Shown one piece after another: positions 1-36,200 of a stretch of DNA of 36,200 nucleotides. How positions within the stretch are numbered: position 1 is the first letter of the stretch; each line of letters opens with the position of its first letter. The DNA is from Actinomycetota bacterium (GTDB lineage: Bacteria; Actinomycetota; Actinomycetes; Nanopelagicales; Nanopelagicaceae): NCBI GenBank assembly GCA_947489605.1, contig CANLEG010000007.1, positions 1 through 36,200 on the forward strand, in the 5' to 3' direction. Below the pieces are notes generated by a model. It was not told where the DNA came from. It saw only the letters and a list, made by a program, of their open reading frames with translations, and ran no database searches. The position numbers and the translations under genes were made by a program.

Positions 1-15
1 TTCCTTGGAGGAAGG

Positions 16-1215
16 CTAAGCGTAACCCTGTCCGACTCCAGATAAAAATTCAAGGTTCTGTGGACCAAATTTTGGTGTGGATCTACGCATAATTCGCAGG
101 CAGAACCAGGTCAGGGCGGCAACTCGAAGCAAAATAGCCGTCGCATAAGCCCCGGCTGGGATTGCGAATTCTGCCCCGGCAACTTCTGCCAAGTATTGCC
201 AGATTGCAAAGTGGTAAATCAGTTCTGCAAATTGCCAGATCCAAAAATCTAATCGATCTTTTTTATCAATCATTGCAAGAATTGCAAGTGGAGTTAGCCA
301 TAAAACATATTGTGGTGAATAAACCTTGCTTGCAGTTATAAAAATCGCAACAATAAAAAAGGCAATCGAAGCCAGTGTTGGAACTTCGGGAATTCCAAAA
401 ACAAATAGCGTGAATGCCAGAGCAAGAATGGCAAAGGCGACAATAGAAACCAAGTTCAAATGGCTAATTTTCAAGCCGAAAATTTCTAGTGCGTGCCAGA
501 TAGATCCCCAGTCGGCAGCTCTTTCCGAATTTAATTTGAAAAACCTCAACCAACCTGCTGGTGTTGTGATTATGAAGGGTAGATTTATAAGTAACCAGGT
601 ACCCGAGGTAATTACTAAGTAACGAACTAATTCTTTAATTTTTGATTTTCTAAAAAGAATTAATGCAATTGGTAGGAGTAAAACTACTGGAAAGAATTTT
701 GTCGCAATCGATAATCCAAGTGCGATTGCGCTTTTGTTATATTTCCCAACATCAAAGTAATAAATCGCGACTAGCGCGCTAACCACCGCCCAGATGTCCC
801 AATTAATATAAAGAGATGCAACAACTGCCGGAGCAACTGGAAGCAGATACCAGAGTTGTGGTTTTAATTTCTTAAGAAAAATTACCGAGGCAATGAATAG
901 AAGTGCGATTAGTAAGGCATTTACATCAAAATAATTTCGATATTTATTTCCATTGTCGCTAACTAAAAAGGAAGTCGCCCACATGACAACTCCTGTTACT
1001 GGGGGATACTCCACGGCATTTGTTGCACTGCTATAAGGCCAAGAGTTTGTTATCAATCCACGCTCTCCGAAGAGTGCTGGTAAGTCGGAATAGCATGCGT
1101 GGATGTAGTCAGATGGTGGCGCCCAACCATTTGATCGACAGTAATCAAATTTAAGGAATGAAAGAAGGGCTGCGATGATTGCTAGAAGAACTGCACTCTT
1201 CGCAATTAATTTCAT
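16..1215 (-). CDS. GT87-like integral membrane mannosyltransferase (DUF2029 type)
   Basis: A 399-residue polytopic membrane protein. The first helix spans about residues 2-20 and roughly ten more hydrophobic helices follow. It resembles GT-C fold glycosyltransferases of the GT87/DUF2029 family, which use polyprenyl-phosphate sugars outside the membrane. Visible features are an extracytoplasmic loop after helix 1 with acidic and aromatic residues, EYPP at about 69-72, NWD at 138-140 after a helix, and TKFFP at about 172. The ATG overlaps the stop of the penicillin-binding protein gene by 4 bases (ATGA), so the two are translationally coupled. In mycobacteria a protein of this kind (Rv0051) also follows ponA1, which supports a cell-envelope role. 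The sugar and acceptor cannot be read from the sequence. Family assignment is fairly safe; exact activity is not. Confidence 0.7.
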   Translation of the reverse strand: MKLIAKSAVLLAIIAALLSFLKFDYCRSNGWAPPSDYIHACYSDLPALFGERGLITNSWPYSSATNAVEYPPVTGVVMWATSFLVSDNGNKYRNYFDVNALLIALLFIASVIFLKKLKPQLWYLLPVAPAVVASLYINWDIWAVVSALVAIYYFDVGKYNKSAIALGLSIATKFFPVVLLLPIALILFRKSKIKELVRYLVITSGTWLLINLPFIITTPAGWLRFFKLNSERAADWGSIWHALEIFGLKISHLNLVSIVAFAILALAFTLFVFGIPEVPTLASIAFFIVAIFITASKVYSPQYVLWLTPLAILAMIDKKDRLDFWIWQFAELIYHFAIWQYLAEVAGAEFAIPAGAYATAILLRVAALTWFCLRIMRRSTPKFGPQNLEFLSGVGQGYA

Positions 1216-3185
1216 TGTTTGGCTGCGAGTTTCTTCTTTTTGGTAGCTCCAGATTCATACTTTCCGGCAAGTTCTGGATCAAGAGTTGGCACTGCATCTA
1301 AATAAGAAACTGGATCGGTGCCACCGATGTTCGCTGGTTCTGGAAATTGGGTAGCTGGCATTCCTTTTTGGGCAAGCTTTGTATATGTATTCCAAACTTG
1401 TGCCGGGAAAGTTCCGCCAGTAAATGCGTAATTCCCACCAATTCCATTTAAGGATTGAGTCGCATTATCCATAAACATTGCGACAGTGGTTGCAAAATCT
1501 GCGGTGTAACCATTGAACCAAGCTGAAGCATTGTCGGTGGTTGTTCCAGTCTTGCCAGCTGTTGGTCTTCCAACACCAATTGCTGCTGCAACACCGGTTC
1601 CGGATTTTGTGCCTTGTGAAAGTGCATATGTTAAATCGGCCATTACATCCGGTTGAAATACTTGTTGTGCTTGAATCTTTCCTTCGTAAAGCACACCTTT
1701 ATTTGCTCCCAAAACTTCTTTAATAAAAAATGGGGTTGCATAAATTCCATTCGCGGCGAATGTCGCATATGCCGAAGCCATATCAATTACGTGAGGTGAG
1801 GCAACACCAAGTGTGATTGATGGGGTTGGCATTAGTGCAACCGAAGTAGGTATGCCAGCACGTCTTGCAACATCAACGACATTTTCAAGACCGGCTTTAA
1901 TCCCAAGTGGCACATAAATTGTATTTATCGAATGTGCAGTGGCGTAGATTAAATCGATTTCGCCTTCCTGCTCATTGCTGTAATTAAATACTGGATATGG
2001 CTTACCAACGTCATCAAATACTTGAGGTGATTTTCCGCTCCAGATAGATGAAAGTGGAATACCTTGTTCAAGCGCTGCGACTAATGCGAAAGGTTTAAAG
2101 CTCGATCCCGCTTGAGTTATAGATTGCGTAGCGCCATTTAGTTGCTTAACTAAATAATCTTTTCCGCCATAGAGAGCAACTATTTCACCGGTCCCTGGTC
2201 GAATTGAAACCAGAGCTTGTTGGAAGTTATCGGGAGTTTTTTTAGGCCCCCTGGCGTCCATTGCTCGAACCGCCGCATCCTGATTCTTCTTCTCGAGCGT
2301 AGTTTTAATTACATATCCGCCAGTTTGTAATTGCGCTTCGGTGAATCCTAATTTTTCTAATTCACGAACTGCCCATGAAATTACATAACCTTTAGGACCA
2401 GCAAGTGCACCTGAAGTTACTCGCTCCCGAATTAATGGATAACTTAACTTTGATGCTTCATCTTTGGTCAGCCATTTTTTTGTAACCATTCCATCAATTA
2501 CATATTGCCAACGCGCTTTCAACCTTGCGGTATTTTCTTTCCCGTAAGAAGGATCGTAATAACCAGGGGAGCGCAGAATGCTCGCCAAAATTGCTGCCTC
2601 AGAAATTGTTAATCGACTTACGCTTTTGCCGAAATACACTTCGGAAGCGGTTTGAATTCCATATGAGCCCCGGCCAAAGTAAATAGTATTTAGATAACTT
2701 TCTAGAATGTCATCCTTGGACATTTGATTCTGTAATTTCATCGCAATGACAAGTTCTTTGACTTTTCTTGTAATGGTTCGCTCTGGAGTTAAGAAGGCAG
2801 TTTTCGCATACTGCTGCGTGATAGTTGAGCCGCCTTGGCCATTTAAATCTCCAGATTTTAAGTTGTTAAAAAGCGCTCGAGCGATTCCAATCGGGCTTAC
2901 TGCGCTTTGGGTATAAAAATTGCGATCTTCGGCTGCCATAACCGCTTGGCGCACATGCAATGGGATGCCTGCTAGTTTTACTACCGTTCTGTTTTCAGAA
3001 CCTAGGCGACCAATTTCTTGACCATCAGCATATTGAATGATTGTCGATTGACTATTAACAAATGCATTTGGGTCCGGGATGCTTACAGTGAAATATGCAT
3101 ATGCAAATCCAAGAACTCCGAGAATGAAACCAATTCCAATGGTGAAAACACCTAATTTGAATAGTTTTCCTCGCAGTGCGTTCAT
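1212..3185 (-). CDS. ponA: Class A penicillin-binding protein (bifunctional transglycosylase/transpeptidase)
   Basis: This protein polymerises lipid II and cross-links peptidoglycan outside the membrane. Its 657 residues begin with a short cytoplasmic tail and one membrane anchor (about 10-33). The GT51 domain follows, with EDRNF at 86-90 (catalytic Glu) and GGSTITQQ at 118-125. The transpeptidase domain has SSFK at 361-364 (nucleophile Ser361), SIN at 419-421 and KTG at 545-547, so all three catalytic boxes are intact. There is no PASTA domain; a short lysine-rich tail ends the protein. Upstream lies the DUF5318 gene and downstream the GT87-like gene, the order Rv0049-ponA1-Rv0051 known in mycobacteria. 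The ATG has no close Shine-Dalgarno, but TAGCCT sits 6 nt before it, suggesting a leaderless transcript. Confidence 0.95.
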   Translation of the reverse strand: MNALRGKLFKLGVFTIGIGFILGVLGFAYAYFTVSIPDPNAFVNSQSTIIQYADGQEIGRLGSENRTVVKLAGIPLHVRQAVMAAEDRNFYTQSAVSPIGIARALFNNLKSGDLNGQGGSTITQQYAKTAFLTPERTITRKVKELVIAMKLQNQMSKDDILESYLNTIYFGRGSYGIQTASEVYFGKSVSRLTISEAAILASILRSPGYYDPSYGKENTARLKARWQYVIDGMVTKKWLTKDEASKLSYPLIRERVTSGALAGPKGYVISWAVRELEKLGFTEAQLQTGGYVIKTTLEKKNQDAAVRAMDARGPKKTPDNFQQALVSIRPGTGEIVALYGGKDYLVKQLNGATQSITQAGSSFKPFALVAALEQGIPLSSIWSGKSPQVFDDVGKPYPVFNYSNEQEGEIDLIYATAHSINTIYVPLGIKAGLENVVDVARRAGIPTSVALMPTPSITLGVASPHVIDMASAYATFAANGIYATPFFIKEVLGANKGVLYEGKIQAQQVFQPDVMADLTYALSQGTKSGTGVAAAIGVGRPTAGKTGTTTDNASAWFNGYTADFATTVAMFMDNATQSLNGIGGNYAFTGGTFPAQVWNTYTKLAQKGMPATQFPEPANIGGTDPVSYLDAVPTLDPELAGKYESGATKKKKLAAKQ

Positions 3186-3191
3186 AACTTA

Positions 3192-3197
3192 AGGCTA
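3192..3197 (-). promoter_or_regulatory. Candidate -10 box for leaderless ponA transcript
   Basis: TAGCCT lies on the minus strand 6 nt before the ponA ATG (3185). This spacing would start the mRNA at or next to the start codon. No convincing -35 was found. The inference rests on the same box and spacing recurring at other genes in this window. Confidence 0.45.
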
Positions 3198-3214
3198 CCT
3201 TCCAAATCTTAAAA

Positions 3215-3685
3215 TTAACGACCTCTAAGGGATTTCTCATGAAGATGCCAACTTTTTAATTCGCGTTCTGGTTTCCAATCATCATCTTCGAGGGTGTGAA
3301 CCTTGCGCGGCGCCTTTCGGGTTCGGCCATCGCCTAATAAGAATGAATAAATAAGGTGATTCCATCCGCACTCTAAACAAACTTCAACGGTGTAAACCCG
3401 AAATTCACCATATTCACTCTGCATCTCATCTAATTCACTTAAAGATTTAATGCGACCTGAATATTGACCGAGCTGATCTCCGAAGGCATAGCGCAATTCA
3501 CGTATTTCTAACTTTTTACAGACAGGACACTGCCTTTTTGTGACTTCACCATGATGCTTTGCTGCACGTTTTAAATATGGGTCCGCATCACAAGCGTCCA
3601 TCGCGGAAGATGAACCGCGGAAGAGCGCGAGCAGGGTTGAGCGACGATCAAGTGAATAATCGATGTTATCTCGGCGGGACCACAT
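3215..3685 (-). CDS. DUF5318 family zinc-ribbon protein
   Basis: A conserved actinobacterial protein of unknown function, homologous by position and pattern to mycobacterial Rv0049, next to the class A penicillin-binding protein. From the ATG at 3685 it is 156 residues. It begins MWSRRD, a good match to the family start, and carries two CxxC pairs (CPVC and CLEC) that should form one zinc ribbon. The rest is mixed charged sequence without signal peptide or membrane helix, so it is probably cytoplasmic. The frame stays open to an ATG at 3745, but the extra residues (MAINFIAQ onward) look unconserved and would run into the divergent transporter gene. A TATTCT box 8 nt before 3685 fits the shorter start. 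A link to cell-wall synthesis is inferred from neighbours only. Confidence 0.8.
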   Translation of the reverse strand: MWSRRDNIDYSLDRRSTLLALFRGSSSAMDACDADPYLKRAAKHHGEVTKRQCPVCKKLEIRELRYAFGDQLGQYSGRIKSLSELDEMQSEYGEFRVYTVEVCLECGWNHLIYSFLLGDGRTRKAPRKVHTLEDDDWKPERELKSWHLHEKSLRGR

Positions 3686-3693
3686 AATGTCTA

Positions 3694-3699
3694 AGAATA
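3694..3699 (-). promoter_or_regulatory. Candidate -10 box for the DUF5318 gene
   Basis: TATTCT on the minus strand ends 8 nt before the ATG at 3685. Its position is compatible with a nearly leaderless mRNA. It sits in the 43-bp gap shared with the divergent MFS gene. Confidence 0.35.
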
Positions 3700-3715
3700 A
3701 TCCAACTTTGGAGAT

Positions 3716-3721
3716 TACGCT
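3716..3721 (+). promoter_or_regulatory. Candidate -10 box for the MFS transporter gene
   Basis: TACGCT ends 7 nt before the ATG at 3729. This supports that ATG over the earlier ones at 3663 and 3687. No clear -35 is visible. Confidence 0.3.
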
Positions 3722-3728
3722 TTGCGCT

Positions 3729-5000
3729 ATGAAGTTAATTGCCAAATTTGGTGAACTACCTAAATTGCTTCAGGTTAGATGGACTGGGCAACTCACGGAT
3801 GGAATTTTTCAATCTGCGCTTGCCTCTTTTATTTTATTTTCGCCAGAACGCCAACCAGATGCAGTTAAAGCCGCGTTGGCATTTGCTGTGGTTCTTCTAC
3901 CGTATTCCATAGTTGGGCCATACGTTGGAATTTTTCTAGACCGTTTTAGCCGAAAAATTGTAGTCCAACTCGCAAATTTATTTCGCGCCTTTAACTTAAT
4001 AATAATTGCATACCTTATTTATAAGGGTTCGACCGGACTGACACTAACGCTCTTTGTGTTGATTGCCTTTGGCGCAAACAGATTGATTCTTGCTGGTCTT
4101 TCCGCTGGGCTTCCACTATTGGTTGATAAAAAAGAATTGATTTCGGCAAACGCTTTAGCTGTAACTGGTGGAACTATTTTCGTAGTTATTGGTGGCGGAT
4201 TAGGTATTGCACTAAAAAATATTTTGGGTTCCGCTACAGATGGCGATTTTATTGACGGTGTTCTAATTTTAATTAGCGCCGGGGGCTATTTACTTGCCGC
4301 ACTTTTTGCCACAAGATTTAGCAAAACCGAAATTGGACCGCAACCGCATGAAGTCCCGCAAGAGGTACGCGGTTTCGGTGAAGTGTTACAGGGATTCAAT
4401 ATTTTAAAGAAGCATGGCGATGCATTGCGCGGAATTTTTGCTACCGGAGTGCAGCGCGGTGGAATTACCGCACTTACTTTGATGGCGTTGTTATTAGAAC
4501 GAAATACCTTTAATGATCCAACTGATCCAGATGCTGGCTTGCGCGGCTTTGCATACGCGCTAGCAATTGCAGGAATTGGAATTGGTTTAGGCGCACTTGC
4601 TGGTCCTTATGGGGTTGCTAGATTTGGCCGCCATATTTGGATGCGAATTTCGATGCTTGCACCAATTGGTTTCTTAATTGTCTTTGGAATTTTGCCAAAT
4701 GAATTCATGATGATAACTACAGCATTTTTTGTAGGCGGTTTTGGCCAGAGTTTCAAAATTACTAATGATGCTCTGGTGCAATCAAAAATCCGGGATGAAT
4801 TCCGTGGTCGTATCTTTGCCTTCTATGATGTTGCAGTAAATGGTGCGATAGTTTCTGGTGCAATTATTGCTGCGTTAACTCTGCCACCAAGTGGGGTTTC
4901 TCTAGTTTTGCCATGGTTGATTGCGGTTGCTTACACAATCGCGGCATTGGTTTTGCTTCGAAAATCTAAATTTTCGGCTGATTCAAGCTCCACCAATTAA
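3729..5000 (+). CDS. Major facilitator superfamily transporter
   Basis: A 423-residue polytopic protein with about twelve hydrophobic segments, probably a drug or metabolite efflux permease. The N-terminal pattern RWTGQLTDGIFQSAL, the loop DRFSRK after the third segment (MFS motif A-like) and a second half starting around residue 235 fit the MFS fold. The substrate cannot be inferred. In-frame ATGs exist at 3663 and 3687. I chose 3729 because MKLIAKFGELPKLL begins just before the conserved first helix, a TANNNT box lies 7 nt upstream, and it leaves a gap to the divergent DUF5318 gene. The last 35 bases overlap the tail of the convergent CCA-adding enzyme gene. A transporter beside cca is common in actinobacteria. 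Confidence 0.8.
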   Translation: MKLIAKFGELPKLLQVRWTGQLTDGIFQSALASFILFSPERQPDAVKAALAFAVVLLPYSIVGPYVGIFLDRFSRKIVVQLANLFRAFNLIIIAYLIYKGSTGLTLTLFVLIAFGANRLILAGLSAGLPLLVDKKELISANALAVTGGTIFVVIGGGLGIALKNILGSATDGDFIDGVLILISAGGYLLAALFATRFSKTEIGPQPHEVPQEVRGFGEVLQGFNILKKHGDALRGIFATGVQRGGITALTLMALLLERNTFNDPTDPDAGLRGFAYALAIAGIGIGLGALAGPYGVARFGRHIWMRISMLAPIGFLIVFGILPNEFMMITTAFFVGGFGQSFKITNDALVQSKIRDEFRGRIFAFYDVAVNGAIVSGAIIAALTLPPSGVSLVLPWLIAVAYTIAALVLLRKSKFSADSSSTN

Positions 5001-6408
5001 GTAATTCGGCTTTTGCTGCCTCGGGGCCAAGTGGTCCACGATCCATTCTTAAATCTAATAAATATTGATACGCACGTCCAACAATTGGCGATGGCGAAAT
5101 TCCAAGAATTGCCATAATTTCTAAGCCATCTAAATCTGGTCGAATTTTCTCTAACTCTTCCTCTTCCATAAGTTTGGCGATGCGCTCTTCTAATGAGTCG
5201 TAAGTTTCAGCCAGGCTTTCTGCTTTGCGCTGATTTCGTGTTGTGCAATCCGCTCTAGTTAAAACATGAAGGTGTGTTAATTGGTGTTCGGCATCTCGTA
5301 TGTAGCGACGAACAGCAGAATCAGTCCATTCCCCAGTTCCGTATCCATGAAAACGTAGGTGTAGAAAAACTAAGGATGAAACATCGCTGACAACATCATT
5401 GCTAAAACGCAGATTTTTTAAGCGTTCCTTAGCCATTCGTGCTCCAACAACTTCGTGGTGGTGAAATGAAACGCCACCGCCCTCAATTAGCTCACGGGTT
5501 TTAGGTTTGCCAATGTCATGCAATAACGCTGCTAGGCGAATTACTAAATTTGGTCCGCCAAGTCGATCTTCCAAAGCAATTGCTTGCTCTAATACTTTTA
5601 GCGTGTGTTCGTACACATCTTTGTGGTGATGGTGTTCGTCGATTTCTAATTTTAACTTTGGAATTTCCGGAAGCACATATTCAGCTAATCCAGTTTCAAC
5701 CAATAAGGTAAGTCCGACTCTTGGGTTCTCCGACATAATTAATTTTACAAATTCATCACGAATCCGTTCTGCAGAAATTATTTCAATGCGAGCAGCCATC
5801 TCTTTTATCGCAGTAATAATTGCTGGATCAACTTCAAAGCCCAATTGCGCAGCAAATCTGGCCGCGCGCATCATTCTTAGTGGGTCATCTGAAAAAGAAT
5901 TTTCTGGAGTTCCGGGAGTGCGCAAAACTTTGCGCGCTAAATCATTAACACCATCGAAGTTATCGATAAAAGTTGGTGGCGTTGTTGTGAGTTCAAGAGC
6001 CATTGCATTCACTGTAAAATCTCGACGCAGTAAATCGCCTTCGATTGTTTCGCCGAATTTAACTTCTGGGTTGCGGCTATCGATTTCATATTTTTCGCTG
6101 CGATAAGTTGTTATCTCCACAGTTACATCACCATATTGCGCAGCAATAGTTCCAAATTCGCGCCCAGTTTCCCAAATAGAATCTGCACCTTTTTTAATTA
6201 TGGCTTTTGTTTCATCTGGTTTTGCGTTAGTCGTAAAATCTAAATCGTTTCCAAGTCGCCCTAAAATTGCGTCACGAACCGGACCTCCGACTAGCGCCAG
6301 AGTAAAGCCAGCCTTCGCAAACTTTTCTGCAAGATCAGAGGCAAGGGGCTTGCTTGATAACGCAGAAATAGCGAGGTTAGTAGCAATTGTTTTTGGGTTC
6401 GTTGTCAC
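4966..6408 (-). CDS. cca: CCA-adding tRNA nucleotidyltransferase
   Basis: Adds or repairs the 3' CCA of tRNAs, using CTP and ATP in the cytoplasm. The 480-residue protein has the class II nucleotidyltransferase head with GGPVRDAILG at 41-50 and the metal-binding DLD at 55-57. The tRNA-binding and head-extension region with RMMRAARFA follows. An HD domain near residue 290 contains LLHDIGKPK and a histidine-rich HHHH stretch before it. It corresponds to mycobacterial Rv3907c (pcnA/cca). The enzyme is needed here because the tRNA-Ala gene at 27.8 kb lacks an encoded CCA. It starts with GTG at 6408 and has no Shine-Dalgarno; TAGCCT lies 8 nt upstream. It is divergent from the Nudix gene across 32 bp and overlaps the MFS gene at its 3' end. 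Confidence 0.95.
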   Translation of the reverse strand: MTTNPKTIATNLAISALSSKPLASDLAEKFAKAGFTLALVGGPVRDAILGRLGNDLDFTTNAKPDETKAIIKKGADSIWETGREFGTIAAQYGDVTVEITTYRSEKYEIDSRNPEVKFGETIEGDLLRRDFTVNAMALELTTTPPTFIDNFDGVNDLARKVLRTPGTPENSFSDDPLRMMRAARFAAQLGFEVDPAIITAIKEMAARIEIISAERIRDEFVKLIMSENPRVGLTLLVETGLAEYVLPEIPKLKLEIDEHHHHKDVYEHTLKVLEQAIALEDRLGGPNLVIRLAALLHDIGKPKTRELIEGGGVSFHHHEVVGARMAKERLKNLRFSNDVVSDVSSLVFLHLRFHGYGTGEWTDSAVRRYIRDAEHQLTHLHVLTRADCTTRNQRKAESLAETYDSLEERIAKLMEEEELEKIRPDLDGLEIMAILGISPSPIVGRAYQYLLDLRMDRGPLGPEAAKAELLNWWSLNQPKI

Positions 6409-6416
6409 AGTATCTA

Positions 6417-6422
6417 AGGCTA
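6417..6422 (-). promoter_or_regulatory. Candidate -10 box for leaderless cca transcript
   Basis: TAGCCT on the minus strand ends 8 nt before the GTG at 6408. It lies in the 32-bp gap that must hold two divergent promoters. The start of any leader would be one or two bases at most. Confidence 0.4.
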
Positions 6423-6428
6423 GAGCAG

Positions 6429-6434
6429 TAACCT
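6429..6434 (+). promoter_or_regulatory. Candidate -10 box for leaderless Nudix gene transcript
   Basis: TAACCT ends exactly 6 nt before the ATG at 6441. There is no Shine-Dalgarno. It pairs back to back with the TAGCCT box of cca. Confidence 0.45.
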
Positions 6435-6440
6435 TGCTCC

Positions 6441-7022
6441 ATGACCACGGCGCCTGGTGGCGGTGGCGAGGCTAAGCGGAAAAAACGTCGGAGACGACGT
6501 CCGAAGGGCCCGACCCCACCAAATTTAAATAATTCTGAAACTACCCAAGTAAAACCTGCTGCCAAAAAACCAGCCCCGAAGCGCGTTTATGCCAAGCGAG
6601 TAGATGAAGTAAGTGCCGGCGGATTAGTTATTGATTCGACTGGAACTAAAGGTTTGCTGATCGGGCGCCGCGATTTGAAGGACCAAACTCGTGAACGTTT
6701 GCTCTGGTCACTTCCTAAGGGGCACATTGAAGAAGGTGAAACTCCAGAACAGGCTGCGGTCCGCGAAGTTCAAGAGGAAACTGGAATCGAAAGTGAAATT
6801 TCGAAAGAACTTGGCGTAATTAATTTCTGGTTTATGGCCGGTGGAAATCGAATTCATAAAACAGTTCATCATTATTTATTTCGAGAAGTTGGCGGAAAGC
6901 TGGCGCCTCAATTAACAGAAGTTGATGACGTGGGTTGGTTTCCATTGGGTGAAATTGTGGAATTACTGGCTTACCCGGATGAGAAGAAGTTAATTGCGAA
7001 GTCTGGTGATTTAGTCATATGA
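6441..7022 (+). CDS. Nudix hydrolase, MutT4-like, with basic N-terminal tail
   Basis: A pyrophosphohydrolase of the Nudix superfamily. The full Nudix box runs from Gly94 to Ile116, with the REV-x-EE core intact, so it should be active on a nucleoside diphosphate derivative. Substrate is not determined. The first ~50 residues are very basic (KRKKRRRRRPK at 12-22) and proline/lysine rich, then the domain begins near EVSAGGLVI. Mycobacterial MutT4 (Rv3908) has a similar arginine-rich tail, so the tail seems to be a family feature, possibly for RNA or nucleoid contact. The gene heads a plus-strand run. Its TGA overlaps the next ATG (ATGA at 7019-7022). It is divergent from cca, as in mycobacteria. 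Confidence 0.9.
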   Translation: MTTAPGGGGEAKRKKRRRRRPKGPTPPNLNNSETTQVKPAAKKPAPKRVYAKRVDEVSAGGLVIDSTGTKGLLIGRRDLKDQTRERLLWSLPKGHIEEGETPEQAAVREVQEETGIESEISKELGVINFWFMAGGNRIHKTVHHYLFREVGGKLAPQLTEVDDVGWFPLGEIVELLAYPDEKKLIAKSGDLVI

Positions 7023-8146
7023 GAAAAGTATTGGCTTCGATTTTTGTATTAGTGCTTCTTTTATTAGGTGCACCAATTGCTAACGCAGAAGGCGTTGCAA
7101 TTACAATTTCTGAGCCATCTCATCGACAAATTGATGGGGTTTTTATCGATGATGAACTCACCACTTTGCTTTCTTACGAGGGACGCCTGGGCCAATTAGT
7201 TTTCAACCCGGCTCGCGGGAGTAGAAACTGGTTTATTGATCCTCAACTAATTGAAGAAGTAACTGCGATGACTTCTGATTATGTGCTAATCGACGGTGAA
7301 AAAGGGGTTGGCGGTACGGTTGCAAAAAATTGGTTAAATCAACTTGCTGCAATAACTCGGGGCGATCAAATAAGTGCTCTGCCCTTTGGTTCACCTTCTG
7401 GTTATTGGATTTCAAAACTATCGCCAGATAAATCAGAGTTTTACCTTAGTTTCGGCGCCAAGAGGTTAACTGCGCTCTTGAAGCGACAGGTTAATCAGAT
7501 GCCAAGTTATCCCAACAGTATTAATCAAAAGTTAGATAATTCCACTATAAATGCCTATAAAGAAGCGCAACGAGTTTTAGGGATCAATTCTAGTTTTATG
7601 ACGCAAGAAGAAATTGAAGTGTTTCAAGGTCAAAGCGCTTCAGTATTACATCCAGAGTTAAAAGCAAGTACCCGCACAGCATTGGCCTTGGATTTGTTTT
7701 CATCCGCACTCGTAATTACCGAAAAAATAAGACTCGCGCCGGGCAGGTTCACTGTCACAACAACTAAGCAAAATTTACCAATTACCTTGGTTAATGATTT
7801 CACAAATCCTGCGAAAATCTTTTTGAGAGTTGAAACGATAAATGGAAAAGTTATTGTAGGAAGAGTTCCAGATCAAGTTGTCAGCGGAAAATCAAAAATC
7901 CAAGTAATGATCCCTGTTGAGGTTATTACTTCTGGTAAAAGTACTCTTGTTGTTAAGATTTATTCAGAGAAGCGTAAGTTGCTTGGTAATGAAGTGTTTT
8001 ATCCGGTAACACTAAAAGTTATTAGCCCTGTTGCAACTTGGATAACTACTGGTGGAGCTATTGTTCTATTCCTGTCAGCGCTAGTTCAGAGCTTCAGAAG
8101 GATCAGAAAGACTAGAAAGAAAAGTGAGGTAGTTGTAAATGGCTAA
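7019..8146 (+). CDS. Secreted, C-terminally anchored membrane protein in the DUF6049 position
   Basis: A 375-residue protein with an N-terminal signal peptide (about 1-23, ending ANA-E). It has a long extracytoplasmic region, one transmembrane helix near 337-357 and a basic cytoplasmic tail (RRIRKTRKKSE). It occupies the place of mycobacterial Rv3909, a large DUF6049-type protein always found before murJ. The C-terminal part before the helix has the beta-rich look of that family (TTTKQNLPITLVNDF). It is only about half the length usual there, so the N-terminal portion seems reduced. The start overlaps the Nudix stop by 4 bases and the end overlaps murJ by 8 bases, giving tight coupling to lipid II flippase expression. 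No catalytic motif was recognised. A role in envelope assembly is inferred from context. Confidence 0.65.
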   Translation: MRKVLASIFVLVLLLLGAPIANAEGVAITISEPSHRQIDGVFIDDELTTLLSYEGRLGQLVFNPARGSRNWFIDPQLIEEVTAMTSDYVLIDGEKGVGGTVAKNWLNQLAAITRGDQISALPFGSPSGYWISKLSPDKSEFYLSFGAKRLTALLKRQVNQMPSYPNSINQKLDNSTINAYKEAQRVLGINSSFMTQEEIEVFQGQSASVLHPELKASTRTALALDLFSSALVITEKIRLAPGRFTVTTTKQNLPITLVNDFTNPAKIFLRVETINGKVIVGRVPDQVVSGKSKIQVMIPVEVITSGKSTLVVKIYSEKRKLLGNEVFYPVTLKVISPVATWITTGGAIVLFLSALVQSFRRIRKTRKKSEVVVNG

Positions 8147-9737
8147 CCACTCGCTTTTAAAGTCTTCGACAATCATGGCTGTTGGCACGATAGTTTCGCG
8201 CATAACCGGATTAGCACGTGGTCTGCTTTTGGTGGCAGTTCTTGGAACAACCTTGCTAGGCGATACCTTCAACGTTGCAAACACAATGCCAAATATCTTG
8301 TACAACTTAATAATTGGTGGTGCGTTAACTGCAGTCTTTGTCCCGCAAATAGTTCGGGCAACAAATGACCAAGATGGTGGAAGCGCCTTTATCTCACGGC
8401 TGGTAACAGCCACTTTTGTTTTCTTAGCTGGGCTTGTTCTAGTAGCAATTCTTTTAGCACCGGTATTGGTCCGAATTTTTGCGACAAGTTACATCGGGCG
8501 GCCGGAATTTGAAGTAACAACTTTATTTATGCGCTACTGCTTACCGCAAATACTTTTCATGGGCCTATTTGCGCTACTTGGCCAAGTCGCAAATGCAAAA
8601 GGCAAATTCGGCCCCATGATGTGGGCACCGGTTTTAAATAACTTAATTGCTATTGCAGTTTTTGGTTGGTTTTTAAAGTATTCAACTCAACCTACTGTTA
8701 CAACGATTCCTAAGTCGGAAATCATCTGGATTAGTTTGGGTTGCACAGTTGGTTATATGGCACAGGCGTTGATTTTAATTCCTTCGATTTCGAAGACAAA
8801 TATCAGAATTCGTCCAAGGTTTGATTGGCGAGATTCAGAACTGCGTAAGTCTTTACACCTAGCCACATGGACTCTGTTATTTGCTGCTATCTCCCAGGTT
8901 AGTTATTTAGTCACCGTTAATTTATCTACTGGAGCAGCGGTTAAATCTTTAAACAATGGAATTGAAACTGGCGTTGGTTTTACTCCGTTTAGCAATGCGC
9001 TTCTTATTTATATGTTGCCCCATTCAATTATTACTATCTCGGTAGTTACTGCTCTACTTCCTGCTCTCTCAAAACTTGCTCATGAGAAGAAGTCTTTGTT
9101 AATTCATGATCAACTTGTTAGTGCAATGCGATTGGTAGGCCTAGTTACAGTTCCTAGTTCTATTGCATTCTTATTCTTTGGTCCGTTAATGACCGAGACT
9201 CTCTTCTTTGGTATTTCGTTAGCTGATTCGAATTATTTGGGATATACCTTGAGTGCGCTGGCCCTTGGCCTGGCACCGATGAGCGTTAATTTGATTGCTC
9301 TTCGCGGCTTGAATTCATTTGAAAATGTGAAATTACAAGTTTTAAGTAATGCGATTATGAATATCGTTGCAGTAATAGTTTCAATAATTGTTGCTTTTAC
9401 TCTTCCGCCAGAATGGGTAACTGTTGGATTGGCGGGATCGTTAGCACTTAGTTATTACTTTGGAGCTTGGAGCACTATTCGATTGCTTCGTCGATATGAA
9501 ATATCAATCGCTATTTCTGAAGTCTTTGGTTTTTATCTTAAATTGACCGCTCTTGCGCTCCTGGTTTCGGTTCCTATTTGGTTCTTTCGCGATCTAATTC
9601 CAGGCGGGAATATGGTGCGCCTCTTTGTCGTTCTAGCAGTGTGTGGAGTTGGTTATCTTGTGCTCTGCAAGATTGCCCGTGTAAGTGAGATAACTAGTGC
9701 CTTTCAAGTTCTAGCCAGACGTAAAAAGATAGGGTAG
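8139..9737 (+). CDS. murJ: Lipid II flippase MurJ
   Basis: Flips undecaprenyl-linked lipid II to the outer face of the membrane. At 532 residues with about fourteen hydrophobic segments it matches the MviN/MurJ fold. Supporting features are the N-terminal SSTIMAVGTIVSRITGLARG and the family-typical ANTMPNILYNLIIGGALTAVF region. GEGG-like repeats are absent, as expected. Mycobacterial MviN (Rv3910) carries an extra C-terminal pseudokinase domain that binds FhaA. That region is missing here and the protein stops after the last helix and a short basic tail. A GTGAGG stretch about 10 nt before the ATG can act as ribosome-binding site. The gene overlaps the preceding one by 8 bases and is followed after 4 bases by trxB; the sigM pair found between them in mycobacteria is absent. 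Confidence 0.93.
   Translation: MANHSLLKSSTIMAVGTIVSRITGLARGLLLVAVLGTTLLGDTFNVANTMPNILYNLIIGGALTAVFVPQIVRATNDQDGGSAFISRLVTATFVFLAGLVLVAILLAPVLVRIFATSYIGRPEFEVTTLFMRYCLPQILFMGLFALLGQVANAKGKFGPMMWAPVLNNLIAIAVFGWFLKYSTQPTVTTIPKSEIIWISLGCTVGYMAQALILIPSISKTNIRIRPRFDWRDSELRKSLHLATWTLLFAAISQVSYLVTVNLSTGAAVKSLNNGIETGVGFTPFSNALLIYMLPHSIITISVVTALLPALSKLAHEKKSLLIHDQLVSAMRLVGLVTVPSSIAFLFFGPLMTETLFFGISLADSNYLGYTLSALALGLAPMSVNLIALRGLNSFENVKLQVLSNAIMNIVAVIVSIIVAFTLPPEWVTVGLAGSLALSYYFGAWSTIRLLRRYEISIAISEVFGFYLKLTALALLVSVPIWFFRDLIPGGNMVRLFVVLAVCGVGYLVLCKIARVSEITSAFQVLARRKKIG
9730..9735 (+). promoter_or_regulatory. Candidate -10 box for a leaderless trxB transcript
   Basis: TAGGGT lies 6 nt before the trxB ATG and overlaps the murJ stop. 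The GGGT could also serve as a weak Shine-Dalgarno, so the two readings compete. Confidence 0.35.
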
Positions 9738-9741
9738 CCAG

Positions 9742-10671
9742 ATGAGCGAAATACATGAAGTTGTAATTGTTGGTTCGGGCCCGGCTGGTTATACCGCAGC
9801 CATTTATGCGGCGCGTGCGCAACTTTCACCAATACTTTATGAAGGCTCGGTTACTGCTGGCGGCGCTTTGATGAATACAACTGAAGTAGAAAATTTTCCT
9901 GGCTTCGTGGATGGCGTCATGGGACCAGATCTTATGGACTCGATGCGCAAACAATCCGAAAGATTCGGAACGAAATTAGTTACTGATGACATAGTTTCCA
10001 TGGAATTAGGTGGCGATATTAAAGTTCTTAAAGATGGATCCGGAAATACTTTGCAGGCTAAATCTGTAATTCTTGCAACTGGTTCGGCTTATAAAGAAAT
10101 TGGATTGGTAAACGAGAAGCGGTTATCCGGCCGAGGTGTTTCTTGGTGTGCCACTTGCGACGGGTTCTTCTTTAGAGAGAAAGTTATTGCTGTTGTTGGT
10201 GGCGGCGATTCTGCAATGGAAGAGGCTAACTTCCTAACAAAATTTGCAAGTAAAGTTTATGTAATTCATCGTCGAGATTCGCTACGCGCATCGAAAATTA
10301 TGGTTGAGCGCGCACATGCAAATCCAAAGATTGAATTTATTTGGAATACTGAAGTTATAGATGTTCTTGGTGCGGATAAAGTCTCTGGGTTAAAGCTTCG
10401 CAATTTACTCACTAACGAAGAGAGTGAAAGAGATTTCGATGGTCTCTTTGTTGCCATTGGCCACCTACCTAGAAGTGAACTGCTCGTTGGCCAAATCGAT
10501 TTAGATGGCGAAGGTTATGTAAAGGTCGAAAGCGGATCTACTCGTACCAATCAAAAAGGTGTCTTTGCTTGTGGGGATCTAGTCGATCACACCTACCGTC
10601 AGGCGATTACCGCCGCTGGATCTGGTTGTGAAGCAGCGCTAGATGCGGAGCGCTTTCTTTCCGGACATTAA
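9742..10671 (+). CDS. trxB: Thioredoxin-disulfide reductase
   Basis: A flavoprotein that passes electrons from NADPH to thioredoxin in the cytoplasm. The 309 residues match the low-molecular-weight bacterial enzyme. The FAD motif GSGPAG is at 11-16, the redox pair CATC at 136-139, the NADP motif GGGDSAME at 153-160, and the C-terminal FAD motif CGDLVD is present near residue 277. All key residues are intact. trxA follows after 57 bases, the trxB-trxA pairing typical of actinobacteria (Rv3913-Rv3914). A TAGGGT box 6 nt before the ATG suggests it may also be transcribed separately from murJ, which would fit a disulfide-stress response. No binding site for a specific regulator was recognised. 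Confidence 0.97.
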   Translation: MSEIHEVVIVGSGPAGYTAAIYAARAQLSPILYEGSVTAGGALMNTTEVENFPGFVDGVMGPDLMDSMRKQSERFGTKLVTDDIVSMELGGDIKVLKDGSGNTLQAKSVILATGSAYKEIGLVNEKRLSGRGVSWCATCDGFFFREKVIAVVGGGDSAMEEANFLTKFASKVYVIHRRDSLRASKIMVERAHANPKIEFIWNTEVIDVLGADKVSGLKLRNLLTNEESERDFDGLFVAIGHLPRSELLVGQIDLDGEGYVKVESGSTRTNQKGVFACGDLVDHTYRQAITAAGSGCEAALDAERFLSGH

Positions 10672-10728
10672 ATATAATCATCCAATCAAGTGTTAGATAA
10701 TGCTAGTTAAATAGAAGAAGAGGAAAAA

Positions 10729-11052
10729 ATGAGTGCAGCGCAACCAGTAACAACCGCTACTTTTGATGAAGTAGTTTTAAAGAGTTCAACACCAGTTCTT
10801 GTAGATTTTTGGGCAGAGTGGTGTGGTCCATGCCGCGCTGTTGGCCCGATTCTCGATGAGATCGCTACTGAATATGCTGGAAAAATTAAAGTTGTTAAGT
10901 TGAACACCGATGAAGAATCAGCGATTGCAATTAAGTATGGAATCACTTCGATTCCTACCTTAAATGTTTACGTTAATGGCGAAGTTGTAAAAACAGTTAT
11001 TGGTGCAAAGCCAAAGCCAGCACTTCTTAAAGAACTAGCAGCGTTTATTTAA
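10729..11052 (+). CDS. trxA: Thioredoxin
   Basis: A cytoplasmic protein-disulfide reductant. Its 107 residues carry the active site WCGPC at 31-35, the preceding DFWAE, and the cis-proline loop SIPTLNVY near residue 74. It is recycled by the adjacent TrxB. A strong purine-rich ribosome-binding site (AAGAGG) stands about 6 nt before the ATG at 10729. The 57-bp gap after trxB contains TAGATAAT at 10694-10701, which could be a -10 box, but no -35 is evident. It ends 4 bases before the CwlM-like gene, so the two are likely co-transcribed. Confidence 0.97.
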   Translation: MSAAQPVTTATFDEVVLKSSTPVLVDFWAEWCGPCRAVGPILDEIATEYAGKIKVVKLNTDEESAIAIKYGITSIPTLNVYVNGEVVKTVIGAKPKPALLKELAAFI

Positions 11053-11056
11053 ATTC

Positions 11057-12151
11057 ATGTCTCCAACTGGTGAGGAGACCAATGTAATTTCGTTGGTCAC
11101 AAATACTTTAACCAGACTTGGGTTTTTAAAAACCGCATCAACTAATTTTGGTGCGGTTGAAGAAGATGGATTACGTGCATTCCAACAAGAACGTGGCCTG
11201 ATTGTTTCAGGAGAAATTGATGAGCCAACAATTCGAGCAATTGATGAAGCGCGTTGGAAACTAGGCGATCGCATCTTGTCTTTCGTTCCAGGAAAAGCAC
11301 TTCGCGGTGATGACGTTGCTGCGCTGCAATCGCGGTTAGTTGAAATGGGTTTTGATTGTGGTCGAGTTGATGCGGTGTTTGGCATACGGACCGAAGCGGC
11401 AGTTAAAGAGTTTCAAAAATCTGTTGGTGTGAAAGTTGATGGCGTATGTGGTCCCGCAACAATCATGTCGCTGATGAGGTTACTAAAAACAGTTTCTGGT
11501 GGTGCTCCAACACTTCTTAGAGATAACGCAAATCGTGCGGTTCGCGGGCCAGCCCTGGCAAATAAAATTATTGTTTTGGACCCAAGCTCGCTTCCAGAAG
11601 ATCAAGAAGTTACTTTTGATATTGCGCAACGACTTGAAGGTCGATTAATTGCTCTTGGGGTGACAGTTTTTATCTCGGGGAGCAAAGCAAAAAATCCAAG
11701 TGAAAGTGATCGGATAAAATTAGCCAATGAATCAGGCGCTGATTTAGTTATCTCGTTCCACACAGATAATTACAAAAATGAGTTAGCGCACGGTCTGGCA
11801 ACTTATTACTATGGCAATGAATTGCATGGTGTGCATTCCGTTGTTGGTGAAAGGTTTGCCGCACTTGTCCAGCGAGAAGTAACAGCGCGCACCGATCTAC
11901 TAAATTGTCGCACCCATGCTAAATCTTGGGATTTGTTGCGCCTAACAAAGGCGCCAGCGGTACGAATTGATTTGGGATATTTATCAAATGCCGGCGATGT
12001 TAAACGGCTATCTGATGTGGCTTTTCGCGAGACGTTGGTTGAATCAATAATGGTCGCTATTCAACGGCTTTATCTATCTGCCGAAAATGATGCAAAAACT
12101 GGCGCCTTAAAGATTTCGGACCTGCGGAGGGCTGGAATTCGTAAGGATTAA
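11057..12151 (+). CDS. cwlM: CwlM-like amidase-family protein, probably catalytically inactive
   Basis: The 364-residue protein has two peptidoglycan-binding-1 repeats (about 8-65 and 80-143) followed by an Amidase_3 domain (about 168-345). It has no signal peptide or membrane helix, so it should stay in the cytoplasm. In mycobacteria CwlM (Rv3915), from the same locus, is a cytoplasmic regulator of MurA rather than a secreted hydrolase. The canonical zinc loop DPGHGG is here reduced to DPSS at 175-178, with no His and a shortened loop before Glu184. His235 (SFHTD) is kept, and the usual catalytic Glu near the end is Asp305 (RIDLGYLSN). I infer loss of amidase activity. There is no Shine-Dalgarno and only a 4-base gap after trxA. 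Location beside murJ fits control of precursor supply. Confidence 0.85.
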   Translation: MSPTGEETNVISLVTNTLTRLGFLKTASTNFGAVEEDGLRAFQQERGLIVSGEIDEPTIRAIDEARWKLGDRILSFVPGKALRGDDVAALQSRLVEMGFDCGRVDAVFGIRTEAAVKEFQKSVGVKVDGVCGPATIMSLMRLLKTVSGGAPTLLRDNANRAVRGPALANKIIVLDPSSLPEDQEVTFDIAQRLEGRLIALGVTVFISGSKAKNPSESDRIKLANESGADLVISFHTDNYKNELAHGLATYYYGNELHGVHSVVGERFAALVQREVTARTDLLNCRTHAKSWDLLRLTKAPAVRIDLGYLSNAGDVKRLSDVAFRETLVESIMVAIQRLYLSAENDAKTGALKISDLRRAGIRKD

Positions 12152-12193
12152 TCACGACTTCGCCGGCCATGTTAAATGTGGCAAGATTGGAGA

Positions 12194-13447
12194 ATGAGCA
12201 ACGACATCACGCGCATTCATACCGGGGAGATTCAGAATTTAACTGATCGTTTTGCCCACCGCGCTGCGATGATGAAGCCAAGTGAAATTCGTTCGCTATT
12301 CGCTGTTGCATCTCGCCCAGACATTGTCTCTCTTGCCGGTGGAATGCCAAATCTTTCGGCTTTCCCAATGGAGATGATGGCGAGTGTTATCGCGAAATTA
12401 ATCTCTGACAATGGTCAAGAGGCTTTGCAATATGGAAGTGGCCAGGGACATCCAAAACTTCGTGAGCAAATTTGCGATGTTATGGCACTTGAAGGAATTC
12501 GTGCGCATCCCGACGATGTGATTGTCACAACTGGTTCACAACAAGCACTTGATTTAATTTCTCGAATTTTCATTGATCCAGGCGATGTGGTTTTGGTCGA
12601 AGCTCCGTCATATGTCGGAGCCCTTGGAACTTTTCATCAATATGAAGCCAAGGTGGTTCATGTCGCGATGGATGACAATGGTTTGATTCCGATTGCACTA
12701 CGTGAAGCAATTGTTGCTACCCGCGCAACTGGCCGCAAAATAAAGTTCTTGTATTTGATTCCAAATTATCAGAACCCTGCTGGGGTTCTGTTGAGCGCCG
12801 AGCGCCGCACCGAAATTCTCGAAATATGTCGTGAAGAATCAATTTTTGTAATTGAAGATAATCCCTATGGCCTACTTGGTTTTGATCGACCATCGCCAAA
12901 TGCAATGCGCGCTGAAGATTCTGAAAATGTTTTATATCTTGGGTCATTCTCTAAGACAATCGCGCCAGGTTTCCGTATTGGTTGGGCTCTGGTTCCACAA
13001 TCACTTAAAGAGAAGTTGGTGATTGCAAGTGAATCTTCAATTCTCTGTCCATCAAATTTCACACAGTTAGCAATTTCTAGTTATCTCTCGGATCAACCTT
13101 GGCGAGATCAAATTGCATCTTTCGCGGGGCTTTATAAGGTTCGCCGTGATGTGATGCTTGAAACCCTTGAAAAAACTTTTCCTGCCGGTGCCACATGGAC
13201 TAAACCTGGTGGCGGTTTTTATGTTTGGGTAACACTTCCACCTGAAATTGATACCAAAGCGTTAATGCCTAAAGCGATTGTTTCTAAGGTGGCTTATGTT
13301 CCTGGAACCGCTTTTTATGCCGATGGTTTCGGCAGTTGGTCATTGCGGCTCTCTTATTGTTTCCCAAGCCCAGAACGAATTCGTGATGGTGTTACATCTC
13401 TTGCGGGTGTTATTAAGACCGAAATGGAATTACGCGGTTTAAATTAA
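12194..13447 (+). CDS. PLP-dependent aminotransferase, class I/II (MocR/2-aminoadipate type)
   Basis: A fold-type I aminotransferase of about 417 residues. The PLP-binding lysine is Lys254 in [14 protein letters not shown]. Supporting features are SLAGGMPN near 47, the cofactor-contact stretch [10 protein letters not shown] near 113, NYQNPAG near 192 and the substrate-carboxylate Arg in LRLSYCF near the end. The sequence looks like the family of 2-aminoadipate, aromatic and valine-pyruvate-type transaminases without a DNA-binding domain. The exact amino acid is not predictable. An in-frame ATG also exists at 12176, but the protein from 12194 (MSNDITR) fits family starts. GGAGA lies too close to 12194 to be a normal ribosome-binding site. 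The end overlaps convergent parB by 9 bases. Mycobacterium has a different gene here. Confidence 0.85.
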
Positions 13448-14311
13448 TTTATTAATTCGCTCTAAATCTTCAAGTGTTGCAAATTCGATTGTGATCTTTC
13501 CTTTTTGTTTTCCAAGCTCAACACTTACTCGGGTATCCAAGCGATCTGACATTCCATCTGCTAATTCCTTAAGTCTTGGTGAGCGAATTTTGCCAGCCTT
13601 TGGTGTCGCTGCTTTTTTAGAGCCTTGATGTGTTGCAACAATCTCTTCGGTAGCACGAACACTCAAACCTTCGGCAACTATTCGCCCTGCTAGTTTTTCT
13701 ATTTCGCTCTCATCGCTCAAAGTTAAAAGTGCGCGTGCATGTCCGGCAGATAAAATTCCGGCGGCAACTCGGCGTTGAACACTTGCTGGCAAATTTAACA
13801 GGCGAAGTGTGTTTGTAATTGCTGGCCTAGATTTACCAACTTTAACTGCAAGTTCATCGTGGGTGTAGCCAAAATCGTTTAGCAAGTTTTGATAAGCCGA
13901 GCCCTCTTCTAATGGATTTAATTGGCTGCGGTGAATATTTTCAAGAAGCGCTTCACGAAGCAGTTCGTTATCTGGAGTCTGTCGAATAATTACTGGAATT
14001 GTTTTTAATCCAGCTAATTTTGAAGCGCGCAATCTGCGCTCTCCCATAATTAATTCATAACGTCCGCCGCCGATATCTCTAACAACCGGTGGTTGTAGGA
14101 CGCCAACTTCTTTTATCGATGCGGATAATTCTGCAAGGGCTTCAGTATCAAAAATAGTTCTTGGTTGTTTTGGGTTTGGAACAATTGCATTTATATCGAC
14201 TTCACCTTGATCTGCAATTGTTACACCGGTGTTAGTAATTAGTGGTGCACTTAGCGATGTTGGTATTAATGAATCTAATCCGCGACCTAATCCGCCTTTG
14301 CGTGTACTCAT
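13439..14311 (-). CDS. parB: Chromosome-partitioning protein ParB
   Basis: A DNA-binding CTPase clamp that loads at parS and spreads to segregate the origin. The 290 residues start with the typical [17 protein letters not shown] tail that contacts ParA. The CTP-binding ParB/Srx domain has NPKQPR at 46-51 and the GERR box at 90-93. A helix-turn-helix region follows ([18 protein letters not shown]) and a C-terminal dimerisation segment closes the protein. The ATG overlaps the parA stop (ATGA at 14308-14311), so both are one operon. Its targets, two near-consensus parS sites, lie in the 5' ends of parA and rsmG just upstream. All expected motifs are present. Confidence 0.97.
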
Positions 14312-15222
14312 GCTGTATGTGCTCCATTATTTAAATTGTTTATTTGCTTTGAAGCGTCACCAGAACCACGTCGGGCAATCTCTCGTGCGACTGTCATATA
14401 AGCAATTGCTCCTGGAGAAGATGCGTCGTATGTCATTACAGTTTGATTAAATGAAGGAGCTTCAGAAATTCGAACCGCTCTTGGGATAGGAATATCAATT
14501 AATTCATTTGGGAAATGTTGGCGAACCGTATTTGCCACATCATTTGCTAGGCGAGTTCTGGAATCAAACATGGTTAGAACTATCGTTGTAATTCGCACTT
14601 TTTGATTTAGCATTTGTTGCACTTGTTGCAGAGTTTTTAACAATAAAGTTAAGCCTTCTAGCGAGTAGTACTCGCACTGAATTGGAACCATGACTTCTTC
14701 TGCTGCAGTTAACGCATTGATTGTTAAAAGTCCGAGACTTGGGGGGCAATCGATAATTACATAATCAATTCGTGCACCAGCTGCTTCGCGTTCAGCTAAG
14801 AATTTTTCTAACGCTAGTTTCAATCGTGATTCGCGAGAAACAAAACCGACCATGTTTATCTCGGCGCCAGCTAAATCAACATCCGCTGGTGCGCATTCAA
14901 GGTATGGGAAGCCAGCAACTTTTGTGATCACTTCTGAAAGCGGTAGATCTTTCACAAGGACTTCATACATTCCGGCAAGTTCTTCGCGATCTATGCCAAG
15001 AGCGGTGCAGGCATTTCCTTGCGGATCTAAATCAATAACTAGGACTTTAAGCCCGCCCATTGCTAGGGCCGCGGCAATGTTTACAGCCGTCGTGGTCTTG
15101 CCTACCCCGCCTTTTTGATTGGCGACAGTGAAAACCCGGGTCTTTAAAGGTGTAGGCATCGGCTCTTTGAGTCGCCGAATGCCAATCACTTTTGGGCTGG
15201 ATGTTTCACGTGAATCATTCAC
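14308..15222 (-). CDS. parA: Chromosome-partitioning ATPase ParA (Soj)
   Basis: A Walker-type ATPase that forms a gradient on the nucleoid and moves ParB-parS complexes. The 304 residues contain a deviant Walker A KGGVGKTT at 37-44, with the signature lysine. A Walker B-like [11 protein letters not shown] and the DPQGNA switch are also present. About 26 residues precede the fold. The start is GTG at 15222. The first codons (N-D-S-R-E-T) are written by a near-consensus parS site at 15202-15217. There is no obvious Shine-Dalgarno; TTAGAT sits 6 nt before the GTG inside the end of rsmG and could be a leaderless -10. Eight bases separate it from rsmG. It should be co-transcribed with parB. Confidence 0.96.
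15202..15217. promoter_or_regulatory. parS: parS site in the parA start region
   Basis: TGTTTCACGTGAATCA matches the consensus TGTTTCACGTGAAACA at 15 of 16 positions. It encodes part of the ParA N-terminus (SRET). A second TTCACGTGA core follows 13 bp further on (15218-15226) and overlaps the GTG start codon. Confidence 0.9.
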
Positions 15223-15230
15223 GTGAGTAT

Positions 15231-15851
15231 CTAACCAGCCTTTTTGAGTTCAATAACTCGGGCTAGCGGCAACTCGCCTATTTGGATCTCGTGTAGTTCT
15301 GCTTTAGCTACCTTTTTAAAGACTTTGGGGGCCTCTAGCTTTGCCGCCTCTAACTCTTCGGCTGCAGACTCCCCTTTCATGGCCAGCAGAGATCCGCCGC
15401 CCATGACTAAATGCCAAGAAACTGTTGCTAATTTTGGAAGCGGGGCTACAGCCCTTGCCGTCACGTAGTTGAATCCGCCTTTAAAGCTCTCGGCGCGACC
15501 TCTTTTTACCGCTATTTCAATCCCAAGTTCGGCAACCACCTCTTCAAGGAAGTCGATCCGTCTTTGCAGGGGCTCTAGGAGAGTGACTTTTAGGTCTGGT
15601 CTAGCCAGTGCGATGACGATTCCAGGCAAGCCAGCGCCAGAACCGATATCTAGGAGCGAGGCCCCGCTAGAAATTAGCGTGGTGACTGGGATGCAATTGG
15701 CAATGTGGCGATCCCAAATCCGGTCTCCCTCTTTTGGGCCAACTAAGCCCCGGTCGATTCCCCAAGTTGCCAAGATTTCGGCATATCTAGCTACCTCTTT
15801 TTGGCGCTCGCCAAAGTAGGTAGAGATAAGGGTTTCACGTGAAACACTCAC
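15231..15851 (-). CDS. rsmG: 16S rRNA (guanine-527-N7) methyltransferase RsmG (GidB)
   Basis: Methylates G527 in the 530 loop of 16S rRNA using S-adenosylmethionine. The 206 residues carry the GidB hallmarks: the SAM-binding motif DIGSGAGLPG at 68-77, WDRHIANC at about 46-53, LLEPLQRRIDFLEEV after strand 2, and VTARAVAPL near residue 131. Loss of this enzyme gives low-level streptomycin resistance in several bacteria; here the gene looks intact. The start is GTG at 15851, and the sequence SVSRET just after it is encoded by the second parS site. There is no evident Shine-Dalgarno. It lies 15 bases after jag and 8 bases before parA, in the conserved jag-rsmG-parA-parB order. Confidence 0.96.
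   Translation of the reverse strand: MSVSRETLISTYFGERQKEVARYAEILATWGIDRGLVGPKEGDRIWDRHIANCIPVTTLISSGASLLDIGSGAGLPGIVIALARPDLKVTLLEPLQRRIDFLEEVVAELGIEIAVKRGRAESFKGGFNYVTARAVAPLPKLATVSWHLVMGGGSLLAMKGESAAEELEAAKLEAPKVFKKVAKAELHEIQIGELPLARVIELKKAG
15831..15846. promoter_or_regulatory. parS: parS site in the rsmG start region
   Basis: GGTTTCACGTGAAACA matches the parS consensus at 15 of 16 positions and contains the perfect 14-bp palindrome GTTTCACGTGAAAC (15832-15845). It encodes Val-Ser-Arg-Glu-Thr at residues 3-7 of RsmG. It is about 2.7 kb from dnaA, an expected distance for an origin-proximal ParB loading site. Confidence 0.95.
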
Positions 15852-15866
15852 TTTTTTGAAGTGGGA

Positions 15867-16391
15867 TTATTCAGGAAGTACTACAACGCAGCGATTTGGG
15901 TCTTCGCCCTCGGATTCGCTGGTTAGGCCAATTTCTTGGATGGTGTCGTGGACAACCTTGCGCTCGAAAGCATTCATTGGGCGCAGCTTTACAGATTCGC
16001 CTGATGCCTTAACTTGGTCAGCGATTTCATGGGCCAGCTTGGCTAGCTCCTCTTTTTTGTCGCCGCGGAAGTTATCAATATCCAGCATTAATCGTGAGCG
16101 CTCGCCGGTCGATGTTTGGACCGCAAGGCGAGTTAGCTCTTGAATTGCATCTAGGACTTCGCCGCGATCTCCTACCAAGTGGCCGAGTGCGCCGCCGGCA
16201 ATTGCCAGGGAAGCCCGGTCATTCTCGACGTCGATATCGATATCGCCATCAAGATCTGCAATGTCGAGTAGAGCTTCGAGATAATCCGCCGCTACATCGC
16301 CCTCTTCTTCAAGGCGGGCAACCAGGGACTTCTTCTCTAGTTTTTCTGATTTTTCTGACTTCTCTTCTGACTTTTCAATTACTTCGCTCAT
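15867..16391 (-). CDS. jag: Jag/KhpB-like RNA-binding protein (KH and R3H domains)
   Basis: A cytoplasmic single-stranded nucleic-acid binding protein encoded with yidC in most actinobacteria and firmicutes. The 174 residues begin with a low-complexity Ser-Glu-Lys stretch (about 4-22, repeated SEK units). The KH domain has the GxxG-type loop LVGDRGEVLDAIQ near 92-104. The C-terminal R3H domain has the core RPMNAFERKVVHDTI and ends SEGEDPNRCVVV. The classical Jag N-terminal domain is replaced by the charged stretch, as usual in actinobacteria. A strong AAGGAG stands 6 nt before the ATG at 16391. It sits between yidC (69-bp gap) and rsmG. Its RNA targets are unknown here. Confidence 0.92.
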   Translation of the reverse strand: MSEVIEKSEEKSEKSEKLEKKSLVARLEEEGDVAADYLEALLDIADLDGDIDIDVENDRASLAIAGGALGHLVGDRGEVLDAIQELTRLAVQTSTGERSRLMLDIDNFRGDKKEELAKLAHEIADQVKASGESVKLRPMNAFERKVVHDTIQEIGLTSESEGEDPNRCVVVLPE

Positions 16392-16430
16392 TTTTATCTC
16401 CTTGTTTTGGTGAAAACTGATTTAACTAAT

Positions 16431-16457
16431 TTGACCGATATATCCGATTTGTCCGAT
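16431..16457. repeat. Three imperfect 9-bp tandem units between yidC and jag
   Basis: The units TTGACCGAT, ATATCCGAT and TTGTCCGAT are adjacent. All end in CCGAT. They lie immediately after the yidC stop and before the jag ribosome-binding site. Function is not known; slippage is a simple origin. Confidence 0.6.
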
Positions 16458-16460
16458 TTA

Positions 16461-17387
16461 CTACTTTCGCTTCTTCTTCTTTTTGGAAGGCTGTTGGCGC
16501 TGTTTTGGCTGCTCTGCTCCTGGATCAATCTGGGTGGTTCCGGGTTCATCATCAATTGGAAGAGCGCCATTAGTTTTATTTTTTAATTCGCGCTTCTTCG
16601 CTAACTCTTCATACGCAGGTGAACCTGGTGTTGGGTTTCTTTTAATCACATAAAACTGTTGACCGAATGTCCACAAGTTTGTTGTTGACCAATAAATTAA
16701 AACTCCGACTGGAAAGTTAACGCCAGAGACTGCAAAAATTACTGGAAACACATAGAGCATAATTTTTTGTTGTTGCAACATCATATTGTTTGACGAGTCC
16801 ATCTTTGGCATTCCCTTAACCATTAACTGGCGTTGGGTGATGAAAGTTGTTGCGGACATGAAAATAATCAAAACGACTGTTACAAGTTTGGTTTGAGTAT
16901 TTGAATCACTACTTAAAAATGTATTTGAAAGATTTGCTCCAAAGAATTTGGCTTCTTGGGCAGATACCAGCAAATCACCTTTTAAAACTCCGTGGGATGT
17001 ATTTCGGGCAATACCATTTAGAACTGTGAAGAGTGCGAAGAAAATTGGGGCCTGCGCCAAGATTGGAAAACATGATGCCAAAGGATTTGTTTTATGCTCT
17101 TTGTAAAGCTTCATCATCTCTTCGGATTGCTTTTGGCGATCGTCCTTGTGCTTCTTCTGAATTTCCTTCATATGTGGCTGCAACGCAGTTAATGCGCGTT
17201 GGCTCTTAATCTGCTTAACAAATAGCGGAATTAAAATAATTCGAATAACAATAACCAAGCCGATAATTGAAAGGCTCCACTTAATACTTTCGTTTCCATC
17301 TTTACCAAAAACATAACCGAATAAAGAATGAAAAGTCACCATGACCCAGGAAACGGCGTAATACAAGGGGTTTAGGATAGATCCCAT
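16461..17387 (-). CDS. yidC: Membrane protein insertase YidC
   Basis: Inserts and folds membrane proteins, alone or with the Sec translocon. The 308 residues fit the short Gram-positive YidC/Oxa1 type. A first helix spans about 35-55, and the conserved LIPLFVKQIKSQRAL follows with the hydrophilic-groove arginine region. A cytoplasmic coiled segment (KEIQKKHKDDRQKQ) comes next, then CFPILAQAPIFFALF and three more helices. The C-terminus is highly basic (KKKKKRK), as in ribosome-binding YidC tails. The ATG overlaps the yidD stop by one base (TAATG). It is the central gene of the rpmH-rnpA-yidD-yidC-jag cluster. Confidence 0.96.
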   Translation of the reverse strand: MGSILNPLYYAVSWVMVTFHSLFGYVFGKDGNESIKWSLSIIGLVIVIRIILIPLFVKQIKSQRALTALQPHMKEIQKKHKDDRQKQSEEMMKLYKEHKTNPLASCFPILAQAPIFFALFTVLNGIARNTSHGVLKGDLLVSAQEAKFFGANLSNTFLSSDSNTQTKLVTVVLIIFMSATTFITQRQLMVKGMPKMDSSNNMMLQQQKIMLYVFPVIFAVSGVNFPVGVLIYWSTTNLWTFGQQFYVIKRNPTPGSPAYEELAKKRELKNKTNGALPIDDEPGTTQIDPGAEQPKQRQQPSKKKKKRK

Positions 17388-17650
17388 TAATTTGTCCCAT
17401 TCATTATTTTTACTGCTCTTTTTATTGGTTGGTTTGAACTCTTTGATAGAACGTAGTCAACGCCGCCATGTGACCATGGATTGCATCGAACCAATCGCCA
17501 GGCCGCCATTGCAATTCCTTTTGCGCCATATTCAGTGACCGCATCGGCTGCATATGTTGAGCAACTTGGGTAATACTTACAACGAGGAGCAAGCCCTGGT
17601 GAAATCCAAGTTTGGTAAATTTTTATTAAGCCCGCGAAGATTTTTCTCAC
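17387..17650 (-). CDS. yidD: Membrane protein insertion efficiency factor YidD
   Basis: A small membrane-associated protein (87 residues) that helps YidC-dependent insertion. The family pattern is clear: an amphipathic N-terminal helix ([15 protein letters not shown]), then [15 protein letters not shown] with its cysteines, and [17 protein letters not shown]. It starts at 17650, overlapping the rnpA stop by 4 bases, and its TAA overlaps the yidC ATG by one base. Both overlaps indicate coupled translation within the cluster. Confidence 0.95.
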
Positions 17651-18006
17651 AAACCCACCGGCAATTTATTTAGGACTTTTGGCATTAGCTCGTTTAACTC
17701 GACTTCGTAATTTGGTTGAAGGCGAAGAACTCGAATCACTAATTTGCTGCCTGTTGGAATGTTAGAAATATGCGCAGCAATTAAGTGGCGCAATTGTCTT
17801 GAAACTCGATGACGGGAAACAGATCCGCCAACTGATTTATTTACAATCAGTCCAATTTTAGGCGCGTTGGTATCGCTGGTATTGGTCGGGGTAATTGAAT
17901 TTGTTTTTAGGTAGACCACAAGCGATAAAGAAGTTGCTCGGACTCCAGTTTTTGTAGTTAGAGCGAAATCTTTGCTTGTGCGCAACCGGTTCTTGGCTGG
18001 TAGCAC
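17647..18006 (-). CDS. rnpA: Ribonuclease P protein component
   Basis: The protein subunit of RNase P, which matures tRNA 5' ends with the M1 RNA. The GTG at 18006 gives [14 protein letters not shown], the canonical start. A TTG at 18018, directly after the rpmH stop, would add four residues and cannot be excluded. The hallmark RNR-type helix appears as [17 protein letters not shown] near residues 60-77, with the conserved arginines. About 119 residues is normal. It follows rpmH closely and overlaps yidD by 4 bases. Ribosomal protein L34 and RnpA are the ancient pair beside oriC. Confidence 0.92.
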
Positions 18007-18018
18007 GGGTATCGGCAA

Positions 18019-18156
18019 TTATGCAGAGATGTTTGTGCGACCTTTAGCGCGGCGGCGAGCTAAAACTGCTCTTCCACCACGTGTTGCCATGCGAGCACGG
18101 AAGCCATGCTTTTTGGCACGCTTGCGAACGTTAGGTTGAAATGTGCGCTTTGACAT
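18019..18156 (-). CDS. rpmH: 50S ribosomal protein L34
   Basis: A 45-residue basic ribosomal protein. The translation begins [19 protein letters not shown] and continues with [21 protein letters not shown], an unmistakable L34. AGGAGA stands 5-6 nt before the ATG at 18156. It is the first gene of the leftward cluster and has a good promoter (TTGACC, 18-bp spacer, TAATCT) about 85 bp upstream. Confidence 0.98.
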
Positions 18157-18241
18157 AAAACTCTCCTAATAAATTCGGGGATCTCTCCTGCAGGTTTTAC
18201 CCCGCCGGGTCACAACTACTCATAACTTTGATGAGGGCGCT

Positions 18242-18271
18242 AGATTACGGCTACCTGTTGATAAGGGTCAA
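18242..18271 (-). promoter_or_regulatory. Probable rpmH operon promoter
   Basis: On the minus strand TTGACC (18266-18271) is followed after 18 bp by TAATCT (18242-18247). This is the best -35/-10 pair in the gap and points at rpmH. Confidence 0.65.
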
Positions 18272-18352
18272 ACCCGTAGTGAACTCGTAGTTGATCAGTA
18301 GATAGGCCTAAACAGGCCAGCCTCAAGCAGAATTAAATTTGTGGATAACCAC

Positions 18353-18381
18353 TTGCAATTTCCCAGGAATGCCCCTACTTT
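18353..18381 (+). promoter_or_regulatory. Candidate dnaA promoter
   Basis: TTGCAA (18353-18358) is followed after 17 bp by TACTTT (18376-18381). It lies between DnaA boxes, so DnaA binding could modulate it. Confidence 0.4.
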
Positions 18382-18507
18382 CGCCCTCTATCCACAGAAA
18401 TTAGGGCTCAAAAGGCTCAAGTTTTACTTTAGACCACAGGTTGTGGATAACCCTGTGGATATGTCTAATTTTGGATATTTATGGTTTTAGGAAAGTTAGA
18501 GGTTCCG

Positions 18508-19911
18508 ATGGCGCTACTCGAGGTTGATGATCTGACCGCTCTTTGGGGGGCTGTGATTGCAGATGTTTCAATTGAATCTCCTCAACACCGCGCATTTCTA
18601 TCGTTAACAAAACCTCTTGGTTTAATTCAGGGTGAAGGTGGATCAAATTTATTGCTCTCTGCGCCAAATGCTTTCGCTAAAGATGTTCTAGAGACCAGAC
18701 TTCGTGCAATTTTAAATGAGGCTCTCTCTGCAAAACTTGATCAAAAAATTAATATTGCTGTGACCGTCGATGAATCTTTACAGAGTGATGTAGTTGAAGA
18801 TGTTGTCGAACCAATTGTTGAACAACTTCCTAAATCTGGAACTGGTCGAGATTCAAAATCAGCAATCACATCAGAGCCAACTCAATTAAACCCTCGTTAC
18901 ATTTTTGAAACTTTTGTTATCGGTGCATCGAATCGATTTGCCCACGCCGCCGCAGTGGCTGTTGCTGAAGCTCCAGCAAAGGCATACAACCCACTATTTA
19001 TTTATGGTGAGTCCGGGCTCGGAAAAACCCACTTATTACATGCTATTGGCGCATATGCCAAAGAGTTATATGGCAGCGTCCGGGTTAGATATGTTTCAAG
19101 CGAAGAGTTCACAAATGACTTCATTAACTCTATTCGTGACGACAAAGCTTCGGTTTTCCAACGCCGCTATCGTGATCTAGATGTGCTTCTGGTTGATGAT
19201 ATTCAGTTCTTAGAAAATAAAGAGCGAACTCAGGAAGAGTTCTTCCACACCTTCAACACTTTATACAACGCAAATAAGCAGATTGTTATTTCTAGTGACC
19301 GCCCACCAAAACAATTGACCACTTTGGAAGATCGTTTACGTAGTCGATTTGAATGGGGTTTGATTACAGATATTCAACCACCAGAATTAGAAACCCGTAT
19401 TGCGATTCTTCGCAAAAAAGCAGCTCAAGATAAATTGAATGCGCCGGATGATGTGTTGGAATATATTGGAAGTAAAATTTCTTCAAACATTCGCGAGCTT
19501 GAGGGTGCGTTAATTCGGGTAACTGCTTTCGCTTCTTTAAATCGCCAAGCTGTTGATTTAGGTTTAGCCGAAATTGTTTTAAAGGATTTAATTCCAGAAG
19601 CTGGCGGACCAGAAATCACAGCCACGACAATCATGGCCCAGACCGCGACCTACTTCAGCCTTACCTTGGATGACCTTTGCGGAACCTCTCGGTCCCGGGT
19701 TTTGGTAAATGCCCGGCAGATTGCAATGTATTTATGCCGCGAGCTAACCGAGCTCTCGTTGCCGAAAATCGGACAGACTTTTGGAGGGCGCGACCACACA
19801 ACTGTTATGCATGCAGATCGCAAGATCCGTCAGTTGATGGCTGAGCGCCGTTCAATTTATAACCAGGTCACCGAGTTGACTAACCGAATCAAATTGCAGG
19901 CTAGAAACTAG
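18508..19911 (+). CDS. dnaA: Chromosomal replication initiator DnaA
   Basis: The AAA+ initiator that binds DnaA boxes and opens oriC. The domain I-like region covers about the first 85 residues and a short acidic linker leads to the ATPase domain. Walker [10 protein letters not shown] is at 167-175, followed by Walker [10 protein letters not shown] and sensor residues in the [15 protein letters not shown] region. The C-terminal DNA-binding domain has [14 protein letters not shown] and the signature [11 protein letters not shown]. From the ATG at 18508 the protein has 467 residues. That ATG has AGAGG 5 nt upstream. An in-frame ATG at 18481 adds nine residues but lacks a ribosome-binding site. 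dnaN follows after a 308-bp gap with origin features. Confidence 0.97.
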
Positions 19912-19958
19912 TTACCTAAAAACTAATTACACACATTGTGCAGGCAGTTGCCCCCACC

Positions 19959-19980
19959 TTGGGGATAACTTGGGGATAAG
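19959..19980. repeat. Two 11-bp tandem units in oriC
   Basis: TTGGGGATAAC and TTGGGGATAAG are adjacent and differ only in the last base. Each contains a DnaA-box-like TGGGGATAA with one mismatch. Confidence 0.7.
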
Positions 19981-19993
19981 TGTGGAAAACTAA

Positions 19994-20023
19994 GGGTTTG
20001 GTTGGGGAAGGGGTGTCGGTGGG
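19994..20023 (+). other. G-quadruplex-capable tract in oriC
   Basis: Four G runs (GGG, GGGG, GGGG, GGG) separated by 7, 2 and 7 bases fit the G3N1-7 pattern on the plus strand. It lies between DnaA-box-like sites. Folding is untested. Confidence 0.5.
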
Positions 20024-20219
20024 ACAAGTTAGTTTTGGTTATCCACGGGATTCCCACAGCCATAAAGTAAAGGTTTTATGCGGGGCGACCAGGGGTTTTC
20101 TTGATTGTCCACAGATTTCAACTCTAGTTACTACGAATACTTATATTAAATAGAAAAGGTTGGGGACTGGCGAACCTGTGTGGGTTTGCTAACAGCCTCA
20201 TTGAGGGAAGGATAAGGGA

Positions 20220-21347
20220 ATGAAGTTTGTTGTCGAACGCGATCCGTTGATCGATGCTGTTAACTGGGTTGCCCGCAGCCTTTCATCCCGCCCTATCCAA
20301 ACAGCGCTGCTTGGAATCATGATTGATGTAACCGACTCAATTACCTTAACTGGCTCGGATTTAGAAACATCCACCAAAGCAATTATTAGCGCGGACATTG
20401 CAACTAAAGGAAAAGTTTTAGTTCCTGGAAGATTGTTAGCTGAGATTGCTAGATCTCTTCCCGCAAAACCCGTCACATTTACTTTAGATGGAACTCGAGT
20501 TTTAGTAACCGCAGGAAGTGCAAAATTTACCTTACCAACCCTTCCAGTAAACGAATACCCAAACTTACCAACCCTTCCACAAGCAGCCGGAGAAATCCCT
20601 GGTGATGTTTTTGCAAACGCGGTTAACCAAGTAGCGATTGCTGCCGGAAAAGATGATTCACTTCCAACACTCACAGGTGTTCATATTGAAATGAATAAAA
20701 ACGTTATTACTTTAGCCGCCACAGATAGATATCGGTTAGCAGTAAAAGAAATTAACTGGAACCCTAAAGATAAAAATCTAGAAGCTTCAACATTGCTTAG
20801 AGCTAGAACTTTAATTGACGCTGCAAAATCTTTAGCGGGTGGCGGGCAGATAACATTCGCGCTCTCACCAACAACATCAAATGAAAAGTTAGTTGGTTTT
20901 GTCTCTGAAGATAAAACAATGACATCAAGAACTTTAGATGGCAGCTTCCCACCCTTTAGACATTTATTACCAACTGAATCAACCGCCGAGGCAGTTATTG
21001 AAGTAGCACCATTTTTAGACTCAGTGCGACGAGTTGCGTTAGTAACAGATAAAACAGTCCCACTACGTTTGGTCTTTGGAAACAACACACTTCAATTAGA
21101 AGCTGGAACTGGTGAAGATGCTCAAGCCACCGAAGAGTTAAATATCAACTACACCGGTGAAGATATAAACATTGCATTTAATCCAACCTTTTTAACCGAT
21201 GGCCTACAAGCGATCAACGCACCATTTGTGCATATATCTTTCACCGGCGATAAGAAGCCTGCTGTTTTAACTGGAAAAACAGAGCCAAGTGGGGCAGCAA
21301 ACACCTCTTACAAGTATTTGCTAATGCCAATGCGTTACACCTCTTAA
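20220..21347 (+). CDS. dnaN: DNA polymerase III beta sliding clamp
   Basis: A ring-shaped processivity factor that tethers the replicative polymerase to DNA. The 375 residues show the three repeated clamp domains. The family-typical start is MKFVVERDPLIDAVNWVARSLSSRP, VHIEMNKNVITLAATDRYRLAV lies near residue 155, and the C-terminus YKYLLMPMR contributes to the peptide-binding pocket. AAGGATAAGG upstream of the ATG is a good ribosome-binding site. recF follows after 31 bases, so dnaN and recF are probably one transcript. Confidence 0.97.
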   Translation: MKFVVERDPLIDAVNWVARSLSSRPIQTALLGIMIDVTDSITLTGSDLETSTKAIISADIATKGKVLVPGRLLAEIARSLPAKPVTFTLDGTRVLVTAGSAKFTLPTLPVNEYPNLPTLPQAAGEIPGDVFANAVNQVAIAAGKDDSLPTLTGVHIEMNKNVITLAATDRYRLAVKEINWNPKDKNLEASTLLRARTLIDAAKSLAGGGQITFALSPTTSNEKLVGFVSEDKTMTSRTLDGSFPPFRHLLPTESTAEAVIEVAPFLDSVRRVALVTDKTVPLRLVFGNNTLQLEAGTGEDAQATEELNINYTGEDINIAFNPTFLTDGLQAINAPFVHISFTGDKKPAVLTGKTEPSGAANTSYKYLLMPMRYTS

Positions 21348-21378
21348 TTATTAACTAGTCACTTAGGCAACTTACAAA

Positions 21379-22488
21379 GTGTTTATTTCAAACCTTTCAC
21401 TAACCACCTTCAGGTCTTACAAAAACCTAGAATTAGAATTAACTCCCGGAATCTCAATTTTTATTGGTCGGAACGGTGAAGGCAAAACAAACATAGTCGA
21501 ATCAATTCTTTATCTATCTTTTCTATCATCCCATAGAGTTTCTAGCGATCAACCCTTAGTTCAACTTGGGAGCACAGCCGCTTACATCAGAGCTAAAACT
21601 CAATTACCAGACCGAGAAGTTTTGGTTGAGCTAGAAATAAATAGCGAGAAGACCAACCGAGCTCGCATAAACCAGAACCCAGTCCGCAGCCAGAAAGAAA
21701 TATTTGGCATTGTGCAGGCAATTTATTTCTCCCCTGAAGACCTCGACCTAGTTCGCGGTGATCCAAGTGAACGAAGAAAATTTATCGACCAACTTTTAAT
21801 TTTGCGCTCTCCAAGATTAGCCGGCGTGATTTCTGATTACGAAAGAGCGGTTCGCCAAAGAAATTCATTATTAAAATCTCGAGCAGGAACGGAATCTTTG
21901 GCGGCCTGGGACGAACAAGTGGCAAATTTTGGTGGCGAGATTATTGCGGCCAGGTTGCAAGCACTTAAAGATTTCGAACCTATTTTCCAAGAAATTTACC
22001 GAGAGATATCGTCAGAGAAACCAGCATTTATCACTTATAAATCCAGTATTGAAGATCCAACTTTAAACCCAGCCGACAACACACTTAAGATCTTAGAACG
22101 TATGAAAATAACCCGGGCCGCTGAAATGGAACGTGGGCTAACACTTACTGGGCCACACCGCGATGACCTACTTTTAAATCTCGGAGATCACTTAGTCAAA
22201 GGTTATGCCAGTCATGGCGAATCTTGGTCGGTCGCGTTAAGTTTAAAATTAGCCACTTATAAATTATTAGTAAAAGATGGTTTAAAACCAATATTAATTT
22301 TAGATGATGTTTTTTCTGAGCTAGATGAAGAGCGCAGAATTCATTTGATTAAGCTAGCGAATTCTGCCGAGCAAACATTTATTACAGTGGCAGTAGAAAA
22401 CGATCTACCAAAAGAGTTGTCAGGCAATCGATTCCTTGTTAAATCCGGACAAGTTAATAAAATTTCTAAACTATCGGAAGTAAATTAA
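21379..22488 (+). CDS. recF: DNA replication and repair protein RecF
   Basis: An SMC-like ATPase that loads RecA at gaps together with RecO and RecR. The 369 residues have Walker A GRNGEGKTN near 30-38, the ABC signature LTGPHRDDL near 255 and Walker B ILILDDVFSELDEERR near 312. Early FRSYKN is typical of RecF. It starts with GTG at 21379 and has no visible Shine-Dalgarno, so translation may depend on dnaN readthrough. Its TAA is directly followed by the ATG of the DUF721 gene. Confidence 0.96.
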   Translation: MFISNLSLTTFRSYKNLELELTPGISIFIGRNGEGKTNIVESILYLSFLSSHRVSSDQPLVQLGSTAAYIRAKTQLPDREVLVELEINSEKTNRARINQNPVRSQKEIFGIVQAIYFSPEDLDLVRGDPSERRKFIDQLLILRSPRLAGVISDYERAVRQRNSLLKSRAGTESLAAWDEQVANFGGEIIAARLQALKDFEPIFQEIYREISSEKPAFITYKSSIEDPTLNPADNTLKILERMKITRAAEMERGLTLTGPHRDDLLLNLGDHLVKGYASHGESWSVALSLKLATYKLLVKDGLKPILILDDVFSELDEERRIHLIKLANSAEQTFITVAVENDLPKELSGNRFLVKSGQVNKISKLSEVN

Positions 22489-22950
22489 ATGGCACGAGAT
22501 TTAGCACGAGAGCTGTACCGCTCTTTTCGTAACCAAGCAAAGAGAAATAGAAACAGTAGTGTCAATGGCGAAGCGGCAGTGCGAAGCCAAATTGGAGATC
22601 CACAACAAATTGGTTCAGTTTTTGATGAATTAATCATTTCCCGAGATTGGCGACAAGGATTAGCAGAAGGAAATATTTTTTCAGATTGGGAAAAAATTGT
22701 TGGATCAGAAATTGCCACGCATTCAACACCAATCTCATTAGTTGATGGCAGATTAACAATTCAAACATCGTCAACAGCATGGGCGACGCAGTTAAATATT
22801 ATTTCCACTGAACTTTTAAAAACTATTAGCAATTCCGCACCAGGTGCGTTGGTAGAGGTTCTGGTTTTCATCGGGCCACATGCCCCAAATTGGAAGAAGG
22901 GGCTGCGGACAATTCGTGGTGCCAGAGGGCCCAGAGACACTTACGGCTGA
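22489..22950 (+). CDS. DUF721 (DciA-like) protein
   Basis: A 153-residue protein at the position of mycobacterial Rv0004, between recF and gyrB. The conserved DUF721 core is seen as FSDWEKIVGSEIATHSTPISLVDGRLTIQTSSTAWATQLN, about residues 64-103. DUF721 members include DciA, which in many bacteria lacking DnaC/DnaI helps load the replicative helicase. The location in the replication operon agrees with that. A basic N-terminal stretch (FRNQAKRNRN) could contact DNA. The ATG directly abuts the recF stop. Assignment of DciA function is inferred from the family. Confidence 0.85.
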   Translation: MARDLARELYRSFRNQAKRNRNSSVNGEAAVRSQIGDPQQIGSVFDELIISRDWRQGLAEGNIFSDWEKIVGSEIATHSTPISLVDGRLTIQTSSTAWATQLNIISTELLKTISNSAPGALVEVLVFIGPHAPNWKKGLRTIRGARGPRDTYG

Positions 22951-23158
22951 GCGTAAAATTAAACCCACGCAGTAACCACCTACAACTTCCACGATTTAAC
23001 CCTTCTAACCCACCGCACAAGCCGCTTTTGCGGTAGTTCGCTACGGGTTTACGGACTAGGATTACGGCATTGAATTAACAAAAACCGTCGAGGTTCGCCC
23101 TTAAAGGTTTTAAGCAGGTTTTCTCGCGAGAATTTTGAGTTTTGATAGGAGGTGCTAA
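22951..23158. promoter_or_regulatory. gyrB upstream region with palindrome
   Basis: This 208-bp gap contains no gene. It holds a small hairpin (CCGC-TTTT-GCGG, 23022-23033), a perfect 12-bp palindrome TTCTCGCGAGAA (23121-23132) and a full Shine-Dalgarno AGGAGG 7 nt before the TTG start of gyrB. A clear -35/-10 pair was not found. The gap is large for this compact region, so supercoiling-sensitive control of gyrBA is plausible. Confidence 0.5.
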
Positions 23159-25114
<1,956 letters not shown>

Positions 25115-25124
25115 GTGGCTACAA

Positions 25125-27599
25125 ATGGCTGAAAATATGAATCCGGATAAAACTGCGGCACACGACCGAATTGAATCTGTTGATCTTCAAGTCGAGATGG
25201 CGCGCTCTTATTTAGATTATGCAATGTCGGTAATTGTTGGTCGCGCACTTCCAGATATTCGCGATGGTTTGAAACCAGTTCACCGCAGAGTTTTATATGC
25301 AATGTACGACGCGGGATATCGACCAGATAAGGGTTATTATAAATCTTCTCGCATCGTCGGTGATGTTATGGGTAATTACCATCCACACGGTGATACCGCT
25401 ATTTATGACGCGGTAGTTCGGCTCGCACAATTTTGGTCACTTCGTTATCCACTAATTGATGGAAACGGAAACTTCGGTTCACCAGGAAATGATCCAGCCG
25501 CAGCAATGCGTTATACCGAAGCCCGACTTGCACCTCTTGCTATGGAAATGATGCGAGATATTGACGAAGACACAGTTAATTTCATTCCAAACTATGACGG
25601 CAGATCTCAAGAACCAACCGTTCTACCAAGTCGCTTCCCAAATCTTCTGGTTAATGGCAGCGCTGGTATCGCCGTTGGTATGGCTACAAATATTCCACCA
25701 CATAATTTGAATGAAGTTGTAGAAGGTGTTGTTTGGTCTCTTGAAAACCCAGATGCAGATCCCAAAGATTTACTAGAGAAACTTCTAACCATTGTTAAAG
25801 GACCAGATTTCCCAACTAAAGCGCTAATAGTTGGACGGCAGGGAATTGAAGATGCCTACCGAACCGGCCGTGGCTCAATAATTATGCGCGCTGTAGTTGA
25901 AGTTGAAGAAATAAATAAGCGCACTTGTTTAGTAGTAACTGAACTGCCGTATCAAGTTAACCCAGACAACCTAGCTCTCAAAATTGCTGAACTTGTTAAA
26001 GATGGCCGCATCAAAGGCATCGCGGATGTTCGCGACGAAGGTAACGAGCGGTTAGGCCAGAGGCTAGTAATCGTTCTAAGAAATGATGCAATTCCAAAGG
26101 TAATTTTAAATAACCTTTACAAACACACCCAATTACAAGATTCATTCGGCGCAAATATGCTCGCGTTGGTAGATGGAGTTCCTAGAACACTTCGCATCGA
26201 TGAATTCATTCGTTATTACATCGAACACCAAGTTGAAGTTATTGTTCGCCGCACCAAATACAGATTGCACGAACGCGAAAAACGCGCACACATACTTCGC
26301 GGCTATTTAAAAGCACTGGACGCATTAGATGCAGTTATCGCATTAATTCGCGCATCACGGACCCCAGAAGAAGCTCGCACCGGATTGATGAAACTTTTGG
26401 AAGTAGACGAGATCCAAGCAAATGCAATTTTGGATATGCAATTACGAAGAATTGCTGCACTTGAACGACAGAAAATCAATGATGAGTATGAAGGCTTAAT
26501 GGCTGAAATCATTGAACTAAATAGCATCCTTGCCTCTGAAGTGAAGCAGCGCGAAATAATTAAAACCGAACTACAAGAACTAACAGCGAAATATGGCAAC
26601 GAACGTCGCACCCAAATCATTTCCGGGGACACCGATTTATCAGTCGAAGATTTAATTCCAGATCAAAGTGTTGTTGTAACAATTACAAAAACTGGGTACT
26701 CCAAGCGCACAAAAGCTGATTTATATCGATCACAACGTCGCGGTGGTAAAGGCGTTAAGGGAGCGGCGTTAAAGCAAGACGATCTTGTTGAACACTTCTT
26801 TGTTGCTTCAACTCACGATTGGCTTTTATTCTTTACAAACAAGGGTCGCATTTATCGCGCAAAAGTTCACGAACTTCCTGATGCTGGCCGAGATGCTAGA
26901 GGACAACATGTTGCAAATCTCTTGGCATTTAAACCAGATGAAACTATTGCTCAGGTAATTGCAATTTCTGATTACAACTCCCATCCATTCTTAGCTATCG
27001 CAACTCGCGGCGGCATTGTTAAGAAATCGCCATTGGTTGAGTACGACTCACCCCGTGCTGGTGGATTGATTGCAATAAACCTTAAAGAGAACGATGAATT
27101 AGTTTCTGCAGCGCTAGTCAGCGAGAAAGATGAAATACTTCTAGTATCTAAAAATGGAATGTCGCTTCGCTTTGGCGCAAATGAAGAATCTATTCGCGCA
27201 ATGGGACGTTCGACCAGTGGAGTTATCGGAATGAAATTCCGCAGCAAAGATCAATTATTAACAATGGCGGCAATCACTGAAATCTCCGCACCAAAGTTTG
27301 TTTTAACTGCAACAGATGGTGGCTATGCAAAACGAACACCACTAGATGAATACCGACCACAAGGTCGCGGCGGTCTCGGAGTTAAAGCAGCGAAGATCGA
27401 TGAAGATTCTCGTGGCGTTTTAGTTGGTGCAATGATTGTTGAGGCAAGTGATGAGATTCTTGCAATTACATCGGGTGGAGTTGTAATTAGAACTGCGTGT
27501 TCTGAAATCCGTGAAACCAGCCGCGACACCCTCGGAGTCAGATTAGTAAATCTCGACGACGGAATTTCAGTGGTATCAATTACGCAGGTTAAAGAGTAA
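25125..27599 (+). CDS. gyrA: DNA gyrase subunit A
   Basis: The breakage-reunion subunit of gyrase. From the ATG at 25125 it has 824 residues. The catalytic tyrosine is Tyr130 ([10 protein letters not shown]). The quinolone-determining region reads [10 protein letters not shown] with Thr91 at the E. coli Ser83 position, an uncommon but natural variant (also wild type in Pseudomonas aeruginosa). The C-terminal beta-pinwheel carries the GyrA box QRRGGKG, needed for negative supercoiling. AGGTGG lies a few bases before the ATG. The frame stays open further upstream within gyrB, but that part is not gyrase-like. The DUF3566 gene usually following gyrA in mycobacteria is absent. Confidence 0.98.
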
Positions 27600-27621
27600 T
27601 TTCAGCTAGAAATTAGGGCTT

Positions 27622-27650
27622 TTGGTTCAGGCTTTAAAGTCGGGTAGCCT
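27622..27650 (+). promoter_or_regulatory. Candidate tRNA-Ile promoter
   Basis: TTGGTT (27622-27627) and TAGCCT (27645-27650) are separated by 17 bp. The tRNA begins 24 nt after the -10 box. TAGCCT is the same -10 form seen at several leaderless candidates. Confidence 0.45.
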
Positions 27651-27673
27651 TCAGCAGTTAAATTATCGCGTTT

Positions 27674-27751
27674 GGGCCTTTAGCTCAGCTTGGTTAGAGC
27701 GCTTCCCTGATAAGGAAGAGGTCAGTGGTTCAAGTCCACTAAGGCCCACCA
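27674..27751 (+). tRNA. tRNA-Ile (anticodon GAT)
   Basis: The acceptor stem GGGCCTT pairs perfectly with AAGGCCC. The D arm (GCTC...GAGC), anticodon stem CTTCC/GGAAG with loop CTGATAA, and T arm AGTGG-TTCAAGT-CCACT are all present. A CCA end is encoded at 27749-27751. Confidence 0.98.
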
Positions 27752-27831
27752 ATCGTGTTAATTAACTTGTTTTACAGATTTAATAAGTGAGCAAACTTTA
27801 GATAAGGTTGCGCCACTTACCCGTTAACCGC

Positions 27832-27904
27832 GGGGACCTAGCTCAATTGGTAGAGCACCGCCTTTGCAAGGCGGGGGTTAGGGGTTCGATTCCCCTGGTC
27901 TCCA
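27832..27904 (+). tRNA. tRNA-Ala (anticodon TGC)
   Basis: The acceptor GGGGACC pairs with GGTCTCC through one G-T wobble. The anticodon stem CCGCC/GGCGG has loop TTTGCAA, and the T arm is AGGGG-TTCGATT-CCCCT. No CCA is encoded (ACA follows), so the CCA-adding enzyme at 4966-6408 is needed. The two tRNAs lie 80 bp apart, as Ile-Ala pairs do after gyrA in mycobacteria. Confidence 0.98.
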
Positions 27905-27931
27905 CAAGTCTCCACAAGTTAGTCTCCACAA
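27898..27931 (+). repeat. Three copies of the tRNA-Ala 3' end decamer
   Basis: GTCTCCACAA occurs at 27898-27907 (including the tRNA end), 27908-27917 and 27922-27931. The first two are directly adjacent and the third follows after 4 bases. Confidence 0.85.
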
Positions 27932-27962
27932 ATAATTATAAGAAGCCACCGAAAGGGCAAAC

Positions 27963-28475
27963 ATGTCAACAGCAATTCTTCACACAAGCATGGGCGACAT
28001 CAAGATTGATTTGTTTCCAAACCACGCACCAAAGACTGTTGCAAATTTTGTTGAACTTGCTACCGGAAAGCGTGAATGGGTTGATCCAATCACTGGCGAA
28101 AAAACTTCAAAGAATCTTTATGATGGAACTGTGTTTCACCGCGTAATTGCAAACTTTATGATTCAAGGTGGCGATCCACTTGGCAACGGAACTGGTGGAC
28201 CTGGTTATCAATTTGCAGATGAATTTCACGGAGAATTAGCATTCGATCGTCCTTACATTCTTGCAATGGCAAATGCCGGACCAGGAACAAATGGTTCACA
28301 ATTCTTTATTACAGTTGCAGAAACCGCTTGGTTGAATCGCAAGCACACAATTTTTGGTGAAGTAACTGAGGAAGCTTCAAAGAAGATTGTTGATGCTATC
28401 GGCGCAGTTAAGACTGGTGGCCAAGATCGCCCAGTTCAAGCTGTAAAAATAAACACTGTAACAATTTCAGAATAA
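27963..28475 (+). CDS. ppiA: Cyclophilin-type peptidyl-prolyl cis-trans isomerase
   Basis: Catalyses proline cis-trans isomerisation during folding. The 170 residues show the cyclophilin core: FHRVIANFMIQGGDP (catalytic Arg and the FMIQGGD strand), LAMANAGPGTNGSQFFIT, and WLNRKHTIFGEV. There is no signal peptide, so it is cytoplasmic, like mycobacterial PpiA (Rv0009) at the same locus. A GAAAGG stretch about 8 nt upstream is a usable ribosome-binding site for the ATG at 27963. The rhomboid gene begins 4 bases after its stop. Confidence 0.96.
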   Translation: MSTAILHTSMGDIKIDLFPNHAPKTVANFVELATGKREWVDPITGEKTSKNLYDGTVFHRVIANFMIQGGDPLGNGTGGPGYQFADEFHGELAFDRPYILAMANAGPGTNGSQFFITVAETAWLNRKHTIFGEVTEEASKKIVDAIGAVKTGGQDRPVQAVKINTVTISE

Positions 28476-28479
28476 TCCT

Positions 28480-29046
28480 ATGAAGGATAAGCAATCGCTC
28501 ACTACGAGCCTGATTGTTTTAATTTCGGGCACTTTCCTTCTAACACAATTTGTATTCCCGGATCTACAAAGTCAATTGGCGTTGTTTCACGGTGGAAATT
28601 ATGCAAATGGTTATTTCCCAGGAGTAAATACTGGCCAGTGGTATCGCCTACTAACTGTTGCTCTGACACACGCAGGTTGGTTGCACTTAATATTTAATAT
28701 GTTAGCCCTATATTCGATCGGAACCCCAGTCGAAGAATATGTTGGGAAATTCCGCTTTGGAATTATTTTTATAGGCTCATTATTAGGCGCTTCAGCAGCG
28801 TCGCTTTATTTTGGCCCGCAAAATGTTTACGCAGTCGGTGCATCAGGTGCGGTTTATGGAGTCTTTGGCGCACTACTTGTAATTGGAAAAAAGGCCGGCG
28901 CAAATTATCAGAACATAGTCGGCGTAATAATTGTTAACTTGTTAATGACATTTACAATTTCTGGAATTGATTGGCGCGCACATGTTGGTGGTTTGGTTGC
29001 AGGCGTAGTTATTACTTACCCTTTAATATTCCGCAAAAGAACTTGA
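28480..29046 (+). CDS. Rhomboid family intramembrane serine protease
   Basis: A 188-residue membrane protein with about six helices that should cleave substrates within the membrane. The catalytic serine lies in GASGAVYGVFG near residue 126 and the catalytic histidine in RAHVGGLVAG near 167. The HAGWLHLIFNMLAL motif of helix 2 supplies the oxyanion His and Asn. All three are present, so it is likely active. Substrates are unknown. It follows ppiA after 4 bases, an arrangement also seen in other actinobacteria. Its 3' end overlaps the convergent Fe-S protein gene by 31 bases. Confidence 0.9.
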   Translation: MKDKQSLTTSLIVLISGTFLLTQFVFPDLQSQLALFHGGNYANGYFPGVNTGQWYRLLTVALTHAGWLHLIFNMLALYSIGTPVEEYVGKFRFGIIFIGSLLGASAASLYFGPQNVYAVGASGAVYGVFGALLVIGKKAGANYQNIVGVIIVNLLMTFTISGIDWRAHVGGLVAGVVITYPLIFRKRT

Positions 29047-30989
29047 GCAACATCTAAAACCCCAATATCTGATTCACGGGCAGTCATTCCATCGCTAACC
29101 ATAATTCTGCAGAATGGACATGCGACTGCAACCTCTTTAACTTCGGTTGCGATCGCTTCATCTACTCGGTTCAAGTTGATTCGGGTGCCAATCGTTTCTT
29201 CCATCCACATGCGGCCACCACCAGCGCCACAACAGAAAGAACGTTCTTGATTTCTTGGCATTTCAGTAACTGCAACTCCAGTTGATTCTAAGAGTTCGCG
29301 GGGTGGTTGATAAATCTGATTGTGTCGGCCCAAATAGCAAGGGTCGTGATAAGTAAGTGTTGCATCGCTCTTATGTGGTGAAGTTTTAAGTTTTCCCTCT
29401 TTGATTAATTGATTAAGTAATTGCGTGTGATGAACCATCTGTAATTCAAATCCTTGTTGTTTGTAGTCGCGGCCAATAGTTGTAAAGCAATGTGGGCAGG
29501 TAACTACAACTTTTTTCACACCGCGGGTACCAAAGGTTTGTTGCAATGTTTCAATATTTTCTCGAGAGAGTATTTGATACAAGAATTCATTTCCAGAACG
29601 GCGGGCTGGGTCGCCACTGCAAGTCTCGCGTTGACCTAAAACACCAAAAGTTGTGCCAGACATATATAGAAGTTCAGCGACTGCTTTTGTAGTTTTCTTT
29701 GCGCGCTCTTCATATGCGCCAGCGCAACCAACCCAGAATAAGTATTCGATATCTTCAGGAATTTCGTTCTCTATTAGCGTTACTGGGAAGTCGCATTCAG
29801 CTATCCAGCCGTTGCGATCAGCACGATTGGAGCCCCAAGGGTTGCCAGTTTTTTCTAGGTTTCTAAAGGTGCCACCAAGTTCTGATGGAAATTCTGATTC
29901 AACTAGAACCTGAAAACGGCGCATATTTACAATGTGATCAATGTGTTCGATATCAACCGGGCATTCTTCGACGCAAGCGCCACACATAGTGCACGACCAC
30001 AGAACTTCAGGAGAAATAATATTTCCAACAATATTTTCATCACTTGGGACTTTCGTGAGCGCATGATCTCGCATCGCCATTATTAATAACTTCGGTGAAA
30101 GCGGTTTATCAGTATGCCAAGCTGGACATTGTGATTGGCAACGGCCGCACTCGGTGCAACTCGCCATATCAAGCAAGCCTTTCCAAGAAATGTCGGCGCT
30201 CTTTCCGATTCCAAATACATCATCATCTTTTGGATCTTCAAAGTTAATTGGCTTGCCATGTGAAATCATTTCCGGCAATTCACCGAGCGCAGGTCTTGAA
30301 TCCAGATTTCGTTTAAAGAAAATATTAAATGGTGCCAAGAATCGATGCCAAGCAACTCCCATAGTTAAATCATTTGCAATAACAACAAACCACATAACTG
30401 AAACCCAAATTTTAATTCCGGCAACTATTTGAACAGCGGTTGCATTCACATAATATTGATGTTCTAAATAATCTAAAGTAATTACACAAATTACAACAGC
30501 TAAAATGGTTGCTTCGACGTAGTAAGCCTTTAGTGATCTGGATCCAAGAAATCTTGAAGTGCGACTCTGGTGAAAAAATCTAGTAACTTGTCTGATTCCA
30601 ATAAGAGCAACAATTGAAATTCCAGTAGCCCAAGCAATAGCTAATTCGAAATAACGGTAAGGCGCCCAGTTTCCAATTATTGGTAACACAAATGAGGCAT
30701 CTAACAATTGTCCGTATGCAGTTATCAGCGTTCCAAGCAGTGCAACAAAACCAATCATTACAAACCAGTGTGCAATTGCAGATCCAGTAAATCGCAGCAT
30801 TCTGGTGTGAAGCAAAATTTCTTTAGCCATCGCAGTTGCGCGCTCGCCCTTGTTTAGGAATCGAGCCGGATCGCTCTGGCCCGCGGAAATCCGGCGATAC
30901 ATCTCGCGCCCCTTGAGGAGAAAACTCCCAAGGCCGAAGAGCGTGAAGAGATATAGGACGATCGCCACATAGTTCATTCCAAAGTTCAT
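29016..30989 (-). CDS. Membrane-anchored Fe-S oxidoreductase, heterodisulfide-reductase-related
   Basis: A 657-residue protein similar in design to mycobacterial Rv0338c. The N-terminal ~220 residues hold about six helices resembling the NarI-type cytochrome b region (with His74, and others, as possible haem ligands). Then come two 4Fe-4S motifs: Cys278/281/284/288 and Cys333/336/339/343, each CxxCxxCxxxC followed by P. Two CCG domains close the protein: VGCAGAYEERAKK with CPHCF, and HDPCYLGRHN with FCCGAGGGRMW. It likely passes electrons between the membrane and a cytoplasmic thiol or flavin partner; the partner is unknown. The start at 30989 has TAGCCT 6 nt upstream and no Shine-Dalgarno. 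The tail overlaps the rhomboid gene. Confidence 0.85.
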   Translation of the reverse strand: MNFGMNYVAIVLYLFTLFGLGSFLLKGREMYRRISAGQSDPARFLNKGERATAMAKEILLHTRMLRFTGSAIAHWFVMIGFVALLGTLITAYGQLLDASFVLPIIGNWAPYRYFELAIAWATGISIVALIGIRQVTRFFHQSRTSRFLGSRSLKAYYVEATILAVVICVITLDYLEHQYYVNATAVQIVAGIKIWVSVMWFVVIANDLTMGVAWHRFLAPFNIFFKRNLDSRPALGELPEMISHGKPINFEDPKDDDVFGIGKSADISWKGLLDMASCTECGRCQSQCPAWHTDKPLSPKLLIMAMRDHALTKVPSDENIVGNIISPEVLWSCTMCGACVEECPVDIEHIDHIVNMRRFQVLVESEFPSELGGTFRNLEKTGNPWGSNRADRNGWIAECDFPVTLIENEIPEDIEYLFWVGCAGAYEERAKKTTKAVAELLYMSGTTFGVLGQRETCSGDPARRSGNEFLYQILSRENIETLQQTFGTRGVKKVVVTCPHCFTTIGRDYKQQGFELQMVHHTQLLNQLIKEGKLKTSPHKSDATLTYHDPCYLGRHNQIYQPPRELLESTGVAVTEMPRNQERSFCCGAGGGRMWMEETIGTRINLNRVDEAIATEVKEVAVACPFCRIMVSDGMTARESDIGVLDVAQVLLRNIKG

Positions 30990-30995
30990 GTGAGA

Positions 30996-31001
30996 AGGCT
31001 A
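30996..31001 (-). promoter_or_regulatory. Candidate -10 box for leaderless Fe-S oxidoreductase transcript
   Basis: TAGCCT on the minus strand lies exactly 6 nt before the ATG at 30989. It is identical in sequence and spacing to the box at ponA. Confidence 0.45.
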
Positions 31002-31021
31002 GAGCCCACCCCGCGAACTCA

Positions 31022-31034
31022 CGGGAATATCCCG
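31022..31034. repeat. Inverted repeat between Fe-S gene and dnaK
   Basis: CGGGA-ATA-TCCCG has perfect 5-bp arms. It sits in the divergent gap upstream of the HAIR-like sites. It could be an operator or chance; no T-run follows, so it is not a typical terminator. Confidence 0.35.
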
Positions 31035-31058
31035 CTGAACCCAGGCGTTACCTGACTA

Positions 31059-31108
31059 ACTCAACTTGAGTCTGCTCGGCTCAATCTTTTGACATCGAGC
31101 GACTCAAG
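31059..31108. promoter_or_regulatory. HAIR-like HspR operators upstream of dnaK
   Basis: The HAIR consensus is CTTGAGT-N7-ACTCAAG. Site one, 31065-31085, is CTTGAGT-N7-GCTCAAT (12 of 14). Site two, 31088-31108, is TTTGACA-N7-ACTCAAG (11 of 14). An additional ACTCAA half-site at 31059-31064 makes a tight inverted repeat with the first CTTGAGT. The hspR gene is the fourth gene of the operon, which supports autorepression. Confidence 0.8.
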
Positions 31109-31117
31109 GACGAGAAT
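31089..31117 (+). promoter_or_regulatory. Probable dnaK operon promoter
   Basis: A perfect TTGACA (31089-31094) is followed after 17 bp by GAGAAT (31112-31117). The spacer contains the ACTCAAG half-site, so HspR bound there would block RNA polymerase. Confidence 0.65.
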
Positions 31118-31170
31118 TCGACCATAGCCGGTCAAAAAACAGGCTGAGATATCAAAAAGGAGCAATAAAA

Positions 31171-32994
31171 ATGGCTAGATCAGTCGGAATCGACTTAGGA
31201 ACTACAAACAGCTGTGTATCTGTATTAGAAGGCGGAGAGCCAACTGTAATTACAAACGCAGAAGGCGCTCGCACAACGCCATCGATCGTTGCCTTCGCAA
31301 AGAACGGTGAAGTTCTAGTTGGCGAAGTTGCAAAGCGACAATCAGTTACAAATGTAGAGCGCACAATTCGCTCAGTTAAGCGCCACATGGGCACAAGTTG
31401 GAATATGGATATTGATGGAAAGTCATACACACCTCAAGAAATAAGCGCGCGTATTTTGATGAAGTTAAAACGCGATGCTGAAAGTTTTCTTGGCGACACT
31501 GTTACAGATGCAGTAATTACTGTTCCTGCATACTTCAATGACGCACAACGACAAGCAACAAAAGAAGCTGGCGAAATTGCTGGCTTAAATGTACTGCGAA
31601 TTGTTAACGAGCCAACAGCAGCAGCACTTGCATATGGCATGGATAAAGGCGATACCGAAAAAACTATTTTGGTATTCGACCTTGGTGGTGGAACATTCGA
31701 CGTTTCACTTCTAGAAATCGGTGACGGTGTTGTTGAAGTTAAAGCAACTAATGGCGACAATATTCTAGGTGGCGACGATTGGGATCAATCTTTAGTTGAT
31801 TATCTTGTAAAAACATTTGCTGCGAAGAATGGTATCGATTTAACAAAAGATAAGATGGCGATGCAACGTGTTCGCGAAGCAGCGGAAAAAGCAAAGATTG
31901 AATTGTCATCATCACAACAAACTTCAATCAATCTGCCTTATATAACTGTTGACACTGAGAAGAATCCACTTTTCTTGGATGAAACAATCACTCGTGCCCA
32001 ATTCCAAGGCATGACTGCAGATTTATTAGAACGATGCAAAAAGCCATTCCAGGCTGTATTAAAAGATGCTGGAATTCCAATTGCGGATATCGATCACGTA
32101 GTTCTAGTCGGCGGTTCGACTCGTATGCCAGCAGTTTTTGATCTGGTTCGCGATTTAACTGGTGGCAAAGAACCAAATAAGAGCGTTAACCCAGATGAAG
32201 TTGTTGCAGATGGTGCAGCGCTTCAAGCCGGTGTTCTTAAGGGTGAAGTTAAAGATGTTCTACTGCTTGATGTGACTCCACTATCTCTTGGTATCGAAAC
32301 CAAGGGCGGCGTTATGACAAAGCTAATTGAACGCAATACAACTATCCCAACTAAGCGTTCCGAAATTTTTACAACTGCCGATGACAATCAGCCTGCAGTT
32401 CAAATCCAAGCTTTCCAAGGCGAACGTGAAATGGCTGCTTATAACAAGCGGTTAGGCATGTTTGAACTTACTGGAATTGCACCTGCACCTCGTGGAATCC
32501 CGCAGGTTGAAGTTACATTCGATATCGATGCCAACGGAATTGTTCATGTTTCTGCAAAGGATCTAGGAACTGGTAAAGAACAGTCAATGACAATCACAGG
32601 TGGATCAGCACTTTCAAAAGAAGAGATTGATCGCATGATGAAAGATGCTGAAGCACATGCTGATGAAGATAAACAACGCCGCGAAGAAGCAGAAGTTCGC
32701 AACACCGGTGACTCACTTGTTTATCAAACCGAGAAGTTCTTAAAAGATAACGCTGAAAAATTCACCGAAGGTGAAAACGCTGAAAAACGTGGCGAAGTTG
32801 AAACCGCAGTTGCAGATCTAAAGAAAGCTTTAGAAGGAACTGACTTAGCTGCGATTAAGAGTTCAACTGAGAAAGTTAGCGAACTGTCTCAACAATTAGG
32901 CGCCGCACTATATGCAGCAAATGCAGCTTCTGCTGAAGCACCACAAGCAGATGACGGCGTTGAAGATGCTGAGATTGTTGAAGAAAGTAAGTGA
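31171..32994 (+). CDS. dnaK: Hsp70 chaperone DnaK
   Basis: ATP-dependent chaperone of the cytoplasm. The 607 residues start with the ATPase domain ([48 protein letters not shown]). The linker [15 protein letters not shown] and the substrate-binding domain follow. A helical lid ends DAEIVEESK, similar to the usual acidic EIVD-type tail. A GGAG ribosome-binding site precedes the ATG. It is the first gene of a four-gene heat-shock operon under HAIR-like operators; its stop overlaps the grpE GTG by 4 bases. Confidence 0.98.
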
Positions 32995-33497
32995 CAACCG
33001 AATCTGAAAATACTGTGCCAGAGAGTTCCGATAAGGAACTCTCTGATGCGGTAGATGAAGCGCTGGCTGAAGTAGAAGTAGATGAAGTTGCAGTTTTAAC
33101 TTCTGATTTACAACGGGTTCAAGCCGAGTATGCAAATTATCGCAAACGTGTTGACAGAGATCGAATCACAGCTAACGAAATTACGACCGCAATAGTTTTA
33201 TCGGAAATGCTTCCAGTTCTAGATGATATTTCGAGAGCAGAAGAGCACGGTGAACTTACCGGCGGTTTTAAAGCCGTAGCCGATCAACTGCAAGCAATTA
33301 CGACCAAACTTGGGTTATCGCAATTTGCAGATGTTGACGTTCCATTCGATCCAAATATTCATGAGGCGCTAATTCACTCAACTTCACCAGAAGTTACTGA
33401 AACTTTGGTTACTCAAGTGTTGCAACCAGGTTTTAAGTTCAAAGAGCGAGTAATTCGTCCCGCACGAGTTGCTGTCACAGATCCAGAAACTAACTAG
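32991..33497 (+). CDS. grpE: Nucleotide-exchange factor GrpE
   Basis: Releases ADP from DnaK. The 168 residues begin with an acidic tail, then a long helix with [19 protein letters not shown], which forms the GrpE dimer. The C-terminal beta wing with [15 protein letters not shown] and [18 protein letters not shown] is the family signature. The start is GTG at 32991, overlapping the dnaK TGA as GTGA, so translation is coupled. dnaJ follows after 9 bases. All expected parts are present; the length is somewhat short because the acidic tail is brief. Confidence 0.96.
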
Positions 33498-33506
33498 GAA
33501 TTAACT

Positions 33507-34430
33507 ATGGCTGCCAAGGATTTATACGAGAAAGATCTGTATTTAATCCTTGGTGTTAAAAAAAGCGATGATGCTGCGGCGGTAAAAAAGCAGTATCGAA
33601 AGCTGGCTAGAGAGCTACACCCTGATAAAACAAAGGGCGACAAGAAGCTAGAAGAAAAATTCAAATCAGTTTCAGAAGCCTACGAAGTTCTCTCTGATGA
33701 TAAAAAGCGCGCTGAATACGACGAGATGCGCGAAGCATTTAAAGGTGGCCGAATTCCCCAGGGTGGCCCTAACTTCGGTGGCGGATTTCAAGGAGCCGAT
33801 TTCTCAGATCTATTTGGTGGCGGTGGGTCGCAAGATATCTTCGGCACAATTTTTGGTGCAGGACATGGACCAAGACGTGGCCAAGATTTAGCAGCAACCA
33901 CAACAATTTCATTTAGAGATTCAATTTTTGGAACAGAGCTTGATTTAAAACTCGCACCACAAGGCGGAAAAGCTAATTCAGTTACAACACGAATCCCTGG
34001 CGGAATAAATGATGGCGCAAAAATAAAATTAAAAGGCCGTGGTGGCAACGGACCGGCGGGCCCTGGAGATTTATTCGTAACAGTTAACGTAGTAAAACAT
34101 CCAGTTTTTTCTAGAAATGAATTGAATTTATTAATGTCCCTTCCGGTCACTTTTACCGAAGCTGCACTTGGTGCGGATATAAAAGTTCCAACAATTGACG
34201 GCGATGAAGTAACGGTTCGCATTGCACCAGGAACTCCTAGTGGGCGCACACTTCGAGTTAAATCTCGCGGTGTAAAAACTGCAAGAGGTACGGGCGATTT
34301 ATTAATCACTGTTGAAGTTCAAGTTCCACAACGCGTAGATGGAAAAGCAAAAGAAGCGTTAGAAGCGTTTGCTAAAGCAACCGAAGAGTTTAATCCACGG
34401 ATAGATCTAGCTCAGAGAGCGAGGGCCTAA
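33507..34430 (+). CDS. dnaJ: DnaJ-type J-domain co-chaperone lacking the zinc finger
   Basis: Stimulates the DnaK ATPase. The J domain (about 8-70) has the HPD motif at 38-40. A Gly/Phe-rich segment follows (about 81-119), and then the two C-terminal beta domains (TTTISFRDSIFGTELDL and later PVTFTEAALGADIKVPTIDG). The four CxxCxGxG zinc-finger repeats of class A DnaJ are missing, and no cysteine is present in the 307 residues. It is therefore a class B, CbpA/DnaJ2-like protein, although it occupies the dnaK-grpE-dnaJ-hspR position where mycobacteria carry the zinc-finger form. An AGGA stretch precedes the ATG at 33507. The hspR ATG follows 2 bases after the stop. Confidence 0.93.
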   Translation: MAAKDLYEKDLYLILGVKKSDDAAAVKKQYRKLARELHPDKTKGDKKLEEKFKSVSEAYEVLSDDKKRAEYDEMREAFKGGRIPQGGPNFGGGFQGADFSDLFGGGGSQDIFGTIFGAGHGPRRGQDLAATTTISFRDSIFGTELDLKLAPQGGKANSVTTRIPGGINDGAKIKLKGRGGNGPAGPGDLFVTVNVVKHPVFSRNELNLLMSLPVTFTEAALGADIKVPTIDGDEVTVRIAPGTPSGRTLRVKSRGVKTARGTGDLLITVEVQVPQRVDGKAKEALEAFAKATEEFNPRIDLAQRARA

Positions 34431-34432
34431 TA

Positions 34433-34810
34433 ATGAGCAATGACGAACATTCAGATGATGAAGCCGTATATGTAATTTCGATTGCATCACAACTTTCTGG
34501 AATGCATCCACAAACGTTGCGTCAATATGATCGCATGGGTTTAGTTTCACCTGGTCGCGCTTCTGGACGTGGCCGCCGATATTCATTACTTGATATTGCA
34601 TCTCTCCGAAATATTCAACGCCTTGTTGGCGAAGGAATAAATCTCGCGGGAATTAAACGCATCATGGAATTGGAATCAGCTGTTGCATCAATGGCGCTTG
34701 AAGTGGCAAAGCTACGCACGGAAGTAGATGCGCTAATTGAAGCAAACCCACCAAAATCATTGGTGCGAAAAGGTAAGCAAACAATCATGGTTTATAAGGA
34801 AGAAGGCTAG
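34433..34810 (+). CDS. hspR: Heat-shock repressor HspR (MerR family)
   Basis: Represses the dnaK operon by binding HAIR inverted repeats, with DnaK as co-repressor in characterised actinobacteria. The 125 residues hold the MerR-type winged helix-turn-helix: YVISIASQLSGMHPQTLRQYDRMGLV, GRGRRYSLLDIASLRNIQRLV, and EGINLAGIKRIMELE. A short coiled segment follows and the basic C-terminus ends KGKQTIMVYKEEG. Its likely operators at 31059-31108 overlap the dnaK promoter. It lies 2 bases after dnaJ and 9 bases before pyrE. Confidence 0.95.
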   Translation: MSNDEHSDDEAVYVISIASQLSGMHPQTLRQYDRMGLVSPGRASGRGRRYSLLDIASLRNIQRLVGEGINLAGIKRIMELESAVASMALEVAKLRTEVDALIEANPPKSLVRKGKQTIMVYKEEG

Positions 34811-34813
34811 GGT
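34808..34813 (+). promoter_or_regulatory. Candidate -10 box for a separate leaderless pyrE transcript
   Basis: TAGGGT lies exactly 6 nt before the pyrE ATG (34820) and overlaps the hspR stop. It could uncouple pyrE from heat-shock control. No -35 is evident. Confidence 0.35.
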
Positions 34814-34819
34814 TCACGC

Positions 34820-35353
34820 ATGAATTCACGCGAAAAATTACGAGAAGAGATTTTAAACAAAGCCGTCGTTCATGGGAAAGTTATTTTGTCTTCAGGTAAA
34901 GAAGCCAACTACTACATAGACCTTCGCCGCGTGACACTGGATGCCGTTGCAGCACCGCTAGTTGGTGAAGTGATGTTGGAGCTAACAAAAAATTTAGAGT
35001 TTGATGCTGTTGGTGGCTTAACCCTTGGCGCGGATCCTGTTGCAACAGCAATGATGCATGTCGCAGCAAGTAACGGCCGCAAGTTGGATTCTTTTGTAGT
35101 TCGCAAAGCGGAGAAAGCACATGGTTTACAACGCCGCATTGAAGGCCCAGATGTTAAAGGTCGGCGAGTACTTGCCGTTGAAGATACTTCAACCACTGGC
35201 GGTTCAGTAATGACTGCGGTTGAGGCTCTAAAAGAGGCCGGCGCAATTGTTGTTGGTGTTGCAGTTATTGTTGAACGCGGAGCCGCACCACTAATAGCAG
35301 AAAATGGTTTGGAATATTTAGCCGCCTATCAACTTGCAGATTTAGGACTCTAG
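34820..35353 (+). CDS. pyrE: Orotate phosphoribosyltransferase
   Basis: Converts orotate and PRPP to orotidine 5'-phosphate in pyrimidine synthesis. The 177 residues carry the type I phosphoribosyltransferase PRPP motif VLAVEDTSTTGGS at 117-129. The substrate region SSGKEANYYIDLRRVTLD near residue 24 and the flexible-loop region VVRKAEKAHGLQRRIEG are also present. Length and motifs are normal for actinobacterial PyrE. It follows hspR after only 9 bases. The 3' end overlaps the convergent DedA gene by 4 bases. Co-transcription with the heat-shock genes is possible but a TAGGGT box suggests its own start. Confidence 0.96.
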   Translation: MNSREKLREEILNKAVVHGKVILSSGKEANYYIDLRRVTLDAVAAPLVGEVMLELTKNLEFDAVGGLTLGADPVATAMMHVAASNGRKLDSFVVRKAEKAHGLQRRIEGPDVKGRRVLAVEDTSTTGGSVMTAVEALKEAGAIVVGVAVIVERGAAPLIAENGLEYLAAYQLADLGL

Positions 35354-35997
35354 TTATTTTTTAGCTTTCGCTCTTTATAAATTCCAACCAAGAGCGGCAC
35401 TAGTGAAACCAAAACTATAATTCCCACAACAGGGTATAAATATTTATTCACTGATCCTTTGATTACATCACCTAAAAGATAACCAATTCCAATTGCAACT
35501 TGCGTCCAAATGATTGCGCCTATCGCGTTCCAAGTTGAAAACAATTTACGTTCTAAATTTGTCACGCCACAGACTGGATTAATTAGGGTTCGGGCAAATG
35601 GAATGAAGCGACCAAAAACCAAAGCTTTGCGCGGGCCGTATTTCATTAACCATTTTTCAGTTGTCTCAACCATTTTCTGATTAAAAAATCGAGTGTTTGG
35701 TCGCTCGAAAAACTTTCTGCCATATTTTTTACCAAACCAATATCCAACCTCGCCACCAACAATTGCAGCCACAGGTGCAAGCGCAAACAGAAGTGGTGCT
35801 GAAAGTTTGGCATCACCTAATAGGGCGGTTCCTGATCCCGAAGCGGCGATACCAGCCAAGAAGACAACCTCGCCACCTGGGAAAACCAAACCAATTAATA
35901 ATCCGGTCTCCATGAAAATAATGCCCAGCACGCCAATCAACCCAAGGCTGGAGACAACCGAGTGGGCATCAAATAAGTTTGTAGTGGCTAGGTTCAT
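35350..35997 (-). CDS. DedA family membrane protein (SNARE-associated type)
   Basis: A polytopic membrane protein of about 215 residues. DedA proteins are linked to undecaprenyl phosphate or lipid transport and proton-gradient homeostasis; the role here is not proven. The family signature is seen in ETGLLIGLVFPGGEVVFLAG, GGEVGYWFGKKYGRKFFERP and FGRFIPFARTLINPVCGV, with the conserved glycine and arginine residues intact. The frame remains open to an ATG at 36069, adding 24 unconvincing residues. I chose 35997 because TAACCT lies 7 nt upstream and the longer start would eat the divergent promoter region. It converges with pyrE, overlapping by 4 bases. Confidence 0.87.
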   Translation of the reverse strand: MNLATTNLFDAHSVVSSLGLIGVLGIIFMETGLLIGLVFPGGEVVFLAGIAASGSGTALLGDAKLSAPLLFALAPVAAIVGGEVGYWFGKKYGRKFFERPNTRFFNQKMVETTEKWLMKYGPRKALVFGRFIPFARTLINPVCGVTNLERKLFSTWNAIGAIIWTQVAIGIGYLLGDVIKGSVNKYLYPVVGIIVLVSLVPLLVGIYKERKLKNN

Positions 35998-36004
35998 TAC
36001 GGCT

Positions 36005-36010
36005 AGGTTA
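36005..36010 (-). promoter_or_regulatory. Candidate -10 box for leaderless DedA transcript
   Basis: TAACCT on the minus strand ends 7 nt before the ATG at 35997. It supports the shorter start. Confidence 0.4.
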
Positions 36011-36063
36011 TCTGGTCCCAGACGTGGAATTGAGCGCGAGCAATCTGCGGCATACCCATTTAT

Positions 36064-36094
36064 TTGCATCTCTCAGTGGTTCTATGTGTAATCT
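36064..36094 (+). promoter_or_regulatory. Weak candidate promoter for the last gene
   Basis: TTGCAT (36064-36069) and TAATCT (36089-36094) are separated by 19 bp, a little long. They lie upstream of the partial gene at 36139. Confidence 0.25.
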
Positions 36095-36138
36095 TTCGAC
36101 CTCATGGGTTCAACGACGCACACATATAGGAGATCTTC

Positions 36139-36200
36139 GTGGAAAATCTGGTCCAAGTAACTGGTTCCAACCTGACCTACGTTTATGTAGTTCTGGGAAT
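36139..36200 (+). CDS. Start of a probable membrane protein (truncated by window end)
   Basis: A GTG at 36139 preceded by GGAG at 6-7 nt opens a frame of 20 full codons to the window end, reading MENLVQVTGSNLTYVYVVLG. The second half is hydrophobic and looks like the beginning of a first membrane helix. A membrane-bound proton-pumping pyrophosphatase would have this kind of N-terminus, but the fragment is too short to decide. The good ribosome-binding site and the divergent gap upstream support that it is a real gene. Confidence 0.55.
   Translation, partial: MENLVQVTGSNLTYVYVVLG

Follow-up and report, generated by a model that had tools for sequence, protein, structure and literature searches.

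RESULTS

An open reading frame at positions 11057 to 12151 on the forward strand of the window (the whole stretch of 36,200 nucleotides analyzed here) starts with ATG and encodes a zinc-less Amidase_3 protein of 364 amino acids. It follows three genes of the same strand: murJ (8139 to 9737; 532 amino acids, with neither the cytoplasmic linker nor the pseudokinase extension), trxB for thioredoxin reductase (9742 to 10671), and trxA for thioredoxin (10729 to 11052), which ends 5 bases upstream. An aminotransferase gene comes next, and downstream of it parB, parA, and gidB lie on the opposite strand. A trxB/trxA neighbor near parAB is what is expected of cwlM, and the gene order presumably agrees with that of the mycobacterial cwlM neighborhood. 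The thioredoxin neighbor is conserved: its motif directly precedes cwlM at all 80 testable loci of the family (40 more have too little upstream DNA), at 76 of 77 testable named loci (3 were too short), and at 42 of the 47 that could be tested in the rest of the class (38 were too short). Identity of the window protein to the CwlMs in sampled alignments ranges from 39 to 93%. Because of this conserved neighbor, the gene order, and the identity, we conclude that, by sequence, the reading frame is the ortholog of mycobacterial CwlM in a Nanopelagicaceae (acI) genome.

The named relatives that carry the protein are Candidatus Nanopelagicaceae (freshwater acI actinobacteria), including Ca. Planktophila versatilis. 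Several records (L247, L248, L275, L282, L296, and others) are titled Bifidobacterium breve or Streptomyces griseus, names that look wrong. These records are MAG contigs, and their CwlMs are 59 to 93% identical to that of the window, as in Nanopelagicaceae records.

The window protein has the domain order of CwlM, two peptidoglycan-binding repeats and then one Amidase_3 domain. The first repeat occupies about residues 9 to 62 (11081 to 11242; the limits are approximate), with a Pfam PG_binding_2 match at residues 9 to 43 and model helices at 5 to 21, 33 to 45, and 56 to 69. The second lies at residues 83 to 137 (11303 to 11467), as placed by Pfam and by a structure match to the SleB N-terminal domain (6tci). 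Pfam PG_binding_1 likewise matched two stretches of the protein. Pfam and structure comparison put the Amidase_3-like domain at residues 171 to 340 (11567 to 12076), and alignment delimits a C-terminal tail at residues 341 to 364 (12077 to 12148). The Pfam Amidase_3 match itself covers residues 183 to 336 (E = 1.4e-28) and begins only at profile position 23; hence, the N-terminal zinc loop goes unmatched.

An AlphaFold2 model built from a 42-row alignment had a mean pLDDT of 75.2 and a pTM of 0.50, with block means of 82 to 91 across most of the amidase domain. Its top Foldseek match was LytH (E = 1.1e-12). VIA-align superposed it on 4rn7 with a Z of 25.2 over 172 residues (rmsd 1.7), and Z values ran from 22.7 to 25.2 for the Amidase_3 enzymes compared (4rn7, CwlD, CwlV, zinc-bound Rv3717/Ami1, AmiA/B/C, and LytH). 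Given these matches and the missing site residues described below, the model indicates that the Amidase_3 fold is kept and that the metal site is not.

Active Amidase_3 enzymes have His-Glu-His ligands and a catalytic Glu; the window protein has Asp182, His235, and Asp305, and the first His is absent. What remains of the zinc loop is D175-P-S-S178 (11579 to 11590), with 10 residues deleted, so that the alignments count 12 residues from D175 to the residue before F187 versus 22 in intact relatives. Asp182 (11600 to 11602) stands at the Glu ligand position, His235 (11759 to 11761) is the retained third ligand position, and Asp305 (11969 to 11971) occupies the catalytic Glu position. The deletion, with no His left in the loop, recurs in 25/25 genus rows, as do Asp182 and His235; Asp305 is found in 24/25. 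Asp305 cannot serve as the mark of a dead enzyme, as 14 of the 59 CwlMs from other families whose site is otherwise intact also have Asp there. The initial annotation had proposed an alignment check for another His or Glu taking over the zinc site, and we saw no replacement ligand among the conserved residues of CwlM. His287, which we assume from the known Amidase_3 pattern to lie in the stretch before the catalytic strand, is invariant in 7 CwlMs, intact ones included, and hence is no substitute. The sequence supports the view that the window CwlM is a pseudo-enzyme, one that would neither bind the catalytic zinc nor cut peptidoglycan.

Could the protein nonetheless be a hydrolase, with Asp182, His235, Asp305, and another residue holding a metal for weak cleavage? 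The conservation of these three residues within the genus fits such an activity, as does the activity reported for M. tuberculosis CwlM by Deng et al. 2005, as cited in the portion of PMC4946905 that we drew on. Against it, the entire first-ligand loop is gone with no conserved residue seen in place of its His, H235 is missing from 26 of the 120 family rows and from further degenerate CwlMs, and the protein has no export signal. Moreover, we know of no cytoplasmic murein. We consider residual hydrolysis very improbable.

No export signal was found by hydropathy or by the limits of the frame. Kyte-Doolittle means over 19 residues reach no more than 0.84 within the first 78, and the frame 5' of the ATG is open for only 6 codons (an open frame of 370 amino acids), with trxA adjoining. 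A cytoplasmic location is thus supported by the sequence. The initial annotation had described a CwlM-like protein with two peptidoglycan-binding repeats, no export signal, a zinc loop cut to DPSS (175 to 178) without His, and Asp305 at the catalytic Glu position. Each of these descriptions holds: neighborhood, domain order, and identity make the protein an ortholog, Pfam finds both repeats, the short upstream frame and low hydropathy argue against export, and the alignment confirms Asp305 and resolves the loop as the 10-residue deletion.

Might the gene instead be decaying, or the deletion reflect a sequencing or assembly error? The lineage has streamlined genomes, and the window assembly (852,059 bases) is only 58.55% complete. 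However, the same deletion occurs throughout the genus rows, and dN/dS against seven relatives of 90 to 93% identity is 0.026 to 0.053, with dS at or near saturation (1.0 to 2.5). In addition, 107 of the 108 family genomes that reach ≥90% completeness with ≤5% contamination carry cwlM (258 of 296 of any quality). These observations refute a pseudogene or artifact, to which we attach a negligible probability, and by these rates cwlM is under strong purifying selection. Constraint on the amidase domain, zinc-less though it is, roughly equals that on the peptidoglycan-binding repeats in close relatives and exceeds it in distant ones. We also considered, and rejected, a second, catalytic Amidase_3 protein in the same genome. 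CwlM was the only Amidase_3 locus in 37/37 family genomes examined, the two places in G004 being pieces of CwlM.

To place the site in context, CwlM was read in 204 distinct rows. The family (f1) supplied 120 of them and 36 further families of the class supplied 84; the window itself (L001/L002), the fragment L136, and identical rows were dropped. The class rows were picked by hand from the listed matches, with each genus represented by one row or a few, and do not form a random sample. The first His is absent in 116 of the 120 family rows; the 4 that have it all belong to genus g6, and their sites are complete. Shortened loops occur in 62 family rows, and other family loops are of full length yet lack the His (DPSW, DPSC, DPSG, and DPSF). 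Since the His is missing even from full-length loops, its loss probably preceded that of the loop, more than once in the family.

Among the 84 rows from other families, the full H-E-H-E/D site is kept in 59. By family, 29 of 36 are wholly intact, 2 are mixed (f38 and f39), and 5 have no intact CwlM (f4, which holds the Mycobacterium-like rows, f26, f29, f34, and f43). On a tree of 154 of the 204 rows, with site and tail columns excluded, the minimum numbers of changes were 9 for the intact state, 7 for loop shortening, 14 for loss of the third His, and 7 for the tail; this was a quick tree and the counts are unrooted. Regain of a four-residue site is implausible, and we infer that most of the site changes are losses. 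With the site intact in 59 of the 84 CwlMs sampled from other families, the sequences suggest that the intact site is ancestral in the class and that its loss is derived and repeated.

These data bear on the proposal in the initial annotation of a pseudo-enzyme kept as a cytoplasmic regulator. Orthology to CwlM, the pseudo-enzyme look, the cytoplasmic location predicted from sequence, and purifying selection all speak for it. The accompanying claim that the degenerate site is strong evidence for an ancestral regulatory role finds no support in that form: the site is intact in most CwlMs sampled from other families, and this state changed at least 9 times on the tree. All that the site loss shows is that the Nanopelagicaceae lineage can do without hydrolysis.

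In the tail, Thr348 (12098 to 12100) aligns with the PknB site T374 of M. smegmatis and T382 of M. tuberculosis (sites as given in the available part of PMC4946905). The window tail reads KTGALK; its T348-G349 aligns with the mycobacterial site, but neither PTG nor TGT, the strict form of the motif in PMC4946905, occurs in it. Of three mycobacterial tail Thr residues, one remains; the position after Gly349 is Ala350 in the window and Thr in 23/25 genus rows. Of the 120 family rows, 119 have the tail Thr-Gly; only L017, with its aberrant C terminus, does not. At that locus (genome G007), the cwlM tail continues in frame into downstream aminotransferase sequence, through either a fusion or an assembly error. 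Among the 84 rows outside the family, 42 have both site and tail, 17 the site only, 14 the tail only, and 11 neither, a split that rules out joint loss of tail and zinc site.

In mycobacteria, MurA is of an Asp type that is insensitive to fosfomycin. We scored CwlM (E ≤1e-20) and MurA of the window type (E ≤1e-95) in 394 class genomes. CwlM was found in 241 and the MurA in 240: 236 genomes have both, 149 neither, 5 CwlM only, and 4 MurA only (Fisher p ~1e-96, a value that ignores shared ancestry, treats nonindependent genomes as independent, and has no equally patchy control gene beside it). Of the CwlM-only genomes, G254 does carry an Asp-type MurA, and in G053 MurA is split over contig ends. 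Three of the MurA-only genomes (G096, G184, and G194) are 68 to 78% complete, and the fourth (G115) is 98% complete. Within-family contrasts of the pair are clear only in f26, where G270, G327, and G403 have both genes and G062, G081, G099, and G114 neither, and in f33, where G084 and G344 have both and G117 neither.

The active-site residue was read in 79 MurA-like sequences. It is Asp in 71, all from CwlM genomes and including the MurA of the window's own genome (L331), and Cys in 8, seven from CwlM-less genomes and the eighth from a CwlM genome that has it as a second copy. The Asp-type MurAs form one tree group (77 rows, one change), with a long-branch warning on the Cys side. The association is the same for intact and degenerate CwlMs. 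Since it holds whatever the state of the zinc site, this distribution of sequences argues for a class-wide nonhydrolytic role of CwlM. The ancestral argument is better carried by the co-occurrence of CwlM with Asp-type MurA and by the tail Thr than by the dead site. A literature search, mostly outside subscription journals, listed no title or abstract stating that co-occurrence.

Are the other parts of a kinase circuit present? PASTA domains were found in 35/35 relatives of ≥90% completeness and in 58/60 overall. G029, a near-complete relative, has two proteins above the NCBIfam PASTA-kinase cutoff, one of them beside a PP2C phosphatase. At L336:5955-8419, a PP2C phosphatase gene is followed directly by a three-PASTA kinase gene; fha, rodA, and pbpA, which we take to be the neighbors in the mycobacterial operon, do not adjoin it. 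FHA proteins were counted in 37 family genomes (a single one in 33, none in three, and three in one) and two were read; no FhaA-type protein was seen among them. The two that were read, from the window's own genome and G029 (L330:8597-9115 and L333:4875-5318), are GarA/OdhI-like and sit beside merR-like and gcvH genes, and the former scores below the OdhI cutoff.

For mycobacteria, Hunt-Serracin et al. 2025 proposed a charged interface that pairs CwlM Glu178/179 with MurA Arg346/355, and the interface mutants of CwlM had only a modest in vivo effect on peptidoglycan metabolism (PMC12723410, from the part available). Numbering the MurA residues by the spacing given there, we found Arg346 and Arg355 in 29/33 and 32/33 of other Asp-type MurAs, respectively, and in only 7/37 and 8/37 of family MurAs (L331, L337 to L364, and others). 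The MurA of the window's own genome has His and Thr at these positions. On the CwlM side, the window reads RDNAN versus REEE in the Mycobacterium-like rows, Asn-Ala replacing Glu-Glu. By sequence, then, the proposed interface is eroded on both sides in the family. We asked whether Arg erosion and zinc-site loss coevolve. They do not track exactly: Arg355 is kept in some genera without the zinc-site His (g9, g146, and three of four g4 MurAs), and we make no claim that they coevolve. Separately, L132 (G254, family f43) encodes a very divergent CwlM with a degenerate site, and the MurA there also lacks Arg346 and Arg355.

The eroded contact raises the possibility that CwlM is a cytoplasmic sensor or scaffold whose repeats and dead pocket bind muropeptides, UDP-MurNAc-pentapeptide, or lipid II and which signals to MurJ or other partners rather than to MurA. 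Both repeats and the amidase fold are retained, murJ lies in the same gene run as cwlM, and in M. tuberculosis MurJ has the nonphosphorylated form of CwlM as a binding partner (Turapov et al. 2018, PMC6180346, in the portion consulted). However, the cytoplasmic linker, the CwlM-binding part of mycobacterial MurJ, is missing from the 532-residue MurJ, the co-occurrence is with a type of MurA, and in the more distant of the genus comparisons the repeats are more variable than the amidase domain and tail. We therefore find this explanation unlikely.

DISCUSSION

We think it probable that the window protein is a cytoplasmic, nonhydrolytic CwlM ortholog that acts as a kinase-driven activator of MurA. 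Orthology, the lost zinc loop, the absent signal peptide, purifying selection, and the conserved Thr348 are its footing in the sequence. In a growing cell, a PASTA-type Ser/Thr kinase would phosphorylate Thr348; phospho-CwlM would then dock on the Asp-type MurA and raise what is otherwise a low activity, whereby the first committed step in making peptidoglycan would follow the kinase. The amidase fold may serve as a binding module or scaffold. Since both sides of the modeled interface are eroded in Nanopelagicaceae, the contact with MurA is probably unlike the charged one modeled for M. tuberculosis. We favor this route from kinase through phospho-CwlM to MurA as the one whose parts are present, even though the proposed contact does not carry over.

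A broader proposal is more tentative, and we judge it less likely than not. CwlM may be a dedicated noncatalytic partner of one ancient Asp-type MurA lineage across the Actinomycetia, each being retained or lost with the other regardless of the state of the zinc site. The Nanopelagicaceae would have reduced this circuit to PASTA kinase, CwlM, and MurA and would do without FhaA, the cytoplasmic extension of MurJ, and the charged interface, so that another surface would contact MurA, possibly one freed or made by the loop deletion.

Much of the regulator idea is already published. In the parts of Boutte et al. 2016 (PMC4946905) available to us, mycobacterial CwlM is cytoplasmic, its key zinc residues are not conserved, and complementation succeeds with an allele that lacks all four zinc residues. 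Phospho-CwlM raises MurA activity about 30-fold, the actinobacterial homologs examined (97 chosen) all lack signal peptides, and the phospho-motif is retained in most clades regardless of the zinc residues (PMC4946905). A degenerate site, a nonhydrolytic role, and cytoplasmic ancestry had thus been reported there. The portions of the published accounts that we compared do not describe site erosion to the extent found in Nanopelagicaceae, and CwlM did not appear in literature on Nanopelagicales or acI among the matches listed.

What this lineage adds is a natural series within one family, from an intact site (g6) through His loss to loop removal, with selection still strong. The series parts regulation from hydrolysis more cleanly than do the partly degenerate mycobacterial CwlMs. 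Through the tie to Asp-type MurA, what was found in mycobacteria becomes a rule that can be tested across the class. Loss of the interface in Nanopelagicaceae offers a direct test of the mycobacterial interface model. CwlM is essential in mycobacteria, so it is useful to know its working surface.

We conclude that the window CwlM is a lineage-specific variant of a known protein. It resembles Mycobacterium CwlM (Rv3915/MSMEG_6935) in its two peptidoglycan-binding repeats and Amidase_3 domain, lack of a signal peptide, Thr-Gly tail, degenerate zinc site, Asp at the catalytic position, and, presumably, trx/par gene neighborhood. In the Mycobacterium-like rows (f4, genus g14) the loop, DPGRGG, has its full length, Arg stands in for each of the two His residues, and the Glu ligand is kept. 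In the window protein, by contrast, the loop is deleted, Glu has become Asp, the third His is kept, only one of three tail Thr residues remains, and the acidic MurA-contact residues are gone. With the active Amidase_3 enzymes (CwlV, Rv3717/Ami1, AmiA/B/C, and LytH) it shares the fold, but it has neither their zinc-loop His nor an export signal. The intact CwlMs of other Actinomycetia and of genus g6 match it in domain order and tail, yet they keep H-E-H-E/D and could still be catalytic.
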